From Pseudomonas beijingensis (GTDB lineage Bacteria; Pseudomonadota; Gammaproteobacteria; Pseudomonadales; Pseudomonadaceae): 64,000 nt of DNA. A program made the position numbers and the translations under genes. The first letter of the stretch is position 1. Each line of letters opens with the position of its first letter. The notes below the pieces were generated by a model, which did no database searches, was not told the origin of the DNA, and saw only the letters and a list, made by a program, of their open reading frames with translations. Shown piece after piece: positions 1 through 64,000 of this stretch. The DNA lies in NCBI RefSeq assembly GCF_030687295.1, contig NZ_CP117425.1:3228001-3292000 (forward strand). Direction: 5' to 3'.

Positions 1-733
1 CGATCTGCTCAAGGGGTTGATTCTCCGCCGAGACTTCGGTTTCGGTCGTGGCCCGGTCACTGAACCCGACAGGCAAGCCAGGCATCATCGCGTGGTGGCG
101 CAAATACACGCGCTTGATGGTCGGTATCAGTTTGTCGTTCGGGTGCAGGGGCAGCTCGATGGGGCGCGCGGGGAAACTCTTCGGGTCTTCGGCGAACACC
201 AGGACGTGGCCCTGGAGGGCGTGCTCGAAGTGGTAATGAATGCCTTCCTCCTCGCACAGCCGTTGCAGGAGGGTCAGGTCGCTTTCGTCGTACTGGATGC
301 AGAATGGGCGACATGGGTACTGCCCATGGGGCAGCTCGAAACGGTAACTGTCGGCGGGCAGGGCATGGTCTTCCAGCAGGCGTTGCAGCACCTGCACCAC
401 ACTGAGCCGATGGAAAACCCGACGCCGCGGGCCTTGTTCCAGTTGCTGCAGGTAGGGAACCAACGTCAGGCGATAGCCGATGCGTCGCGGGGCCGAAGCA
501 CTCAGGCTGACGCTGTGGACAATCCCATGGATGCCCGATTCACCGTCCAGGCGCAGGAAGGCCGGATGCCCCAGTAGCAGGTCGGGATTTATCGGCGGGG
601 CCAGGCCGATCAGTTCGAGGTCGAAGCGGTACGGCTGGTTGAGGGCTTCTCGGCCATTAAAACGCAAGACTTGCAACTGCAGGTCGTTTTGCGTGAGCGT
701 CAGGCTGAAGGGACTTTCCGTGTCGTTGCGCAT
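1..733 (-). CDS. vgrG: Type VI secretion spike protein VgrG (TssI), N-terminal part
   Basis: The gene runs off the left edge, so only the first 244 residues are visible. They start MRNDTESPFSLTLTQ and carry the VgrG gp27-like signatures PYRFDLELI, GIVHSVSLSA, IQYDESDLTLLQRLCEEEGI and HYHFEH. VgrG trimers cap the Hcp tube of the type VI secretion system and carry effectors into target cells. The start at 733 is supported by an AGGAGG Shine-Dalgarno six bases upstream. No other T6SS structural gene lies in the window, so whether this is an orphan vgrG island or the edge of a T6SS cluster cannot be told. The effector or C-terminal extension lies outside. Confidence 0.9.
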   Translation of the reverse strand, partial: MRNDTESPFSLTLTQNDLQLQVLRFNGREALNQPYRFDLELIGLAPPINPDLLLGHPAFLRLDGESGIHGIVHSVSLSASAPRRIGYRLTLVPYLQQLEQGPRRRVFHRLSVVQVLQRLLEDHALPADSYRFELPHGQYPCRPFCIQYDESDLTLLQRLCEEEGIHYHFEHALQGHVLVFAEDPKSFPARPIELPLHPNDKLIPTIKRVYLRHHAMMPGLPVGFSDRATTETEVSAENQPLEQI

Positions 734-952
734 TGCGCCTCCTACTGGCAGGGACAGAGGCGCAGAGGGTACGAAACCACGGGAAGGAACGGTGCTTGCG
801 AGCCGCTATTTCAGAAAAGCCCTACAACACACTGTGAAAATGTCGATTCGGTAGGGTGAATTTTTTGGTCGATCAGCCGGTTTAGGCCGTATAAACTTGC
901 GCCACAGCGCCGGCCGGCAGATGTCTCGGCGCGTCAGACAAGAGAGTGAGTA

Positions 953-1657
953 ATGGGCGCACAGTGGAAGGTTAAACACAAAGAAGCGGCTGCCAACGCC
1001 AAGGGCAAGATCTTCGGCAAACTGGTGAAAGAAATCACCATTGCCGCGCGCAACGGCGCTGATACCGCGACCAACGCGCACTTGCGACTGGTAGTCGAGC
1101 AGGCGAAGAAGGCCTCGATGCCCCGCGAGACCCTGGAACGTGCGATCAAGAAAGGTTCAGGCCAGCTCGGCGAAACCGTGCAATACCACCGCGTCACCTA
1201 CGAAGGGTTCGCGCCGCACCAGGTGCCGCTGATCGTTGAATGCGTGACTGATAACATCAACCGTACCGTCGCCGAAATTCGCGTCGCGTTCCGCAAGGGC
1301 CAACTGGGCGCCTCGGGTTCGGTAGCGTGGGACTTCAACCATGTCGGCATGATCGAAGCCGCGCCGGACAGCCCGGACGCCGATCCGGAAATGGCCGCCA
1401 TCGAGGCCGGTGCCCAGGATTTCGAGCCGGGCGAAGACGGCGCCACGTTATTCCTCACCGATCCTGCCGACCTCGATGCGGTACAGAAGGCGTTGCCGGA
1501 GCAGGGCTTTACTGTGCTGTCGGCCAAGTTGGGCTACCAGCCGAAGAACCCGGTCAGCGGGCTGACCGACGAGCAGATGGCTGAAGTCGAAGCCTTCCTT
1601 GAAGGCCTCGATAACCACGATGACGTGCAGGACATGTTTGTCGGGTTGGCCGGTTAA
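953..1657 (+). CDS. YebC/PmpR family transcriptional regulator (YeeN-like paralogue)
   Basis: A 234-residue protein with the YebC-family N-terminus ([19 protein letters not shown]) and the motifs [39 protein letters not shown] and [19 protein letters not shown]. The family binds DNA or assists translation of proline-rich stretches; the best-known Pseudomonas member is PmpR. Length and the [10 protein letters not shown] start resemble the second family member (E. coli YeeN) more than the housekeeping YebC of about 248 residues next to ruvC. It is monocistronic: vgrG is divergent upstream and a composite REP follows 13 bases after the stop. The 219-base divergent gap shows no operator I can defend. 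Confidence 0.88.
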
Positions 1658-1670
1658 GCACTACACCCCC

Positions 1671-1813
1671 TGTGGCGAGGGGATTTATCCCAGGGTGCGG
1701 TTCACTCTGTGGGAGCAAGGCTTGCCCGCGATGAAGACGACGCGGTCTCTGAGAAAACGAGGTGTCCACATCGCGGGCAAGCCTTGCTCCCACAGATAAA
1801 TCCCCTCGCCACA
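1671..1813. repeat. Composite nested REP/REPIN hairpin
   Basis: An outer inverted pair (TGTGGCGAGGGGATTTATC and its complement) encloses an inner pair (TGTGGGAGCAAGGCTTGCC and its complement) around a short unique loop. Long hairpins of this type follow stop codons throughout this genome; it lies between the YebC-family gene and the broken kinase gene. Confidence 0.9.
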
Positions 1814-1846
1814 ATAGGCGGCGTGCTTGTTAGTTTGGGGGCTGGT

Positions 1847-3176
1847 TTAGTCGATGTGTTTGGACTCGCTCAGCAACCTTTCAATCTCATCAAACCCTGG
1901 CCGTGCCAGTACATCCGGCTGACAGCAACGCGCTTGCAGATCCTGCAACGCTGCCAGTTCCTCAGCACTGAGCCCCGGTTCGATTCGCGCCAGCAATTCC
2001 CCCAACAAAATCCCGAAGGCCCGTACCTCGATGCGCTGCAGTGCGCGGGTTTGCACGGTGTCCGTAGTGGCGTGGAACGACGCCGCGCCAAAGTCCCCCA
2101 GCAGGCAATCGCCCTGGTCGTTGCACAGGATGTTGTGCCCGTACAGATCCCCATGGGTGATGCCCTGGCGGTGCAAGTGTGCCGCCACCGAGGCGATGCC
2201 GTGGGCGATGCGCAAGGCCACCGGGGCGCTCAGGCGCAGTTCATCGGCGTACACGTCGCGAGTGCATGACGTCAGGCTCGGCAGCCCGGCGGCGAGGTTG
2301 CGGTAGCTGGGCTCGACCAGGGCCATGACCAGCCCGTCCTGTCGCTCGGGGTGCCCGGCGATCTGACCCAATACGTCGATCAGGTTCGGGTGTCGACCGG
2401 CCGTGATGCAGGCATGCATTTCATGCAGGGGCGAGCCGTCGCTGGTCATCTGGCCTTTGTACAACTTCACCGCGACGCTTCGCGCCACCTGGTCGGGCGC
2501 CTGCCAGAGCGCTTGGTGAATCACCCCCGGAAGCGCCTTCGCCCAGTTGTCGTCGCAGCGCCAGTTGCGACCAATCGATGGGCGTTGTGGTGTTCAAGGC
2601 TGCGGCATCGGCCTGGGTTTCCAGCGGGTTACCGGCGTAGGCCAGCCAACTGAGGCTCGGCAGCTCCAGCAACCATTGCGGCAGTTCGGTCAGTTGGTTG
2701 GCGGCAATGCGCAGCAGTTCCAGGCGATGACACTGGCCCAGGCTCGCCGGCAACTGCTGCAAACGGTTGCCGGCCAGCATCAGTTTTTGCAGGTGTGGGC
2801 GTTGGCCCAGTTCATCCGGCAACTGGCTGATGTCGTTGTCGGTCAGGATCAGCCAGCGCAACCGGGGTGGCAGCGCGTCGCCCGTGACACGGGTGATGCG
2901 GTTGGCCTTGAAGCCGACCATGGTCAACGCGCTGCAACGGCCCAGGCATTCGGGCAGTTCGGTGAAACGGTTGTCCGAACAGAACAGCACGCGCAGGTGG
3001 GGCAGCCGATGCAGGTCGTCGGGCAGCGAGTCCAACTGATTGCCGCTGAGGTTGAGAATCTCGAGGGAATCGGCCAGTTCGAAGATTTCCCGGGGAAACT
3101 CCGTCAAGCCGCAGGCCAGGTCCAGTCGGGTGATGCCTGAGAGCTGGCCGGCGCGGAGTTGGGCGAGGGTGTGCAT
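1847..3176 (-). pseudogene. Leucine-rich-repeat / protein kinase fusion, single-base frameshift
   Basis: Residues 1 to about 200 form at least six LRR units (LxxLxLxxNxLxxLP pattern, e.g. LEILNLSGNQLDSLPDDL). A Hanks-type kinase domain follows, with glycine loop LGEGASG, VAVKLYK (ATP lysine), catalytic loop HGDLYGHN and DFG in DFGAAS. The two halves lie in different frames. The glycine loop should read GEGASGV-IHQALW, but a run of five C on the + strand (2524-2528) has one base too many, giving GEGASGGDSPS and a later stop. Removing one base restores an unbroken 442-residue frame. LRR-kinase proteins of this build occur in pseudomonads; their substrates are unknown. The change may be real or a homopolymer sequencing error. 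Start MHTLAQLRAG at 3176. Confidence 0.85.
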
Positions 3177-3258
3177 GGGAGGGTTCGCTGTTGGTCAAGG
3201 GGAGGCTCTGGCGCCCATAGCCAGACAGTTAACCAATAATCAGCTCAGTACAACACCC

Positions 3259-3387
3259 TGTGGCGAGGGGATTTATCTGTGGGAGCAAGGCTTGCCCGCG
3301 ATGCAGGCGCCTCGTTTTCTCAGAGACCGCGCCGTCTGCATCGCGGGCAAGCCATGCTCCCACAGCAGTGTTGCTCCCCTCGCCACA
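3259..3387. repeat. Composite nested REP/REPIN hairpin
   Basis: Same nested design as 1671-1813: outer TGTGGCGAGGGGATTTATC-like arm (right arm degenerate) and inner TGTGGGAGCAAGGCTTGCC arms. It ends 10 bases after the stop codon of the binding-protein gene on the minus strand. Confidence 0.88.
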
Positions 3388-3397
3388 GTCGATCGCT

Positions 3398-4459
3398 CTA
3401 GCGCTCGATGCTGCGGTTCCAGCGGGCGTTCCAGGCCGGGCGTTGTTCGTTGACCTGGTCCCAATCCACGGCAATCGCTGTTTCCAGGTATTGCTTCATC
3501 GCTTCCACCTGGCCACGGGTCTTGTCGGTGGTCGGGGTGTTGGGGTTGGAAGGGATCTGGTCGCCTTCTTCCAGGGCAATGGCCTGGGCTTGCGGGGTCA
3601 GCAGGAAAGCGGCGAGCTTTTGCGCCAGTTCCGGCTGGGTGTTTTGGGCGATGGCGCATTCGGCGACGTTGAGGACTACGGCGCCTTCCTTCGGCTGGGC
3701 ATATTCCACTGGCATGCCCTTGAGTTTCAACGCGGTCACCTGGGTCGGCGTCAGCGGGAACAGCGCCGCTTCGTCGGTCTGCAGCATTTCGGATATCTTC
3801 GCCGAGCTCGGGATGTACTCCAGCACGTTGCGCCCCACCGTGTTCGGCCACGCCTTGAAGCCCGGCTCGACGTCGGTTTCGCTGCCGCCCTGGATCCGGT
3901 TGAACATCAAAAAGCCGTGCAGGCCAAAAGTGGAGGAGGCCATCGACTGGAACACCACTTTGTCCTTGAAGCGTGGATCGGCCAGGTCCATCCATGAAGT
4001 GGGCGTATTCCAGCCTTTTTCCTTGAACAGCCGGGTGTTGTAGGCCAGTCCTGTCACCCCGAGGCTGACGGCCACGGCCTGATCCTTGATACGCCCCTTG
4101 GCCGGGATCTGCGCCAGGGGCGGGCTGTCCTCGAGCTTGTCGCACAGCCCCATGGCGATGGCGCGGTACATGATGCCGTCGTCGAGGAACATCACGTGCA
4201 TTTGCGGGTTGCCTTTGCTGGCCTGTACCTTCGCCAGGATGTCGGCGGAGGTGCCGGGTACGATGACCACTTTGACGTTGTTGGCTTTCTCGAAGGCCGG
4301 CAAGACCTTGTCGGCGTAGAGCCGCTCCATGGTGCCGCCGTTCATGCCCAGGTAAAGCGTCGGCTCGGCCAACGCCTGGGTAGCCGGGAGCAGGGCGCCC
4401 AGGCAAGCGCAACCCAGCGAGCAGAAACCGAACAGTGCACTGCGTTTGACGTTATTCAT
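3398..4459 (-). CDS. ABC transporter periplasmic binding protein, spermidine/putrescine (PotD-like) family
   Basis: A 353-residue exported protein with a signal peptide (MNNVKRSALFGFCSLGCACL.., probable cleavage after ATQALA near residue 31) and a PotD/AfuA-like fold (LYLGMNGGTMERLYADKVLP, VVIVPGTSADILAKV, LTPQAQAIALEEG). It captures a small cationic or amino-acid-like ligand in the periplasm and hands it to the permeases encoded upstream. It is the last gene of the minus-strand operon that starts at 10237, 18 bases after the FAD oxidase gene. Which amine it binds cannot be read from the sequence. Confidence 0.85.
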   Translation of the reverse strand: MNNVKRSALFGFCSLGCACLGALLPATQALAEPTLYLGMNGGTMERLYADKVLPAFEKANNVKVVIVPGTSADILAKVQASKGNPQMHVMFLDDGIMYRAIAMGLCDKLEDSPPLAQIPAKGRIKDQAVAVSLGVTGLAYNTRLFKEKGWNTPTSWMDLADPRFKDKVVFQSMASSTFGLHGFLMFNRIQGGSETDVEPGFKAWPNTVGRNVLEYIPSSAKISEMLQTDEAALFPLTPTQVTALKLKGMPVEYAQPKEGAVVLNVAECAIAQNTQPELAQKLAAFLLTPQAQAIALEEGDQIPSNPNTPTTDKTRGQVEAMKQYLETAIAVDWDQVNEQRPAWNARWNRSIER

Positions 4460-4477
4460 TGGCGCGACCTTCCTCTA

Positions 4478-5593
4478 TCAAGCAACGGAGATGGAGTGAA
4501 ACCGGGTGATGGAAAACGCATCCAGCGGCGTGGTCGAAGCCCCGCTGCAGATGATCTCGGTGAGCGCCTGGCCCACCGCCGGGCCGATCTGGAAGCCCGC
4601 GCCGGCAAAGCCGAATGCGTGCAACAGACCGGGCTGGGTGCTGCTGTGGCCGATCACCGGTTGGCGATCGGGCAGGTAACCTTCGGTGCCGCTCCAGGTA
4701 CGAATCGCCTGGGCGCCTTCCAGGAATGGGTAGAGCTCGACGGCCTGGCGCAGGATCTCCAGCACGGCGTTCTGGCCGGGCCGGGCGCGAGCGGTGTCCA
4801 ATGCAAAGCCTTGGCCGCCGCCCAGCACGCAATTACCGCGCGAGACCTGGCGGGCGTAGATACCGCCGCCCTCGACGCCGGTGCTGGCGTCCATGACCAA
4901 GGGCAAGGGTTCGGTGACCAGCATCGCCGGGTGCCCGGCGTGCATCGGCACCGCTTCGCCGAATTGCGCGGCGAACTGGCTGGCCCAGGCTCCGGCGCAG
5001 TTCAGCAGCCAGGGCGCGTGAAACGTCAGGCCTGTTGCGGTGTGCACGGCGAAGCGCTGGCCATCATGTACAACGTTGCTGACGGCGCATTGTTCGTGGA
5101 CTTGCGCACCCTGGCGGCGAGCGGCTTGGGCAAAGGCTGGGGACACCAGGCGCGGATTGGCATGGCCGTCGTCCGGGCACAGCGACGCTCCCACCGCGAC
5201 GGCGCCGACCCATGGAAAACGCGCGCGCAGGGCCGTGTGATCGAGCAGTTGCAAATCCAGGCCAAAGCCTTGGCTGGCGACGGCGTAGTCGTGCAGCGCT
5301 TGCAGGTCCTCAGCGCTGCGGGCCAGCTTCAAATGACCGCTGCGCTGGTACTCGCCGTCGATGCCGATCAATTGGGGCAACTGGCACCAGATTTCATGGG
5401 CCCGTTGCGACAACGGCAGTTGCGACAGCGGTCGGCCCTGGCGACGCACGCCACCGTAGTTCACGCCGCTGGAGTGTGAGCCGCAGAAGTCGCGTTCCAA
5501 CAACGCCACCCGGCGTCCGGCCTGGCTCAGGAACAACGCGGCCGAGGCGCCGACGATGCCGCCACCAATGATCACTGCATCCACTTCGATCAT
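4478..5593 (-). CDS. FAD-dependent D-amino-acid-oxidase-like enzyme, beta-type subunit of a three-part oxidase
   Basis: A 371-residue DAO-family flavoenzyme. The dinucleotide fold is VDAVIIGGGIVGASAALFLS at the N-terminus, followed by ALLERDF, a GxxSGxN flavin segment (SHSSGVNYGGVR), and the C-terminal GLLHAFGFAGAGFQIGPAVG that closes over FAD. Enzymes of this shape are the catalytic subunit of heteromeric opine oxidase, D-hydroxyproline dehydrogenase and hydrogen cyanide synthase (OoxB, HcnC). The start at 5593 overlaps the stop of the alpha-type subunit by four bases (ATGA). Oxidation of a secondary or primary amine is inferred; the substrate is unknown. Confidence 0.85.
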   Translation of the reverse strand: MIEVDAVIIGGGIVGASAALFLSQAGRRVALLERDFCGSHSSGVNYGGVRRQGRPLSQLPLSQRAHEIWCQLPQLIGIDGEYQRSGHLKLARSAEDLQALHDYAVASQGFGLDLQLLDHTALRARFPWVGAVAVGASLCPDDGHANPRLVSPAFAQAARRQGAQVHEQCAVSNVVHDGQRFAVHTATGLTFHAPWLLNCAGAWASQFAAQFGEAVPMHAGHPAMLVTEPLPLVMDASTGVEGGGIYARQVSRGNCVLGGGQGFALDTARARPGQNAVLEILRQAVELYPFLEGAQAIRTWSGTEGYLPDRQPVIGHSSTQPGLLHAFGFAGAGFQIGPAVGQALTEIICSGASTTPLDAFSITRFHSISVA

Positions 5594-6945
5594 GGCTCGA
5601 CCTCCAGGCCGAACGGCACGGGTTTGATCGGCGCCTGGGCCCGCAAGCGGCCGATGCTGGAGACGGCGCGGCCACTTTCGCAGGCAATGATTTCCGCGGC
5701 GGCGGCGCCGCACATCCGCCCCTGGCAGCGGCCCATGCCGACCCGGCAATGGGCCTTGACCCGATTGATCTCCCAATGGCCTTCGCCCACCACCCGGCGG
5801 ATGTCGCCAGCGCTGACTTCTTCGCAGCGGCAGATCATCAGGTGATCGGCAGCGTCGGCGGCCCAGTGTTCAGGAAAGGCAAACGCACGCTCCAGGCCTT
5901 CGCGGAACTGGCCGATGCGTTCCAGGGTTTGTTCCAGTTGCGTGCAACGTTGCGGGTCGGTCGAGTAGCCGAGGTCTTCGAGCAAGGCCAAGGCCGCCCG
6001 TTCACCGGCCATTTCCGCCGCGTCGGCGCCCATGATCCCGGCACCGTCACCGGCCAGGTAAATCCCCGGCACGCTGCTGCGCCCGGCGCGGTCCCGGTGG
6101 GGCAACCAGGCGCGGTTGAGGGCGTTCCAGGCAAACGCGCAGCCCAGCAGGTCGGCCAGTTGGGTTTCGCTGCGCAAGCCGTGGGCGAAGGCCACCGCGT
6201 CACAGTCGAGGGTGTGTTCGCCGCTTGCGTTGCGCCATTGCAGCGACTGCACCCGGCGTTCTCCATCGAGACGCGCCAGGCTCGCGCCTTGATGCACGGC
6301 GATGCCGCGGGCGGCCAGCCAGGCGCGGTAGTAGAGACCCTTGGCGAGGGTGGCCGGTTGTGCCAGCAGGCCGGGCAGGGCGCGGACCTGGTCGCTAAAG
6401 GGCGAACTGTCGAGGACGGCGACCACATGGGCGCCGGCCCGGACGTATTGATAGGCCACCAGATACAACAAGGGACCGCTGCCGGCGAACACCACCCGTT
6501 CGCCAATGGCGCAACCCTGGAATTTCAGGGCGATCTGCGCCGCACCCAGGCTGTATATCCCGGGCAGGGTCCACCCCGGTACGGGCAGGACCCGGTCGGT
6601 GGCGCCGGTGGCGACGATCACGCTGGCGTACTCGAGGCGGCCGGCGCGGCCTTCATGCAGGGTATCGAGCAGGCCGGCCTCGGCGTTCCACACCAGGGTG
6701 TCGGGACGGTAATCGAGCTGTTCGCGCAATGCGTCGAGGGTCTGGTGGATGGCGTTGGCCTTGTGGGCTTCGAAGCCATAGAGCTTGTCAGGCGAGCGCT
6801 TGAAATGGGCCGGTTGGCGCCGATAGATCTGCCCGCCACCGCGGGGGGCTTCGTCCAGCAGGACGGGATACAGGCCGTGGGCGACCAGAGTTTGCGCGGC
6901 ACGGATACCGGCCGGGCCGGCGCCGATGATGGCTATGGGTTTCAT
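5590..6945 (-). CDS. FAD/NAD(P)-binding oxidoreductase with C-terminal BFD-like [2Fe-2S] domain, alpha-type subunit
   Basis: A 451-residue protein of the OoxA/HcnB type. It has a Rossmann motif at the N-terminus (IAIIGAGPAGIRAAQTL), a second nucleotide fold (VIVATGATDRVLPVPG, VVFAGSGPLLY) and GIYLAGDGAGIMG. The C-terminal cysteine cluster CRCEEVSAGDI and CRVGMGRCQGRMC is typical of a BFD-like [2Fe-2S] domain. It would pass electrons between the beta subunit and acceptor. The ATG at 6945 has GAGG five bases upstream; a GTG two codons earlier is possible but poorly spaced. Two REPINs separate it from the ferredoxin-like subunit gene. Confidence 0.85.
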   Translation of the reverse strand: MKPIAIIGAGPAGIRAAQTLVAHGLYPVLLDEAPRGGGQIYRRQPAHFKRSPDKLYGFEAHKANAIHQTLDALREQLDYRPDTLVWNAEAGLLDTLHEGRAGRLEYASVIVATGATDRVLPVPGWTLPGIYSLGAAQIALKFQGCAIGERVVFAGSGPLLYLVAYQYVRAGAHVVAVLDSSPFSDQVRALPGLLAQPATLAKGLYYRAWLAARGIAVHQGASLARLDGERRVQSLQWRNASGEHTLDCDAVAFAHGLRSETQLADLLGCAFAWNALNRAWLPHRDRAGRSSVPGIYLAGDGAGIMGADAAEMAGERAALALLEDLGYSTDPQRCTQLEQTLERIGQFREGLERAFAFPEHWAADAADHLMICRCEEVSAGDIRRVVGEGHWEINRVKAHCRVGMGRCQGRMCGAAAAEIIACESGRAVSSIGRLRAQAPIKPVPFGLEVEP

Positions 6946-6994
6946 GGCCACCTCGTTGATGATGCAGTGGGCTTAGTGGCGCTATTGAAGCCGC

Positions 6995-7223
6995 TATCGC
7001 GAGCAAGCTCGCTCCCACATTGGATCGGCTGTGGATGTTGGTTTTGTGCACGCCGCACTCCCCCTGTGGGAGCGAGCTTGCTCGCGATAAGGCTGGGCCA
7101 GTCGACATTGCTGTTACCTGACCGACCGCTAACGCGAGCAAGCTCGCTCCCACATTGGATCGGCTGTGGATGTTGGTTTTGTGCACGCCGCAGCTCCCCT
7201 GTGGGAGCGAGCTTGCTCGCGAT
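6995..7223. repeat. Tandemly duplicated REPIN (two near-identical units)
   Basis: Two hairpin units, about 6995-7088 and 7131-7223, with a 135-base period. Both have GCGAGCAAGCTCGCTCCCAC / GTGGGAGCGAGCTTGCTCGC arms and share almost the same internal loop (ATTGGATCGGCTGTGGATG..). Loop identity means the second arose by local duplication, not by independent insertion. They sit inside the oxidase operon and fill the 301-base gap between 6946 and 7246. Confidence 0.92.
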
Positions 7224-7246
7224 GAGGCCATGCCTGTCGAGCGTGT

Positions 7247-7537
7247 TCATACCTGGCGCCCCGGTTCGCGGTTGATGTGTTGCCCGGCTTCGAGCAGCGT
7301 CGAACAGGCGCGTACGCGGCGGCCGTCGCCCAGGCGCACCCAGCAGTCCTGGCAGGCGCCCATCAGGCAGAAACCGGCACGGGGCTCGGCGCTGAAGTCA
7401 CTGCCGCGCAGGTGTTCGCTGCAAGTCAGTACGGCGGTCAGTAGCGTGTCCCCCAGCAGCCCGGTGGCGGGCTGGCCATCGAGGGTGAAGTCCAGGGCCG
7501 GGCGGTCGCCTTCGGCCAGTCGTTTCAGCAGTGCCAT
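7247..7537 (-). CDS. (2Fe-2S)-binding small subunit of the amine oxidase (HcnA/gamma type)
   Basis: A 96-residue protein with a plant-type ferredoxin fold and four cysteines arranged as CSEHLRG..GFCLMGACQDCWV..RACST. It corresponds to the small [2Fe-2S] subunit of heteromeric opine/hydroxyproline/glycine oxidases (HcnA-like), where it links the two flavoprotein subunits. It sits 7 bases downstream of a permease gene and upstream of the alpha-type subunit, so transport and oxidation are encoded as one unit. Confidence 0.85.
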   Translation of the reverse strand: MALLKRLAEGDRPALDFTLDGQPATGLLGDTLLTAVLTCSEHLRGSDFSAEPRAGFCLMGACQDCWVRLGDGRRVRACSTLLEAGQHINREPGRQV

Positions 7538-7544
7538 GACACCC

Positions 7545-8339
7545 TCATTGTTTGCCTACCAGGACCCGATCCAGGCCATAGACCCGGTCGAGCAGAATCA
7601 TGGTCAGCGCGGTGAGCCCGATGACCAGCGCCGACACCGCCGCCATCATCGGATCGATGGATTCGGTGGCGTACACGTACATGCGCACCGGCAAGGTTTG
7701 CGTGGCCGGCGAGGTGACGAAGATCGATAGCGTGACTTCATCGAAACTGTTGATGAACGCCAGCAGCCAGCCCCCGGCCACCCCTGGCAGGATCATCGGC
7801 AAGGTGATTTGCCTGAACAGCGTGAAGCGTCCGGCCCCCAACGATTGCGCGGCCTGTTCGGCGCTGCGATCCAGGCCGATGGCCGAGGCCAGCACCAGGC
7901 GCAGCACATAGGGCGTGATCACCAGCACATGAGCGAAGATCAGCCAGGCGAAGCTGCCGTTCACGCCCATCAGGGCAAACAGGCGCAGCAATGCGACCCC
8001 CAGCACCAGGTGCGGAATGATGATCGGCGACAGGAACAGGCCGTTGAAGAAGTCCCGCCCCGGGAACTCGAGCCGGGTGATCGCCAGGGCCGCCGGCACC
8101 GCGATCAAGGTCGCCAACGAGGCCGCGCAGAACGCCAGGACCAGGCTGTTGTAGAACGCGTCGACAAAATCCGCGCGCTCGAACACCGCGCGGAACCAGC
8201 GCAGGGAAAACTCGGTGGTCGGCAGGCTCAGGGTGTTTTCCGGGGTGAAGGCGACGAGGCAGACCACCACCAGCGGCGCGAGCATGAAGACCACCACCAA
8301 GGCGTGGAACAGCAATGCGAAAGGACCGTTTCTAGACAT
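7545..8339 (-). CDS. ABC transporter permease, PotC-like
   Basis: A 264-residue inner-membrane protein with about six hydrophobic segments starting LFHALVVVFMLAPLVVVCLV. The EAA-type loop that docks on the ATPase reads EQAAQSLGAGRFTLFRQITL. It follows the first permease by six bases, in the order ATPase, permease B, permease C typical of polyamine-type importers. Ligand specificity is inferred only at family level. Confidence 0.87.
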   Translation of the reverse strand: MSRNGPFALLFHALVVVFMLAPLVVVCLVAFTPENTLSLPTTEFSLRWFRAVFERADFVDAFYNSLVLAFCAASLATLIAVPAALAITRLEFPGRDFFNGLFLSPIIIPHLVLGVALLRLFALMGVNGSFAWLIFAHVLVITPYVLRLVLASAIGLDRSAEQAAQSLGAGRFTLFRQITLPMILPGVAGGWLLAFINSFDEVTLSIFVTSPATQTLPVRMYVYATESIDPMMAAVSALVIGLTALTMILLDRVYGLDRVLVGKQ

Positions 8340-8345
8340 GACCCA

Positions 8346-9215
8346 TTACCCCAGTGACTTCTTGTAGCGGCCTTCGATCATCCGGTTCCACGACAGCATG
8401 ATCAGCAGGTTGAGCAGCAGCAGCGCGACGGCAATGGCGGCGCCCATCGGCCAGTTCAGCTCCGACAGGTACTGGTCGTAGATCAACGTAGCGACCATCT
8501 TCAAGCGCCGTCCGCCGAGCAGGCCGGGAATCGCGAAGGAGCTGGCGGCAAGGCCGAACACAATCAGCGTGCCGGACAGCACGCCGGGCATGATCTGCGG
8601 CAACACCACTTTGCGGATCACCGTGAACTGGCTCGCCCCCAGGGACAGCGCGGCCTGTTCGGCGGCCGGGTCGAGTTTCTGCAGCGAGGTCCAGACGGGA
8701 ATGATCATGAACGGCAACATCACGTGGACCAGGGCGATGACCACGGCGAACGGCGTATAGAGCAGCTTCATCGGCGCACCGCCGAAGGCTTGCAGGAGCT
8801 GGTTGACCAGGCCGTCGGCGCCGAGCAGGAGGCTCCAGCCAAAAGCCCGCACCACCACTGAAATCAGCAGCGGCGTGAGGATCAGGATCAGGAAAATCGA
8901 GCGCCACGGTGCGCCCATGCGGCTGAGGATGTATGCCTCGGGCACGCCGATCAGCACGCACAGGAGGGTGGTCAGGGCGCTGATCCAGAAGGTGCGCAAA
9001 AAGATTTCGTAGAAGTACGGATCGCCCAACAGGCTGGTGTAGTGCTCGAAGGTGTAGGCGTCGCCATTGATGCCCGAACTGTAATCGAAGACGTTGAACG
9101 ACAGGACCAAGGTCAAGCCCAAGGGGATGACCAGCAAGCCCAGGTACAAGGCCAGGGCCGGCGCGGACATCAGGTAGCCCTGTCGGCCACGGCGCATCGC
9201 GTCGATCAGCTTCAT
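8346..9215 (-). CDS. ABC transporter permease, PotB-like
   Basis: A 289-residue inner-membrane protein (MKLIDAMRRGRQGYLMSAPA..) with an EAA loop EQAALSLGASQFTVIRKVVL near the middle and about six membrane spans. The ATG at 9215 overlaps the stop codon of the ATPase gene by four bases. It pairs with the PotC-like permease to form the channel for the amine or amino-acid derivative bound by the 3398-4459 product. Confidence 0.87.
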   Translation of the reverse strand: MKLIDAMRRGRQGYLMSAPALALYLGLLVIPLGLTLVLSFNVFDYSSGINGDAYTFEHYTSLLGDPYFYEIFLRTFWISALTTLLCVLIGVPEAYILSRMGAPWRSIFLILILTPLLISVVVRAFGWSLLLGADGLVNQLLQAFGGAPMKLLYTPFAVVIALVHVMLPFMIIPVWTSLQKLDPAAEQAALSLGASQFTVIRKVVLPQIMPGVLSGTLIVFGLAASSFAIPGLLGGRRLKMVATLIYDQYLSELNWPMGAAIAVALLLLNLLIMLSWNRMIEGRYKKSLG

Positions 9216-10237
9216 GCCGGCACCTCGTCCACGCTCAGCACCCGCAGCAGGGCCGGATCCCAATCCAAGCCCACCGCCGTGCCTTCGACCAAGGGCGCGG
9301 AGCCGTCGTTGCGGCGCACCATGCAGAGTTCACCCAGGCTCGTGGAAACGCCGTAGAGCCATTGGCTGCCCAGGAAGAAGCGGCTGACGAGGGTGCCCTG
9401 CAATCGCCCTGAACCGGCCTCGCGCAGGTCGATCTTTTCCGGGCGCAGGCTCAGGGTCAGCTCGCCATCGGCCGGGCTGCAGGCTTGGACGATGCCCGCG
9501 CTATCCCGCCTGCCGGGCAGCAGGTTGGCTTTGCCGACGAAGCCGGAAATGAATTCGGTGCGCGGGTGCTCGTAAAGGGTGTACGGCGCGTCGATCTGGG
9601 TGATGCGCCCGGCCTGCATGACCACCACCCGGTCACTGATCGACAGGGCCTCGGACTGGTCGTGGGTCACCATCAGCGTGGTGATCCCGACTTCGCGCTG
9701 GATACGGCGGATTTCGTATTGCATCTCTTCGCGCAAGTTGGCGTCGAGGTTGGACAGCGGCTCGTCGAGCAACAGCACCGGTGGCTCGATCACCAGCGCC
9801 CGGGCCAGTGCCACGCGTTGGCGCTGGCCGCCCGAGAGTTCTCGTGGGTAGCGGTCGGCGTGGCGGTCCAGGCGGACCAATTTCAACACTCGGTCCACCC
9901 GTTGTTGCAGTTCGTCATTGGCTACTTTGCGCATGCGCAGGCCGAAGGCGACGTTGTCCTTGACGGTCATGTGGGGAAACAGCGCGTAGCTCTGGAACAC
10001 CACCCCCAGGCCACGGCTGGCGGGCTTGGCGTGGGTGATGTCGCGACCGTCCAGCAGGATGCGCCCGCTGCTGACTTCGACGAAGCCGGCGATCATCTGC
10101 AAGGTTGTGGTTTTGCCGCAGCCGGAAGGCCCCAGTAGCGAGACGAACTCGCCTTTTTCCACCGACAAGTTGGTGGCGACCACGGCGTCGATGTCGCCGT
10201 AACGTTTGCCAAGTCCTTCAAGTTGCACAAAAGCCAT
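9212..10237 (-). CDS. ABC transporter ATPase, PotA-like
   Basis: A 341-residue ATPase. Walker A is GPSGCGKTTT (about residues 36-45), the signature is LSGGQRQRVALARAL, Walker B is VLLLDEPLS with the switch histidine in MVTHDQSEAL, and a C-terminal TOBE-type domain follows (LSLRPEKIDL). The start MAFVQLEGLGKRYG at 10237 has a GGAG upstream. It is the first gene of the operon, which continues through two permeases, three oxidase subunits and the binding protein. Confidence 0.9.
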   Translation of the reverse strand: MAFVQLEGLGKRYGDIDAVVATNLSVEKGEFVSLLGPSGCGKTTTLQMIAGFVEVSSGRILLDGRDITHAKPASRGLGVVFQSYALFPHMTVKDNVAFGLRMRKVANDELQQRVDRVLKLVRLDRHADRYPRELSGGQRQRVALARALVIEPPVLLLDEPLSNLDANLREEMQYEIRRIQREVGITTLMVTHDQSEALSISDRVVVMQAGRITQIDAPYTLYEHPRTEFISGFVGKANLLPGRRDSAGIVQACSPADGELTLSLRPEKIDLREAGSGRLQGTLVSRFFLGSQWLYGVSTSLGELCMVRRNDGSAPLVEGTAVGLDWDPALLRVLSVDEVPA

Positions 10238-10421
10238 CGCTGCGCTCCACCTGGGATTGTTATGCGTCGCCGCAAGGGCGCGCTTTTTTGTATGGGCAGA
10301 TACGAAAGGGTGCTGCTGGGGTGCGTTGGCGCTCGACCTCAAGTCGGCTGCCGCTGTTGTTCGAATCGCCCCTGTCTGGACGAAGAGTAGGACGAAGAAT
10401 AGGATGGGCTCAATGAACTAT

Positions 10422-10461
10422 TTCACTGAAGCGAAGACTATTTTCAATTTCATTCAGTGAA
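10422..10461. promoter_or_regulatory. Paired TTCASTGAA boxes, candidate IclR-family operator
   Basis: TTCACTGAA at 10422-10430 and TTCAGTGAA at 10453-10461 are reverse complements of each other. Their centres are 31 bp apart, about three helical turns. They lie in the gap between the ABC/oxidase operon (start 10237, minus) and the IclR gene (start 10485, plus), where an autoregulating IclR dimer pair would bind. Binding is inferred. Confidence 0.5.
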
Positions 10462-10484
10462 TAAATTAAATGATGAGAAACAGC

Positions 10485-11321
10485 ATGATTGATTCCACTG
10501 ATCGGAATAATGAGAAGGGCGAGGTAGGTGTCGGTGCGGTCTCCCGACTATTTGCCGTGTTGCGCAGCCTGGGTGACACCGTCGAAGGCGGTGAGCGGGT
10601 GACGCAATTGGCCCTGCGCATCGGCCTGTCCCAGCCCACCACGCATCGCTTGCTGCGCAGCCTGATGGACGAGGGCATGGTTGAGCAGGACGCACGCAGC
10701 AAGCGCTATCGCCTGAGCCTGGAGTTTTTCGCCCTGGCGGCCCGCGCCGGCAACACCGGCAACCTGCGCGAACTGGTGCGCCCGGCCATGCTGCGGTTGT
10801 CGGCGTCCTTGGGCGACTCGCTGTTTTTGCTCGCCCGCAGTGGTTTCGATGCCATTTGCCTGGATCGCAGCGAGGGGCCGTTTCCGATCCGCACGTTCAC
10901 CGGCGACATTGGTGGCCGCGTGGCGTTGGGCGTGGGGCAGGGCAGCCTGGCGATCCTGGCGTTTCTGCCGGAAGAAGAGCGCGACACGGTGATTCAATAC
11001 AACCTGCCGCGGCTCAAGGATTTCCATTTGTACGACGAAGTTTTCCTGCGTTCGGAAGTGGAGAACGTGCGCACGCTGGGTTACGCCGGGCGCAACACCG
11101 GTGTATTGCAGGGCATGGCCGGGGTGGCCGTGCCGATCCTCGACCGTGATGGCCGGGCCGTGGCCGCCTTGAGCGTGGCAACCGTGAGCGACCGGTTGGG
11201 GCCAGATCGACTGCCGACGGTGGTGGACATGCTCAAGCGCGAAGCGGCCCTGATCGGGCCGCGGATCAACCCGTTCGATCCGTTGCTGCGCAGGCCTTCG
11301 CAGGTGTTTGGGCAGGGCTGA
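10485..11321 (+). CDS. IclR family transcriptional regulator
   Basis: A 278-residue protein. The N-terminal winged helix (AVSRLFAVLRSLGDTVEGGE, recognition region GLSQPTTHRLLRSLMDEGMVEQD) is followed by the IclR effector domain (LADSLFL-like ASLGDSLFLLARSGFDAICLD, GGRVALGVGQGSLAILAFLP, GVLQGMAGVAVPILDRDG). The start MIDSTDRNNEK at 10485 is chosen because the in-frame ATGs at 10470 and 10473 lack a Shine-Dalgarno, whereas GAGAA precedes 10485; this is not certain. Divergent orientation suggests it controls the ABC-transporter/amine-oxidase operon, with the ligand probably the substrate or a catabolite. Confidence 0.88.
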   Translation: MIDSTDRNNEKGEVGVGAVSRLFAVLRSLGDTVEGGERVTQLALRIGLSQPTTHRLLRSLMDEGMVEQDARSKRYRLSLEFFALAARAGNTGNLRELVRPAMLRLSASLGDSLFLLARSGFDAICLDRSEGPFPIRTFTGDIGGRVALGVGQGSLAILAFLPEEERDTVIQYNLPRLKDFHLYDEVFLRSEVENVRTLGYAGRNTGVLQGMAGVAVPILDRDGRAVAALSVATVSDRLGPDRLPTVVDMLKREAALIGPRINPFDPLLRRPSQVFGQG

Positions 11322-11351
11322 ATACACTCCCTAGGGGTAGCCCATCTCCCC

Positions 11352-11441
11352 TGTGGGAGCGAGCTTGCTCGCGATAGCGGTGGTTCAGTTAGAAATGATG
11401 TCGACTGATACACCGCTATCGCGAGCAAGCTCGCTCCCACA
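11352..11441. repeat. REPIN hairpin
   Basis: Inverted TGTGGGAGCGAGCTTGCTCGC / GCGAGCAAGCTCGCTCCCACA-type arms flanking a short unique loop. It follows the IclR stop and precedes the convergent anti-sigma gene end, so it may act as a shared 3' hairpin. Confidence 0.92.
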
Positions 11442-11468
11442 AGGGGGGGGCACAAGGGAGGACGGTGA

Positions 11469-12221
11469 TCAGAAGTTCAGGGTCTGCTTGAGCCGCTGCG
11501 CCGCCGGCGTATCACTGGGGATGACCATCGCATAGTTGTAGCCCGGCCCGGACCAGTACTCGGCCTGCAGTTCCCCATCGCGGCGACTGCCCCGGGGCAG
11601 CAGGAAGTTTTTCGGGCCGGGTGGACGCACATAGAAGCTGATTTTCTGACCGCTCGGATCCTGGTAGACCACCATCGCCGCCGCGCCTTGTTCGGTGCTG
11701 AGCAAGCGCCCGCTGACCGGCTTGAAGCCCGCGCTGGACAGGTCGGGCAGCCGGTCGGCCTGGGTGAAGTAGCGGTCGAGCCAATCTTGCATGTGCCGCT
11801 CGTCGCCAGCTTGGTAATCGGCTGGAAGGATGCCCTGCTGGGCAATCAATCGGTACGCCTGCAGGGCATCGGTCATGGGCGCGGCGGCGCTGAGCAGGGT
11901 CATTTGCCGCGCCTGCCAGCCGCCGAAGCCACCCACACTGACGGCCAGCAGCAACACCGCGGCGCTGGCCAGGTGGCGACGGGAGCGATGTTTCAGGCGC
12001 TGGCGAATCATGGCCGGGTCGAGCTCCGGGTTGTGCGGCTGTTGCAAGCCACCGCTCAGGGCCGTGCGCAGGTGCTGCGCATCCTGTTGCCAGGCCCGGA
12101 CCCGGGCGGCGACGTCAGGCTGGTTGGCCAGGTAGGTCTCGACCAGGCGCCGGTCGGCCTCGCTCAGTTGGCGATCGACATAGGCGTGCAGGTCGCTGTC
12201 GCTGGGGGGCATGCTGATCAT
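11469..12221 (-). CDS. Anti-sigma factor, single-pass membrane protein
   Basis: A 250-residue protein. The cytoplasmic N-terminus (MISMPPSDSDLHAYVDRQLSE) resembles ECF anti-sigma domains, a single membrane helix spans about residues 84-102 (LASAAVLLLAVSVGGFGGW), and a periplasmic C-terminal domain follows. The ATG at 12221 overlaps the sigma-factor stop (ATGA), giving coupled synthesis. It would hold the ECF factor inactive until an envelope or redox signal is sensed. No HXXXCXXC zinc motif is visible in the N-terminus, so it is not the ZAS type. Confidence 0.85.
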   Translation of the reverse strand: MISMPPSDSDLHAYVDRQLSEADRRLVETYLANQPDVAARVRAWQQDAQHLRTALSGGLQQPHNPELDPAMIRQRLKHRSRRHLASAAVLLLAVSVGGFGGWQARQMTLLSAAAPMTDALQAYRLIAQQGILPADYQAGDERHMQDWLDRYFTQADRLPDLSSAGFKPVSGRLLSTEQGAAAMVVYQDPSGQKISFYVRPPGPKNFLLPRGSRRDGELQAEYWSGPGYNYAMVIPSDTPAAQRLKQTLNF

Positions 12222-12724
12222 TTGAGTATCCGCAGGGTGGGGCGGGTGATTTCGCCCTCGCTGAGTTGGCGTAGGGCCTGGCGGGCGCGGGACAGGCGGG
12301 ACATCACCGTGCCGGTCGGTACGCCGAGGATATCGGCGACTTGCTGGTAGCTCAGGCCTTCCACCGACACCCAGAGCAACAGTGCGCGCTGTTCCGTCGT
12401 GAGCTGATCGAAGGCCTGCAAGGACGATTGCGCGATCACACTGCGCTCGGCCGAAGGGTGGGCATCGTCGCGGCCGGTGAAAAATTCCAGCATGCGCGCA
12501 TACCGGCGGGAGCGGCGATGGCTGTCGAGAAACTGTCGATACAGGATCGAAAACAGCCAGGCCCGCAGATCGCCGTCCGGGCGCTTGTCGTTCCATTTCG
12601 ACAACGCCCGTTCCAGGCACATCTGCACCAGGTCGTCGGCGTTGCTCGGGTTGCGCGTCAGCGACACGGCAAAACGCCGTAGCCTGGGAATGAGTTCGCG
12701 CAACTGTTCGTCGAGTGCGTTCAT
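12218..12724 (-). CDS. ECF-family RNA polymerase sigma factor
   Basis: A 168-residue sigma-70 family protein with only regions 2 and 4. Region 2 is NADDLVQMCLERALSKWND..LRAWLFSILYRQFLDSHRR. Region 4 is LTTEQRALLLWVSVEGLSYQQVADIL and VPTGTVMSRLSRARQALRQL. The start MNALDEQLRE at 12724 gives the expected size. It is followed by its anti-sigma factor and faces a catalase/cytochrome b561 pair. The two promoters between them carry the same ECF-type bipartite element, which implies autoregulation and a direct target. Confidence 0.93.
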   Translation of the reverse strand: MNALDEQLRELIPRLRRFAVSLTRNPSNADDLVQMCLERALSKWNDKRPDGDLRAWLFSILYRQFLDSHRRSRRYARMLEFFTGRDDAHPSAERSVIAQSSLQAFDQLTTEQRALLLWVSVEGLSYQQVADILGVPTGTVMSRLSRARQALRQLSEGEITRPTLRILK

Positions 12725-12767
12725 GAAAGTGTGGCTTCTGTGGGCAGTCACTGCGTCGGGACTGGAA

Positions 12768-12793
12768 AGACGCCCCACGAACGAGATTATTCC
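12768..12793 (-). promoter_or_regulatory. ECF-type promoter of the sigma/anti-sigma operon
   Basis: On the minus strand, GGAATAA (12793-12787) is followed after exactly 14 bases by CGTCT (12772-12768), 43 bases before the sigma start codon. Its elements and spacing are identical to the divergent promoter at 12822-12847. Confidence 0.7.
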
Positions 12794-12821
12794 AGTGCAG
12801 GAAAAATAAATACGAGGCGTG

Positions 12822-12847
12822 GGAATAAAGCTGCCAGGCCTTCGTCT
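12822..12847 (+). promoter_or_regulatory. ECF-type promoter of the catalase/cytochrome b561 operon
   Basis: GGAATAA (12822-12828), 14-base spacer, CGTCT (12843-12847), 45 bases before the catalase start. The match in both sequence and spacing to the element facing the sigma gene makes this the probable target promoter of the neighbouring ECF factor. Confidence 0.7.
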
Positions 12848-12892
12848 GACGGGTACTTTCCAACGAATGGCCTCGAGCCCTGGAGCTTTCTC

Positions 12893-13975
12893 ATGGTTGA
12901 TCCTTCACCCTCGTCGAGCCGGCCGCCCTTGAGTGCCGCCGCCCTGACACTGCGCCTGAGCGGCATCGCCGTGATTGTTGCCGCGCTGGCCGGGGCGTTT
13001 GCCTACGTCAATGGCAGCCTTGACCCACAGCGCCTGACACCGGCGGCGCTGGTCAATGTCCTGGAAAAAAACAACGGCGTTCACCCGGGCTTTCGACGCA
13101 ACCATTCAAAAGGGGTCTGCGTCGCGGGCTATTTCCAAAGCACGGGCGAGGCGAGCGCCTATTCCAGCGCCCAGGTGTTCTCGCAGCCGCAAACGCCAGT
13201 GGTTGGGCGTTTTGCCTTGCCCAGCGGCAACCCTTATGCACCGGACGGCAGTGTGCCGATTCGCAGCCTGGCGCTGCGCTTTACCCAGGCCAACGGCCAG
13301 CAATGGCGCACCGGCATGAACAGCATGCCCGTGTTTCCAGTGGGCACGCCCGAAGCCTTCTACCAACTCCAGCAAGCCCAGTCGCCGGACCCTGCCACAG
13401 GAAAACCGAATCCAGCGGCGGTACCGGCGTTCTTTGCCGCGCACCCCGAGGCGGTGCCGTTCCTGCAGTGGATCAAGACCGCCAAGCCGTCGGTCAGTTA
13501 CGCCACCGAAACCTACAACGGCATTAATGCCTTCTATCTGGTCAACCCTGCCGGACAGCGCCAGGCCGTGCGCTGGGGTGTGGTGCCGCTGAGCCAGGAC
13601 GCTGCCGATGCGACGCCACCCCAGGGCGCCGACTTCCTTGAGCAAGACTTGGCGAAGCGTCTCGCCGCCGGGCCGTTGCGCTGGCAACTGAACATCACCC
13701 TGGCCAACCCGGGTGACCCGGTGAATGACGCCAGTAAGGCCTGGCCCGCTGACCGCAAGGTGCTCAACGCCGGCACGCTGGTGCTGGAGCGCACCCAGGC
13801 GCAGGACAACGGCGAATGCCGCGACATCAACTATGACCCGCTGATCCTGCCCCAAGGGATCGAAGGTTCTGACGATCCGTTGTTGGTTGCGCGTTCCGCT
13901 GCTTATGCCAGTTCCTATCTGCGCCGTACCAGTGAAGTGAATCAATTGCCCGCCACCCAGGAGTCTCGCCCATGA
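12893..13975 (+). CDS. Catalase-family peroxidase (SrpA-like), membrane-anchored or exported
   Basis: A 360-residue short catalase-fold haem protein, smaller than classical catalases. It has an N-terminal hydrophobic segment (about residues 14-38, ALTLRLSGIAVIVAALAGAF), a distal histidine region NNGVHPGFRRNHSKGVCVAGYF, and the proximal R-x-x-x-Y haem-ligand motif in VARSAAYASSYLRR near the C-terminus. It probably removes peroxide on the periplasmic side. The start MVDPSPSSSR at 12893 has GGAG eight bases upstream. The cytochrome b561 gene overlaps its last four bases, suggesting electron supply. Confidence 0.87.
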   Translation: MVDPSPSSSRPPLSAAALTLRLSGIAVIVAALAGAFAYVNGSLDPQRLTPAALVNVLEKNNGVHPGFRRNHSKGVCVAGYFQSTGEASAYSSAQVFSQPQTPVVGRFALPSGNPYAPDGSVPIRSLALRFTQANGQQWRTGMNSMPVFPVGTPEAFYQLQQAQSPDPATGKPNPAAVPAFFAAHPEAVPFLQWIKTAKPSVSYATETYNGINAFYLVNPAGQRQAVRWGVVPLSQDAADATPPQGADFLEQDLAKRLAAGPLRWQLNITLANPGDPVNDASKAWPADRKVLNAGTLVLERTQAQDNGECRDINYDPLILPQGIEGSDDPLLVARSAAYASSYLRRTSEVNQLPATQESRP

Positions 13976-14508
13976 GCGCCCCTCGTCACTTCGCACCGCT
14001 GGCTCGGCTGCTGCACTGGCTGATGGCATTGATGATCATCGCCATGCTGTTTATCGGCGCCGGCATGGTCGCTTCGGTGTCCGAACGCCATGAATGGCTG
14101 CTGCAGTTGCACAAACCGTTGGGCATCGCGATTTTGCTGCTGGTGATCGTGCGCCTGGTGGTGCGTTTTACTACCCGTCAACCGCCGCTGCCGGCCGATC
14201 TGCCGGGCTGGCAAGTGCTGGCGGCAAACGCCTCCCATGTGCTGTTGTACGCCTTGATGCTGGTTCTGCCACTGTTGGGCTGGGGTATGATTTCGGCGGC
14301 GGGGGATCCTGTGATGCTTGGCGACTGGCTGCAACTGCCGTCGATCCTGCCAGCGCACGCACAGACGTTCGCCCTGCTGCGCAAGGCCCACGGGTACCTG
14401 GCTTACCTGTTGTTCCTGACCGTGCTGGTGCATCTGGCGGCGGCGTTGTTTCACGCGTGGGTGCGCCGGGATGAGGTGTTGGACAGTATGTTGCGCGGCA
14501 AGGGCTGA
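13972..14508 (+). CDS. Cytochrome b561
   Basis: A 178-residue integral membrane protein with four hydrophobic helices and haem-ligand histidines in ARLLHWLMALM, LQLHKPLG, ANASHVLLY, RKAHGYLAY and LVHLAAALFHAW. B561-type cytochromes move electrons from quinol to a periplasmic acceptor. Coupling to the catalase-like peroxidase by a four-base overlap suggests a membrane quinol-peroxidase unit switched on by the ECF factor. That partnership is inferred from gene order. Confidence 0.9.
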   Translation: MSAPRHFAPLARLLHWLMALMIIAMLFIGAGMVASVSERHEWLLQLHKPLGIAILLLVIVRLVVRFTTRQPPLPADLPGWQVLAANASHVLLYALMLVLPLLGWGMISAAGDPVMLGDWLQLPSILPAHAQTFALLRKAHGYLAYLLFLTVLVHLAAALFHAWVRRDEVLDSMLRGKG

Positions 14509-14512
14509 TGAT

Positions 14513-14599
14513 TGTGGGAGCAAAGCTTGCTCGCGACACAGGCGACTCGGTTTCAGAAAGACCTCACTGCCTATATCGCGAGCAAGCTTTGCTCCCACA
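14513..14599. repeat. REPIN hairpin
   Basis: TGTGGGAGCAAAGCTTGCTCGC-type arm and its complement (GCGAGCAAGCTTTGCTCCCACA), starting four bases after the cytochrome b561 stop. Confidence 0.92.
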
Positions 14600-14651
14600 T
14601 TGTTCCCACCCAGGGGGGGCGCCTTGGACAGGGGTTGATCAGGTCGTTGGA

Positions 14652-15803
14652 TCAGCGCAACTCGTCGACCATGGCCTCGATGGTGCTCAACACATCCTTG
14701 CCCAGTTGCATCGAGCGTTTGCCGGACCAACCGGTGATCGGGTTCGGGTGATCGTTGTGGTCCTTGAACGGCATTTCCAGGGTCAGGGACAGGCAGTCAT
14801 ATTTCTGCCCGACCGCGTTACAGGCCAGGGTCATGTTGGCCTGGCCCGGTTCGTCGCGGGTGTAGCCGTGAGCGGTCTGGAAGTCTTTGGTCTGGTGCTT
14901 GAGGTGGCTACGCAAGCGCTCTTCGAGCTCGGCGATGCGCGGCGTGTAGCCCGGGTTGCCTTCGCAACCGGCGGTGAATACGTGGGGGATTTCCTCATCG
15001 CCGTGAGCGTCGAGGAACAGGTCGACGCCGTACTTTTCCATTTGCTGCTGTACGAAAAAGACTTCGGGGCTGATTTCCGGACTGGCGTTCTGCCAAGCGC
15101 GGTTGAGGTCCTGGCCCATGGCGTTGGTACGCAGGTGCCCGTGGAACGCACCGTCCGGGTTCATGTTCGGCACCAGGTACAGATCGGCCTTGGCGAGCAA
15201 CCGGTTCAGTTGCGCATCGCCATGCTGCTGGAGGCGTTCGATCACGCCTTCCATGAACCACTCGGCCATGTGCTCGCCGGGGTGCTGCTGGGCGATGATC
15301 CAGATTTTGCGCCGGCCTTCGGCACCGTTGCCTTTGCGCAGCAGTTGAATGTCACGGCCTTCCACGCTTTTACCAACGGCCACTAGTTCGATGCCGGCCT
15401 TGTGTTGCGCTTGTTCGATCAGCCAGTCATGACGCCCACGGCTGTAAGGTTCGAAGTAGGCGAACCAGGCATGGGGTTGTTCAGCCTCCAGATGAAAGCG
15501 CAGGGCGTCGCCTTCAAACTGAGTCGGAATGCGGAACCAATTGACGTGATCGTAGGAGGCGACGGTTTGGTAGCCCGTCCAGGCCTTGTTGTAAGACGAT
15601 TGACTGGCGTTGAGCAGGCGGAAGGAATACTCCTGGCCGACGTGCAAACCGCTGGCCTTGAAGTGGAACCACTGGAAATGGGCGCTGCGGGTATCGGGCC
15701 GGATCTTGAGCAACGACTGCAACGGGTTGCTGATGTCGACGACCTCGATGTTGCCGCTGTCGAAATTGGCACTGATATCAAAGGAAGATTTAGCCACGGT
15801 CAC
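14652..15803 (-). CDS. M14-family metallocarboxypeptidase, cytosolic-carboxypeptidase type
   Basis: A 383-residue protein of the M14D (CCP/Nna1-like) group. An N-terminal beta domain ([28 protein letters not shown]) is followed by the peptidase domain. Zinc ligands are H174 and E177 in [11 protein letters not shown] and H267 in [19 protein letters not shown] and DLNRAW supply substrate-binding residues, and a glutamate in [10 protein letters not shown] is the probable catalytic base. Eukaryotic relatives trim glutamate side chains from tubulin; bacterial substrates are not established. It has no signal peptide, so it should act in the cytoplasm. The 275 bases upstream hold its promoter region and then prrF. 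Confidence 0.87.
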
Positions 15804-16078
15804 GGTTCCTGGAAAGGATTTTCATGGCCGTTACTTTACACGCAAGAAAGGGAAAACCGGGACGATTTACGTCACGTAAACGAGGGGGGCGTCCTCCCTG
15901 GACGCCGGGCCAGCTTAGAGAGTCTGCAATTGATTCTCAAGTGCTGGTTGTCGATAGTTTTCGCCTGTGGGGCGGGGGATGCTTGTAAACGGATAGTCAT
16001 TTGCTATGATCGCCGCCATCGAATTGGCAGCACCCAAAAAGACTTCATTAGCCTGAAGACATAAGCCGAAAAATCGGC

Positions 16079-16190
16079 AAAAAAAGACCCGGCAAAAAGC
16101 CGGGTCAAAAACCGTGATTAGCCTGATGAGGAGATATTCCAGAAGTCCGACCTAAGGTCTTCTGGTCTATCGACTGATCTCGCGACCAGC
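16079..16190 (-). ncRNA. prrF: PrrF-type iron-responsive small RNA
   Basis: On the minus strand the transcript starts near CTGGTCGCGAG, passes the PrrF core (ATCTCCTCATCAGGCTAATC, complement at 16110-16133 region) and ends in a strong terminator, GACCCGGC..GCCGGGTC followed by seven T (16079-16100). A stem in the 5' part pairs CCAGAAG with CTTCTGG. The size of about 112 nt fits PrrF. A Fur box lies directly upstream. PrrF RNAs are made in iron starvation and, with Hfq, repress mRNAs of iron-rich proteins such as SodB, aconitase and succinate dehydrogenase. Which paralogue (PrrF1 or PrrF2) is not determinable here. Confidence 0.92.
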
Positions 16191-16193
16191 TGA

Positions 16194-16212
16194 TGCAATA
16201 ATAATCATTATC
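16194..16212. promoter_or_regulatory. Fur box upstream of prrF
   Basis: TGCAATAATAATCATTATC matches the 19-bp Fur consensus GATAATGATAATCATTATC at 15 of 19 positions and ends a few bases before the predicted prrF 5' end, where iron-loaded Fur would block RNA polymerase. Confidence 0.85.
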
Positions 16213-16297
16213 ATTTGGAAGTCAAATGATTTGATCGTATCGATTGGAAATTTTTTCTCGTCGTCCGCATTCGCGACGACATTCCCAAGGGTTACCG

Positions 16298-16639
16298 CTA
16301 GCGAGTAGGGTAGCCATCCAGAGATCGGTCAAGCATCACCTTGACCAGATCGATCATGTGCACCACCGAAAACGCCAGGTCACGGCTCGAACCATCCAAC
16401 TGGTTGGCCGACTCATGGGCGGTCGCCGCTGCACAACGCAGCAGGTCGCATGCGTGGACGAGGGCTTCTTCCGCGCTGACGCTGTGGCTGACCTCGAAGA
16501 AGCGATGTTCTGCCTGGGCTGGCGAAACAGCTGGTTTCAAGTAGTAATCGAGGGCACGTTTGGCTGCCGGGCAATCCTGCAGTGGCGGGAATGTGCCGTC
16601 GAAAGGGCTGCGGGGTTGGTCTGTATTGGGTGTGTCCAT
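16298..16639 (-). CDS. DUF3077 family protein
   Basis: A 113-residue soluble protein (start MDTPNTDQPR; HRFFEVSHSVSAEEALVHAC, SRDLAFSVVHMIDLVKVMLD) of a small Pseudomonas family with no known biochemical role. Members often sit beside regulators. Here the gene is divergent from the S24-type repressor, with inverted repeats in the shared 130-base gap, so control by that repressor is likely. No signal peptide or membrane segment is seen. Confidence 0.78.
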   Translation of the reverse strand: MDTPNTDQPRSPFDGTFPPLQDCPAAKRALDYYLKPAVSPAQAEHRFFEVSHSVSAEEALVHACDLLRCAAATAHESANQLDGSSRDLAFSVVHMIDLVKVMLDRSLDGYPTR

Positions 16640-16698
16640 GGTGATAAAAATCTCCGTGTGAGGGGCTGAACTCCTGAATCCAGAATAGTACTTACCGT

Positions 16699-16731
16699 AA
16701 TTGTGACGACAAATTAAATACTACAATTTGT
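16699..16731. promoter_or_regulatory. Overlapping inverted repeats, candidate operator of the S24-type repressor
   Basis: ACAAATT (16709-16715) and AATTTGT (16725-16731) form a 7-bp inverted repeat with a 9-base spacer. A third half-site AATTGT (16699-16704) pairs with the first. The cluster lies between the divergent DUF3077 and repressor genes. Confidence 0.5.
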
Positions 16732-16769
16732 GTTTTGAGGGTCGGGGTCACCCACGTATCGTGCCGCAC

Positions 16770-17417
16770 ATGGATAAATGGATAGAGTTGGTCAAGGCCA
16801 AGATGAAGGAGCTGCACATCACGCAAGTGGTGCTCGCAGAGCGGTTGGGCATGTCCCAGGGCGGCGTTGGCCATTGGCTGACCAAGCGCCGGCAGCCCAG
16901 TGTCGAAGACATGAACCGGGTCCTGCGGGAGTTGGGGCTGGAGTTTCTGGAAGTGGCGATGGTGATCCGCGAGCCGGACACCTCCACCGAAGAAGGCATG
17001 GCCCTGGCGCAGAAGTACAACCCGTACTTCCGTTACCCGGTCAGTGAGTGGCACGAGGTGGGCGAGGTTCGCGAAGGTGATCCTGATGCCTACAGCCGGG
17101 CGCGCTACGAACTGACGGACTACCACGCCCTGGGAGCCGCGTTCTGGCTGGTAGTGATGGGCGACGCGATGACCGCACCCAGTGGGTTGAGTATTCCCGA
17201 GGGCATGTCGATCCTGGTGGATCCGGCCATCGAGGCGGTGCCCGGCAAACTGGTGGTTGCCTGCCTGCCCGGCAGCAGTGACGCGACCTTTCGCAAATTG
17301 ATCGAAGAGAGCGGGCAGCGTTACCTGGTTCCGCTCAATCCGACTTACCCGAAAAACCTGTACACCGAACAATGCCGCATCATCGGTGTGGTGGTGCAGG
17401 CCACCATCAGGTTCTGA
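16770..17417 (+). CDS. LexA/CI-like (PrtR-type) HTH repressor with degenerate S24 peptidase domain
   Basis: A 215-residue protein. An XRE helix-turn-helix (TQVVLAERLGMSQGGVGHWL) is followed by an S24 domain that aligns with lambda CI and PrtR (FWLVVMGDAMTAPSG, PEGMSILVDP, YLVPLNPTYP). The catalytic serine of the GDSM/GNSM motif is alanine (A133, codon GCG at 17166), and the position of the catalytic lysine (K192 in CI) is arginine (R175, in TFRKL). No Ala-Gly cleavage dipeptide is evident in the linker. It should therefore bind DNA but not cleave itself during the SOS response. Start MDKWIELVKAK at 16770, weak ribosome site. Confidence 0.87.
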   Translation: MDKWIELVKAKMKELHITQVVLAERLGMSQGGVGHWLTKRRQPSVEDMNRVLRELGLEFLEVAMVIREPDTSTEEGMALAQKYNPYFRYPVSEWHEVGEVREGDPDAYSRARYELTDYHALGAAFWLVVMGDAMTAPSGLSIPEGMSILVDPAIEAVPGKLVVACLPGSSDATFRKLIEESGQRYLVPLNPTYPKNLYTEQCRIIGVVVQATIRF

Positions 17418-17421
17418 CTGG

Positions 17422-17444
17422 ATCGGCCCTGGGAGCGGGCCGAT
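17422..17444. terminator. Hairpin between convergent repressor and liuD genes
   Basis: ATCGGCCC (17422-17429) and GGGCCGAT (17437-17444) form an 8-bp stem with a 7-base loop, three to five bases from both stop codons. The pyrimidine-rich 3' side on the plus strand favours termination of the repressor transcript. Confidence 0.6.
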
Positions 17445-17446
17445 TC

Positions 17447-19396
17447 CTATTCTTCGAACGCCACCAGGGCACTGCCCTCGCTGACCATTTCGCCTTCCTG
17501 GCAATACAGCGCCTTGATCACACCGGCCTGGGGCGCACGAATGCTGTGCTCCATTTTCATGGCCTCCAGTACCACCAGTTGAGCCCCGGCCTCCACCGTC
17601 TGGCCAACACTCACCAATACCCGCACGATGCTGCCGTTCATGGGCGCGGCCAGGCCGCCTTGATGGCTGTGGCTGGCTTCGGCGGCGGCCAGCGGGTCAT
17701 ACAGGTCGATCCGGTGCAGGTCTCCTTCCCATTGCAAGTACAGGCTGTCGCCCTGGCGAATGGCCCGATGGCTGCGGCGCAGGCCGTGGTGTTCGATCAC
17801 TAGCTGCTCGCCCTTGAGTTCCGCGCAATGGGCGCTAACGTCCAGCGTCAGCGCACGATCCTGGCCTTCGCAGCTCAGGTGCAAGGTGGTTTCCCTGGGC
17901 AGCCCCAGGCGTAACCCGGTGGTGCTGGCCCAAGGAGAGCCAGTATCGTCGCAGCGCGCACGTGGCGTCAGGCTCAAGGCGAATCCCTGGGCGGCGGCGA
18001 ACCAGAACGCGTCATCCAATTCGCCAGGCTCTGGCAGTAATTGCGCCTGGTAACGTGGGATAAATCCGGTGTCCAGCTCTGCCGCCGCGAAGGCGGGATG
18101 GGCGACGATCCGGCGCAGGAACCCGATATTGGTTTTCAGCCCGCCAATGGCAAATTCGTCGAGCATGCTTAACAGCCGCAAGCGCGCCTGTTCACGGTCT
18201 TCGCCCCAGGCAATCAGCTTGCCGAGCATCGGGTCGTAGAACGGCGAGATTTCATCGCCTTCTGCAACCCCGCTGTCGACTCGCCGACCCGGCCCCTCGG
18301 CGGATTCGCGATACAACGCCAGGCGCCCGGTGGCCGGCAGGAAATCGTTGACCGGGTCTTCGGCATACAGCCGCACCTCGATGGCGTGACCGAGCAGCGG
18401 CACTTGCGCTTGGGTGATCGGCAATGGCTCGCCTTGGGCGACGCGGATCTGCCAGGCCACCAGGTCCAGCCCGGTGATCGCTTCGGTGACCGGATGCTCG
18501 ACCTGCAGCCGAGTATTCATTTCCATGAAGAAAAACTCGCCCCGGGCATCCAGCAGGAACTCCACCGTACCGGCCCCGACATAACCGATCGCCTGGGCCG
18601 CGCGCACGGCGGCTTCACCCATGGCCCGGCGCAATTGCGGGGTCAGGCCGGGGGCGGGGGCTTCTTCCACGACTTTCTGGTGGCGCCGCTGGATCGAGCA
18701 ATCGCGCTCGTTGAGGTACAGGCAGTTGCCCTGTTGGTCGGCAAATACCTGGATTTCCACATGGCGCGGCTTGAGCAGGTATTTTTCCACCAGCATCCGT
18801 GAGTCGCCGAATGAGGACTGTGCTTCGCGCTGGGCCGAGGCCAGGGCTTCGGCCAGTTGGCTGACGTCCTCGACGACTTTCATGCCCTTGCCGCCACCGC
18901 CAGCGGTGGCCTTGAGCAACACCGGGTAGCCGATGCGCTCGGCAGCGTCGCGAAAGGTCTCCAGGTCCTGGGCTTCGCCGTGATAACCGGGTACCAGGGG
19001 CACGCCGGCGGTTTCCATCAGCGTTTTGGCCGCCGATTTGCTGCCCATGGCGTCGATGGCCGAGGCCGGCGGGCCGAGGAAGATCAGTCCGGCGTCTTCA
19101 ATCGCCCTGGCGAACCCGGCGTTCTCGGACAGGAAGCCATAACCGGGGTGGATGGCTTGGGCGCCGCTGGCTTTAGCTGCGGCGATCAATTTTTCGATTT
19201 GCAGGTAGCTGTCGGCGGCCTTGCTGCCGCCCAGGTCGACGCGAATGTCGGCTTCGCGGCTGTGGCGTGCATCACAGTCGGTGGCGCTGTGTACGGCAAC
19301 GGTGGTCAGGCCCATGGCCTTGGCGGTGCGCATTACACGGCAGGCGATTTCGCCACGGTTGGCCACCAGCAATGTGGTGAGGGCAGGGGCGCTCAT
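17447..19396 (-). CDS. liuD: Methylcrotonyl-CoA carboxylase biotin-containing subunit
   Basis: A 649-residue biotin-dependent carboxylase alpha chain. The biotin carboxylase domain is LLVANRGEIACRVMRTAKAMG, ATP-binding GGGGKGMK, MEMNTRLQVEHPVTE; the C-terminal biotinyl domain has the biotin lysine in EAMKMEHS (about residue 615). With LiuB it carboxylates 3-methylcrotonyl-CoA in leucine breakdown. Gene order with isovaleryl-CoA dehydrogenase and methylglutaconyl-CoA hydratase separates it from acetyl- or propionyl-CoA carboxylases. The ATG at 19396 shares one base with the liuC stop; the TTG codon before it is not needed. Confidence 0.93.
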   Translation of the reverse strand: MSAPALTTLLVANRGEIACRVMRTAKAMGLTTVAVHSATDCDARHSREADIRVDLGGSKAADSYLQIEKLIAAAKASGAQAIHPGYGFLSENAGFARAIEDAGLIFLGPPASAIDAMGSKSAAKTLMETAGVPLVPGYHGEAQDLETFRDAAERIGYPVLLKATAGGGGKGMKVVEDVSQLAEALASAQREAQSSFGDSRMLVEKYLLKPRHVEIQVFADQQGNCLYLNERDCSIQRRHQKVVEEAPAPGLTPQLRRAMGEAAVRAAQAIGYVGAGTVEFLLDARGEFFFMEMNTRLQVEHPVTEAITGLDLVAWQIRVAQGEPLPITQAQVPLLGHAIEVRLYAEDPVNDFLPATGRLALYRESAEGPGRRVDSGVAEGDEISPFYDPMLGKLIAWGEDREQARLRLLSMLDEFAIGGLKTNIGFLRRIVAHPAFAAAELDTGFIPRYQAQLLPEPGELDDAFWFAAAQGFALSLTPRARCDDTGSPWASTTGLRLGLPRETTLHLSCEGQDRALTLDVSAHCAELKGEQLVIEHHGLRRSHRAIRQGDSLYLQWEGDLHRIDLYDPLAAAEASHSHQGGLAAPMNGSIVRVLVSVGQTVEAGAQLVVLEAMKMEHSIRAPQAGVIKALYCQEGEMVSEGSALVAFEE

Positions 19397-20217
19397 CAAC
19401 GCGGCTCCTTATTGTTCGATTCGGCTTGCCAGTTCGGCGCGCGTTTTTGCAGGAAGGCCCGCAAGCCTTCCTGGCCCTCCGGGCTGACGCGGATGCGGGC
19501 GATGGCGTTTTCGGTGTAGCGTCGCAGCGCCGGGGTCAGGGCACCGTTGCCGACTTCACGCAGCAGTTCCTTGCTGGCGCGCATGGCCGCCGGGCTGTTG
19601 AGCAACAGGTTGTCGATCCACTGTTCGACCTGCTGGTCCAGGGTCTCGGCCGGGTAACTTTCCGACAGCAAACCGATTTCTTTCGCACGCTGCCCGTCGA
19701 AGCGTTCCGCCGTCAGCGCATAACGCCGCGCCGCCCGCTCGCCGATGGCTTGCACTACGAACGGGCTGATCACTGCCGGCGCCAGGCCAATGCGCACTTC
19801 CGACAGACAGAACTGTGCTTCATCGGCGCCAATGGCCATGTCGCAAGCACTGATAAGCCCCAGCGCGCCACCAAACGCCGCCCCCTGGACGACGGCCAGC
19901 GTAGGAATTTTCAGTTTGGCGAGGTTGTACATCAGCTCCGCCAGTTCCCGGGCATCATCGAGGTTGGTGTGGTAGTCGAGCTCGGCCGATTGCTGCATCC
20001 AGGCCAGGTCGGCACCGGCGCTGAAATGCTTGCCGCGACCGCGGATCAGCAGAAAGCGCAGGTTTGGATCGCTGCCGACCTGGTCCAGGGCGAGGATCAG
20101 TTCGCGGATCATTTCGGCGTTGAACGCGTTGTTTTTCGACTCGCGGCTGAGCCACAGGGTGGCAACGCCCCGTGGGTCGGTGTGCAGTTCGAGGGTGTTG
20201 AAATTATCCATGGACAT
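19396..20217 (-). CDS. liuC: Methylglutaconyl-CoA hydratase
   Basis: A 273-residue crotonase-fold enzyme. The oxyanion-hole motifs are GRGKHFSAGADLAWM and AFGGALGLISACD, and the catalytic glutamates lie in LSEVRIGLAPAVI. In the liu pathway it hydrates 3-methylglutaconyl-CoA to HMG-CoA, which LiuE then splits. It is positioned between the two methylcrotonyl-CoA carboxylase subunits, with a 1-base junction to liuD and 7 bases from liuB. The start at 20217 has a GGGGA ribosome site; an in-frame ATG two codons later is possible. Confidence 0.92.
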   Translation of the reverse strand: MSMDNFNTLELHTDPRGVATLWLSRESKNNAFNAEMIRELILALDQVGSDPNLRFLLIRGRGKHFSAGADLAWMQQSAELDYHTNLDDARELAELMYNLAKLKIPTLAVVQGAAFGGALGLISACDMAIGADEAQFCLSEVRIGLAPAVISPFVVQAIGERAARRYALTAERFDGQRAKEIGLLSESYPAETLDQQVEQWIDNLLLNSPAAMRASKELLREVGNGALTPALRRYTENAIARIRVSPEGQEGLRAFLQKRAPNWQAESNNKEPR

Positions 20218-20224
20218 TCCCCGT

Positions 20225-21832
20225 TTACATCCGGAACACGCCGAAGCGGCTCGGTTCGATAGGCGCGTTCAGTGACGCGGACAAGGCCAGGCCCAGTACG
20301 TCGCGAGTCTGGGCCGGGTCGATGACACCGTCGTCCCACAGCCGTGCGCTGGAATAATAGGGGTGACCCTGTTCTTCGTACTGATCGAGGATCGGTTGCT
20401 CGATCTCGGCTTCCTGCTCGGCGCTGAAGGGGTGGCCACTGCGTTCGGCCTGTTCACGCTTGACCTGCACCAGCACGCCGGCCGCCTGTTCGGCGCCCAT
20501 CACGCCAATCCGCGCGTTCGGCCACATCCACAGGAACCGCGGATCGTAGGCGCGGCCGCACATACCGTAGTTACCCGCACCGAAACTGCCACCAATGATC
20601 ACGGTGAATTTCGGCACCTTGGCGCAGGCCACGGCGGTCACCAGTTTTGCGCCATGTTTGGCGATGCCGCCGGCTTCGTATTTCTGTCCGACCATGAAGC
20701 CGGTGATGTTCTGCAAGAACAGCAGGGGAATGCCCCGCTGACAGGCCAGTTCGATGAAGTGCGCGCCTTTCTGCGCGGCCTCGGCGAAGAGGATGCCATT
20801 GTTGGCCAGGATCGCGACCGGGTAGCCGTGCAAATGCGCGAAACCGCAGACCAGGGTCGTGCCGAACAGCGCCTTGAATTCATCGAACACTGAACCGTCC
20901 ACCAGGCGCGCGATCACCTCCCGCACATCGAAGGGCTGCTTGGCATCGGCCGACACCACGCCGTACAGCTCATCGCTTGAATACAGTGGGGCGATGGGGT
21001 GGCGTTGCTGCAACTCACCGAGTTTGCGCCAGTTGAGGTTGGCCACGCTGCGTCGGGCCAGGGCCAGGGCATGTTCGTCGCTGTCGGCATAGTGATCCGC
21101 CACACCGGAGATCTTGCAGTGCACATCGGCACCGCCCAGGTCTTCGGCACTGACCACCTCGCCAGTGGCGGCTTTCACCAACGGTGGGCCGGCGAGGAAA
21201 ATCGTTGCCTGCTGACGGACCATGATCGCCTCGTCCGCCATGGCCGGCACATAGGCGCCACCGGCGGTGCAGGAACCCATGACCACCGCAATCTGCGGGA
21301 TGCCCTGGGCACTCATGTTGGCCTGGTTGAAGAAGATCCGACCGAAGTGCTCGCGGTCTGGGAAGACTTCATCCTGACGCGGCAGGTTGGCGCCGCCGGA
21401 ATCCACCAGGTAGATGCACGGCAGGCGATTCTGCTGGGCGATGGTTTGGGCGCGCAGGTGTTTTTTCACCGTCAGCGGATAATAGGAGCCGCCTTTTACC
21501 GTCGCGTCGTTGGCGACAATCATGCATTCGACGCCTTCCACGCGGCCGATACCCGCAATCACGCCGGCCGCCGGCACGTCTTCGCCATAGACTTCGTGGG
21601 CTGCCAGCGGGCTGATTTCCAAAAACGGCGAGCCCGGATCCAGCAGCCTGTTGATGCGGTCACGGGGCAGCAACTTGCCCCGTGAGGTGTGCCGTTCCTG
21701 GGCCTTGGGACCGCCGCCCTGGCGGATTTGCGCGAGCAGGCTGCGCAGGGCCTCGACGGGTCCGAGCATGGCATCGCGGTTGGCGATGAACTCCGGCGAG
21801 CGTGGGTTGAGCTGAGTGTGCAGCGTGGTCAT
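20225..21832 (-). CDS. liuB: Methylcrotonyl-CoA carboxylase carboxyltransferase subunit
   Basis: A 535-residue carboxyltransferase with both crotonase-like halves. The N half has [19 protein letters not shown] and [17 protein letters not shown]; the C half has [23 protein letters not shown] and [20 protein letters not shown], ending [19 protein letters not shown]. It transfers CO2 from carboxybiotin on LiuD to 3-methylcrotonyl-CoA. Full family length. It lies 11 bases downstream of liuA in the liuABCD operon. Confidence 0.95.
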
Positions 21833-21843
21833 GGTCAGCTCCG

Positions 21844-23007
21844 TTAGCGGGTTTCGTTGAACAGTTCGCGGCCGATCAACATCCGACGAATCTCACTGGT
21901 GCCAGCACCGATTTCGTACAGCTTGGCGTCTCGCAGCAGACGACCGGCGGGGAATTCATTGATGTAGCCATTGCCCCCCAGGATCTGGATCGCGTCGAGG
22001 GCCATTTGCGTGGCGCGTTCGGCGCTGTAGAGGATCACCCCGGCGGCGTCCTTGCGGGTGGTTTCGCCGCGCTCGCAAGCCTGGGCCACCGCATACAGGT
22101 AGGCGCGGCTGGCGTTGAGTTGGGTGTACATGTCCGCGACCTTGCCCTGGATCAGCTGGAATTCGCCGATGCTCTGGCCGAATTGTTTGCGGTCGTGGAT
22201 GTAGGGCACGATCAAGTCCATGCAAGCCTGCATGATCCCGGTCGGGCCACCGGACAGCACCACGCGTTCGTAGTCGAGGCCGCTCATCAGGACTTTCACG
22301 CCACCGTTGAGCGCGCCGAGGATGTTGTCTTCCGGCACTTCGACGTCATCGAAAAACAGCTCGCAGGTATTGGAGCCACGCATGCCGAGCTTGTCGAACT
22401 TGTTGCTGCGGCTGAAGCCTTTCCAGTCGCGCTCGACGATGAAGGCGGTGATGCCGTGAGGGCCTTTTTCCAGGTCGGTCTTGGCGTAGATCACGTAGGT
22501 GTTGGCATCGGGACCGTTGGTGATCCAGGTCTTGCTGCCGTTGAGCACGTAACGGTCGCCGCGCTTGTCGGCCCGCAGTTTCATCGACACCACGTCGGAG
22601 CCGGCGTTTGGTTCGCTCATCGCCAGGGCACCGATGTGTTCGCCGCTGATCAGCTTGGGCAGGTACTTGGTTTTCTGTTCGTGATTGCCGTTGCGGTTGA
22701 TCTGGTTCACGCAGAGGTTGGAGTGGGCTCCGTAGGAGAGGGCGACCGAGGCCGAGCCACGGCTGATTTCTTCCATCGCCACCACGTGGGCCAAGTAGCC
22801 CAGGCCAGCGCCGCCATATTCTTCCGGTACGGTGATGCCCAGCAGGCCCATGTCACCGAACTTGCGCCACATGTCGGCGGGAAACAGGTTGTCGATATCG
22901 ATCTGCGCCGCGCGGGGCGCCAGTTCGGCCTTGACGAAGGCCTGCACCTGGTCGCGCAACATGTCGATGGTTTCGCCGAGGGCAAAGTTCAGGGATGGGT
23001 AGCTCAT
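21844..23007 (-). CDS. liuA: Isovaleryl-CoA dehydrogenase
   Basis: A 387-residue acyl-CoA dehydrogenase. FAD/substrate signatures are [26 protein letters not shown], and [20 protein letters not shown]. The catalytic glutamate lies in [12 protein letters not shown], the position used by isovaleryl-CoA dehydrogenases instead of the C-terminal site of straight-chain enzymes. It oxidises isovaleryl-CoA from leucine. First gene of the operon; the start [11 protein letters not shown] at 23007 follows AAGGTG. Two LiuR-like palindromes lie 55-115 bases upstream. Confidence 0.95.
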
Positions 23008-23063
23008 GGGACACCTTTGGCTTTTTTTATCGGGTGTGGAGAGTGGGGGAATGGCTCTCACCT

Positions 23064-23077
23064 TTACGTTAACGTAA
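23064..23077. promoter_or_regulatory. LiuR-like operator, liuA-proximal copy
   Basis: TTACGTTAACGTAA is a perfect 14-bp palindrome 57 bases upstream of liuA. It shares the ACGTTAACGT core with the copy at 23106-23121; centres are 43 bp apart (about four helical turns). Confidence 0.8.
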
Positions 23078-23105
23078 GCCTGCGATGAGAAGCTGTCAAT
23101 CGCCC

Positions 23106-23121
23106 TTTACGTTAACGTCAA
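23106..23121. promoter_or_regulatory. LiuR-like operator, distal copy
   Basis: TTTACGTTAACGTCAA has the same ACGTTAACGT core as the proximal copy, and its minus-strand form begins TTGACG, a plausible -35 element overlapping the box as in MerR-family promoters. Confidence 0.75.
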
Positions 23122-23168
23122 CTTGAGCCAGAGTAAGTCAGGCACTGGCGGCGAAGAGTCATGCCCGA

Positions 23169-23260
23169 TGTGGGAGCAAAGCTTGCTCGCGATGAACGAG
23201 ACACGGTCTCCGAAAGATAGGCCGGGGTGTTTTCGTCGCGAGCAAGCTTTGCTCCCACAG
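23169..23260. repeat. REPIN hairpin
   Basis: TGTGGGAGCAAAGCTTGCTCGC-type inverted arms between the divergent liuA and acyl-CoA synthetase genes. With the two LiuR-like boxes it fills the gap 23008-23335. Confidence 0.92.
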
Positions 23261-23335
23261 GTTGCTGGCAAGCTTTAACGCTATAGGTTCATCTCCAAGC
23301 GTAGCAACCCACTAATAAAGATAAGAGGGGGCGTC

Positions 23336-25033
23336 ATGGATCAATCCGGTTCGCATTCGCAACTCAGCTACACCCAAGGTTCGCAGGACAAGGCTTTACT
23401 GGCCCAAACCATCGGCGAGGTTTTCGACCAGACGGTGGCCTGTTATCCAGAGGGCGAGGCGTTGGTGGTTCGCCATCAATCGCTGCGTTACACCTGGCAG
23501 CAACTGGCCGAGGCCGTCGATCTGCACGCCAGGGCGTTGTTGGCGCTGGGCTTGAAAACCGGCGACCGCCTCGGCGTGTGGGCGCCCAATTGCGCCCAGT
23601 GGTGCATCAGCCAGTTCGCCAGTGCGAAGATCGGCGTGATTCTGGTCAACATCAATCCGGCCTATCGCGTTTCTGAACTCGAATACGTGCTCAAACAATC
23701 TGGATGCCAATGGCTGGTATGCGCCGGCGCGTTCAAGACCTCGGATTATCACGCCATGTTGCAAGCGCTGGCGCCGGAGCTGGGAGAGCAATCGATCGGC
23801 CACCTGCAGAGCGAGCGCTTGCCGGATTTACGCGGCGTGATCAGCCTCGATGCCCAACCGCCGTCAGGCTTTCTGCCCTGGTCGCAACTGGCCGCACTGG
23901 GGGCGGCGGTGACGCCTGGACAACTGGCCGAGCGCCAATCCAGTCTTCACTTCGATGAGCCGGTGAATATCCAGTACACCTCCGGCACCACCGGCTTCCC
24001 CAAGGGCGCAACCCTCAGCCATCACAACATTCTCAACAACGGTTACATGGTGGGCGAAAGCCTTGGCCTGACAGCTGGCGACCGGCTGGTGATCCCGGTG
24101 CCGCTCTACCATTGCTTTGGCATGGTCATGGGTAACCTGGGCTGCATGACCCATGGCAGCACCATGATCTACCCCAACGATGCCTTCGACCCGTTGCTGA
24201 CGCTCAAGGCCGTGGCCGAGGAAAAAGCTACTGCGCTGTATGGCGTGCCCACCATGTTCATCGCCCTGCTGGACCAGCCGCAGCGGGGTGACTTCGACCT
24301 GTCCAGCCTGCGCACGGGCATCATGGCCGGGGCGACATGTCCCATCGAAGTGATGCGGCGGGTTATCAACGAAATGCACATGGCCGAAGTGCAGATTGCC
24401 TACGGCATGACGGAAACCAGCCCGGTGTCGTTGCAGACCGGTCCTTCAGATGAACTGGAGCTGCGTGTGACCACTGTCGGCCGCACCCAGCCGCAACTGG
24501 AAAGCAAGATTATCGATGAGGCTGGCAATCTCCTTCCACGTGGCGCCGTCGGCGAATTGTGTACCCGCGGCTACAGCGTGATGCTCGGTTACTGGAACAA
24601 TCCCAAGGGCACCGCCGATGCCATCGACGCGGATGGCTGGATGCACACCGGCGACCTGGCAACCATGGACGAACAGGGCTACGTCCGCATCGTCGGGCGC
24701 AACAAGGACATGATCATCCGTGGTGGGGAGAATATTTACCCGCGCGAGCTGGAGGAGTTTTTCTTCACCCACCCGGCGGTGGCGGACGTGCAAGTGATCG
24801 GCATCCCGTGTTCACGCTATGGCGAAGAAATCGTGGCGTGGATCAAGTTCCATCCCGGCCACAGCGCCACCGAGCAAGAACTGCAAGCCTGGTGCAAGGC
24901 GCGCATCGCCCACTTCAAGACGCCACGTCATTTCAAATTCGTCGAAGAATTCCCCATGACGGTCACCGGCAAGATCCAGAAATTCCGTATGCGCGAGATC
25001 AGCATCGAAGAACTGCGCGATAGCGAAAGCTGA
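23336..25033 (+). CDS. AMP-binding acyl-CoA synthetase
   Basis: A 565-residue ANL-family enzyme. The ATP motif is [19 protein letters not shown]5 region [11 protein letters not shown], hinge and A8 [20 protein letters not shown], and the catalytic lysine lies in [12 protein letters not shown]. It activates a fatty or branched-chain acid to its CoA thioester through an acyl-adenylate. Position between liuA and liuE suggests short branched acids such as isovalerate, or acids of acyclic terpene breakdown, feeding the liu pathway; this is inferred from context. Start at 23336 has the strong site AGAGGGGG. Confidence 0.9.
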
Positions 25034-25042
25034 GGTAGATAG

Positions 25043-25193
25043 GTGGGAGCGGGCTTGCTCGCGAAAGCGGTGGGTCAGTTTGCGGTGATATTGGATGTGC
25101 CGGCCTCATCGCGAGCAAGCTCGCTCCCACAGGTTTTGCGGTGCACATGAGGTTGTGTCTGTTGAAGATCCAATGTGGGAGCTCGCTCCCACA
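25043..25193. repeat. REPIN plus a minimal REP palindrome
   Basis: A full REPIN (about 25043-25131; GTGGGAGCGGGCTTGCTCGCG / CGCGAGCAAGCTCGCTCCCAC) is followed by a collapsed copy at 25174-25193 in which TGTGGGAGC and GCTCCCACA are separated by only two bases. Both lie between the synthetase stop and the crcY terminator. Confidence 0.9.
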
Positions 25194-25216
25194 CGAAAAA
25201 CCCAAACCCCAGACAG

Positions 25217-25597
25217 CACAAAGGGGAGCCGAAGCTCCCCTTTAATTTTGTCGTCGCGTGCTCTTTTTTATTATTGAGGGGCGGCCTGTTGTTGTTTTTG
25301 GTAGCCGTGGCCCTTTACCGCTGTTTTTGGCGATCCCCATCCGGGATCAAGAGCAAACGTATTTTTTTGAGCGCTGATCTGCTTTTTCGCTTTGCGATCC
25401 AACCGATTCGGGCGCTACCTGAAGGTAGTTTTATTATTCTCTGCCCGGTTGCGGGTTGCTCCTGAAAGCACCCTGAAAAGCCCATCTTCTCCAAAAAAAT
25501 CTGTTAGCTGCGTCTCTGCCGTGTTGTTTTTGTTATGTCAGAGTCGTTTCGTCTTGTTTTTATTGGGTTTGCTGCGTTTTTTTATTCTTGTTATGCC
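25217..25597 (-). ncRNA. crcY: CrcY/CrcZ-family small RNA that sequesters the Hfq-Crc catabolite repression complex
   Basis: About 380 nt on the minus strand, starting downstream of a sigma-54 promoter and ending at a strong GC hairpin. The RNA carries several A-rich AAnAAnAA (CA) motifs: AACAAGAATAAAAAA, AATAAAAACAAGA, AACAAAAACAACA, AATAATAAAA and AAAAACAACAACA. These are the Hfq/Crc-binding sites of CrcX/Y/Z RNAs. In pseudomonads such RNAs are induced by CbrAB on poor carbon sources and relieve catabolite repression. Location beside the HMG-CoA lyase gene matches my recollection of P. putida crcY next to mvaB. The 5' end is approximate. Confidence 0.85.
25220..25243. terminator. Bidirectional terminator shared by crcY and the acyl-CoA synthetase
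   Basis: AAAGGGGAGC and GCTCCCCTTT form a 10-bp perfect stem with a 4-base loop. On the plus strand it is followed by a T-rich tract (TTTAATTTTG), and on the minus strand it closes the crcY transcript. Confidence 0.85.
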
Positions 25598-25604
25598 AGA
25601 GATA

Positions 25605-25621
25605 TAGCAGGTGGCGTGCCA
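25605..25621 (-). promoter_or_regulatory. Sigma-54 promoter of crcY
   Basis: The minus strand reads TGGCACGCCACCTGCTA, matching the RpoN consensus TGGCACG-N4-TTGC with one mismatch (CTGC). It lies about 10 bases before the predicted crcY start. CbrB would be the expected activator; no CbrB upstream site is claimed. Confidence 0.85.
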
Positions 25622-25745
25622 ACTTTTAAAAATCCATATAAATCAATATGTTGTGATTTTCGTCTGAAAAATATGTCAGGCCAAACCTGACAAATTGTTT
25701 CCGTGTTACTCGTTTCGTCGCTGTTACAAAGCCGGCGGTAACACC

Positions 25746-26645
25746 TCACTGTGCGTTGCGGGCCTTGGCCACGCGCGAACCCGTAGGGCGGCCGAGCACA
25801 TCACAAATCTGCCGGCCCGCGGCGATCAGTGCGTCCAGGTCGACACCGGTTTCGATACCCAACCCATCGAGCAGGTACAGCACGTCTTCGGTGGCGACGT
25901 TACCGCTGGCGCCCTTGGCATATGGGCAGCCGCCGAGGCCGGCGATGGAGCTGTCGAACACCGCGATGCCTTCCAGCAGGCTGGCGTAGACGTTGGCCAT
26001 GGCCTGGCCGTAGGTGTCGTGGAAATGTCCGGCGAGTTTGTCCCGTGGCACCTCGGCGCCCACCACCTCGAACAGCCTGCGGGTAGCGCCCGCGGTGCCC
26101 GTGCCGATGGTGTCGCCCAAGGAGACCTCGTAGCAGCCCATCGCGTACAGTTCCCGGGCGACCCAAGCCACTTGCTCAGGCTTGACCGCACCTTCATACG
26201 GGCAGCCCAGCACGCAGGATACGTAGCCGCGCACACTGACGCCGTGCTGTTTGGCGGCCGCCATGATCGGCGCAAAGCGCTCCAGGCTGTCCTTGATGGA
26301 GCAGTTGATGTTGCGCTGGGAAAACGCCTCGGACGCGGCGGCGAACACGGCCACCTCTTTCACGCCCGCCGCCAGCGCATCTTCAAACCCCCGCAGGTTC
26401 GGCGCCAGGGCGCCATAGGTCACGCCGGGCTTGCGCTGGATCTGCGCGAACACCTCGGCGGACCCCGCCATCTGCGGCACCCACTTGGGCGAGACGAAAC
26501 TGCCGACTTCGATATAGCCCAGGCCGGCGGCGCTCAAGGCATCCACCAGGCGCACCTTGTCGGCGACGCTGATGGGCTGGGCTTCATTCTGCAGCCCGTC
26601 GCGGGGGCCGACTTCGATCAAGCGTACAAAGGAGGGGAGGGACAT
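25746..26645 (-). CDS. liuE: Hydroxymethylglutaryl-CoA lyase
   Basis: A 299-residue TIM-barrel lyase (also named mvaB). Catalytic arginine and aspartate lie in LIEVGPRDGLQNEAQ, the active-site cysteine in the conserved VLGCPYEG, and metal-binding histidines in LAGHFHDTYGQAMAN. It cleaves HMG-CoA to acetyl-CoA and acetoacetate, the last step of leucine breakdown. Start MSLPSFVRLIE at 26645. It is separated from liuABCD by the acyl-CoA synthetase and crcY, unlike the contiguous liuRABCDE cluster of P. aeruginosa, and is preceded by liuR on the same strand. Confidence 0.94.
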   Translation of the reverse strand: MSLPSFVRLIEVGPRDGLQNEAQPISVADKVRLVDALSAAGLGYIEVGSFVSPKWVPQMAGSAEVFAQIQRKPGVTYGALAPNLRGFEDALAAGVKEVAVFAAASEAFSQRNINCSIKDSLERFAPIMAAAKQHGVSVRGYVSCVLGCPYEGAVKPEQVAWVARELYAMGCYEVSLGDTIGTGTAGATRRLFEVVGAEVPRDKLAGHFHDTYGQAMANVYASLLEGIAVFDSSIAGLGGCPYAKGASGNVATEDVLYLLDGLGIETGVDLDALIAAGRQICDVLGRPTGSRVAKARNAQ

Positions 26646-26697
26646 GGGGATTGACCTGTGGTGAGTTGCCAAAGTATCGAGAACGATGGAGGCCCCC

Positions 26698-26786
26698 TGT
26701 GGGAGCGAGCTTGCTCGCGATAGCCGTATGTCAGTCACATTGATGTTGTCCGTTACATCGCTATCGCGAGCAAGCTCGCTCCCACA
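26698..26786. repeat. REPIN hairpin
   Basis: TGTGGGAGCGAGCTTGCTCGC-type inverted arms in the liuR-liuE gap. A stable hairpin here could lower liuE expression relative to liuR. Confidence 0.92.
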
Positions 26787-26800
26787 AGGGACATGGGGTG

Positions 26801-27202
26801 TTACTGGACGATTTCCTCGCCTTTGATCGTCTGTTCCAGCGCCTGGATGCAGCGTTCTTCGGCGGTGTCGAGTTCCAGTTTCATCTGCTCGATGTCCAGC
26901 AATTGCTGTTCGAGCTGTTCCCGGCGCTCGGCGATTTTCGCCAGCATGCTGTGCAGCTGTTTCTGATTGCCGCTGGTAGGGTCGTAGAGTTCGATCAACT
27001 CGCGGCACTCGGCCAGGGAAAAGCCAATGCGCTTGCCGCGCAGGATCAGCTTCAGGCTGACCTTGTCCCGCGGCGAATAAATGCGCTCCTGGCCCCGTCG
27101 CTCCGGGCTCAACAGGCCTTGTTCTTCATAGAAGCGGATGGCCCGTGTGGTGATATCCAATTCGCGGGCGAGGTCGGAGATGCTGTAGGTCTGGCTGCTC
27201 AT
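26801..27202 (-). CDS. liuR: MerR-family regulator of leucine/isovalerate catabolism
   Basis: A 133-residue MerR-type protein. The N-terminal winged helix is YSISDLARELDITTRAIRFYEEQGLLSPERRGQ, and a long dimerisation helix follows (LHSMLAKIAERREQLEQQLLDIEQMKLEL). No metal-binding cysteine pair is present, fitting an acyl-CoA or unknown-ligand sensor. It corresponds to LiuR/GnyR, which governs liu genes. A palindrome of the LiuR type lies 47 bases upstream of its own start and two more precede liuA, so it probably controls both transcription units and itself. Confidence 0.9.
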   Translation of the reverse strand: MSSQTYSISDLARELDITTRAIRFYEEQGLLSPERRGQERIYSPRDKVSLKLILRGKRIGFSLAECRELIELYDPTSGNQKQLHSMLAKIAERREQLEQQLLDIEQMKLELDTAEERCIQALEQTIKGEEIVQ

Positions 27203-27248
27203 GGAAGCGCTCGAAAACGAAAGGGGCTGGCGCTAAGCTAAAGGCAGG

Positions 27249-27264
27249 TTGACGTTCGCGTCAA
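27249..27264. promoter_or_regulatory. LiuR-like operator upstream of liuR
   Basis: TTGACGTTCGCGTCAA is a 16-bp interrupted palindrome with outer arms TTGACG/CGTCAA. On the minus strand TTGACG could serve as -35, with TAGCTT 18 bases downstream as -10, so the box would lie in an overlong spacer as in MerR promoters. Confidence 0.7.
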
Positions 27265-27289
27265 GCAATGAGGTATTGCACACAAAACC

Positions 27290-27379
27290 TGTGGGAGCGA
27301 GCTTGCTCGCGATAGCGTCGGATCAGTCGCCATTGATATGAGCAGACCTACCGCTATCGCGAGCAAGCTCGCTCCCGCA
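27290..27379. repeat. REPIN hairpin
   Basis: TGTGGGAGCGAGCTTGCTCGC and GCGAGCAAGCTCGCTCCCGCA arms, 11 bases beyond the stop of the LysR gene. Confidence 0.92.
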
Positions 27380-27390
27380 ATTTTGATCTT

Positions 27391-28320
27391 CTAAACCGTG
27401 TCGAGCTTTTTCTCATGGGCCGTCACCTGCTGGCACAGCTCGATCATCTGCTCGCGCATCCAGCGGTTGGCCGGGTCCTGGTCGGTGCTTTCGTGCCAGT
27501 AGAGATGGGTTTCCACCGGTGGCACGTCGTTGACCGGGAGCAGGAAGGCGTGCAAATCGTGACGCCGTGCAAAGCGCTCGGGGACGGTCATGACCATGTC
27601 GGTCTGCTGCAGCACCTGGGACGCCATCAGGTAATGCTGGGAACGCAGGGCGATCTTGCGCTGGATGCCCATCTTGCCGAGGGCCAGGTCGACATAACCC
27701 AACCCGTTGCGGCGACTGGAAATGTGCACATGGGTCTGGGCCAGGTAATCGTCGAGGCTGATCTTTTCCTTGCCTGCCAACGGATGGCCCTTGCGCATGG
27801 CGCACACGTAGCGATCTTCCATCAACTTGACGTGGCGCACCTGCGGGTCGGTGTTGAGCGGTGCATCCACGGCGAAGTCGAGGCGGCCGGCGGCCAGTTC
27901 CTTGGTGGTTTCACGGCGCTTGGACAGGAAACTCTCGATCGCCACGGTCGGGGCCAGGCGGCGCAGGCGCTGGAACAGCAGCGGCAGGATCACGCCTTCG
28001 GTGAGGTCGGTCATGCTGATGCGGTAGGTCTTGACGGCCTGCAATGGGTTGAAGATCCGGCTTTCCTGCACCGACACCCGCAGCAGCGACAAGGCGTTGC
28101 GCACCGGGCCGATGATGTTCTGGGCCATGGGCGTTGGCACCATCCCTTGGGCGGTGCGCACGAAGAGCGGGTCGTTGAAAGTCTCGCGCAGACGCGCCAG
28201 GGCATTGGACACGGCCGGCTGAGTGATGCCGACGATCTGCCCGGCGCGGGTCAGGTTGGCTTCGGTGTAGATCGCATCGAAGACAATGAAAAGGTTGAGG
28301 TCGACCTTGCTCAGATTCAT
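27391..28320 (-). CDS. LysR-family transcriptional regulator
   Basis: A 309-residue LysR protein. The N-terminal HTH is LFIVFDAIYTEANLTRAGQI and GITQPAVSNALARLRETFNDPLFVR; the effector domain follows (TYRISMTDLTEGVILPLLFQ, LDFAVDAPLNTDPQVRHVKL). The N-terminus DLNLFIVFDAIYTE places it in the NodD/LeuO/PA-type subgroup. It is divergent from an acyl-CoA dehydrogenase gene with a 177-base gap and is the likely activator of that gene; the inducer is unknown. Confidence 0.88.
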   Translation of the reverse strand: MNLSKVDLNLFIVFDAIYTEANLTRAGQIVGITQPAVSNALARLRETFNDPLFVRTAQGMVPTPMAQNIIGPVRNALSLLRVSVQESRIFNPLQAVKTYRISMTDLTEGVILPLLFQRLRRLAPTVAIESFLSKRRETTKELAAGRLDFAVDAPLNTDPQVRHVKLMEDRYVCAMRKGHPLAGKEKISLDDYLAQTHVHISSRRNGLGYVDLALGKMGIQRKIALRSQHYLMASQVLQQTDMVMTVPERFARRHDLHAFLLPVNDVPPVETHLYWHESTDQDPANRWMREQMIELCQQVTAHEKKLDTV

Positions 28321-28497
28321 GGCGCTGCACTCTTGTTCTTGGGCTTGTTGTGAGGTGCCGGGTGGCGATGAGAATCAGTGAAACATATATCGGTGATGAA
28401 TGTTAATACACGCCGAGAATAGGTTAGGTAAATTTTCGTAGCTGAACTAGCATCGATTTCATGACCTAAAACAACCTCTGCCCAGAAGGTGCTGCTC

Positions 28498-29727
28498 ATG
28501 GATTTTGCCTATTCCCCCAAGGTTCAGGAACTGCGTGAACGCGTCACGGCGTTCATGGATGCCTACGTCTATCCGGCCGAAGCGGTGTTCGAACGACAAG
28601 TGGCCGAGGGCGACCGCTGGCAACCCACGGCCATCATGGAAGAGCTCAAGGCCAAGGCCAAGGCAGAGGGCCTGTGGAACCTGTTCCTGCCGGAATCCGA
28701 GCTGGGCGCTGGCCTGACCAACCTGGAATACGCGCCGCTGGCGGAGATCATGGGGCGCTCGTTGCTGGGGCCGGAGCCGTTCAACTGCTCGGCGCCGGAC
28801 ACCGGCAACATGGAAGTGCTGGTGCGCTACGCCAACGAAGAACAAAAGCAACGCTGGCTCGAGCCACTGCTGCGCGGCGAGATTCGCTCGGCCTTTGCCA
28901 TGACCGAGCCGGACGTGGCCTCTTCGGACGCCACCAACATGGCCGCCCGCGCCGAGCGTGACGGCGACCAATGGGTGATCAACGGCAAGAAGTGGTGGAC
29001 CTCAGGCGCGTGCGACCCGCGCTGCAAGATCCTGATCTTCATGGGCCTGAGCAACCCGGATGCACCGCGTCATGCCCAGCATTCGATGATCCTGGTCCCG
29101 GTGGACACCCCCGGGGTCAAGATCGTCCGGCCGTTGCCGGTGTTCGGCTACGACGATGCGCCTCACGGGCATGCCGAAGTGCTGTTCGATAACGTGCGGG
29201 TGCCGTACGAAAACGTCCTGCTGGGCGAAGGCCGCGGTTTTGAAATTGCCCAGGGTCGACTCGGCCCAGGCCGGATTCACCACTGCATGCGTTCCATCGG
29301 CATGGCCGAGCGCGCCTTGGAATTGATGTGCAAGCGTGCCGTCAGCCGCACCGCTTTCGGCCAGCCGCTGGCGCGTCTGGGCGGTAACATCGACAAGATC
29401 GCCGACTCGCGGATGGAGATCGACATGGCGCGCCTGCTGACGTTGAAGGCGGCGTACATGATGGACACCGTCGGCAATAAAGTGGCGAAAAGCGAAATTG
29501 CCCAGATCAAGGTGGTCGCGCCGAACGTGGCCTTGAAGGTCATCGACCGGGCAATCCAGATCCACGGTGGCGCCGGAGTTTCCAACGATTTCCCGCTGGC
29601 CTACATGTATGTCATGCAACGCACCCTGCGCCTGGCCGACGGCCCGGATGAAGTCCACCGCGCCGCGATCGGCAAGTTCGAGATCGGCAAATACGTGCCC
29701 AAGGAAATGCTGCGCAGCAAGGGCTAG
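28498..29727 (+). CDS. Acyl-CoA dehydrogenase, ACAD10/11-like
   Basis: A 409-residue flavoenzyme with the acyl-CoA dehydrogenase signatures [54 protein letters not shown] and [17 protein letters not shown]. The R-T-AFG and IHGGAG segments bind FAD and the dimer partner. Its closest relatives are long-branched ACAD10/11-type enzymes, whose substrates include branched or hydroxylated acids. The start [10 protein letters not shown] at 28498 is preceded by AAGGTG; upstream ATG/CTG alternatives lack this. Divergent LysR gene upstream. Confidence 0.9.
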
Positions 29728-29749
29728 GATCTGGCCCACCAAGGGCCTC

Positions 29750-29841
29750 TGTGGGAGCAAAGCTTGCTCGCGATGGCGGTGGTACCTCCCACATTGATGC
29801 AAGCTGACCCACCGCTATCGCGAGCAAGCTTTGCTCCCACA
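29750..29841. repeat. REPIN hairpin
   Basis: TGTGGGAGCAAAGCTTGCTCGC / GCGAGCAAGCTTTGCTCCCACA arms between the convergent acyl-CoA dehydrogenase and oxaloacetate decarboxylase genes. Confidence 0.92.
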
Positions 29842-29867
29842 GGCTAATCCTATGGCAGCGAATTCGC

Positions 29868-30737
29868 TTACTCCTTGACGCTCATGTACTCCTCGGCCCA
29901 GCGGATGTACTCCTCGGGCTGGGTGTAGGTGTGGGTCAGTTCGGTAGCGCTGAGATCCGACGCCTGGGTGAAGATCTGCCGTTGTTCACGAAGGCTGTCG
30001 TAGGTGGCCTTGATCGCGGCGAAATAGGCGCCGTGGCCATCGATGGTCACGCGCACGCCCAACTCGGCCAGGCGCTTGTCGTCGCGCAACTTCGGGTTGC
30101 CATAGGTGACGAGCATCAACGGCAGCGTCAGGTTCTCGCTGATTTGCTCCAAGTGTTCGAAGTCCTGCACACCCACCATGCAAATCCCATCCGCCCCGGC
30201 ACGCTCATATTGCTGGGTGCGGCTGATGATTTCCTGGACCGGCAAAATTCCTGCGTTGGTACGGGCAATGATCGCCATTTCCGAATCGACTCGCGCCTCC
30301 AGGGCCGCACGAATCTTGCCGACACCTTCGGCCACGCCGATCAAATCGGTGGATTTACGCCCGAACTGGGCTGGCAGCAAAGTGTCCTCGATGGTCAGTG
30401 CCGCCACGCCGGCACGCTCCAGTTCGATGATGGTGCGCATCACGTTCAGGGCATTGCCGTAGCCATGGTCGGCGTCGGCAATCACTGGCAGCTGGGCCAC
30501 GCGACCGATACGGGTGGCCTGTTCGGCAAATTCGCTGAGGGTGATCAGGGCGAAGTCCGGCGCGCCCAATACTTGCAACGACGCGACCGAGCCTCCCAGG
30601 ATGCCTACTTCAAAACCCAGGTCGGCGGCGATGCGCGCCGACATCGGGTCAAACACCGAGGCGGTGTGGTAGCAGGTCTGGGAAGCCAGCAGTTGACGAA
30701 AGTTACGACGCAAATCTTGATGGGAAAGCCTGGACAT
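29868..30737 (-). CDS. Oxaloacetate decarboxylase of the isocitrate lyase/PEP mutase superfamily
   Basis: A 289-residue protein closely resembling the characterised P. aeruginosa PA4872 oxaloacetate decarboxylase ([70 protein letters not shown]). The metal-dependent enzyme converts oxaloacetate to pyruvate and CO2. Start [11 protein letters not shown] at 30737 has GGTGGA eight bases upstream. It is codirectional with the succinyltransferase operon but 142 bases downstream, so probably separately expressed. Confidence 0.9.
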
Positions 30738-30879
30738 ATGAGTTCCACCAATGGAATGGAAAGGCTTGAGCAAAAGTGTCAACGCCGAAAGATCCAAAGG
30801 CTATCACGTGGCAAGCGCAAAGATGATGACGAATGTGTATGGGCGATGCTGTTATGGCATCAAGCGAGACCATAGACCA

Positions 30880-31914
30880 CTAGGCCGCCACCGCCTGTTG
30901 CCCCTGCCTGGGTAATGCCACGGCGCGCACCGTGTCGCCCGGTTGCACTTGCAGGCGTTTGGCGGTGAGGCGATCGACCAGCAGGTTGTGGCCATGCAGG
31001 TGTGCGCGGGCGCTGGTGATGCGGCAGTTTGCCATGCGCCGGTTGTGAATCAGCCAGATCGGTGCCCGTTCGTCCGGGGTGCCAATGGCCAGGGTCAGCG
31101 CCTGACTGTCGCGTACGCTGCGGATCTTCGACACCGGTGCTTCGATCACTGGGCCGCCGTCGAAAATGTCGATATAGCCTCTATGGCTGAAGCCTTCGGC
31201 ACTGAGGATCTTCAGGGCCGGTTCGGTGTTCGGGTGGGCCTTGCCGATCACCGCCTGGGCTTGTTCGGTGAGCAGGCAGGTGTACAGCGGCTGGCGTGGC
31301 ATCAGCTCGGCGATGAACGATTTGTTGCCCATGCCGGACAACTGGTCGGCGTAGCTGAAATCCTTCTGGAAAAAGTGCCGTCCCAGGCTGTCCCAGAACG
31401 GTGAACAACCTTGTTCGTCGGCATGGCCCCGCAGTTCGGCAATGAGTTTTTCGCCGAACAGCTGGGAAAACTCGGCCACGAACAGCAGGCGCGCCAGGGA
31501 CAGCAAGCGTCCGTTGTGGCCGTGGCGTTGCTCGGGGTGCAGGAACAACGAGCAGATTTCCGATTGTCCGGACATCTCGTTGTTGAGGAACAGCGTCGGG
31601 ATCTGCCGCTGGATTCCCAGCTCCGGCGCCGAGCTGACCGTGACCCCGACCCGATAGTTGTACCAAGGCTCACGCAGCCCCACCGCCCCGGTCAGGGCGC
31701 TGATGCCCACCACCTGCCGGTCATCGTCTTCGAGCACGAACAGGTAGTCGGCGTCGGCACGTTCGACTTGGCCGGCGAAGGTCCGCTGGGCCCAGCGAAC
31801 GCGGTGGGCCAGGCGCTCTTCGTTGGCCGGCAGGCTGGTGAACCCGGGACCCGCGCAACGGGCCAGGTCCAGCAAGGCAGGCAGATCGGTGATGGCCACC
31901 GGACGGACAATCAT
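30880..31914 (-). CDS. Arginine N-succinyltransferase, AruG/AstA-like (beta-type)
   Basis: A 344-residue AstA-family acyltransferase (MIVRPVAITDLPALLDLAR, YLFVLEDDDRQVVGISALTG, LCSLFLHPEQR-type SEICSLFLHPEQRHGHNGRL, PFWDSLGRHFF, IDIFDGGPVIE). Family members transfer succinyl from succinyl-CoA to the alpha-amino group of arginine or ornithine; in Pseudomonas the enzyme is an AruF/AruG heteromer. The rest of the AST pathway (aruC, D, B, E) is absent here and the pair sits in an RpiR-regulated operon. It therefore looks like a paralogue with its own substrate. Last gene of that operon. Confidence 0.85.
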   Translation of the reverse strand: MIVRPVAITDLPALLDLARCAGPGFTSLPANEERLAHRVRWAQRTFAGQVERADADYLFVLEDDDRQVVGISALTGAVGLREPWYNYRVGVTVSSAPELGIQRQIPTLFLNNEMSGQSEICSLFLHPEQRHGHNGRLLSLARLLFVAEFSQLFGEKLIAELRGHADEQGCSPFWDSLGRHFFQKDFSYADQLSGMGNKSFIAELMPRQPLYTCLLTEQAQAVIGKAHPNTEPALKILSAEGFSHRGYIDIFDGGPVIEAPVSKIRSVRDSQALTLAIGTPDERAPIWLIHNRRMANCRITSARAHLHGHNLLVDRLTAKRLQVQPGDTVRAVALPRQGQQAVAA

Positions 31915-31975
31915 GCTGCAACTCCTTCATCGTGTCGGTCCAAACGTCGGTGCAGGCCATGGGATCGATTGAGGT

Positions 31976-32992
31976 TCATAGGGCAACCACCCGGATCCGC
32001 GCGCCAGACTGGATGTCCAGGGCGGTCAGCATGGCGGGCGACAGGGCCACTGGGCCGTCGGCGTTAACGTCCAGTTCGGCGACGATGGCCCGGTAGCCGC
32101 CGAGGCGCTCGTTGCTCACCAGGTACAGGCCCCGTGCGTCAATCTGCGGGCTCTGCCTGGCCGTGGTGATGCGACTTTGCGTGATGGAACGGATATTGAC
32201 GATACGGGCATGCAAGGTCGGCCCACCGTCGAAGATATCGACATAGCTGTTGGTCTCGAAACCCTCGCGTTCGAGAATGTCGAAGGCTTCCTGGCCGTCG
32301 GGATGAACCCGGCCGATGCAGGCCTGGGCTGCGGGCGGCAGCATGGGCACGTAGATCGGGTATTGCGGCATCAGCTCGGCGAGAAAGGTCCGGCTCTGCA
32401 AGCCACACAACCGTTCGGCTTCGGCATAAGGCAAGTCGAAGAAGTGCTGGCCGATGGCGTCCCAGAAAGGCGACTGGCCGTCTTCGCTGCTGAAACCGAC
32501 GATTTCGGTGATGACCGATTCAGCAAAGCGCTTGGGGTGGGCGGCGATGAACATCAGCCGGGCCCGGGACAGCAGCTCTGATTCCGGCGTGCGCACCCGT
32601 TCGGCGTCGATGTGGAAGCCACGCAGCAGCGTTTGCCCGTTGAGGTCCTGGCACAGGGATAAGGCGGGTACGCCATGCTGGATATTCAACTCCCGGGATT
32701 CGCTGGAAAACGGTCGGTTGCGCAGGCTGTAGAACGGTTCGTTGCAACCGGTGCTGGAGAGGATTTCCGAACAGCCGACCAGGCGCCCGGACTCCAGATC
32801 CTGCAAGACAAAAAAGTAATTCTCCGCCCCCGGCTCTTGCGCATCGACTGCGAACGAGGCGCACGAGTCGAGGATTTTTTCCTCCAGGCGCCGGGTATCG
32901 TCCGGCAGCGACGTGACGCCCACCAGGCTGTCACGGGCCAGTTGTTGCAGTTGCGGCAGATCGGCTAATTGAACTGGACGTAAGGCCAGCAT
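31976..32992 (-). CDS. Arginine/ornithine N-succinyltransferase, AruF-like (alpha-type)
   Basis: A 338-residue AstA-family protein (MLALRPVQLADLPQLQQLA, VGVTSLPDDTRRLEEKI, FFVLQDLESGRLVGCSEIL, SPFWDAIGQHFFDLPYAEAE, FLAELMPQYPIYVPMLP, VDIFDGGPTLHAR). It pairs with the AruG-like product to form the heteromer. Start at 32992 has CAGGAG eight bases upstream. The sequence departs visibly from my recollection of housekeeping AruF, supporting a paralogous role. It lies 110 bases downstream of the permease gene. Confidence 0.85.
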   Translation of the reverse strand: MLALRPVQLADLPQLQQLARDSLVGVTSLPDDTRRLEEKILDSCASFAVDAQEPGAENYFFVLQDLESGRLVGCSEILSSTGCNEPFYSLRNRPFSSESRELNIQHGVPALSLCQDLNGQTLLRGFHIDAERVRTPESELLSRARLMFIAAHPKRFAESVITEIVGFSSEDGQSPFWDAIGQHFFDLPYAEAERLCGLQSRTFLAELMPQYPIYVPMLPPAAQACIGRVHPDGQEAFDILEREGFETNSYVDIFDGGPTLHARIVNIRSITQSRITTARQSPQIDARGLYLVSNERLGGYRAIVAELDVNADGPVALSPAMLTALDIQSGARIRVVAL

Positions 32993-33102
32993 GGATTGCA
33001 CTCCTGTTCCAGGGAGCCCGGTGACTGGCACCGGGCTTGACGATCACTGTCGATGTCCACGCGTTGTCACCACGGCTGGCCGAACCCTTCGACCGCCGCC
33101 TC

Positions 33103-34452
33103 TCATTGGCCCGCCGGATCGGGCAAGGCAGTACGACTGCCGAATTTGTTGAGCAGGCACAGATAGACCACACCCGCGGCGATCCAGATCAGGCCGAGCT
33201 TTTGCGCGGCCACGCCCATGTTGTACAGGATGGCCGCGACGATCACGAAGCCGATCAGCGGGCAGATCAGGTGGCGAATCCATTGGCCGGACTGCTGGCG
33301 GCGCCAGTAGTGGTTGATGACCGTGATGTGCAGCAACATGAAGCCGCTCAGGGCACCGAAGTTGACCAGGGAGGTCAGGGTGTCCACGGCGTTGATGAAC
33401 AGGTAGCAGATCAGCAACGACAACACCGCCACCAGGTAGATGCTCATGTAAGGGGTGTTATGTTTCGGATGGACCTTGGCCAGCACCTTGGGCAGTTGGC
33501 CGTCCCGGGCCATGCCGAACAACAGGCGCGACACTGCCGCTTGGGAGGTGATCGCCACCGCCACGCCCCAGGCCAGGGCTGTGGCCACCGCGGTCAAGGT
33601 GGCCAGCCAACTGCCGGCCGCCAATTCGGCGATTTCATAGAATGCGGTGTCGGCGGACTTGAAGCCCATGCCTGCTGCCAGGTCGGTGGCGATCCAGGTC
33701 TGCACCACGAAAATCGCTCCCATCACCAGCAAGGTCACCAAGGCTGCCTTGCCGACACTGCGGCCCGGGTCGCCCTTGATTTCTTCGGCCAGGGTGGAAA
33801 TGGCGTCGAAGCCCAGGAACGACAGTACCGCGATGGACACGGCTTGCATCAGCAGGGCGAAGTTGAAGTGTTCCGGGCTGTACAGCGGCGCCAGGGTCAG
33901 TTGGCCGTGACCGGCCCCGCCGTGCAGGGCATTCCAGGCGTAGAACAGGAAAATCCCCAGCACCACCAGCTGTGCCAGCAAGAAAATGATGTTCATCCGC
34001 GCGGTGAAGGTGATGCCCCGCAGGTTGACGAAAGTCGCGCTTACCAGGAAGGCCAGGATGAAACCGACCTTGGGAATGTCCGGGTACAAATGGTTCAGCG
34101 CCATGGCGGCGTAGACATAGAGCAGCGGCGGGATCAGCAGGTAGTCCAGCAGCATCAACCAGCCGGCGATGAACCCGACGTGTGGGTTAAGGCCCCGCTG
34201 CGCGTAGGAATAGACCGAACCTGCCACCGGAAAGGCCCGGGCCATGCTGCCGTAGCTCAACGCGGTAAACAGCATTGCCAGCATGCCGATGATGTAGGCT
34301 AGCGGCACCATCCCCGGTGCTTCTGCGTTGACGTAGCCATACACGCCGAACGGTGCGATGGGGATCATGAAAATCATCCCGTATACCACCAGGTCTGTCA
34401 GCGACAGGCCGCGTTTCAATTCCTGTTTGTAGCCAAATGCCTCGATGCTCAT
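33103..34452 (-). CDS. APC-family amino acid/amine permease, PuuP-like
   Basis: A 449-residue inner-membrane protein with about 12 hydrophobic segments. The APC start KRGLSLTDLVVYGMIFMIPIAPFGVYG and SVYSYAQRGLNPHVGFIAGW are typical of putrescine/amine and amino-acid importers, with LGFDAISTLAEEIKGDPGRSVG the conserved loop. It probably imports the substrate processed by the neighbouring ligase, amidohydrolase-like and succinyltransferase enzymes. Substrate not readable from sequence. 73 bases separate it from the preceding gene. Confidence 0.88.
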   Translation of the reverse strand: MSIEAFGYKQELKRGLSLTDLVVYGMIFMIPIAPFGVYGYVNAEAPGMVPLAYIIGMLAMLFTALSYGSMARAFPVAGSVYSYAQRGLNPHVGFIAGWLMLLDYLLIPPLLYVYAAMALNHLYPDIPKVGFILAFLVSATFVNLRGITFTARMNIIFLLAQLVVLGIFLFYAWNALHGGAGHGQLTLAPLYSPEHFNFALLMQAVSIAVLSFLGFDAISTLAEEIKGDPGRSVGKAALVTLLVMGAIFVVQTWIATDLAAGMGFKSADTAFYEIAELAAGSWLATLTAVATALAWGVAVAITSQAAVSRLLFGMARDGQLPKVLAKVHPKHNTPYMSIYLVAVLSLLICYLFINAVDTLTSLVNFGALSGFMLLHITVINHYWRRQQSGQWIRHLICPLIGFVIVAAILYNMGVAAQKLGLIWIAAGVVYLCLLNKFGSRTALPDPAGQ

Positions 34453-34525
34453 GAGCCGTTTTCCTTTTCAGCTGTGTGGGTTGCGCTTGCTTGTTGTCTG
34501 TCGCTGGAAACTTGCCGCTGCCTAT

Positions 34526-35278
34526 CTACAGCAGAGGCGCCAGGTAGGCGCTCCAGGTCCTTACTCCCTCGGGGCTGCGCAACTGGTCATTGCGCACTTC
34601 GATCAAGACCGAGTCCAGGCCGCGGCCATCGCCGTGCACCGGGACCGTCATGTCGGTCAGGGGGTTGATCTTGTAGGGCTGGTTGCCCGCTGCCCGCAGC
34701 GAATGCCGGCTCAGTCCGTCGACGATGTGCTGGGCGTACTCCTTGGCTTCGCCGAACAGCACGCCGGCTTCCAGGGCGCGTGGCTGGCCGTAGAACACCG
34801 GGGTGAAGCTATGGATGCCCACCACGCGTACCGGCCGGTTGGCGGCCAGGCGCTGGTCGATCAACGCCCGCAACCGGTCATGGAAAGGATGGAACAGGCG
34901 CTGCTGACGGTATTGGCGCGTGGCCTCGTCCAGGTCGTGGTTGCCCGGGACCTGGTAGATCTCGCTCTGGGCCGGAATGCTGTCCGGCACATGCAGCGGG
35001 CGGTTGAGGTCGATCAACAGCCGTGAGTAATTGGCCGACAGCAAGGTCGCGCCGAGGGTTTCGGACAGGCGTTCAGCCAGGAGCAGGGCGCCGATGTCCC
35101 AGGCGATGTGTTCCTGGGACGCGGTTTCATCCAGGCCCAGGTCATTCAGCGCCACGGGAATGAAACGGCTGGCGTGTTCGCACACCAGCAACACCGGGTG
35201 ATCGGATTCCTCCCGGGTCAATCGATAGGCCGGCCTGGTGTAGAGGCCTGATTCAGCGCATTCAATAGATTCGTGCAT
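34526..35278 (-). CDS. N-formylglutamate amidohydrolase (HutG/FGase-like) family protein
   Basis: A 250-residue FGase-family hydrolase (VLLVCEHASRFIPVALNDLGL, HIAWDIGALLLAERLSETLG, YSRLLIDLNRP, VVGIHSFTPVFYG, VLIEVRNDQL). The EHA, HxxWD and IHSF-type motifs hold the metal-binding residues. Known members hydrolyse N-formylglutamate in histidine breakdown, but no hut genes are present. The start overlaps the glutamine-synthetase-like gene by 17 bases, so the two proteins are translationally coupled and probably act on the same intermediate, for example a gamma-glutamyl or N-acyl compound; this is inference. Confidence 0.83.
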   Translation of the reverse strand: MHESIECAESGLYTRPAYRLTREESDHPVLLVCEHASRFIPVALNDLGLDETASQEHIAWDIGALLLAERLSETLGATLLSANYSRLLIDLNRPLHVPDSIPAQSEIYQVPGNHDLDEATRQYRQQRLFHPFHDRLRALIDQRLAANRPVRVVGIHSFTPVFYGQPRALEAGVLFGEAKEYAQHIVDGLSRHSLRAAGNQPYKINPLTDMTVPVHGDGRGLDSVLIEVRNDQLRSPEGVRTWSAYLAPLL

Positions 35279-36614
35279 AGTGCTCGCAACGCTCGGCAGG
35301 TGAGAGCGCCTGGGTCAAGGCCAGCTCCTGGGCCTTCAAGGCGAAATAGGTTTCGGCCAGCGGGCCGGGCAGGGTCTCGAGCAGTGCCCCGCTGTGGCGC
35401 AGGCAGTCCAGTGCCTGGGCCAGGGTTGTCGGCAGGGCGATAATGCCACGGGCGCGACGTTGTGATTCATCCAGCTCATCGGGTATTTCATCGGTGACAG
35501 CCTGCAATGGCAGCCGTTGCTGGATGCCCAGCCGTCCGGCAATCAACAGCGCCGCCATCGCCAGGTGCGGCGAGGCGGTGGCGTCCATGGCGCGAAACTC
35601 CAGGTTGTACTGGTTTGCCAGCGGCTTGCCACCCAGGCTCACGGTCGGGCAGATGCGCAGCGCCGCTTCGCGGTTGCGCTGTCCCAGGCACGCATAGGAG
35701 GCGCTCCAATGATGAGGTTGCAGGCGCTCGTAGGACAACGGCGTCGGCGCCGTCAGCGCGCACAGCGCCGGCAGATAATGCAGCACACCCGCTGCCCAAT
35801 GCTGGCCAAGGCTGGACAAGCCATTGCTGCTGGCGGCGTCATGCAGCACCGGGTCCGCGCTCAGGTCTTGCAGGCTCAGGTGCAGATGCACGCCGTTGCA
35901 CACGGCATTTTCCGAGGTCTTGGGGGCAAAGCTCACGTCCAGGCCCATCTGCCGGGCGATCTCGCGGGTGATTTCCCGTACGTTCACCGCCCGGTCGGCA
36001 GCGGCCACGCCCAGGGTCGGGCGACAGGTGATTTCGTATTGCTGCTTGCCGTATTCGGGCAGGAACATTTCCGGTTCGACGCCGCCGGCTCGCAGGGCAC
36101 TGAGCAACCACCCGGCGAACCCGGCCTGCTGGCGCTGGGCCTGGAGACTGAAGGCCAGGCGATCAGGCTGCGCAGGCGTGGTGGCAAGGTTGAATTCATG
36201 CTCGAACGCGGCGAAAACCTGCAGGCCCAGTTCGCTGCGATAACGCTCCACTTCGCCCTGCAGCAGCGTGCGCGGGCAGGTGCTCCAGGGACGGCCGTCG
36301 GTTTCCCGAATGTCGCAATGAATGAAGTCCAGGGCCGGCGCTTGGGTGTCGGGCCCATTGTTGACGGTTACCCGGCTGGACAGGTCCGGCACCAGGCGCA
36401 GGTCGCCATAGGCGCCCCAGGGGTTGGTCGACGCGATGATGTCCTGGGGCGTCAACGCGCTGTTGGCCGGTACCCAGCCACAACCGGCGGTGATGTAGTG
36501 GGGCAATTCATCGCTGGGAAACGAGCGCCCGCGGGTCACGCCGATCAGGTCGGTGGTCACCAGGGTCGTGACCGGCAGCGGCGCGAGGAGGGCGGCGGCG
36601 TCGAGGTGACTCAT
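35262..36614 (-). CDS. Glutamine-synthetase-like ligase (PuuA/GlnA-type)
   Basis: A 450-residue GS-fold enzyme. Metal and ATP motifs are AAFEHEFNL, EYGKQQYEIT, NGVHLHLSL, an NREAALRIC segment in place of NRS..RIP, and the glutamate-site EFRAMDATASPHLAMAALLIAG. GS-like proteins outside nitrogen assimilation ligate glutamate to amines (putrescine, isopropylamine, ethanolamine). Neighbouring PuuP-like permease and hydrolases favour a gamma-glutamyl-amine route. It is four bases from the cysteine hydrolase gene (overlap ATGA) in an RpiR-headed operon. Confidence 0.85.
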   Translation of the reverse strand: MSHLDAAALLAPLPVTTLVTTDLIGVTRGRSFPSDELPHYITAGCGWVPANSALTPQDIIASTNPWGAYGDLRLVPDLSSRVTVNNGPDTQAPALDFIHCDIRETDGRPWSTCPRTLLQGEVERYRSELGLQVFAAFEHEFNLATTPAQPDRLAFSLQAQRQQAGFAGWLLSALRAGGVEPEMFLPEYGKQQYEITCRPTLGVAAADRAVNVREITREIARQMGLDVSFAPKTSENAVCNGVHLHLSLQDLSADPVLHDAASSNGLSSLGQHWAAGVLHYLPALCALTAPTPLSYERLQPHHWSASYACLGQRNREAALRICPTVSLGGKPLANQYNLEFRAMDATASPHLAMAALLIAGRLGIQQRLPLQAVTDEIPDELDESQRRARGIIALPTTLAQALDCLRHSGALLETLPGPLAETYFALKAQELALTQALSPAERCEHYARIY

Positions 36615-37255
36615 GGCTGCATCTCCCGCAAACGAGCGAGTACGGTGTCGGTGTCAGTGATCCAGCAATAGCCCTTGATCGCGTTCAGGCACGCCAGGTG
36701 CCGTTGTTCGGTGTAGGTGGCACAGGCATCTTCCACCAGCGTGACCAGGTAGCCACGGTCGGCGGCGTCACGCACGGCCATGTCGACGCACTGGTCGGTG
36801 ACGATCCCGGCGACGATCAGGTGCCGGGTCTGCAGGTTGCGCAGCACGTAATCGATGTTGGTGGAATTGAACACCCCGGAGGAGGTCTTGGGCAGCACGA
36901 TTTCGTTTTCCTGCGGCGTCAGCTCGGCAATGATCTGCGCCTCGGGGCTGCCTTTGGGCAGGTGCATGTCCGACAGCTTGTGGTCCAGGGAACGGTCGCG
37001 GCCATCGGCGGTGAGGCTTTCGATGTGGGTGTGCAACACGTTGTGCTGTGCATCTCGCATCGCATCGAGCAAACGCTGCTGGTTGGGAATGACCAGTTGG
37101 CGGGCCCGCTGGAGGAAATACTCGGCCTCGGGGCGGTGCAGGTGGGCATCGAATTGCGGTTCCAGCCAGGCGCGTTGCATGTCCACCAACAGCAACGCCG
37201 TGTGCTGGCGGGTGAACGGCAAATCCCGGGGGGAGCGGTGGGGGAGCGAGAACAT
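36611..37255 (-). CDS. Cysteine hydrolase, isochorismatase/N-carbamoylsarcosine amidase family
   Basis: A 214-residue protein with the complete catalytic triad: aspartate in ALLLVDMQ, lysine in VLPKTSSGVFNSTN, and cysteine in GIVTDQCVDMAVRDA. Family enzymes hydrolyse amide, ureido or enol-ether bonds. Start MFSLPHRSPR at 37255, three bases after the rpiR-family stop; the gene overlaps the next by four bases. It probably releases ammonia or a carbamoyl group from the operon's substrate. Confidence 0.87.
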   Translation of the reverse strand: MFSLPHRSPRDLPFTRQHTALLLVDMQRAWLEPQFDAHLHRPEAEYFLQRARQLVIPNQQRLLDAMRDAQHNVLHTHIESLTADGRDRSLDHKLSDMHLPKGSPEAQIIAELTPQENEIVLPKTSSGVFNSTNIDYVLRNLQTRHLIVAGIVTDQCVDMAVRDAADRGYLVTLVEDACATYTEQRHLACLNAIKGYCWITDTDTVLARLREMQP

Positions 37256-37257
37256 CC

Positions 37258-38112
37258 TTATTTTTCCTCCAACAGGTGCGTGTTGAATTCCGTGCGCAAG
37301 GCGTCGATGCCTTCCAGGCGTTCGGCCAGCTCGGGGCATTGCAGGGTCAGGCAGGCGATCAGGGCTTCGACCTGGGCCAGCGCCGGCACCAGGCTGTCGA
37401 AGGCCGAGACCGATTCCACCGGGGCGCTGATGATCAGGTCGGCCAGCTCGCGCAACGGCGAAGCATAGACGTCGCTGAACAGCACCACCCGGGCGTGCCG
37501 CGCCTTGGCCGCACTGGCCACACGCAGGGCTTGGGCCTGGTAGCGGCGGTAATCGAAAATCAGCACCACGTCCTGGCGCTGCACGTCGAACAGCCGGTCA
37601 GGTAGCTGGGCGTTATCTTCCAGGGCAAAACAGCCGGCGCGCAGCAATCGCAAATGGTTGAGCAGGTAGTGGGCCAGGAAGCTGCTGAAGCGCCCGCCGA
37701 AGCAATGCACCTGATGGCGACTGTCGAGCAACCACTGCACGAGAATGCGCACATCTTCGGGTTGGGTCAGGGCCTGGGTGTCGACGAGGTTGCGTTGGCT
37801 GGCGGCCAGGTACTGGCTCCAGGTATCGCCTTGCTGCAATTTGGCCCGCGGTTGCAACAGCGTGCGAGGGGAGCGCAGGCGATGGTCCATGTCACTGAGC
37901 AGTGCATCCTGGAATTCGGCATAACCGCCAAACCCGAGTTTTTTCACCAGCCGCACGATGGTCGGGTCGCTGACGCCGGCATGGTCTGCCAGACGTGACA
38001 TCGGACCGAGGCCGTTGCGTGGGTAGTGATCGAGCAGGGCACGTACGACCTTGCGTTCCGACGGCGTCAAAATCAGGCCGGGATCGGTAATCAGGTCTCT
38101 GAGGGGCGGCAT
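37258..38112 (-). CDS. MurR/RpiR-family transcriptional regulator
   Basis: A 284-residue regulator. The N-terminal HTH is LTPSERKVVRALLDHYPRNGLGPMSRLADHAGVSDPTIVRLVKKLGFGGYAEFQ, quoted here only by its landmarks TPSERKVV and SDPTIVRLVKKLGF; a C-terminal SIS domain (VHCFGGRFSSFLAHYL, DVVLIFDYRRYQAQAL) would sense a phosphorylated or small ligand. The start MPPLRDLITD at 38112 is preceded by AAGGAG at good spacing, better than the ATG at 38151. It heads the operon down to 30880 and a palindrome 60 bases upstream is its likely operator. Confidence 0.87.
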   Translation of the reverse strand: MPPLRDLITDPGLILTPSERKVVRALLDHYPRNGLGPMSRLADHAGVSDPTIVRLVKKLGFGGYAEFQDALLSDMDHRLRSPRTLLQPRAKLQQGDTWSQYLAASQRNLVDTQALTQPEDVRILVQWLLDSRHQVHCFGGRFSSFLAHYLLNHLRLLRAGCFALEDNAQLPDRLFDVQRQDVVLIFDYRRYQAQALRVASAAKARHARVVLFSDVYASPLRELADLIISAPVESVSAFDSLVPALAQVEALIACLTLQCPELAERLEGIDALRTEFNTHLLEEK

Positions 38113-38171
38113 CCGTGCTCCTTGCCTGGATGAATGTTGGTTTTCTTTCATAACTCCTGAAAACAGTATTT

Positions 38172-38189
38172 ATGTAGCTGGTGCTACAT
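38172..38189. promoter_or_regulatory. Palindrome upstream of the RpiR-headed operon
   Basis: ATGTAGC-TGGT-GCTACAT is an 18-bp inverted repeat with perfect 7-bp arms, 60 bases before the regulator start. TGTAGY..RCTACA palindromes are typical of RpiR-type operators; autoregulation is inferred. The rest of the 299-base gap to 38411 shows no riboswitch or gene I can support. Confidence 0.55.
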
Positions 38190-38411
38190 GTCCAGTGGTT
38201 TTTACGTTCCGTTTAAAATGCTCCAGAATTGTGCGAAAGCCTTGTAGGAGTTGGCCGCGGCCAGGTGGAACTGATATGTCAGTCGATACTTCTGGATATG
38301 TGGGACATAACGCCTTTTTGTCTCACTTATTTGATTTCGTATAAGGTGCTGTACAACTAAACCCGTGAATATCCCGCCCATGGGACCCGTTCGATTACCC
38401 GAGAATCCAGT

Positions 38412-38990
38412 GTGCAAACCACTCGCCTGACGTTGATCTGCCATGCCCGCACCGCCGCCCAGAAGTTGGCGCACTTCGGCCTGGACGAAGCGCTGGACGC
38501 CGACTGGCTGGCGCGCCGTGGGCAGGTCGAGCACGGCTATCGAAACGTCCGGCAACTGCTGTGCGGGCCGGAACTGCGCACTCGCCAGACCGCCGCGCTG
38601 TTCGGCGACGAGCCCCAGGTGGACCCGGCCCTGGCCGATTGCGATCTGGGACGCTGGCGCGGGTCGTCCATCGATGAATTGCTCAAGGTTGAACCGCACG
38701 CCCTGCAAACCTGGCTCGACGATGCCGAGGTGGCCCCCCATGGCGGTGAATCCGTCGCCCAGTTGTGTCGGCGTGTCGGAGACTGGCTGACCCGCCTGGA
38801 AACCCGACCGGGGCACCTGCTGGCCGTCACCCACCCTTTTGTGATCCGCGCAGCCTTGATGAATGTCTTGGGCTGCCCGGCCGCTACATTCAACCGGATC
38901 GACATTGAACCGTTGTCCACCCTTGAGTTGCGTTTCAACGGCGTATGGCGATTGCGCGCCGAGGGACCTGGCCAGGAGTCGCCGCGATGA
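38412..38990 (+). CDS. Histidine phosphatase superfamily protein, divergent RHG motif
   Basis: A 192-residue phosphoglycerate-mutase-like protein. The usual LxRHG motif is replaced by LICHARTAAQ (catalytic histidine kept, first arginine replaced by cysteine). Other active-site parts are present: LRTRQTAAL, DCDLGRWRG and VTHPFVIRAAL. Its stop overlaps the cobF start (ATGA), so a role in cobalamin synthesis, such as the alpha-ribazole-phosphatase-like step, is possible, but the altered motif leaves activity uncertain. Confidence 0.8.
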   Translation: MQTTRLTLICHARTAAQKLAHFGLDEALDADWLARRGQVEHGYRNVRQLLCGPELRTRQTAALFGDEPQVDPALADCDLGRWRGSSIDELLKVEPHALQTWLDDAEVAPHGGESVAQLCRRVGDWLTRLETRPGHLLAVTHPFVIRAALMNVLGCPAATFNRIDIEPLSTLELRFNGVWRLRAEGPGQESPR

Positions 38991-39745
38991 AGAAGTTGTC
39001 AGTCATTGGCATTGGGGCAGGCGATCCGGATCACCTGACGATGCAGGCAGTCAAAGCCTTGAACCGCTTGGACGTGGTCTTCCTCATGGACAAGGGCCCC
39101 GCCAAGGACAAGCTGTTGGACCTGCGGCGCGAAATCTGTCGACGCTACATCGTTGATCGCACCTACCGTTTCGTCGAAGCCTACAGCCCGGAGCGCCAAC
39201 GCGGCGAGCTGGACTACAAGGACAGCGTCGAAGCGCTGAACCGCGCCAAACAAGCCACCTTCGAACGCTTGATCGATGGAGAACTGTCCGACGGGCAGCA
39301 AGGTGGTTTTCTGGTGTGGGGCGATCCGGCGTTGTACGACAGTACCGTGCGTATCCTGCAGGCGATGCTCGACGCGGGCCGCTGCGATTTTGAATTCGAG
39401 GTGATCCCTGGTATCACCAGTGTCCAGGCCCTGGCCGCCCGGCACAAAGTGCCGTTGAACAGCATTGGCGGGTCGCTGGAAATCACCACCGGACGCCGCT
39501 TGGCGGCGGGGCAGGTGGGCGATGCTGCGAGCGTGGTGGTGATGCTCGATGCCGAGGACGCCTATCGTCAGGTGAGTGATCCTGATACGCAGATTTACTG
39601 GGGCGCCTATGTGGGGACACCGGATGAAATCCTGATCGCCGGCCGGCTGGGGGATGTGGCCGATGACATCGAACGCACCCGCAAGGCCGCGCGCAAAGCC
39701 AATGGGTGGATCATGGATACGTACTTGTTGCGCAAGCCTCAATGA
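38987..39745 (+). CDS. cobF: Precorrin-6A synthase (deacetylating)
   Basis: A 252-residue SAM-dependent methyltransferase of the tetrapyrrole methylase fold (KKLSVIGIGAGDPDHLTMQAV, DVVFLMDKGPAKDKLLDLR, GFLVWGDPALYDSTVRIL, VIPGITSVQALAARH, GWIMDTYLLRKP). CobF methylates precorrin-5 at C-1 with loss of acetate in aerobic cobalamin synthesis. Start MKKLSVIGIG at 38987. Other cob genes are not in the window and no cobalamin riboswitch is seen upstream of the pair. Confidence 0.93.
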   Translation: MKKLSVIGIGAGDPDHLTMQAVKALNRLDVVFLMDKGPAKDKLLDLRREICRRYIVDRTYRFVEAYSPERQRGELDYKDSVEALNRAKQATFERLIDGELSDGQQGGFLVWGDPALYDSTVRILQAMLDAGRCDFEFEVIPGITSVQALAARHKVPLNSIGGSLEITTGRRLAAGQVGDAASVVVMLDAEDAYRQVSDPDTQIYWGAYVGTPDEILIAGRLGDVADDIERTRKAARKANGWIMDTYLLRKPQ

Positions 39746-39774
39746 TGCCGCACATCAACCTGTGGCCAGAGGTA

Positions 39775-39860
39775 TGTGGGAGCAAGGCTTGCCCGCGATA
39801 CAGGCGATGCGGCCTTTCAGAAATCGAGGCGCTCATATCGCGAGCAAGCTTTGCTCCCAC
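39775..39860. repeat. REPIN hairpin (mixed arms)
   Basis: Left arm TGTGGGAGCAAGGCTTGCCCGC pairs with right arm GCGAGCAAGCTTTGCTCCCAC; the arms belong to different subtypes, so pairing is imperfect in the middle. Lies 30 bases after the cobF stop. Confidence 0.88.
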
Positions 39861-39912
39861 CTATATTCCCTCGCCATAACAGCGTTCGACAGCGTCATCA
39901 CCAGTAGGCTGT

Positions 39913-40872
39913 TCACCCCCGCCCAAACCGCTCCCGATACACCGACGGCGCCAACCCCACCACGCTGCGAAACGCCACGCGAAAGCTCTCCACCGAGCGG
40001 TAGCCACACAGTTGCGCGATGTTGTCGGTGTTGTCCCCGGTGCTTTCCAGCAGCTCGCGGGCCCGGGCCAGGCGTTCGTGTTGCAGCCAGGCCTTGGGCG
40101 ACACGCCGCAGGCTTGGGTGAAGTGGCGCAGGAAGGTGCGTTCACTCATGGCCGCCTGGCTGGCCAGTTCGCGCACGCCAAGAGGCTCGTGCAGGCGCTC
40201 GCGGGCCCATTGCATGACACTCGACAGGTCGCTGCGTGGCGTACGGCTGACCGGCGAGGGAATGAACTGCGCCTGGCCGCCCGTACGTTGCGGCGACATC
40301 ACCAACCGGCGCGCCACCGTGTTGGCGACCTGGACGCCATAGTCCCGTGCCACCAGGTGCAGGCAGGCGTCGATGCCGGCGGCGCTGCCCGCCGAAGTGA
40401 TGACCTGTCCTGAGTCGACATACAGCACATCCGGGTCGACCCGAACGGCGGGAAAGCTTTCGGCCAACTCGTCGGTGTAGCGCCAGTGAGTCGTGGCGCC
40501 CTGGCCATCGAGCAGCCCTGCGGCGGCCAGTACGAAGGCCCCGGAACAGATGGACAGCAGGCGCGCACCACGGGCGTGGGCCCGGCGTAGCGCGTCGAGC
40601 AACGCCGGGGAGGGGGGCTCGCTGCGGCTGCGCCAGCCTGGCACGACAATGGTCCGGGCGGTTTCGAGCAGTTCCATGCCGCCATCGGCCAATACCTGGA
40701 AGCCGCCCATGGCGCGCATCGGGCCGTCATCGACCGCGACGATCCGATGTTCGTACCAAGGGAAATCGAATTCCGGGCGCTCCAATCCGAAAATCTCGAC
40801 GGCGACACCGAATTCGAAGGTGCACAGGCCGTCGTAGGCGAGGATCGCGACCAGACCCGGGAAAGGCTGCAT
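39913..40872 (-). CDS. ftrA: GlxA/FtrA-type AraC-family transcriptional regulator
   Basis: A 319-residue regulator. The N-terminal DJ-1/PfpI-like domain (VAILAYDGLCTFEFGVAVEIFGL, with the nucleophile-elbow cysteine in LLSICSGAFVLAAAG) is followed by a C-terminal double HTH (LASQAAMSERTFLRHFTQACGVSP, ARELLESTGDNTDNIAQLCGYRSVESFRVAFR, shown by these landmarks). Start MQPFPGLVAILA at 40872. It is divergent from a rhodanese gene, a common pairing for FtrA-like proteins, which suggests a link to sulfur or thiol handling. Confidence 0.85.
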   Translation of the reverse strand: MQPFPGLVAILAYDGLCTFEFGVAVEIFGLERPEFDFPWYEHRIVAVDDGPMRAMGGFQVLADGGMELLETARTIVVPGWRSRSEPPSPALLDALRRAHARGARLLSICSGAFVLAAAGLLDGQGATTHWRYTDELAESFPAVRVDPDVLYVDSGQVITSAGSAAGIDACLHLVARDYGVQVANTVARRLVMSPQRTGGQAQFIPSPVSRTPRSDLSSVMQWARERLHEPLGVRELASQAAMSERTFLRHFTQACGVSPKAWLQHERLARARELLESTGDNTDNIAQLCGYRSVESFRVAFRSVVGLAPSVYRERFGRG

Positions 40873-40975
40873 TTGTCGGAAAGTTCCCACAGAGTGTCTT
40901 GTACGCCACTGTAGCGGTAAGCATCGGGGGGATAAAGTCTCTTCACGCCTTTCTCTACCCCTGGAGTACATCCCC

Positions 40976-41410
40976 ATGACCAGCCTGGTTCGCGAAGTGC
41001 CTGCTGCCCCTGCCGATATCGCCCTGCAGCATTTCAGTCGTCGCTTGTCGTTCGAAACGGATTGTTCCGACGTTCACGCCAGCCAACAGGCCGGCAGCGT
41101 CGATTTTGTGCTGGTGGACGTACGCGGACCGCTGGCCTATGAGCGCGGTCACGTACCCGGGGCGATCAACCTGCCGACCCGCACGCTCACCGCCCAGGCG
41201 CTGGCCGCCTATGCCAAGACCACCCTGTTCGTGGTGTATTGCGCCGGTCCCCATTGCAATGGCGCGAACAAGGCGGCGGTGCGTCTGGCAACGTTGGGTT
41301 ACCCGGTCAAGGAAATGATCGGTGGCGTCATGGGTTGGCTCGATGAAGGCTTTCGCCTGACCGGCTCGGTGGAGCGCGTGGCGGACGAGGCGATCCGCTG
41401 CGACTGTTGA
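40976..41410 (+). CDS. Rhodanese-like domain protein
   Basis: A 144-residue single-domain rhodanese (DFVLVDVRGPLAYERGHVPGAINLP, active-site loop VVYCAGPHCNGANKAA with the persulfide cysteine, LGYPVKEMIGGVMGWLDEG). It transfers sulfane sulfur or acts as a sulfur carrier; the acceptor is unknown. No signal peptide, so cytoplasmic. 103 bases separate it from the divergent FtrA-like gene, which probably regulates it. Confidence 0.88.
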   Translation: MTSLVREVPAAPADIALQHFSRRLSFETDCSDVHASQQAGSVDFVLVDVRGPLAYERGHVPGAINLPTRTLTAQALAAYAKTTLFVVYCAGPHCNGANKAAVRLATLGYPVKEMIGGVMGWLDEGFRLTGSVERVADEAIRCDC

Positions 41411-41443
41411 TTCTGCGTCACAAGCAGATTGCAAACAGGCTTT

Positions 41444-41565
41444 TGTGGCGAGGGAGCTTGCTCCCGCTGGGGCGCGCAGCGGCCCTAATAAGGGTGACGA
41501 TGCCTTCATCTGACGGACATCAAGGGCTGCTGCGCAGCCCAGCGGGAGCAAGCTCCCTCGCCACA
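41444..41565. repeat. REP hairpin of the second family
   Basis: TGTGGCGAGGGAGCTTGCTCCCGCTGGG and its complement enclose GCGCAGCGGCCC / GGGCTGCTGCGCAGC arms, giving a long multi-step hairpin. It belongs to the TGTGGCGAGGG family, whose arms also form the outer layer of the composite elements. The remaining gap to 41788 shows nothing else I can name. Confidence 0.85.
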
Positions 41566-41788
41566 GGGGTATTTGCCTGTCCCGGGGATGTTTACCTGTC
41601 AGGTTTTTCGCAAATCCTCTGACCGCCAGCCGTACCTGGCTGTTTTTATAACTATTTGTCGCTTCAACATAATTCCCCTCCTGAGTGCCCCTCTAGACTC
41701 CCGGCCACTTCGGTTTTTGCTGACCGAACACTGCCGACGAATCTGCCCATAACGATCCAATAAAATACCTGCACACTCAGGAGCGAAA

Positions 41789-42568
41789 ATGAAGAAGCTA
41801 GCCATGTTCGGTGCCCTGGCACTGTCCGTGTTGTCCCTGTCGGCCGTGGCCGAAGACGCCAAGCCGATCCGCCTCGGGATCGAAGCCGGTTACCCGCCTT
41901 TTTCGATGAAAACCCCCGACGGCAAGCTGGCCGGCTTCGATGTCGATATCGGTGATGCGCTCTGCGCACAGATGAAGGTCAAGTGCGTCTGGGTCGAGCA
42001 GGAGTTCGACGGTCTGATCCCTGCGCTGAAAGTGAAGAAAATCGACGCGATCCTGTCGTCCATGACCATCACCGACGATCGCAAGAAAAACGTCGATTTC
42101 ACCATCAAGTACTACCACACCCCAGCGCGCTTCGTGATGAAGGAAGGCTCCAACATCAAGGACCCACTGACCGAACTCAAGGGCAAGAAAGTCGGTGTGC
42201 TGCGCGCCAGTACCCATGACCGTTTCTCCACCGAAGTGCTGGTGCCCGCCGGTATCGACCTGGTGCGTTACGGTTCCCAGCAGGAAGCCAACCTGGACAT
42301 GGTCGCCGGTCGCCTCGACGCCATGCTGGCCGACTCGGTCAACCTCGACGAAGGTTTCCTGAAAACCGACGCCGGCAAAGGCTTCGCCTTCGTCGGCCCG
42401 ACCTATGACGACGCGAAATACTTCGGCGGCGGCGCAGGCATTGCGGTGCGCAAGGGCGATAAGGCCCTGGCCGATCAATTCAACGCGGCCATCACCGAAA
42501 TCCGTGCCAACGGCACGTACAAGCAGGTGCAGGACAAATACTTCGCCTTTGACATCTACGGCCATTAA
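41789..42568 (+). CDS. Periplasmic amino-acid binding protein (Lys/Arg/Orn type, AotJ/ArgT-like)
   Basis: A 259-residue exported protein with a signal peptide ([21 protein letters not shown], about 21-22 residues) and the family-3 solute-binding fold ([69 protein letters not shown]). Such proteins bind lysine, arginine or ornithine for an ABC importer. No permease or ATPase genes are adjacent, so it must share a transporter encoded elsewhere. A ribosome site AGGAGCG precedes the ATG, and a terminator follows. Confidence 0.88.
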
Positions 42569-42580
42569 TCGCTGAACCCC

Positions 42581-42617
42581 AAGGTGGCCCGCCATTGACC
42601 CGGCCGGCCACCTTTTT
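42581..42617 (+). terminator. Rho-independent terminator after the binding-protein gene
   Basis: AAGGTGGCC (42581-42589) pairs with GGCCACCTT (42606-42614), followed by a T run to 42617, 12 bases after the stop codon. Confidence 0.85.
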
Positions 42618-42671
42618 CATGGGCGATTGTTTACCCTGCGCCTATCGTAATGCCGCCATTCGGAGCCCCTC

Positions 42672-43784
42672 ATGCAACGCATCGACCATACCTTGCCATG
42701 GAGCCACCTGGGCACCGAGCGCCGACTCAGTGTGTTTCGTTACGGCCATGGGCCGCGCAAGGCCTACATCCAGGCCAGCCTGCACGCCGATGAACTGCCG
42801 GGCATGCGCACCGCCTGGGAGCTGAAGCAGCGGCTCAACGATCTTGAGGCCCAGGGCTTGCTCAAAGGTGTGATCGAACTGGTGCCGGTGGCCAACCCCA
42901 TTGGCCTGGATCAACATCTGCAAAGCGCCCACATGGGGCGTTTCGAACTGGGCAGCGGCAAGAATTTCAACCGTTCCTTCGTGGAGCTCAGCGCACCGGT
43001 GGCGCAACGCATCGGTGATCGCTTGGGTGACGACCCGGCCGCCAATATCACCCTGATCCGCCAGACCATGGCTGAGGTACTCGATGACTTGCCAGCACCG
43101 CCTTCGCAACTCGAAGCGCTGCATCGCCTGCTGCTGCGCCATGCCTGCGACGCCGACATCACCCTGGACCTGCATTGTGATTTCGAGGCGGCGATCCACT
43201 TGTACGCCTTGCCGCAGCAGTGGCCGCAATGGCGCTCCCTGGCCGCACGCTTGAAAGCCGGTGTGGCGTTGTTGTGCGAGGATTCGGGCGGCAGTTCGTT
43301 CGACGAGTCCTGCTCCTCGCCCTGGTTGCGTTTGGCCAAGGCCTTTCCCACGGCGGCGATCCCTGCGGCGAACCTGGCGACGACCCTGGAACTGGGCAGC
43401 ATGGGCGATACCCGGGTGGAGCAGGCCCAGGCCAATTGTGAAGCCATCCTCGGGTTTCTGGCCGAGCAAGGTTTCATCGCCGGGGAGTGGCTGCCGGCGC
43501 CGGCGCAGTGCTGTGAAGGCTTCCCGTTCGAAGGCACCCAATACCTGTTCGCGCCGCACCATGGCGTGGTGAGTTTCCTGCGGGAGGCTGGCGAATGGGT
43601 GGAGCGGGGCGATCCGCTGTTCGAAGTGGTCGATCCGTTGAGTGATCGGGTCACCACCGTGCGGGCCGGCACCAGCGGCGTGCTGTTTGCCCTGGACCGT
43701 GGGCGCTATACCCAGCCGGGGATCTGGCAGGCAAAAGTCGCCGGGCGTGAACCGATTCGTACGGGGAAATTGATCAACGACTGA
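42672..43784 (+). CDS. Succinylglutamate desuccinylase/aspartoacylase family protein
   Basis: A 370-residue M14-related metallohydrolase (YIQASLHADELPGMRTAWEL with the zinc H-x-x-E pair, GKNFNRSF, DITLDLHCDFEAAIHLY with the third zinc histidine). A C-terminal beta domain (FSFLREAGEWVERGDPLFEVVDP-like) resembles a lipoyl/biotinyl hammerhead. Family enzymes remove acyl groups from N-acyl amino acids. Neighbouring amino-acid binding protein suggests use of amino-acid derivatives, but the terminator between them shows separate transcription. Confidence 0.86.
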   Translation: MQRIDHTLPWSHLGTERRLSVFRYGHGPRKAYIQASLHADELPGMRTAWELKQRLNDLEAQGLLKGVIELVPVANPIGLDQHLQSAHMGRFELGSGKNFNRSFVELSAPVAQRIGDRLGDDPAANITLIRQTMAEVLDDLPAPPSQLEALHRLLLRHACDADITLDLHCDFEAAIHLYALPQQWPQWRSLAARLKAGVALLCEDSGGSSFDESCSSPWLRLAKAFPTAAIPAANLATTLELGSMGDTRVEQAQANCEAILGFLAEQGFIAGEWLPAPAQCCEGFPFEGTQYLFAPHHGVVSFLREAGEWVERGDPLFEVVDPLSDRVTTVRAGTSGVLFALDRGRYTQPGIWQAKVAGREPIRTGKLIND

Positions 43785-43849
43785 TAACTGCTGTCTACCT
43801 CACCGCACGTGCGTTGCCGCGCGGCTATCGAAACGATGGAGGAAGATCG

Positions 43850-44566
43850 ATGTTCAAAGCGCTCGCCCTGTTTCTGTTGCTGGTCTCGTCCGGGTTGCAG
43901 GCCCAACCCTCGCTGCACACGGACCTGCCGCTCAACTACCTAGCCCAAATCGATGAGCAAGCCCGGAACCGACCGCTGGTGATCTTCCTGCACGGTTCCG
44001 GCAGTAACGAGCAGGACCTGTTCGCACTCAAGGACGAGTTGCCGCGGGATTACAACTACCTCTCGGTGCGGGCGCCCAAGAGCATGGAGCAGGACCGTTA
44101 CCAGTGGTTCGCCAAAAAGGGCGAGGGCGCCTATGACGGTGACACCTCGGACCTGAAGGCCAGCGGCCAGATGCTGCTGGATTTCATCGACAAGGCCCGG
44201 GCCAAATATTCGACCGGCGCGAGCAAGGTCTACCTGGTGGGTTTCAGCCAGGGGGCGATGATGAGCTACGAAGTGGCCTTGCGACACCCCGAAGCCGTCG
44301 GTGGTATTGCCGCGATGGGCGGGCGAGTTCTATCGGTGCTGCGGGCGGAACTGACCCCCGATGAGTCGCGACGGACACTGGCGGTGTTCATCGGCCATGG
44401 CACGGCAGACCCGATCATTCCCTACCACGATGGCACCGAGGCCAACACCTTCCTGAAGACCCTGGCACTGGAACCGGAATTCCATGCCTACCTGGGCCTG
44501 GGCCACAGCATCAGTGCGCAGGAGGTGCAGGACCTGCGAGCCTGGTTGGAGCGTCTCAACCCCTGA
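43850..44566 (+). CDS. Exported alpha/beta-hydrolase, phospholipase/carboxylesterase family
   Basis: A 238-residue protein with an N-terminal signal peptide (MFKALALFLLLVSSGLQAQ). The oxyanion turn is VIFLHGSGSNEQDL, the nucleophile serine in LVGFSQGAMMSYE, aspartate in GHGTADPIIPYHD and histidine in LGLGHSISAQE, completing the catalytic triad. It should act in the periplasm on small esters. Start at 43850 follows GGAGGAAG. It lies 65 bases after the aspartoacylase-like gene on the same strand. Confidence 0.88.
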   Translation: MFKALALFLLLVSSGLQAQPSLHTDLPLNYLAQIDEQARNRPLVIFLHGSGSNEQDLFALKDELPRDYNYLSVRAPKSMEQDRYQWFAKKGEGAYDGDTSDLKASGQMLLDFIDKARAKYSTGASKVYLVGFSQGAMMSYEVALRHPEAVGGIAAMGGRVLSVLRAELTPDESRRTLAVFIGHGTADPIIPYHDGTEANTFLKTLALEPEFHAYLGLGHSISAQEVQDLRAWLERLNP

Positions 44567-44580
44567 CCCCTGTAAATCCC

Positions 44581-44710
44581 TGTGGAAGCGAGCTTGCTCG
44601 CGATAGCGGTGGGTCAGCTTGCATCAAAGTTGGCTGTGCCGACGTCATCGCGAGCGAGCTCGCTCCCACAGGGTGTCGGGTAGCCAATGTGGGAGCGAGC
44701 TCGCTCGCGA
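44581..44710. repeat. REPIN plus an extra REP half
   Basis: A full hairpin at 44581-44670 (TGTGGAAGCGAGCTTGCTCGC / GCGAGCGAGCTCGCTCCCACA) is followed by a single palindromic REP at 44689-44710, between convergent genes. Confidence 0.9.
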
Positions 44711-44731
44711 TTGAGGGCTATGCGGTGCCCG

Positions 44732-45319
44732 TCACTGACCGCTGGCGATCTGTTTCACCAACGCCTCATGACCGGTCTTGTCGCTGGCCCGGGAGATGAT
44801 CTGCACCACCGCCATGCGCGTGCCGGAGGCACCTATCAACGTCGTGTCCAGGGTTGGCCCGCCGCCCTGGGTGGCGCTGGTGTCGAGTTGGCGCAGACCC
44901 AGCCCTGTGCCTTTCTGGGTCAGGCTTTTTTCGCCGAGGATCTTGGCGTCCGGCAAGGCTTTGGTTTTCTGAACGGCGAAGTCGGCGAAGGTGATGTCGA
45001 GAAAGGCATTGTCGTTGTCCTTCACATTCGCGCCGTTGACGATGGTGTTTTCAGCGGTGATCACCACGGTTTTACGGGTGGCATTGCTATACATTATGCC
45101 CGTTGCTCCGGCCGTACCCTGGGTCAGTTCACCGGCGGGCAGTGGCGTCGCCGTGAAACCCTTGGGCAGGGTGAAATTGAGCTTGCCACCCAGCAACGAA
45201 ATCTTCTGCGCCGGTGCATCGCCAGTGGTTTTGGCCGGGGCCGCATGGGCGGTTGCCACGACCAGGCTGGCGATGGCCCCCAGCAACAGGGCAGTGGCTT
45301 GTTTACTCAGCAATGACAT
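44732..45319 (-). CDS. Uncharacterised exported protein
   Basis: A 195-residue protein with a clear signal peptide (MSLLSKQATALLLGAIASLV..AHA, about 27 residues). The mature part (ISLLGGKLNFTLPKGFTATPLP, GIMYSNATRKTVVITAENTIV, LGEKSLTQKGTGLGLRQLD) lacks cysteines and resembles small DcrB-like beta-rich periplasmic proteins, though I cannot assign a family with certainty. Its left neighbour is a REP cluster and it shares its strand with the LysR gene upstream. No function can be given. Confidence 0.75.
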   Translation of the reverse strand: MSLLSKQATALLLGAIASLVVATAHAAPAKTTGDAPAQKISLLGGKLNFTLPKGFTATPLPAGELTQGTAGATGIMYSNATRKTVVITAENTIVNGANVKDNDNAFLDITFADFAVQKTKALPDAKILGEKSLTQKGTGLGLRQLDTSATQGGGPTLDTTLIGASGTRMAVVQIISRASDKTGHEALVKQIASGQ

Positions 45320-45462
45320 TGAAACGCTCCACGGATGGTCATGCTCGGAGGCTGATCATCCCATGGGCGCTGCACTGGATTCCAGCGCGCAGGAACGCCT
45401 GGCCGGCCCTTCGCGTTCGAAATGCTCAGTGATGAAGTCAATAAAGGAGCGCCACACTGCGG

Positions 45463-46395
45463 TCAGCGATCCCAGTAGGGCACTTCGCCAAAACACGCCA
45501 GGAAGAAATCGATGACGGTGCGGACCTTCACCGACAGGCGCCGGCTGCCCGGCCAGAGGATGGCAATCTGTTGGGGTTCGAGGCTGTTGGAGGCCTGGTA
45601 ATCCTCCAGTACCGGGACCAGCGTACCGTTGCGCAACGCTTCGCCGATCAGCCAGGACGGAAACATCACTAACCCCAGGCCTTGTTCGGCGGCCTGGGTC
45701 AAGGTGTCGGCGTGGTTGCCGGTGATCGGGCCCTTGACGCTGTAGGGTGTCCAGGCCTGGCCCGGGCGGCGGAAGAACCAGCGCTGCTGGCCGGTCACGC
45801 CTTTGTAGGCCAGGCATTGGTGAGCCGCCAGGTCCTGGGGTTTGAGCGGCGCGCCGTGGCGAGCCAGGTAAGCGGGGCTGGCCGCGATCTGGAAACGATG
45901 GGGGGCGACGACCCGCGCCTGCATGCCTGAGTCCTGCAACGGGCCGATCCGAAACAGCAGGTCTGCGCCTTCCTGCAGTGGGTCGACGTAACTGTCGGTC
46001 TGCTGGATCTCCAATTGCAGCTTTGGGTAGCGTTCGCATAACTGGCCCAGCCACGGCGTCAGGTGGCGCTGGCCGAACACTACTGGGGCGTTGATCCGCA
46101 CCAGCCCGGAGGGCTCGCTGTGCTGTTCCTGCAAGGCTTGTTCGGCCTCCTCCAATTGCACCAGTAACAGCCGCGCATGATGCCCCAGCAGGCGGCCGGC
46201 TTCAGTGGGGGAGACGGCGCGGGTGTGGCGATAAAGCAACTGCTGGTTCAGGGCCTGCTCCATCAGCTGGATCTGTCGGGAAATCGATGACGGGGCCAGG
46301 CCTTCGCGCCGGGCCACTTCCGAGAAACTGCCGTGATCGAGCACCGCGACAAACAGGCGAAGCGCCTTGAAGCCAAGTTCATTGAGGCCATGCAT
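45463..46395 (-). CDS. LysR-family transcriptional regulator
   Basis: A 310-residue LysR protein of the CrgA/DsdC-like subgroup: HTH ALRLFVAVLDHGSFSEVARREGLAPSSISRQIQLMEQ (landmarks SFSEVARREG, SSISRQIQ), then SGLVRINAPVVFGQRHLTPWL and the effector domain. Start MHGLNELGFK at 46395. It is divergent from a DMT-family transporter gene with a 105-base gap and is the probable regulator of that transporter. Confidence 0.88.
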   Translation of the reverse strand: MHGLNELGFKALRLFVAVLDHGSFSEVARREGLAPSSISRQIQLMEQALNQQLLYRHTRAVSPTEAGRLLGHHARLLLVQLEEAEQALQEQHSEPSGLVRINAPVVFGQRHLTPWLGQLCERYPKLQLEIQQTDSYVDPLQEGADLLFRIGPLQDSGMQARVVAPHRFQIAASPAYLARHGAPLKPQDLAAHQCLAYKGVTGQQRWFFRRPGQAWTPYSVKGPITGNHADTLTQAAEQGLGLVMFPSWLIGEALRNGTLVPVLEDYQASNSLEPQQIAILWPGSRRLSVKVRTVIDFFLACFGEVPYWDR

Positions 46396-46500
46396 GGGTG
46401 GCTGTCCTGTGCGTACTACGCAAAAGTGTTGTCTGGATACTCCCATTTATCGCACAGACGCACCAGCCGATAATGCCGGCCATCCTTTTCCAAGTGGGTC

Positions 46501-47460
46501 ATGACTATGCAGGTTTCCTCATTGAACGAGGCCGCTCCGGTGACGGCTGCCGCCCAACCGCGGTCGTTCTTGCGCTGGCTATTGCTGCCCGTGGTGATCC
46601 TGGCCGGTATGGGCTTGTCCGTAGAGGCCGGCCTGCTGGGGCCGCTCGGGGTGCAAGTCGGGCATTTGTGGGCCACCCTGAGCATCTTTGGCGTTGGCTC
46701 GGCGATTCTCTTCCTGCTGTTACTGCTTAGCGGTCGGCAACAGGGCCCGGCCTTGAATGAACTGCCACGCTGGCAACTGATTGGCGGTTTCCTGGGGCCC
46801 GTCTACGTAGTGGTGCTGACACTCGCCACACCCCACATCGGGATCGCCATGACCATGGTCGCGATCCTTTCCGGTCAGGTGGGCAAAAGTGTGTTGATCG
46901 ACCATTTCGGCTGGTTCGGTGCGAGCCGCAAGCGGGTCAACGGCGAACGTTGGCTGGCGTTGGCACTGATAGTCGTGGCCCTTGTCCTGATTGCCCGAGG
47001 TTTGAATATGAGTCTGTTTATTTTACTGCTGGTGGTTGTCGCTGCGGGTGCGGTGCTGAGTGTGCAGGCGGCTATCAACGGCCGCCTGGGCCAGACGGTC
47101 GGTGTGCTACGCAGCAGCCTGCTGACGTTTACGGTGGGCACGGTGACCACCGGGCTGCTGATTGTGTTTTTCGAACCGGCCCACGCGGTCACCTTGTTGG
47201 ATGTGCCGAAATGGCAGCTCAGCGGTGCGTTGTTCGGCGTTGTCTACATGATGGTGATGGTCGGTGCGGTGCCGCGGGTGGGGGCTGGCGTGGCGACGGT
47301 GGCGGTGATCGTCGGGCAATTGGGCATGGGCATGTTGATCGACAACTTCGGCTGGCTGGGCAACCCGGCCATCGAGTTGTCCGGTAGCCGGATCCTGGCC
47401 ATGGCCTGCCTGGCCTTGGCGCTGGTGTTCATGTATCGCAGCAATGCACGGCAGGCCTGA
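46501..47460 (+). CDS. DMT-family transporter made of two fused DUF606 (YdcZ) halves
   Basis: A 319-residue inner-membrane protein with about ten hydrophobic segments. Two halves show the same pattern: first LPRWQLIGGFLGPVYVVVLT..GIAMTMVAILSGQVGKSVLIDHFGWFG, second VPKWQLSGALFGVVYMMVMV..GAGVATVAVIVGQLGMGMLIDNFGWLG (landmarks WQLxGxxxGxVY and GQxGxxxLIDxFGW). YdcZ-type proteins are usually about 150 residues encoded by paired genes, so this is a tandem fusion. Substrate unknown. Start at 46501 is not marked by a strong ribosome site; MQVSSLNE two codons on is possible. Confidence 0.85.
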   Translation: MTMQVSSLNEAAPVTAAAQPRSFLRWLLLPVVILAGMGLSVEAGLLGPLGVQVGHLWATLSIFGVGSAILFLLLLLSGRQQGPALNELPRWQLIGGFLGPVYVVVLTLATPHIGIAMTMVAILSGQVGKSVLIDHFGWFGASRKRVNGERWLALALIVVALVLIARGLNMSLFILLLVVVAAGAVLSVQAAINGRLGQTVGVLRSSLLTFTVGTVTTGLLIVFFEPAHAVTLLDVPKWQLSGALFGVVYMMVMVGAVPRVGAGVATVAVIVGQLGMGMLIDNFGWLGNPAIELSGSRILAMACLALALVFMYRSNARQA

Positions 47461-47465
47461 AGGTC

Positions 47466-47747
47466 TCAGCTGGGTTCGACGTTCAGTCGCAGGCTGCCAT
47501 CGTCCAGGCGCTCGGTGCTCCGGACGATGCCACTGATTTGCCGACCTTCGGCGCTGAACACCACGATCTGGGCTTTGTCCAGGTCGTCCGGCAGCGGTGG
47601 GCGTACGTGCAGCACATACCACGCCGGTTCGGCGTCGTCGAAGCGTTTGACGTCGAACTGGCAAGTGGCACTTTGGGTCTGGTGCCCAAGCAGCGAGTCC
47701 AGGCCGTAATAGAAGTGAGTGCTGTCGGCAGCAAGGGGCATGTGCAT
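47466..47747 (-). CDS. Small conserved hypothetical protein
   Basis: A 93-residue soluble protein (MHMPLAADSTHFYYGLDSLL, WYVLHVRPPLPDDLDKAQIV, GIVRSTERLDDGSLRLNVEPS). A good ribosome site, AGGAG seven bases before the ATG, and dense coding on this strand support it as a real gene. It has no membrane segment or motif I recognise. It ends five bases from the convergent transporter gene. Confidence 0.68.
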   Translation of the reverse strand: MHMPLAADSTHFYYGLDSLLGHQTQSATCQFDVKRFDDAEPAWYVLHVRPPLPDDLDKAQIVVFSAEGRQISGIVRSTERLDDGSLRLNVEPS

Positions 47748-47858
47748 AGGCGGTCTCCTGGGGCGCTTGGTGGATGTTCAAGTGATCCTGCCAGGAATGG
47801 AAAATTCCATCGGGTGAACACTGGAGATTAGCGCCCCCGCCATCCGAGCCCCGACGGA

Positions 47859-48884
47859 TCAAAGGCCCGGCACCCCGTTTTTCCACACCGACCAGTTTTT
47901 CACAATGTCCTGCACCAGCGGGTTGCCGGTGCGGAACAGGTTTTCCAGGGCCGGGACGAACGCGCCCTGGTCGGCGTACTTGAGCAGGTTGTCCACTTCG
48001 TTGCCTCCGGGCTCGGGACGGTCGAAGTCGGACCCGGCCCGCAGCACGGCCAGTCGATTGATGTCCACCCGACCTTCACGACTGGCCCGTAGCAAGGCTT
48101 CGTAAGTCGAGTTGTCTTCCTGTTGGGTGGTGCAGTAGACGCCTTTGTTGTCGGTGAGCAGGCGGGTCCAGACTTCGGCGCGTTCGCTCAGGCGCGTGCC
48201 GGAGAACCAGGTATTGCCCGCCAGGGTGTCACAGCGGGTCACCACCGGCGGTTGGTTGGCCGGGGCATACGGGTACTTCAAGCGCCAGGCCGCCGATTCC
48301 TTGCTTTCGGCCAAGGTCACCTGCTGGCTGAGGGCGAAGGCCTTGGCCTGCAGGGCCGGGTTGAGTTCGAAAACTTCCGTCTTGTAGTCCAGCGGCGGTT
48401 TTTCGTTTGGCCCTTTGGTGTTGATGCCCAGGTAGCCGGTGGGCCAATCCTTGGGCACATCCCGCGAATCCAGCTCCCATTGGGTGCCGAACTCCACCAG
48501 GTAATGGGCCCAGGCGGTTGTGCCGAGCGTGCCGTGGTGCGGGTTGATGCCGGCGATCCCGGCCACCAGGAAATAGCTCTTGCGCAGATCGACGCTCGGG
48601 GAGAGCGCCAGGGCCAGGGTCGAAGCCGCCGCGTTGGTCTGGCCCATGCCGGTAATCAGCAGGCAGACCCGTTCGGCATTGCAGCGGATCGTCGGGTACT
48701 CGGCGGACAACCCCGGTACACGGATTTCCTCCTTGAGCTGCAAGCGTTCGATCCAGTTCTGCGCCTCGGGGGCGAACATCGTGATCAACACCACTTTGGG
48801 TTGAAGCGGCGGCGCGGCCCCGGCGGTTGCCGCGAAGAGTGCAGTACTTGCCAGGCCGATTGAAGCAAACAGGCGATTGATCAT
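47859..48884 (-). CDS. Purine nucleoside permease (NUP family), exported
   Basis: A 341-residue protein with a signal peptide (MINRLFASIGLASTALFAATAGA) followed by the NUP domain (VVLITMFAPEAQNWIERL, CLLITGMGQTNAAASTLAL, FLVAGIAGINPHHGTLGTTAW, VLRAGSDFDRPEPG). The family shares the nucleoside phosphorylase fold and was named for nucleoside transport in yeast; in bacteria it is found in the periplasm and may bind or cleave purine nucleosides. Start at 48884 follows GGAGG. It lies 46 bases after tsx, forming a nucleoside-uptake operon. Confidence 0.87.
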   Translation of the reverse strand: MINRLFASIGLASTALFAATAGAAPPLQPKVVLITMFAPEAQNWIERLQLKEEIRVPGLSAEYPTIRCNAERVCLLITGMGQTNAAASTLALALSPSVDLRKSYFLVAGIAGINPHHGTLGTTAWAHYLVEFGTQWELDSRDVPKDWPTGYLGINTKGPNEKPPLDYKTEVFELNPALQAKAFALSQQVTLAESKESAAWRLKYPYAPANQPPVVTRCDTLAGNTWFSGTRLSERAEVWTRLLTDNKGVYCTTQQEDNSTYEALLRASREGRVDINRLAVLRAGSDFDRPEPGGNEVDNLLKYADQGAFVPALENLFRTGNPLVQDIVKNWSVWKNGVPGL

Positions 48885-48930
48885 GTGTTCGTGACCTCCA
48901 TGGATTCGAAAGGGTGCTGCTACGGTTTGC

Positions 48931-49881
48931 TCAAAACTGATAGCCAACGCCAGCGTAGTATCCCCACCCATCGGAGTGGGCGCGGAAGTTGCCATCGCCA
49001 AAGTTGAGTTCGCTGCCATCCTGCCAGTTGCCGCCGTTGTGGAAGTAGCGGCCCACCAGGGTGAAACGCACGTGGGTGAACGCGTACAGCAAGACGTTGG
49101 TGGAGACCGTGGCGTTGGCGGTGCGGGCGGGGTTGTCGTCGTGCAGGTCCGAGCCGAAGTCGAAGTTGGTGAAGCCAATGTACGTCAGCGAAGCACCATT
49201 GCTGAACTGGCTGATTGGCACGATGTACTTGAGTTGGGCGCGGTAGCCGTCCCAGGAATATTCATTGCTGGCGCCATAGTTTTCCCATTGATAACGGCCA
49301 TAGAAGTTAGCCGACAGATTAACCTTCGAGTGAGTGTCGATGTCGGTGCCCAGGCCGCTGTACAAGGTGTTCGCGCGATTGGCACTGTTGCTGCCGTGGT
49401 CGTAGATCCAGTCGAACGCCACATACCATTCCTTGAACGGCCCGATGGCCAGGCTGCGGCCGGCCAGGTAGTCAATGGAAATACGCGGTTCGTGTTCCAT
49501 GAACACGGGGGAGCCGTGGTCCCACACGCCCTTGTCGTGGCTGTTGCCAATGTTGAAAATCTTCGGAATGTCGACGTAGCCATAGAGCTCGAAGGGCCCC
49601 TTGCGTCCGAAGTATTCATATTCCAGGTAGATATCGTCGACCGGTTGCGGGCCGAAGCTGATGTCCTTGCTGCCGATGAGCGTGAGGTCCTGGTTGTACC
49701 AGTCCGACAGGTAGGCGCCTTTTTTCGAAGGGGCGGCCTCAGGACTGAGGGCTTCGCCTTGGGCGGACACCTCGGTGGGTTGGGCTTGGGTCGTGGCGCT
49801 GAGTAGTCCGGTAACGGCGGTCAGTAGCAGGGTGGCTGCCAATAGGCCGGGCGTGGCGCGATACCGGGAAGTGAAGAGCAT
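48931..49881 (-). CDS. tsx: Tsx-like outer-membrane nucleoside channel
   Basis: A 316-residue outer-membrane beta-barrel protein with a signal peptide (cleavage likely after TTQAQ) and Tsx-family landmarks (YLSDWYNQDLTLIGSKDISFGP, YLEYEYFGRKGPFELYGYVD, YVAFDWIYDHG, alternating hydrophobic strands, terminal GYQF). The terminal phenylalanine is the Bam recognition residue. It lets nucleosides cross the outer membrane for the downstream NUP protein. A PurR-like palindrome lies 82 bases upstream. Confidence 0.9.
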   Translation of the reverse strand: MLFTSRYRATPGLLAATLLLTAVTGLLSATTQAQPTEVSAQGEALSPEAAPSKKGAYLSDWYNQDLTLIGSKDISFGPQPVDDIYLEYEYFGRKGPFELYGYVDIPKIFNIGNSHDKGVWDHGSPVFMEHEPRISIDYLAGRSLAIGPFKEWYVAFDWIYDHGSNSANRANTLYSGLGTDIDTHSKVNLSANFYGRYQWENYGASNEYSWDGYRAQLKYIVPISQFSNGASLTYIGFTNFDFGSDLHDDNPARTANATVSTNVLLYAFTHVRFTLVGRYFHNGGNWQDGSELNFGDGNFRAHSDGWGYYAGVGYQF

Positions 49882-49962
49882 GGAAAGTCCTTGTTCGTGC
49901 GGGCCGAAGCCCGTGTTCCGTGATTGAAAAAAACCGTCGATCCGCTAGCGGCGATCGATTGC

Positions 49963-49974
49963 GCAAACGTTTGC
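49963..49974. promoter_or_regulatory. PurR/LacI-type operator upstream of tsx
   Basis: GCAAACGTTTGC is a perfect 12-bp palindrome with the central CG of LacI/PurR-family operators (E. coli PurR: ACGCAAACGTTTTC). Position before a nucleoside-uptake operon fits purine-responsive control; the regulator gene is not in the window. Confidence 0.65.
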
Positions 49975-50179
49975 ACATCTCGTACCAATTTTTCGCAGTG
50001 GCTTGAAAAGCCTGGAATTGAAGCGGTTTTCCTGTCCTATTGGTCAGGCTGGGTGCGCTGGATGCTTCACAATCGCCTCAAGTGGCACCAACGTGTTGCA
50101 CGGGCGAATGCTCGGCACGGCACTGAGTCGGTGGCGTTGCTGTTAGAATCGACCCCCTTGACTGACCAGAGGTATGTCC

Positions 50180-51214
50180 ATGAGCGAGCCGATTCGCCTG
50201 ACCCAGTACAGCCACGGCGCCGGTTGCGGCTGCAAGATTTCGCCCCAGGTACTGGAAGTGATCCTGGCCGGCAGTGGCGCGCAGAACCTCGATCCCAAGC
50301 TGTGGGTCGGCAATGCTTCTCGCGACGATGCGGCGGTGTACGCCATCGACGAGGAGCGTGGGGTGGTCTCGACCACCGATTTTTTCATGCCGATTGTCGA
50401 CGATCCCTTCGATTTCGGTCGCATCGCCGCCACCAATGCCATCAGCGACATCTACGCCATGGGCGGTGACCCGCTGATGGCCATTGCGATCCTCGGCTGG
50501 CCAGTCAACGTATTGGCCCCGGAAATCGCCCGGGAAGTGATTCGCGGCGGTCGTTCCGTGTGTGACGAGGCCGGTATTCCCCTGGCTGGCGGGCATTCGA
50601 TCGACGCGCCTGAGCCGATCTTCGGCCTGGCGGTCACGGGCCTGGTGCAAAAGCGCCATATGAAACGCAACGACACGGCCACCGCCGGTTGCCGCCTGTA
50701 CCTGACCAAGCCCCTGGGCATTGGCATCCTCACCACGGCGGAAAAGAAAGGCAAGTTGCGCGCCGCCGATGTGGGCCTGGCCCGTGACTGGATGTGTACC
50801 CTCAACAAACCCGGCAGCCGCTTCGGCAAGCTCGACGGCGTGACCGCGATGACCGATGTCACCGGTTTCGGACTGCTCGGGCACCTGGTGGAAATGGCCG
50901 ACGGCAGCCAGTTGACCGCACGTATTCGCTATGACGCGGTGCCGCGTCTGCCGGGCGTCGAGTACTACCTCGACCTGGGCTGCGTGCCGGGCGGTACGCT
51001 GCGCAACTACGACAGCTACGCCAGCAAGGTCGGTCGGGTCCAGGAACTGCACAAACGCGTGCTCTGCGACCCGCAGACCAGTGGCGGCCTGCTGATTGCC
51101 GTCACTCCCGAAGGCGAGGGTGAGTTCCTGCGGGTGGCCGCTGAACTCGGCCTGGCGCTGGAGCCCATTGGCGAGTTGGTCGAGCGACAGAGTCACGCGG
51201 TCGAGGTGTCTTGA
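50180..51214 (+). CDS. selD: Selenide, water dikinase
   Basis: A 344-residue enzyme making selenophosphate from selenide and ATP. The glycine-rich N-terminus [15 protein letters not shown] has the catalytic cysteine C16 and lysine K19; DDAAVY and [16 protein letters not shown] bind Mg-ATP, with [12 protein letters not shown] and DPQTSGGLL following. The catalytic position is cysteine, not selenocysteine. Start MSEPIRLTQ at 50180 is preferred because GAGG lies eight bases before it; the ATG two codons earlier abuts the ribosome site. It overlaps mnmH by one base. Confidence 0.95.
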
Positions 51215-52317
51215 TGAGCCATGACATCACCGATTACCGCGATATCTTCCTCCATGACCGACCGATGATGGACACACGCGCCCCGGTCGAATTCATCAAG
51301 GGCGCGTTCCCCGGCGTGGTCAATTTGCCGTTGATGACCGACAACGAACGGCAACGGGTCGGGACCTGCTACAAGCAGCAGGGGCAACAGGCCGCCATCG
51401 TCCTGGGGCATCAACTGGTGTCCGGCCAGACCAAGGCCCAGCGCATCCAGGCCTGGGCGGCGTTCGCCAAGGCCCATCCCGACGGTCTGCTGTATTGCTT
51501 TCGCGGCGGCTTGCGTTCGCAGATCGTCCAGCAATGGCTCAAGGACGAAGCGGGCATTGACTACCCCCGGGTCGGCGGTGGCTACAAGGCCATGCGCACG
51601 TTTTTGCTGGACACTGTCGAGCATGCGGTCGCCCAGTGTGACCTGGTGCTGTTGGGCGGCATGACTGGTACCGGCAAGACTGAAGCGCTGGGCCAGTTGA
51701 GCAACAGCCTGGACCTGGAAGGATATGCCAACCATCGCGGTTCGAGCTTCGGTAAACGCGCTACCGGCCAGCCTTCCAACATCGATTTCGAAAACCGTCT
51801 GGCCGTGGACGTGCTGAAAAAACGTGCCGCTGGCATCGAACAGTTTGTGCTGGAAGATGAGAGCCGCGCGGTCGGCAGTTGCGCCTTGCCGCTGTCTTTG
51901 TACCAGCGCATGCAGCAGGTTCCGATGGTTTGGCTGGAAGACAGCCTGGAGCGCCGGGTCGAACGGATCCTGCAGGATTACGTCATTGACCTGTGCGCGG
52001 AATTTGTCGCGGTACATGGCGACGAAGGTTTCTCGCTGTTTTCCGAGCGATTGCTGGCAAGCCTGGACAACATCCACAAACGCCTGGGTGGCGACCGTCA
52101 CCGGCGCTTGAAGGACATCCTGGAAACCGCCCTGGCCGAGCAGGCCCACAGCGGCGCCGTCGACGTGCATCGCGGTTGGATCGAGGGTTTGCTGCGTGAG
52201 TATTACGACCCGATGTACGTGTTCCAGCGGGAAAAGAAGGGCTTGCGGATCGAGTTCTCGGGGGAGCAGGCGGCGGTGCTGGCGTATTTGCGCGAGCGGG
52301 CGGCCCGGGGCAGGTGA
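51214..52317 (+). CDS. mnmH: tRNA 2-selenouridine synthase
   Basis: A 367-residue protein (also ybbB/selU). The N-terminal rhodanese domain has its active cysteine C95 in [12 protein letters not shown], and the C-terminal P-loop domain has [15 protein letters not shown]. It replaces sulfur with selenium at U34 of tRNAs for Lys, Glu and Gln, via a geranylated intermediate, using selenophosphate from SelD. The two are co-transcribed (TGATG junction). The ATG at 51214 is chosen over the TTG just before. Confidence 0.94.
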
Positions 52318-52353
52318 ACTCGCAAGTTCAGGCCAGCCTTAAACTGCTACCCC

Positions 52354-52442
52354 TGTGGGAGCGAGCTTGCTCGCGATAGCGGTGTGTCAGCTACATCAAT
52401 GCCAATGGGGTTGACGCCATCGCGAGCAAGCTCGCTCCCACA
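52354..52442. repeat. REPIN hairpin
   Basis: TGTGGGAGCGAGCTTGCTCGC / GCGAGCAAGCTCGCTCCCACA arms between the convergent mnmH and histidine phosphatase genes. Confidence 0.93.
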
Positions 52443-52464
52443 AAGAGATGTGGCGACTTTTTGA

Positions 52465-53139
52465 TCAGGTCGGACAGGTTTCCTGGCCATTGTCCAAACC
52501 TTGCTTGTAGCTCTGGCTGGTGAGGCTGGCCTTGCCGTTGTGCCAGGTCAGGGTCAGCACATACAGCGAATCGAAGTCTCCCGAGGCCCAGTCTTCGGTA
52601 ATGGTCTGCTCCTTGCCCACCGCCTCACCGGCGACCTTGTTGATCAGCTCCGGCAGGTAGCCATGGGACCAGGCGGTATAGATGGTGGAGTTGTGGTACT
52701 TGTCGTGCAGCAGTTCGTCAGCCAGGTCGCTGGTGTCGTTGGCCGAATAATTGATGTTCACCGGCAACCCGAGCTTGATGGCGCTGGGGCTGATGGTCAT
52801 CAGCGGGCGAATATAGCTGTAGGAGTTGTCCAGCTCACCCTCTTCGACATTGCGGGTAGGGTTGGCCGCGAACACATAGTCGGCCTTGCCGAATTTTTCC
52901 GGCAGCAGGGTGGCCAGGTCGATGGCGCGATTGAGGCCTTGGCAGTTGAGCTGGCCCAGGCCGCCGGCGGGTTTCTCGGCGTGGCGCAGGAACACCAGGG
53001 TCTGTACACCGTCGGCTGGCTGGGCGCGGCTGACGCTGGATTCCAGCGACAACACCAGGCCACAGACCACAAGCAGCGTCGGCAGCATCAGCCACGAACG
53101 GTGTTTGAAGCGTCGGGCGAAATTCAGTGGGTTCATCAT
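52465..53139 (-). CDS. Exported histidine phosphatase family protein
   Basis: A 224-residue protein with an N-terminal membrane/signal segment (RSWLMLPTLLVVCGLVLSLE) and a phosphoglycerate-mutase-like domain. The catalytic motif is TLVFLRHAEKPAGG (RHA in place of RHG), with GLNRAIDLATLLPEKF and YTAWSHGYLPELINK (second histidine). It is probably anchored or periplasmic. The substrate is unknown; relatives include periplasmic phosphatases of uncertain role. Confidence 0.82.
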   Translation of the reverse strand: MMNPLNFARRFKHRSWLMLPTLLVVCGLVLSLESSVSRAQPADGVQTLVFLRHAEKPAGGLGQLNCQGLNRAIDLATLLPEKFGKADYVFAANPTRNVEEGELDNSYSYIRPLMTISPSAIKLGLPVNINYSANDTSDLADELLHDKYHNSTIYTAWSHGYLPELINKVAGEAVGKEQTITEDWASGDFDSLYVLTLTWHNGKASLTSQSYKQGLDNGQETCPT

Positions 53140-53445
53140 CGAATAATAGTCTTCAGCACGCTTGAGTCAGGCTGACAAACCCTGGCACCGCGAAGCGGCT
53201 GGCTTCGGGTGTTTTCCCTGTCGTTACGCCTCGTTGATTCTTCGGAGGCATTGCTCAGAGTCCCTTCGAGCGCTTTGGTTCGATTCTGGTGCACTGTAGC
53301 GATCTCCGTCGGGAGATGGGACGAACGTTAACGACAGGATGTTGCGAAATTAAGAAGGGACGACGTGAATTCTGTGACGGGCAGTGATGTCGTCCCCTAC
53401 ATCTTGGATTATCCTCGGGGTTTACTTCATTTTCGAGCCGACCCC
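53140..53445. other. Intergenic region with a long-loop inverted repeat
   Basis: The 306 bases between the divergent histidine phosphatase and GST genes hold no convincing gene. GGGACGAC (53357-53364) and GTCGTCCC (53389-53396) form an 8-bp inverted repeat around 24 bases, 50-89 bases before the GST start. ATCTCC and GGAGAT form a small stem near 53300-53315. Confidence 0.5.
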
Positions 53446-54144
53446 ATGCCTAACCTAACCCCATACCCCATCACCCAAAAATGGCCCGCCCAATACCCAG
53501 AGTGGCTCCAGCTCTACTCCCTGCCAACTCCCAACGGGGTGAAGGTCTCGATCATGCTGGAAGAGATCGGCCTGCCCTACGAGCCCCACAAAGTGGACTT
53601 CGTCAGCAACGACCAACTGTCGCCCGAATTCCTTTCCCTGAACCCCAACAACAAGATCCCGGCGATTCTCGATCCCCATGGGCCGGGGGACCAGCCGTTG
53701 GCGTTGTTCGAGTCGGGGGCGATCCTGATTTATCTGGCGGACAAGAGCGGACAGTTGCTGGCTCAGGAATCGGCGGCGCGCTACGAGACGATCCAGTGGC
53801 TGATGTTCCAGATGGGTGGGATCGGGCCGATGTTCGGGCAGTTGGGGTTCTTCAACAAGTTCGCCGGCAAGGACTACGAGGACAAGCGGCCACGCGATCG
53901 TTATGTCGAGGAAAGCAAGCGCCTGCTCAAGGTGCTTGATGGCCGTCTGCAAGGGCGGGACTGGATCATGGGTGAGCGCTACACCATTGCCGATATCGCC
54001 ACGTTTCCCTGGGTGCGCAACTTGATCGGTTTTTATGAAGCCGGTGATTTGGTGGGTATCCAGAACTTCCCCAATGTGACGCGAGTATTGGAGCGCTTCC
54101 TGGCGCGGCCGGCCGTGGCCCGCGGGTTGAAAATTCCGGAATGA
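53446..54144 (+). CDS. Glutathione S-transferase family protein, YghU/YfcG-like
   Basis: A 232-residue GST. The N-terminal thioredoxin fold is LYSLPTPNGVKVSIMLEEIGLPYEPHKVD and NPNNKIPAILDP, with ESGAILIYLADKSG holding the glutathione-contacting Glu-Ser pair; the C-terminal helical domain has MGGIGPMFGQLGFFNKFA and YTIADIATFPW. The NGxKV start and GPMFGQ segment place it with nu-class disulfide reductases. Start MPNLTPYPITQ at 53446. It overlaps the next gene by four bases. Confidence 0.88.
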   Translation: MPNLTPYPITQKWPAQYPEWLQLYSLPTPNGVKVSIMLEEIGLPYEPHKVDFVSNDQLSPEFLSLNPNNKIPAILDPHGPGDQPLALFESGAILIYLADKSGQLLAQESAARYETIQWLMFQMGGIGPMFGQLGFFNKFAGKDYEDKRPRDRYVEESKRLLKVLDGRLQGRDWIMGERYTIADIATFPWVRNLIGFYEAGDLVGIQNFPNVTRVLERFLARPAVARGLKIPE

Positions 54145-54998
54145 GCAAGCCGACGACCAGCCGATTCGATTACAAGCAACTGGATGTGTTCAGCGATGTG
54201 CCGCTCAAGGGCAATCCGCTGGCGGTGGTGCTGGGGGCGGATGGGCTCAGTGACTCGCGCATGGCCGCTTTCGCCAACTGGACCAACCTCAGCGAAACCA
54301 CGTTCCTGTTGGCGCCGCAGCACCCGGAAGCCGATTACCGGGTGCGTATTTTCACCACTTCCACCGAGTTGCCATTTGCCGGGCATCCCACCCTGGGCAG
54401 TTGTCACGCCTGGCTGGAAGCCGGAGGTGTGCCGAAAGGGCAGGAGATCGTGCAGGAATGTGGCGTCGGCTTGGTCAGGATTCGCCGCAGCGATCATGGG
54501 TTGGCGTTCCTCGCGCCGCCCTTGCTTAAGTCCGGTCCGCTGGACGCCGAGCTGCTGGAGCGGGTGCGCAAGGGGCTGGGGCTCGCAGCCGAGGCGATTG
54601 TCGAGGCGCAATGGGTCGACAACGGTGCCGGCTGGCTGGCGTTGATGCTCAAGGATCGCCAGCAAGTCCTGACGCTTGAGCCCGATTACCCTCAGTTGCT
54701 GGATCTGGCCGTGGGCGTGATCGCACCCTGGGATCGGGCCGTGGATGGCGATGAGGCCCACTTCGAAGTGCGCGGCTTCATTGCCGGTGATGGCATGCCC
54801 GAGGATCCGGCCACCGGCAGCCTGAATGCCGGGCTCGCCCAATGGATGCTGGGCAAAGGGCTGGCGCCTGCGTCCTACGTGGTCAGCCAGGGATTGACGA
54901 TGGGCCGGGCCGGGCGAATTCATGTCGAGCAGTTGGGGCAAGAGGTCTGGATTGGTGGCGCCGTCGTGACGTGCATCAATGGCTCGTTGGCCTTGTGA
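54141..54998 (+). CDS. PhzF-family isomerase/epimerase-like protein
   Basis: A 285-residue protein with the duplicated diaminopimelate-epimerase fold of the PhzF family (LDVFSDVPLKGNPLAVVLGAD, NLSETTFLL with the conserved catalytic glutamate E52, RIFTTSTELPFAGHPTLGS, GDGMPEDPATGSLNAGLA). No phenazine genes are nearby, so it is not a phenazine enzyme by context. The GST gene overlaps it by four bases, suggesting a shared detoxification or metabolite-repair role. Substrate unknown. Confidence 0.88.
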   Translation: MSKPTTSRFDYKQLDVFSDVPLKGNPLAVVLGADGLSDSRMAAFANWTNLSETTFLLAPQHPEADYRVRIFTTSTELPFAGHPTLGSCHAWLEAGGVPKGQEIVQECGVGLVRIRRSDHGLAFLAPPLLKSGPLDAELLERVRKGLGLAAEAIVEAQWVDNGAGWLALMLKDRQQVLTLEPDYPQLLDLAVGVIAPWDRAVDGDEAHFEVRGFIAGDGMPEDPATGSLNAGLAQWMLGKGLAPASYVVSQGLTMGRAGRIHVEQLGQEVWIGGAVVTCINGSLAL

Positions 54999-55046
54999 GG
55001 CGATTATTACCCGGCGGGTAACACTCTGTTTTCCAGCGGGCGTTTG

Positions 55047-55066
55047 TGCCCTGGCTGGCCAGGGCA
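55047..55066. promoter_or_regulatory. 20-bp near-perfect palindrome upstream of hemB
   Basis: TGCCCTGGC-TG-GCCAGGGCA has 9-bp arms with a two-base centre, 49 bases before the hemB start. It could be an operator or a hairpin; the gap also holds TTACCC/GGGTAA at 55007-55021 just after the phzF stop. Confidence 0.5.
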
Positions 55067-55114
55067 TAAGCTTTGCCCCCTGTGATCGAGCAGCATTTTT
55101 TGCCCAGGAGTCTC

Positions 55115-56060
55115 ATGTCCAGCCAGTTCCCTGAAGCCCGTCCACGCCGCCTGCGTCGCAATGCAAGCCTGCGCAGCCTGTTCCAAGAAACCGAGTTCAC
55201 GTTGAGCGATCTGGTGCTGCCGATTTTCGTCGAAGAAGAAATCGATGATTTTGTGCCGATCAAGAGCATGCCCGGCGTGTTGCGCATTCCTGAGTCGAAG
55301 CTGGCTGGTGAGATCGAGCGCTATGCCCGTGCCGGCATCAAGTCGGTGATGACCTTTGGGGTGTCCCATCACCTGGACAATGATGGCAGCGACACCTGGA
55401 GCGACCGCGGCCTGGTGTCACGCATGGCCGGGATCTGCAAGGACGCGGTGCCGGAAATGATAGTGATGTCCGACACCTGTCGGCGTGCTCCACGGCGATG
55501 AAGTGGACAACGACCGGACCTTGGTCAACCTGGGCAAGCAAGCCGTGGCGGCGGCCCGCGCCGGTGCCGATGTAATCGCGCCATCGGCGGCCATGGACGG
55601 TCAGGTCCAGGCGATTCGCAAGGCTTTGGATGACGCCGGTTTCAGCCAGACGGCGATCATGGCCTATTCCACCAAATTCGCCTCGGCGCTGTATGGGCCG
55701 TTCCGCGAGGCCGGCGGCAGCGCGCTGAAAGGCGACCGCAAGAGCTACCAGATGAACCCGATGAACCGCCGCGAAGCCTTGCGCGAATCCCTGCTCGACG
55801 AGCAGGAAGGTGCCGATGCGCTGATGGTCAAGCCGGCCGGTGCCTACCTCGACATCATCCGTGACATTCGCCAGGCTTCGAACCTGCCGCTGTCGGCCAA
55901 CCAGGTCAGTGGCGAATACGCGATGATCAAATTCGCCGCCCAGGCCGGCGCCATCGACGAAGCCCGCGTGGTCCGCGAGAGCCTGGGCGCAATCAAGCGG
56001 GCGGGGGCGGACCTGATCTTCACCTACTTCGCCATGGACCTGGCGCTGAGCGGGATCTGA
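55115..56060 (+). pseudogene. hemB: Delta-aminolevulinic acid dehydratase (zinc-type HemB paralogue), disrupted
   Basis: The sequence follows the E. coli-type HemB closely ([57 protein letters not shown], Schiff-base lysine in [10 protein letters not shown]). At 55480/55481 the segment normally reading DTC-FCEYTSHGHC-GVLHG jumps from DTC directly to the last bases of the C-GV codons. About 29 bases are missing, which removes two zinc-binding cysteines and shifts the frame to a stop at 55501. Restoring 29 bases gives 324 residues, the E. coli length. The second half could only start at GTG 55485. Pseudomonads normally carry another Mg-type HemB for haem synthesis, so loss may be tolerated. Confidence 0.88.
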
Positions 56061-56108
56061 TCCCGCGCTGCTTCTGCCTGCATCAATAATGTTGCCTGTG
56101 CCGCCGCC

Positions 56109-56267
56109 ATCGCGAGCAAGCTCGCTCCCACATTGGTTTTGGGGTGTATGGGCGATTTAGGTACACCGCCATTCTCTTGTGGGAGCGAGCTTGCTCGCGA
56201 TAGCGGTGGGTCAGCTTGAATCAATGTCGCCTGTGCCGCCGCCATCGCGAGCAGGCTCGCTCCCACA
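56109..56267. repeat. REP half plus REPIN
   Basis: A single REP at 56109-56132 (ATCGCGAGCAAGCTCGCTCCCACA) is followed by a full REPIN at 56178-56267. The three arms can pair alternatively. It lies between hemB and the DUF1615 gene. Confidence 0.9.
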
Positions 56268-56333
56268 TTGGGCATAGCCCGCATCCACTTTTGATCGTAT
56301 GGTTGCTCCGGAATAATGAAGCGATGGAGCACC

Positions 56334-57428
56334 ATGCAATTCAACCGAATGATGATCAGCCTCGCGGCGTTGCTGGCCCTGGTCGGTTGCGGCAGCCGTC
56401 AGGCCCAGGAACCCGAGCGCCAGCCCGCTGAGGTCAAGAAGCAGATTGTGCAGCTGTTGCCGGCCAAGACGGTGGATCGCGAAGGTTGGGCGACGGACAT
56501 CTACGTGGCCTTTGCGGCCCAGCGGATTCCCTCCACGACGCAGAATATCTGCGCAGTCCTGGCGGTGACCGAGCAGGAGTCGACATTCCAGGCCGACCCG
56601 CCGGTGCCGGGGCTGGGCAAAATCGCCCGTCAGGAAATCAACCGCCGTGCGGCGAAGGTGCACATTCCGGAGCTGTTGGTCAGTGGCGCGCTCCAGGTGC
56701 GTTCGCCCAATGGCAAAAGCTACAGCGATCGGCTCAACGCGGCCCGTAGCGAGAAAGAGCTGAGCGGAATTTTCGATGATTTCATCGGCATGGTGCCGCT
56801 GGGCAAGACCCTGTTTGGCGGTTTCAATCCGGTGCACACCGGTGGGCCGATGCAGGTCAGCATCGCGTTTGCCCAAGCCAATGCGCGGGATTATCCCTAC
56901 ACAGTGGATGGCTCGATTCGTCGCGAAGTGTTCAGTCGCCGTGGCGGGATGTACTTCGGTATCGCGCATTTGCTGGGCTATCCGGTGAGCTATACCGAGC
57001 CGTTGTATCGTTTCGCAGATTTCAATGCCGGGTGGTACGCCAGTCGCAACGCGGCTTTCCAGCATGCGGTGAGTGTGGCGTCGGGCATTTCCCTGGCGCT
57101 GGATGGCGATCTGATCGCGCATGATTCAATCATGCCGGGCAGCACGGAACTGGCGGTACGCACGCTGGGCAAGTCGTTGGGCATGCGTAACCCGACCATT
57201 CGCGATCAATTGGAGCAGGGCGACAGCCTGGCGTTCGAGGACAGCAAGCTTTACAAGCGTGTGTTCGAATTGGCTGAGCGCGCCGAGGGCAAGCCGTTGC
57301 CGAGGGCGGTATTGCCCGGGATCGTGCTCAAGAGCCCGAAGATCACGCGCAAGCTGACCACGGCGTGGTTTGCCAAGCGGGTCGATGAGCGTTATCAGCG
57401 CTGTATGACGCGGGCGGTGGGGCGCTAG
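56334..57428 (+). CDS. DUF1615 family lipoprotein
   Basis: A 364-residue protein with a lipoprotein signal peptide (MQFNRMMISLAALLALVGCGS, lipobox LVGC). The mature DUF1615 domain (GWATDIYVAFAAQRIPSTTQNICAVLAVTEQESTF, by landmarks NICAVLAVTEQEST; GGFNPVHTGGPMQVSIAFAQ; GGMYFGIAHLLGYPVSY) looks lysozyme-like (EQEST as a possible catalytic glutamate region), but this is not established. Start at 56334 follows GGAG; an upstream ATG at 56316 would add a short non-signal tail. A terminator follows. Confidence 0.86.
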   Translation: MQFNRMMISLAALLALVGCGSRQAQEPERQPAEVKKQIVQLLPAKTVDREGWATDIYVAFAAQRIPSTTQNICAVLAVTEQESTFQADPPVPGLGKIARQEINRRAAKVHIPELLVSGALQVRSPNGKSYSDRLNAARSEKELSGIFDDFIGMVPLGKTLFGGFNPVHTGGPMQVSIAFAQANARDYPYTVDGSIRREVFSRRGGMYFGIAHLLGYPVSYTEPLYRFADFNAGWYASRNAAFQHAVSVASGISLALDGDLIAHDSIMPGSTELAVRTLGKSLGMRNPTIRDQLEQGDSLAFEDSKLYKRVFELAERAEGKPLPRAVLPGIVLKSPKITRKLTTAWFAKRVDERYQRCMTRAVGR

Positions 57429-57449
57429 CTAGCCAGGCGTTGAGCATGA

Positions 57450-57478
57450 AAAAGCCCGGCGGATGAGGCCGGGCTTTT
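57450..57478 (+). terminator. Rho-independent terminator after the DUF1615 gene
   Basis: AAAAGCCCGGC (57450-57460) and GCCGGGCTTTT (57468-57478) form an 11-bp stem with a 7-base loop, 21 bases beyond the stop. A degenerate REP-like half (about 57557-57589, GGAGCAAGCTCCCTTGCCA) follows in the remaining gap. Confidence 0.88.
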
Positions 57479-57625
57479 ATTGTGATGGGTTTGGTTCGGG
57501 AGTGTTCTGGAACGGTGTGTCGGGTGAACTGCGCAGCGGTTCCGTGAAGGTTGCGGCCGCTGCGCACTGGAGCAAGCTCCCTTGCCACTTGGTTTGTTGT
57601 CGATCAATTGTTACGGTCAAGCTAC

Positions 57626-58294
57626 TCATGCGTGGTTTTCGATCAGACGATCGGAGCCGCCTTCAGCGACACGGTTTTCGATCAGACGATCGGAGCCACC
57701 TTCAGCGACGCGACGTTCCAGCAGGCGATCGGAGCCACCTTCAGCGACACGGTTTTCGATCAGACGATCGGAGCCACCTTCAGCGACACGGTTTTCGATC
57801 AGACGATCGGAGCCACCTTCAGCGACGCGACGTTCCAGCAGGCGATCGGCACCGCCTTCAGCGACACGGTTTTCGATCAGACGATCGGAGCCACCTTCAG
57901 CGACGCGACGTTCCAGCAGGCGATCAGAGCCGCCTTCGGCGACACGGTTTTCGATCAGGCGATCAGAGCCGCCTTCAGCGACGCGATTTTCGATCAGACG
58001 ATCGGAGCCACCTTCGGCGACGCGGCGTTCCAGCAGGCGATCAGAGCCGCCTTCGGCGACACGGTTTTCGATCAGGCGATCAGAGCCGCCTTCAGCGACG
58101 CGGTTTTCGATCAGACGATCGGAGCCACCTTCGGCGACGCGGCGTTCCAGCAGGCGATCAGAGCCACCTTCGGCGACACGGTTTTCGATCAGGCGATCAG
58201 AACCGCCTTCGGCGACGACGGGTTGCGAGGAGGCGGCAAATACGTTGGCGGCCAGTACGGAGAAAGCGAGGCTGAGGATGACTTGGCGTTTCAT
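57626..58294 (-). CDS. Exported protein of fifteen 13-residue repeats (annotated elsewhere as phage infection protein)
   Basis: A 222-residue protein: signal peptide MKRQVILSLAFSVLAANVFA, a short linker, then 15 tandem copies of VAEGGSDRLIENR (type A) or VAEGGSDRLLERR (type B) and a final alanine. Order is ABA ABA ABA BA ABA A, so the higher unit is 39 residues with one A copy lost. One B copy has GGADR. The repeats are polar, rich in Glu, Arg and Gly, with no cysteine. Similar Pseudomonas proteins are labelled phage infection protein without biochemical proof. Start at 58294 follows GGAG. Function unknown. Confidence 0.85.
   Translation of the reverse strand: MKRQVILSLAFSVLAANVFAASSQPVVAEGGSDRLIENRVAEGGSDRLLERRVAEGGSDRLIENRVAEGGSDRLIENRVAEGGSDRLLERRVAEGGSDRLIENRVAEGGSDRLIENRVAEGGSDRLLERRVAEGGSDRLIENRVAEGGADRLLERRVAEGGSDRLIENRVAEGGSDRLIENRVAEGGSDRLLERRVAEGGSDRLIENRVAEGGSDRLIENHA
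57632..58216. repeat. 39-bp tandem repeat array encoding the 13-residue units
   Basis: Fifteen in-phase 39-bp units, alternating two sequence types that form a 117-bp higher-order period. All three forward frames stay open across it because the unit lacks stop codons in them, which creates false long reading frames on the plus strand. Confidence 0.95.
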
Positions 58295-58526
58295 GATGGT
58301 GTGCTCCGGGGGTGCAGTTGTTTGTGTGGGGCCATTGTTGTCCCGGGCGATCATCAAGAGAACTTCATTGGCATGATGGTGAACATCGACGGCAGTGATA
58401 GCTCGTCAGTGCATCGATGCCGGTTGATCCAGCGAGGCGACGCCACGCCGTGCGCATCGTCCTGCGGGTGGAACACTTCCAGGTTTGTGGGCTCTACCGG
58501 GTAACCCACAGGCAGGAGGCAAGTTC

Positions 58527-59156
58527 ATGTATCAGTTATTCGGTTACAGACAATCCGGCTCCGCGGCGGTGGAGATTGCCCTGGATCTTTGCGATGTGGC
58601 CTATCGGCGGGTCGATGCCTATTCGACGCAGGACAGCGACGCCGCGAAAGCGCTCGAGGCGCTCAACCCGCAGAAACAGGTCCCGACCCTGCAGTTGCCG
58701 GACGGCTCGGTGCTGACCGAGGCGGCGGCGATCCTGATTCACCTCGGGCTGACCTATCCCGCCTCGAAGCTGCTCCCTGACGATGCAGCCCAACGTGCGC
58801 AAGCCATACGAGGGCTGGTCTATATCGCGGCCAATTGCTACACGCCCATCGGCATCATCGATTTTCCGGAACGCTGGCTGGACGATGCGGACGAAGCGAC
58901 TCGGCAGCGCTTGGTATCGGGCACCCAGCAACGGCTGTACCGCAACTGGGCGCTATTTGCCGACCAGTTCCCGGCCCAGCCGTTTCTCGGCGGTGCCGAG
59001 CCGGGGGCGCTCGATATCCTGGCGGCGGTGATCACGAAGTGGAGAGACACGCGGGAGGCCATGCTGAACGCCCGTCCGGAGTTCTACGGATTGTTGGAGC
59101 GCATCGACCACCATCCGCGTGTAGCACCGATGCTGTCGCTGCATTGGCCTGAGTGA
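58527..59156 (+). CDS. Glutathione S-transferase family protein
   Basis: A 209-residue GST. The N-terminal fold is MYQLFGYRQSGSAAVEIALDLCDVAYRRV with the serine/arginine region of beta-type GSTs, NPQKQVPTLQLPDGSVLTEAAAILIHLG (landmarks QVPTLQLPDG and LTEAAAIL), and a C-terminal domain with FADQFPAQPFLGGAEPGALDILAAV. The start at 58527 follows CAGGAGG. It is monocistronic, convergent with pqiC. Substrate unknown. Confidence 0.88.
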   Translation: MYQLFGYRQSGSAAVEIALDLCDVAYRRVDAYSTQDSDAAKALEALNPQKQVPTLQLPDGSVLTEAAAILIHLGLTYPASKLLPDDAAQRAQAIRGLVYIAANCYTPIGIIDFPERWLDDADEATRQRLVSGTQQRLYRNWALFADQFPAQPFLGGAEPGALDILAAVITKWRDTREAMLNARPEFYGLLERIDHHPRVAPMLSLHWPE

Positions 59157-59157
59157 A

Positions 59158-59694
59158 TCAAGGACACGCCTTGCGTACAGCCGCCTGCTCAACCAGGTCG
59201 ACAAATTGCCGGACGTTTTGCTGATGCGCCGCCACCAGTTCGTCGATGCTGGCCCCCGCCGGTGTCTGCAGGCTGCTGCGACAGGTGAGGGGGCGGGCGT
59301 CGCTACCCAGGTTGCGCAGGCGCCATTGCGCGTCCATGCGGGCATAGCGTCCGGGGATCGAGTCAAAGCGCTGCACGTCCACCCGCAGCGATGATTTCGG
59401 CGCGCCAGGGTTGCTCAGTTGTTCGTCCAGGCTGCTGTGCAGTTCATCTGAAAGGCTGGCGCCCCACCATTCGGTTTCCAGGATCGCCAACCCGCTGTTG
59501 CCCTGGCGAATGACCATCTGGGTGCGATCCACCTGGGGCGGGACGCTCACCTGTTCGATCTGGATGTCCACGCCGGCGCGTGACTGGCCTGTCGGCTGAG
59601 CCGGACTCAGGGTGTGGTAGTGAATCGGATCGCTGCGACAGGCACCGAGCAGCAGCGCCACGGCAACCAGGGTGAATTTCAGCGTCAGTGGCAT
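59158..59694 (-). CDS. pqiC: ABC-type transport auxiliary lipoprotein, PqiC
   Basis: A 178-residue lipoprotein with signal MPLTLKFTLVAVALLLGAC (lipobox LGAC) and the PqiC/YmbA domain (IHYHTLSPAQ, QIEQVSVPPQVDRTQMVIR, WGASLSDELHSSLDEQL). PqiC sits in the outer membrane and completes the PqiABC channel, which moves lipids between the membranes. The ATG at 59694 has AGGAG eight bases upstream. An ATG at 59715 overlapping the pqiB stop would add seven residues before the signal and is possible. Confidence 0.88.
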   Translation of the reverse strand: MPLTLKFTLVAVALLLGACRSDPIHYHTLSPAQPTGQSRAGVDIQIEQVSVPPQVDRTQMVIRQGNSGLAILETEWWGASLSDELHSSLDEQLSNPGAPKSSLRVDVQRFDSIPGRYARMDAQWRLRNLGSDARPLTCRSSLQTPAGASIDELVAAHQQNVRQFVDLVEQAAVRKACP

Positions 59695-59711
59695 GGGACG
59701 GGCTCCTGTGA

Positions 59712-61371
59712 TCATTCTTTCACCGGCAATGTGAGGTTCTGTGCCGGTGCGTCCTTGGGACGACCGCGAAGCAGCGATTCGGGATGGCGACTCAGGTAGT
59801 CCGACAGTTCGCGCAGCGAGCGCGACATGCGCCCCAGGTCATCCAGGGTCTGGGTCAGTTGTTCGCGTTGCGGTGAATCTTCGGCCAGGGTCGAGTTGGC
59901 CGATTGCAGGGTCTTGCTGACGTCCTGCAAGGTGCTTTGCACGCCTGGCAGGGTCTTGCGGTTGAACTGGGCCAGGCCTTTGCGCAGCTCCACCAGGTTG
60001 CCATCCAGGTTGCCGGCGATACTCTCCAGCGGCAGTTTGTTGATTCGCTCGACCATCGTCTGCAGTTGTTCCTGCAATTGCTGGAGGCTGCCCGGGAGGG
60101 TCGGGATACGCACAGGGCGGGCGCTGGGGTCGAAGGCCACTTTTTCGGCTTTGGGGTAGAAGTCCAGCGAGATGTACAACTGCCCGGTCAGCAAGTTGCC
60201 GCTGCGGGCCTGGGCGCGCAGGCCACGATCGACGAAACTGCCCATCAGGCGGGCAGAGGCGGCTTCGTCCTCCGGGTCGTGATTGAGCGTCTTGAGCAGT
60301 TTTTCATGGGCCTTGCCCAGGCGCTGAGGGTAGATCACCACGCCGACGTTGACCGGAAAGCTGCGTTGCTTTTCATCGAAGTCGAGGTTGATGGCCACCA
60401 CCCTGCCGACCTCCACGCCGAGGAACTCTACCGGCGCACCGACGCGCAACCCGCGCAGTGCCTGGTCGAATCGAAGGGCCAGGTATTGGCCCTTGCCATC
60501 GGGCGGGGCGAGGGCGCTTTGCTGATCGGCAAACAGTTCGAAGGTCTTGTCTTCGCTGGCGGCGGTGTCGTTGGGGTTGTATTCCGGCGCCCGGAACGCA
60601 ATGCCGCCCAGCAGCAAGGCCGAGAGCGATTCGGTCTTGACGGCGAAACCGTTGGCACCGACGTTCACGTCCACGCCGCTGACGTTCCAGAACCGAGTGT
60701 TTTCGGTGACATACACATCGTTGGGTGCGTTGACGAACACGTCGATGTTGACGCCTTTGCCGTCGGCGTCCAAGGCGTAGGACACCACCTGGCCCACCGG
60801 GATCTTGCGCAGGTACACCGGAGAGCCGATGTCCAGCGAGCCGAGGTCCTGGGAGTGCAGGGTGAAGCGCTTGCCCGGTTCGCCGTAGGTGATTGGCGGC
60901 GGGGCTTCCAGGCCGGTGAAGGATTTGGCGCGCACTTTCGACTGGCCGGCGTCGGCGCCGATGAAGTCACCGGACAGCAGCGTGTCGATCCCCGAGATCC
61001 CGCCGGCCCCGATGCGCGGCCGTACGACCCAGAACACCGAGTCTTCGTGAGTGAAGGTGTCGGCGGTCTTGGCGAGCTTGACCGTGGCGGTGACGTTCTT
61101 CTGGTCCTCGCTCAGTTGCACGTCGGTGACTTGGCCGATGACCACGTTGCGGTATTTTCACCTGGGTCTTGTTGGCGGTCAGGCCCTGGCCGGTCTTGAA
61201 GGTGATGGTGATGGTCGGACCTTCCTGCAGCCAGTTGTGGACCACCAGGGAAACACCCACCAGCACCGCAATGATCGGCACGATCCACACCAGCGACACC
61301 GTCCAGCGGCGGGTGGTGACGTGGGCCTGGCCGGGTACGGGTTGTTGCCCGTCAGTGGCTTGCGACTTCAT
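59712..61371 (-). pseudogene. pqiB: MCE-domain intermembrane transport protein PqiB, single-base frameshift
   Basis: The N-terminal membrane anchor (VSLVWIVPIIAVLVGVSLVV, about residues 23-44) and first MCE segment (GPTITITFKTGQGLTANKTQV) are followed by a run of four T on the + strand (61155-61158) with one base too many. KTQVKYRNVVIGQV becomes KTQVKIPQRG and the frame is lost. Downstream in the other frame are the rest of the three MCE domains (SPVYLRKIPVGQVVSY, APVEFLGVEVGRVVAIN) and a coiled-coil C-terminus. Dropping one base gives 552 residues, the family length. Start codon lies within the end of the pqiA2 gene, after GGAGG. Real mutation or sequencing error. Confidence 0.85.
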
Positions 61372-62013
61372 CCATGACCTCCTCGGATGGTTGGGTGTCC
61401 CAGATCAGCCGGGGGTCGAAACTCATGGCCCCGACAGCATGGTGAACAGCACCACGAGGCCGAAGAACAGGATGCCCGGTCGCGGTTCGATATCGCTCAG
61501 TGCCTGGAACTTGACCAGGGCGGCCACCAGGGCCACCACCAGCACATCGAGCATCGACCAGTAGCCAATGACTTCCACCAGCCGGTACAGCTTCGCCCGC
61601 TGGAGCTGGGCCCAGGTGCTGCGCCGCTGTGCGGTCACCAGCAGCAGGGTCAGCACCACGAACTTGATGCCGGGCACCGCGATGCTGGCGATGAAGATGA
61701 TCAGGGCGATGTCCCAGGCGCCGCTTTGCCAGAACTCGATGACACCGCTGATGATGGTGCTGTCGGCGCCTTCTCCGAGCATCTGGGTATTCATGACCGG
61801 AAGCAGGTTGGCCGGAATGTAGAACACCAGCGCCGCGAGCATGTAGGCCCAGGTGCGGGTGATGGCGTCGGGTTTGCGTCGGTGCAGGGCGGCATCGCAA
61901 CGCGGGCAGGTTTGGGGTTCGTCGCTCATGTCGCAGGCCAGGCCGCAACTGTGGCACAGGCACAGGTTCAAGTCGCGGGCGTCTGGCGGGGTGTCCAGCG
62001 GCTGGCCGTTCAT
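61352..62013 (-). pseudogene. pqiA: Paraquat-inducible protein A, second half-gene, frameshift near the 3' end
   Basis: The protein has a zinc ribbon (CHSCGLACDMS..CPRCDAAL) and four membrane spans (YMLAALVFYIPANLLPVMNT, ALIIFIASIAVPGIKFVVLT, VIGYWSMLDVLVVALVAALV, GILFFGLVVLFTML). It should end SGAMSFDPRLIWDTQP..VASH, but a G run (C run at 61429-61432 on the + strand) is one base short, giving LSGP and a stop. Adding one base restores 220 residues ending at 61352. The tail overlaps the pqiB start by 20 bases. Start ATG at 62013 overlaps the preceding stop. Confidence 0.82.
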
Positions 62014-62606
62014 AGGCTGTCCCACAAGTCACGGACATCGCGTCCGGCAATGCGGATCATCAGCAGGCTCAGGGCCGCCAGGGCGAACAGGCCGATGCCC
62101 GGAAGTACGTCCAGCAGGCCGGCGAGCTTGATCACCGCCACCAGCGCGCCCAGCAGGCACACTTCCAGCATGCTCCAGGGTCGCAGGGTTTCCAGGCTGC
62201 GCATGCACAGGTTGAACCCTGGTGCCCGTCGCTGGAGGTAGGCATGCCCCAGCACCCAAAGCAGCAGCGCCAGTTGGAAGGCCGGTGCAATGATGATCGC
62301 CACCGCTGTCACCAGGGCGATGAAGGTGATGGGGCCCTGGCTCAGCGCCACGATGGAGTCCCATAACGTCGCACTGTTGCTCAGGCCCTGGAGGCGGATG
62401 CTCATCACCGGGTAGATGTTGGCGAAAGCCCACAGCACCGCGGCGGTCACGCTCAGGGCCAGGCGTTGTTCGATGGTCAGGCCGTTGTAGCGCTGGATAA
62501 CCGCGTGGCAGCGCACGCACGCGGCTTTCTGGTGCGGGGCGAGCACAACCGGCTCGTACACCGCATCGCAATGTTCACAAATGATCAGTCGGTCGGTGGC
62601 GGCCAT
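62010..62606 (-). CDS. pqiA: Paraquat-inducible protein A, first half-gene
   Basis: A 198-residue inner-membrane protein. The N-terminal zinc ribbon (CEHCDAVYEPVVLAPHQKAACVRCHAVI, two CxxC pairs) is followed by four spans including IIIAPAFQLALLLWVLGHAYL and SMLEVCLLGALVAVIKLAGLL. E. coli PqiA is one protein with two such halves; here they are separate, translationally coupled genes (ATGA). The operon order is pqiA1-pqiA2-pqiB-pqiC, a lipid-trafficking system induced by membrane or superoxide stress. Confidence 0.92.
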   Translation of the reverse strand: MAATDRLIICEHCDAVYEPVVLAPHQKAACVRCHAVIQRYNGLTIEQRLALSVTAAVLWAFANIYPVMSIRLQGLSNSATLWDSIVALSQGPITFIALVTAVAIIIAPAFQLALLLWVLGHAYLQRRAPGFNLCMRSLETLRPWSMLEVCLLGALVAVIKLAGLLDVLPGIGLFALAALSLLMIRIAGRDVRDLWDSL

Positions 62607-62675
62607 TGGGATGCTCGCAGGAACAACCCCTTCAATATAGAAGTGTGTTGAGAATGAGCAACCCGCTGGCCGGGA

Positions 62676-63116
62676 TCATTCGCCGCGAATGTATTGCTCC
62701 AGTTGTCGGATCAGATCGGCCTGTTCGGCGATCGCTTCCTTGACCAGGTCGCCGATGGACAGCAGTCCGACGAGCTTGCCGTCTTCTACCACCGGCAAAT
62801 GGCGCAAGTGCTTTTCGGTCATGATGCTCAGGCAGGTCTCGACATTCTGGTGCGGGTCGATGGTGATCACCGGGGATACCATGATGTCGCTCACTTTCGT
62901 GCCCACCGACGAGCGACCGTGCAGGACCATTTTGCGGGCGTAGTCGCGCTCGCTGATGATCCCCAGCACTTTGTCGTCTTTCACCACCAGCAAGGCGCCG
63001 ACGTTCTTCTCGGCCATGCGCATCAGGGCCTGCAATACCATGTCGTCCGGTGAGATGGTGTGCACTTGCTGGTTCTTGTCATCTTTCATCCGGAGCAACT
63101 GCGCGACGGTTTTCAT
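62676..63116 (-). CDS. Tandem CBS-domain protein
   Basis: A 146-residue protein made of a CBS pair: first domain VHTISPDDMVLQALMRMAEKNVGALLVVKDDKVLGIISERDYARKM (landmarks NVGALLVV, GIISERDYAR), second VSDIMVSPVITIDPHQNVE..HLRHLPVVEDGKLVGLLSIGDLVKEAI. CBS pairs bind adenine nucleotides and usually act as energy sensors. It has no catalytic domain, so it should regulate a partner; none is indicated by neighbours. Confidence 0.9.
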   Translation of the reverse strand: MKTVAQLLRMKDDKNQQVHTISPDDMVLQALMRMAEKNVGALLVVKDDKVLGIISERDYARKMVLHGRSSVGTKVSDIMVSPVITIDPHQNVETCLSIMTEKHLRHLPVVEDGKLVGLLSIGDLVKEAIAEQADLIRQLEQYIRGE

Positions 63117-63257
63117 GGGGAAGCCTCGGGGTGTTGTTTTTGCTGGTTGTTAAAGCATCGTAGACCCAACGGCGCAGAGCAAGCGGTAAAGCGGCGGCCA
63201 ATCGTCCAAAAGCGTCATTGCCGGTGAATTCACCACCGAAGTGACGCCATGCACCCC

Positions 63258-63389
63258 TGTGGCGAGGGGAGTCCCTCTGTGGGAGCAAGGCTTGCCCGCG
63301 ATGGCGCCGGCGCGGTCTCCCAGAGGAAACGGGGCGCCTGCATCGCGGGCAAGCCTTGCTCCCACAGAAGGATAAATCCCCTCGTCACA
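63258..63389. repeat. Composite nested REP/REPIN hairpin
   Basis: Third nested element: outer TGTGGCGAGGGG..CCCCTCGTCACA arms around inner TGTGGGAGCAAGGCTTGCCCGC / GCGGGCAAGCCTTGCTCCCACA arms. It fills most of the gap between the divergent CBS and polB genes (63117-63428). Confidence 0.9.
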
Positions 63390-63428
63390 GGTAGAATCGC
63401 GGCACACGCAAAATTCGAGGTTGCAGCG

Positions 63429-64000
63429 GTGGATTTACAGCAGGGCTTCGTCCTGACCCGGCATTGGCGCGATACCCCGGCCGGCACCGAAGTCGAGTTC
63501 TGGCTGGCGACCGACGCCGGTCCCCGGCGCGTACGCCTGCCGGTGCAGACGTCGGTGGCCTTTGTGCCGCAGGTCCAGCGCGGCCAGCTTGAAGCCTTGC
63601 TGCAAGGGGAAAAGGACATAGAGCTGCGCCCCCTGGACCTGCTGGATTTCGAGCATCGCCCGGTGTTGGGCCTGTATTGCCAACAACACGCCCAACTGAT
63701 GCGCCTGGACGGCACCCTGCGCCGCGCCGGTGTAGAGGTGTTCGAAGCGGACATCCGGCCACCGGAGCGCTACCTGATGGAGCGTTTCATCACCGCCCCG
63801 GTGTGGTTCGGCGGTACACCGGCCGCCGATGGCCTGCTGGTCGATGCCCAGATGAAACCAGCGCCCGACTACCGTCCACCGTTGCGCCTGGTGTCCCTGG
63901 ACATCGAAACCACCGCCCAGGGCGAATTGTATTCCATTGCCCTGGAAGGCTGCGGCGAGCGCCAGGTCTACATGCTCGGGCCGCCTAATGGCGACGATAC
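63429..64000 (+). CDS. polB: DNA polymerase II, N-terminal part
   Basis: The gene runs off the right edge; 190 residues are visible. They match E. coli Pol II closely ([83 protein letters not shown] by landmarks). The exonuclease motif I is DIE in SLDIETT. Start is GTG at 63429 ([12 protein letters not shown]), in line with the E. coli N-terminus. Pol II is a translesion and proofreading polymerase; no LexA box was seen in the short upstream gap, which is taken up by a REP. Confidence 0.93.

Follow-up and report, generated by a model that had tools for sequence, protein, structure and literature searches.

The Puu putrescine pathway joins a gamma-glutamyl ligase, a hydrolase and an amine permease, and alpha-amino-epsilon-caprolactam (ACL) racemase has long been used to make lysine. 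A further gamma-glutamyl ligase, PA5508 (PauA7) of Pseudomonas aeruginosa, has a solved structure (PDB 4hpp) and published substrate preferences (PMC6478659, PMC11335346); it is described as favoring bulky amines such as catecholamines over linear polyamines (PMC6478659). PA5510 is given as a permease in the table of PMC9397018. The literature found mentions the PA5506-PA5510 genes solely in connection with expression, regulation, substrate panels and gene replacement, and does not name a physiological substrate. In ethanolamine gamma-glutamylation, proteins of family PF05013 are the proposed gamma-glutamylglycine amidohydrolases (PMC9397018, Table 2). ACL racemase is reported to accept many amino acid amides, and the account cited names no natural pathway for it (PMC7431475). 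Our literature search for the gene combination described below returned no publication with four or more of its five terms, and "caprolactam racemase" did not occur in the 30 of 80 matches listed.

An open reading frame listing over 28-41.5 kb of the window (the whole 64-kb stretch of DNA analyzed) revealed seven consecutive minus-strand genes at 30880-38151 (Table 1), and a Pfam/NCBIfam scan of the nine proteins encoded at 29.9-39 kb placed all seven above the Pfam cut-offs (HTH_6 and SIS, Isochorismatase, Gln-synt_N_2/Gln-synt_C, FGase, AA_permease, AstA and AstA, respectively). The cluster and the two gene overlaps reported in a preliminary description of this DNA are thus confirmed, the latter spanning 36611-36614 (ich/gs) and 35262-35278 (gs/fga). 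The ich frame extends over 36611-37339, the ATG at 37255 being the likelier start, which abolishes an apparent overlap with rpiR; similarly, the aruF2 frame covers 31976-33031 and more likely starts at the ATG at 32992. That description had also called the permease PuuP-like, which the scan does not specifically bear out, as the nearest NCBIfam models were TIGR00909 and BcaP, both matched far below cut-off. The locus consists of two modules, a five-gene core (rpiR-ich-gs-fga-permease) and a diverged aruF/aruG pair (aruFG2), and the seven genes probably form two transcription units. The isocitrate-lyase/PEP-mutase-superfamily gene adjoins aruG2 in many loci, not all, and is at most a candidate member of the pathway.

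Table 1. Features of the locus, with positions in the window.
Feature	Position	Strand	Assignment
Predicted RpiR operator	38172-38189	-	Perfect inverted repeat ATGTAGC-N4-GCTACAT upstream of rpiR
rpiR	37258-38151	-	MurR/RpiR-family regulator; HTH_6 and SIS (Pfam)
ich	36611-37255	-	Isochorismatase-family cysteine hydrolase; predicted lactam/amide hydrolase
gs	35262-36614	-	Glutamine-synthetase-like gamma-glutamyl ligase of PA5508/PauA7 type; PF00120/PF16952, 4hpp match
fga	34526-35278	-	PF05013 FGase-like hydrolase; predicted gamma-glutamyl amidohydrolase; PDB 2odf match
permease	33103-34452	-	APC-family amino acid permease, PF00324/PF13520; PA5510 position by synteny; predicted substrate uptake
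aruF2	31976-32992	-	Paralogue of arginine/ornithine succinyltransferase alpha subunit; PF04958; conserved element upstream
aruG2	30880-31914	-	Paralogue of arginine/ornithine succinyltransferase beta subunit; PF04958, TIGR03244
Isocitrate-lyase/PEP-mutase-superfamily gene	29868-30797	-	PF13714; next after aruG2

The five-gene core is equivalent to P. aeruginosa PA5506-PA5510. The same order on one strand was found in strain PA7 and in 18/18 fetched loci of another genus (g9), whose gs products are 64-66% identical to that encoded here, and the product of gs matches the PA5508 structure with 625 bits over residues 10-450; from gene order, PA5507 would correspond to ich and PA5509 to fga. Within the genus of the window, the seven-gene order was kept in 20/20 further loci recovered by the ich search, so the arrangement is not due to chance. 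In a separate same-genus sample, no aruFG2 is linked to the core in four genomes (G048, G059, G073 and G172). The other 44 of the 48 fga carriers have aruG2 at a distance of no more than 6 kb from fga, in one of these 44 (G061) as a 68% copy. The pair can also stand apart from the core: it is present without fga in 13/199 same-genus genomes, all 13 retaining aruF2-aruG2 and the isocitrate-lyase-like gene, visibly beside a cobC-like gene in 12. The earlier proposal of a single, undescribed operon is not supported, as the core matches PA5506-PA5510 and aruFG2 is separable.

Upstream of rpiR, the palindrome listed in Table 1 sits between -35-like TGGACA and -10-like AATACT hexamers, a promoter-like match of a kind about as frequent as chance predicts; the scan as a whole was near chance, with 2 promoter-like matches against 1.9 expected and 9 terminator-like matches against 6.4. 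TGTAG-N6-CTACA occurs once in the window, compared with a mean of 0.00 across 100 shuffles, the palindrome is the only copy without mismatches in the genome, and perfect or near-perfect palindromes occupy the equivalent position in same-genus loci. It is predicted to be the operator of the RpiR protein, which probably represses the core from this site.

Ich belongs to the isochorismatase-like cysteine hydrolase superfamily by PF00857 and by fold, and its residues D25, K123 and C156, which we take to be the family Asp-Lys-Cys triad, are invariant in our alignment (A1). Among the high-ranked Foldseek structures listed, its model aligns to C-N hydrolases (maleamate amidase, biuret hydrolase and RutB) as well as to others. 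Fga exceeds the PF05013 gathering score (137.3 vs 28.9) and falls far below the cut-off for HutG, the N-formylglutamate deformylase (TIGR02017; 32.7 of 278.75 bits), and gs falls far below that for PuuA (NF045547; 269.7 of 650 bits), so a hut or puu pathway was rejected. A polyamine route was likewise discarded, since polyamines reportedly do not induce PA5508 (Yao 2011, cited in PMC6478659). A ligase and a PF05013 hydrolase recur together with differing middle enzymes, including in clusters resembling ethanolamine gamma-glutamylation: the loci of Rhizobium leguminosarum and Ruegeria encode RpiR, fga (44% and 42% identical, respectively), gs (26% and 25%), an aldehyde dehydrogenase (ALDH) and an iron-dependent alcohol dehydrogenase (Fe-ADH). 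Because ligase and hydrolase stay constant and the enzyme between them varies, that enzyme (ich in the present core) probably takes the glutamylated compound as its substrate.

A clue to the substrate came from alphaproteobacteria. In Shinella, the last gene of an rpiR-ich-gs-fga cluster encodes a racemase that shares 84.0% identity over 432 aa with the ACL racemase of A. obae. Homologues at E<=1e-100 were found in 23/247 genomes of one alphaproteobacterial family (f51, inferred to be Rhizobiaceae), comprising 20 fetched stretches and three genomes taken earlier; beside the homologue, gs, rpiR and ich are present in 21/23 genomes and fga in 20/23, in several gene orders. A "class III aminotransferase" beside the core was rejected as an aminotransferase, because the solved structures closest to it are those of ACL racemases; the amino acid amide racemase 6gio is also close to the cluster enzyme. 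The genome of the window has no ACL racemase orthologue, its own matches being only 28-37% identical.

The core is furthermore accompanied by a consumer of ornithine, either aruFG2, as in the fga carriers counted above, or ornithine cyclodeaminase (Ocd). The g9 loci, unlike the present one, have aruFG2 in 0/18 cases and instead carry Ocd in 12/18, directly after the permease, an arrangement also seen in one same-genus locus (L177); in the clade of at least 90% Ocd, 12/12 g9 genomes carry the gene beside the core. Two of 28 rhizobial loci (L074 and L076) encode Ocd about 9 kb from gs. The Ocd proteins of L177, L048 and L074 reach 567, 564 and 582 bits, respectively, against the NF005762 cut-off of 350, and that of L177 matches P. 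putida Ocd (PDB 1u7h). TonB receptor genes stand beside two plasmid loci, and another behind aruG2 in L182. Pyoverdine contains N-hydroxyornithine lactam; a siderophore link was set aside as speculation only, the two plasmid receptors having no homologue in the unassigned ORFs of 18 loci and L072, whose ORF calls miss some genes.

The three comparative facts, namely the recurrence of ligase and hydrolase, the ACL racemase neighbors and the ornithine consumers, together suggest a function. We propose, with a probability of about 0.4, that the core produces ornithine from an alpha-amino lactam or amide (the likeliest candidate being the ornithine delta-lactam 3-amino-2-piperidone), and aruFG2 would probably then succinylate this ornithine for the arginine succinyltransferase (AST) pathway. 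The APC permease would import the substrate, gs would use ATP to link the amine of this compound to glutamate through the gamma-carboxyl group, ich would hydrolyze the lactam or amide bond, and fga would cut the gamma-glutamyl amide to release glutamate and ornithine; AruF2-AruG2 would make N2-succinylornithine, degradable by the housekeeping AruC, AruD and AruE. The more specific version, which we hold a little more tentatively, is an undescribed pathway of alpha-amino lactam gamma-glutamylation in which ich opens the delta-lactam of gamma-glutamyl-3-amino-2-piperidone, salvaging natural ornithine lactam to ornithine. Of the earlier suggestion of an arginine- or amine-related compound degraded through glutamyl or succinyl intermediates, arginine-family catabolism, the glutamyl part and probably the succinyl part are supported, and we infer a narrower substrate, an alpha-amino lactam or amide yielding ornithine.

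With the same order of steps, the substrate might instead be a linear alpha-amino acid amide such as ornithinamide or argininamide, a choice that sequence data cannot settle. The breadth of ACL racemase towards amino acid amides, the closeness of 6gio and the resemblance of ich to hydrolases of linear amides fit this alternative. We are not aware of any obvious natural source of these amides, and we consider a linear substrate unlikely, given that ornithine lactam is a natural, detected metabolite (PMC8678452, PMC8960770). By sequence, ich is closest among characterized enzymes to triuret/biuret hydrolases and RutB, which could point to a ureido substrate, citrulline or a relative, with ich as a ureidohydrolase yielding ornithine; in citrulline users ctlX is described as adjoining aruG or ocd, the same two ornithine consumers as here (PMC9007349). 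Yet ich scores far below the cut-offs for biuret hydrolase (87.8 of 370 bits) and RutB (74.1 of 377.95 bits), and the alphaproteobacterial racemase as well as the gamma-glutamyl ligase and hydrolase would be left unexplained, making this the least probable of the readings set out here. The catecholamine and aromatic-amine preference reported for PA5508 (PMC6478659, PMC11335346) would agree with degradation or detoxification of a bulky or aromatic monoamine by the core, aruFG2 and Ocd being unrelated neighbors, as would the separability of aruFG2 and its own upstream element. This is quite unlikely, however, because the core has no oxidase or dehydrogenase and because a racemase and two kinds of ornithine consumer would have to be chance neighbors in several lineages. 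In favor of the lactam reading, an aminolactam is a compact ring amine and not a linear polyamine, which we count as fitting the PA5508 preference.

Regarding aruFG2, a complete aruCFGDBE operon lies elsewhere in the genome, at about 682-690 kb, so the pair does not represent the housekeeping AST enzymes, as it might have done had that operon, for which the preliminary description had advised a check, been absent. Both subunits contain the AstA domain (PF04958; 414.9 and 384.8 bits), and AruG2 passes the TIGR03244 equivalog cut-off (446.8 bits vs 391), whereas AruF2 misses that of the AOST alpha subunit (TIGR03245; 410 bits vs 458.8), reached by the housekeeping AruF with 552.5. The latter result, the core-less genomes and an upstream element conserved both with and without the core would suit an independent unit of aruFG2 and the isocitrate-lyase-superfamily gene, acting on another acyl acceptor outside the core pathway, whatever the core substrate. 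We regard this as somewhat doubtful, since the deepest branches of the aruFG2 tree are all core-linked, so that core loss explains the separate copies, and most invariant AruFG columns are retained (133 in F and 147 in G common to both sets, with 25 and 21 set-specific, respectively).

The proposed ornithine lactam route joins the PA5506-PA5510 genes and ACL racemase in one hypothesis, testable with a small defined compound. If it is true, alpha-amino lactams join the substrates of gamma-glutamylation pathways, and a cysteine hydrolase is predicted to open a delta-lactam, whose bond is said to be highly stable (PMC11033972). Compared with ethanolamine gamma-glutamylation of the GlnA4/Chromohalobacter type (PMC9397018), the core shares a glutamine-synthetase-like ligase and a PF05013 hydrolase, as well as RpiR regulators with both alphaproteobacterial clusters examined, but has an isochorismatase-family hydrolase in place of Fe-ADH and ALDH, neither of which is among the nine proteins scanned, and the ligases are only 25-26% identical. 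It follows the Puu logic of ligase, hydrolase and permease, but its ligase is not of PuuA grade and the seven genes include no oxidase or dehydrogenase. The industrial ACL racemase/amidase processes, based on the A. obae enzyme, differ in relying on other partner hydrolases (PMC7431475) and on a racemase without orthologue in the genome of the window; nonetheless, homologues of that racemase are encoded with the core in family f51. Finally, CtlX belongs to PF02274 and is described with no gamma-glutamyl ligase alongside, but the CtlX-aruFG and CtlX-ocd citrulline clusters resemble the present locus and its relatives in coupling a hydrolase to aruFG or ocd (PMC9007349).

Seven genes of this Pseudomonas, all on the minus strand, occupy positions 30880-38151 of the window and fall into a five-gene core (rpiR, ich, gs, fga and a permease) and the pair aruF2-aruG2, diverged paralogues of the housekeeping arginine/ornithine succinyltransferase genes. 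No NCBIfam equivalog model names gs, fga, ich or the permease, the PuuA, HutG, biuret hydrolase and RutB models giving 269.7, 32.7, 87.8 and 74.1 bits against cut-offs of 650, 278.75, 370 and 377.95, respectively. AruG2 satisfies TIGR03244 (446.8 bits; cut-off 391), and AruF2 falls below TIGR03245 (410 bits; cut-off 458.8). Among the named loci, the closest fga genes are those of P. zanjanensis, P. thivervalensis, P. brassicacearum and P. kilonensis (95-98%).

Genes and conserved elements of the region, in window positions; the Pfam models listed were all matched above cut-off
Feature	Position	Strand	Pfam model
rpiR		minus	HTH_6+SIS
ich		minus	Isochorismatase
gs		minus	Gln-synt_N_2/Gln-synt_C
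fga		minus	FGase
permease		minus	AA_permease
aruF2		minus	AstA
aruG2		minus	AstA
Conserved element upstream of aruF2 (CGACAGTGAT[A/C]GTCA.G)	32993-33102		
Perfect 18-bp palindrome ahead of rpiR	38172-38189		

According to the preliminary description, the lack of a complete aruCFGDBE operon elsewhere would have made aruF2-aruG2 the housekeeping enzymes and refuted its reading; the genome does have such an operon. Of its four AstA genes, the second pair, at about 683.7-685.8 kb, sits within a complete aruC-aruF-aruG-aruD-aruB-aruE operon, every gene of which exceeds an NCBIfam cut-off for the arginine succinyltransferase (AST) families.

The core and aruF2-aruG2 behave as two modules. Among 199 same-genus genomes, fga is carried by 48 and an aruG2-type gene (at least 74% identity) by 57; 44 genomes have both, 4 have fga alone, 13 have aruG2 alone and 138 lack the two (Fisher p about 1e-27, kinship between genomes being ignored). 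Counting a 68% aruG2 copy in G061, every fga carrier but G048, G059, G073 and G172 has aruG2 within 6 kb of fga (44/48); in G172 the slot holds aruF2-aruG2 alone and the core is located elsewhere. One of the 44, G153 (locus L045, P. brassicacearum subsp. neoaurantiaca), retains fga-aruF2-aruG2 after loss of ich, gs and the permease; the same three genes are gone beside fga-aruF2-aruG2 in P. agronomica (L043), where an rpiR remnant of 37 residues persists. All 13 aruG2-only genomes have aruF2, aruG2 and an isocitrate-lyase-superfamily gene without the core, with a cobC-like gene on the other side in 12, the 13th stretch stopping short of that position. Alignment of six core-bearing and six core-less loci showed a similar stretch upstream of aruF2, including the conserved element in the table, so that the pair probably has a promoter of its own. 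A quick-method AruF+AruG tree of 68 rows (L178 on a long branch) sets AruFG2 apart as a clade (SH-aLRT 100) from 21 rows of housekeeping enzymes. Every one of the deepest branches in that clade carries the core, and four label changes are needed to account for the 15 rows without it. The simplest history is that the modules were united once and the core was then lost several times.

A survey of 298 genomes of the family (E<=1e-60) gave 40 ich matches. One is the window itself; 20 of the others belong to the same genus, 18 to genus g9 and one to genus g3. Neighbours were examined at all 39 non-window loci. Downstream of the permease, aruF2 and aruG2 follow in 20/20 same-genus loci and 0/18 g9 loci; an ornithine cyclodeaminase (Ocd) homologue lies there on the same strand in 12/18 g9 loci. 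The g3 locus (L089) combines rpiR-ich-gs-fga with a branched-chain-type ABC transporter and a racemase homologue (68% to its S. meliloti counterpart). P. aeruginosa PA7 also carries the core. The window gs scores 625 bits against PDB 4hpp, which is PA5508 (PMC6478659); from gene order, PA5507 would be ich and PA5509 fga.

In a phylum-level sample of 398 genomes (E<=1e-40), 19 had an ich match, 15 of them outside the family, and all of these except G839 were examined. Some loci lack the full core: L082 and L088 hold only gs and an S. meliloti-type ich, and no fga match was found within the L083 stretch. L079 and L084 (genomes G652 and G655) have a second ich-like gene (68-70% to S. meliloti ich) among rpiR, an ArgE/DapE-type deacylase and an ABC transporter, with no gs or fga match, perhaps a ligase-free variant of the core. 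On a Roseomonas mucosa plasmid (L063:6029-10030), ich-gs-fga is followed, in the racemase's place, by an ArgE/DapE-family deacylase (TIGR01910, 230.6 bits; cut-off 217.6).

In G172, the Ocd encoded downstream of the core (L177) scores 455 bits against P. putida ornithine cyclodeaminase (1u7h/1x7d), and NF005762 (cut-off 350) is passed by the Ocd of L177 (567), L048 (564) and L074 (582 bits). Homologues at E<=1e-110 occur in 53/298 family genomes. A clade of at least 90% identity comprises 12 genomes, each a g9 genome in which Ocd adjoins the core; among the other 41 (59-69%), seven have a core to which Ocd is not linked (G083, G331, G357, G361, G438, G451 and G455). Among 28 rhizobial core loci (L061, L062, L064, L070, L074-L078, L080 and 18 of L203-L222), Ocd (55-57%) lies about 9 kb from gs in two, L074 and L076, behind divergent ABC transporter genes; several of the remaining loci are truncated by the ends of their stretches. 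L217 has only a relative at 31%. The window genome's own OCD-superfamily (PF02423) matches are a gene at 405818-406687 and, outside the window at 3532111-3533089, two adjacent pieces, perhaps of a disrupted gene.

The last gene of the Shinella cluster, annotated "aspartate aminotransferase family", shares 4 bp with the end of fga, and across 432 aa its product has 84.0% identity to the A. obae alpha-amino-epsilon-caprolactam (ACL) racemase (2zuk/3dxv); the S. meliloti and Pantoea versions are 53% and 47% identical to the latter. ACL racemase (EC 5.1.1.15) takes alpha-amino-delta-valerolactam, that is, ornithine lactam. Its substrates include ACL and many amino acid amides (PMC7431475). We found homologues (E<=1e-100) in 23/247 genomes of family f51, which from its Ensifer- and Shinella-like members appears to be Rhizobiaceae: 20 stretches (L203-L222) plus G652, G761 and G784. 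Accompanying the racemase, gs, rpiR and either ich type occur in 18/20 stretches and fga in 17/20, and all are present in the three further genomes; L210 has no fga match, and L218 and L220 have neither gs nor fga, the source of L220 (G532) holding a racemase-free core at another place (L077). These genomes are related and the counts ignore kinship; gene orders vary between subgroups, so the association is not one copied block. The window genome has no ACL racemase orthologue (matches of 28-37% identity).

At its strongest, the sequence evidence supports a predicted gamma-glutamyl ligase/amidase/hydrolase core. It probably acts on an alpha-amino lactam or amide and probably yields ornithine. 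A candidate substrate that would unite both lines of evidence is ornithine lactam, which is known to occur as a natural metabolite (PMC8678452, PMC8960770).

The palindrome preceding rpiR, 20 nt ahead of the start codon, is flanked by -35-like and -10-like hexamers. It is the only TGTAG-N6-CTACA site in the window and the only exact ATGTAGC-N4-GCTACAT copy in the genome. Aligned same-genus loci have perfect or near-perfect palindromes there; in the aligned g9 loci the match is weaker or the spacing different. For the P. aeruginosa counterpart, a Crc-regulon table includes PA5508 and PA5510 (PMC6235884), PA5506-PA5509 were overexpressed in PAO1 with every plasmid tested except pAMBL1 (PMC6246594), and an nrdR mutant shows changes in PA5507/PA5509 (PMC4409342).

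FGase genes also occur in other settings. One is directly followed by eutB-eutC (ethanolamine ammonia-lyase) on Agrobacterium plasmid pAoF64/95 (L069:7929-11100) and another by a phnF-phnJ C-P lyase operon on Nitratireductor pOM-1 (L067:7926-16678). RpiR-FGase-transporter-GS-like-ALDH-FeADH clusters on R. leguminosarum pSK03 (L065) and a Ruegeria B32 plasmid (L066) resemble ethanolamine gamma-glutamylation operons.
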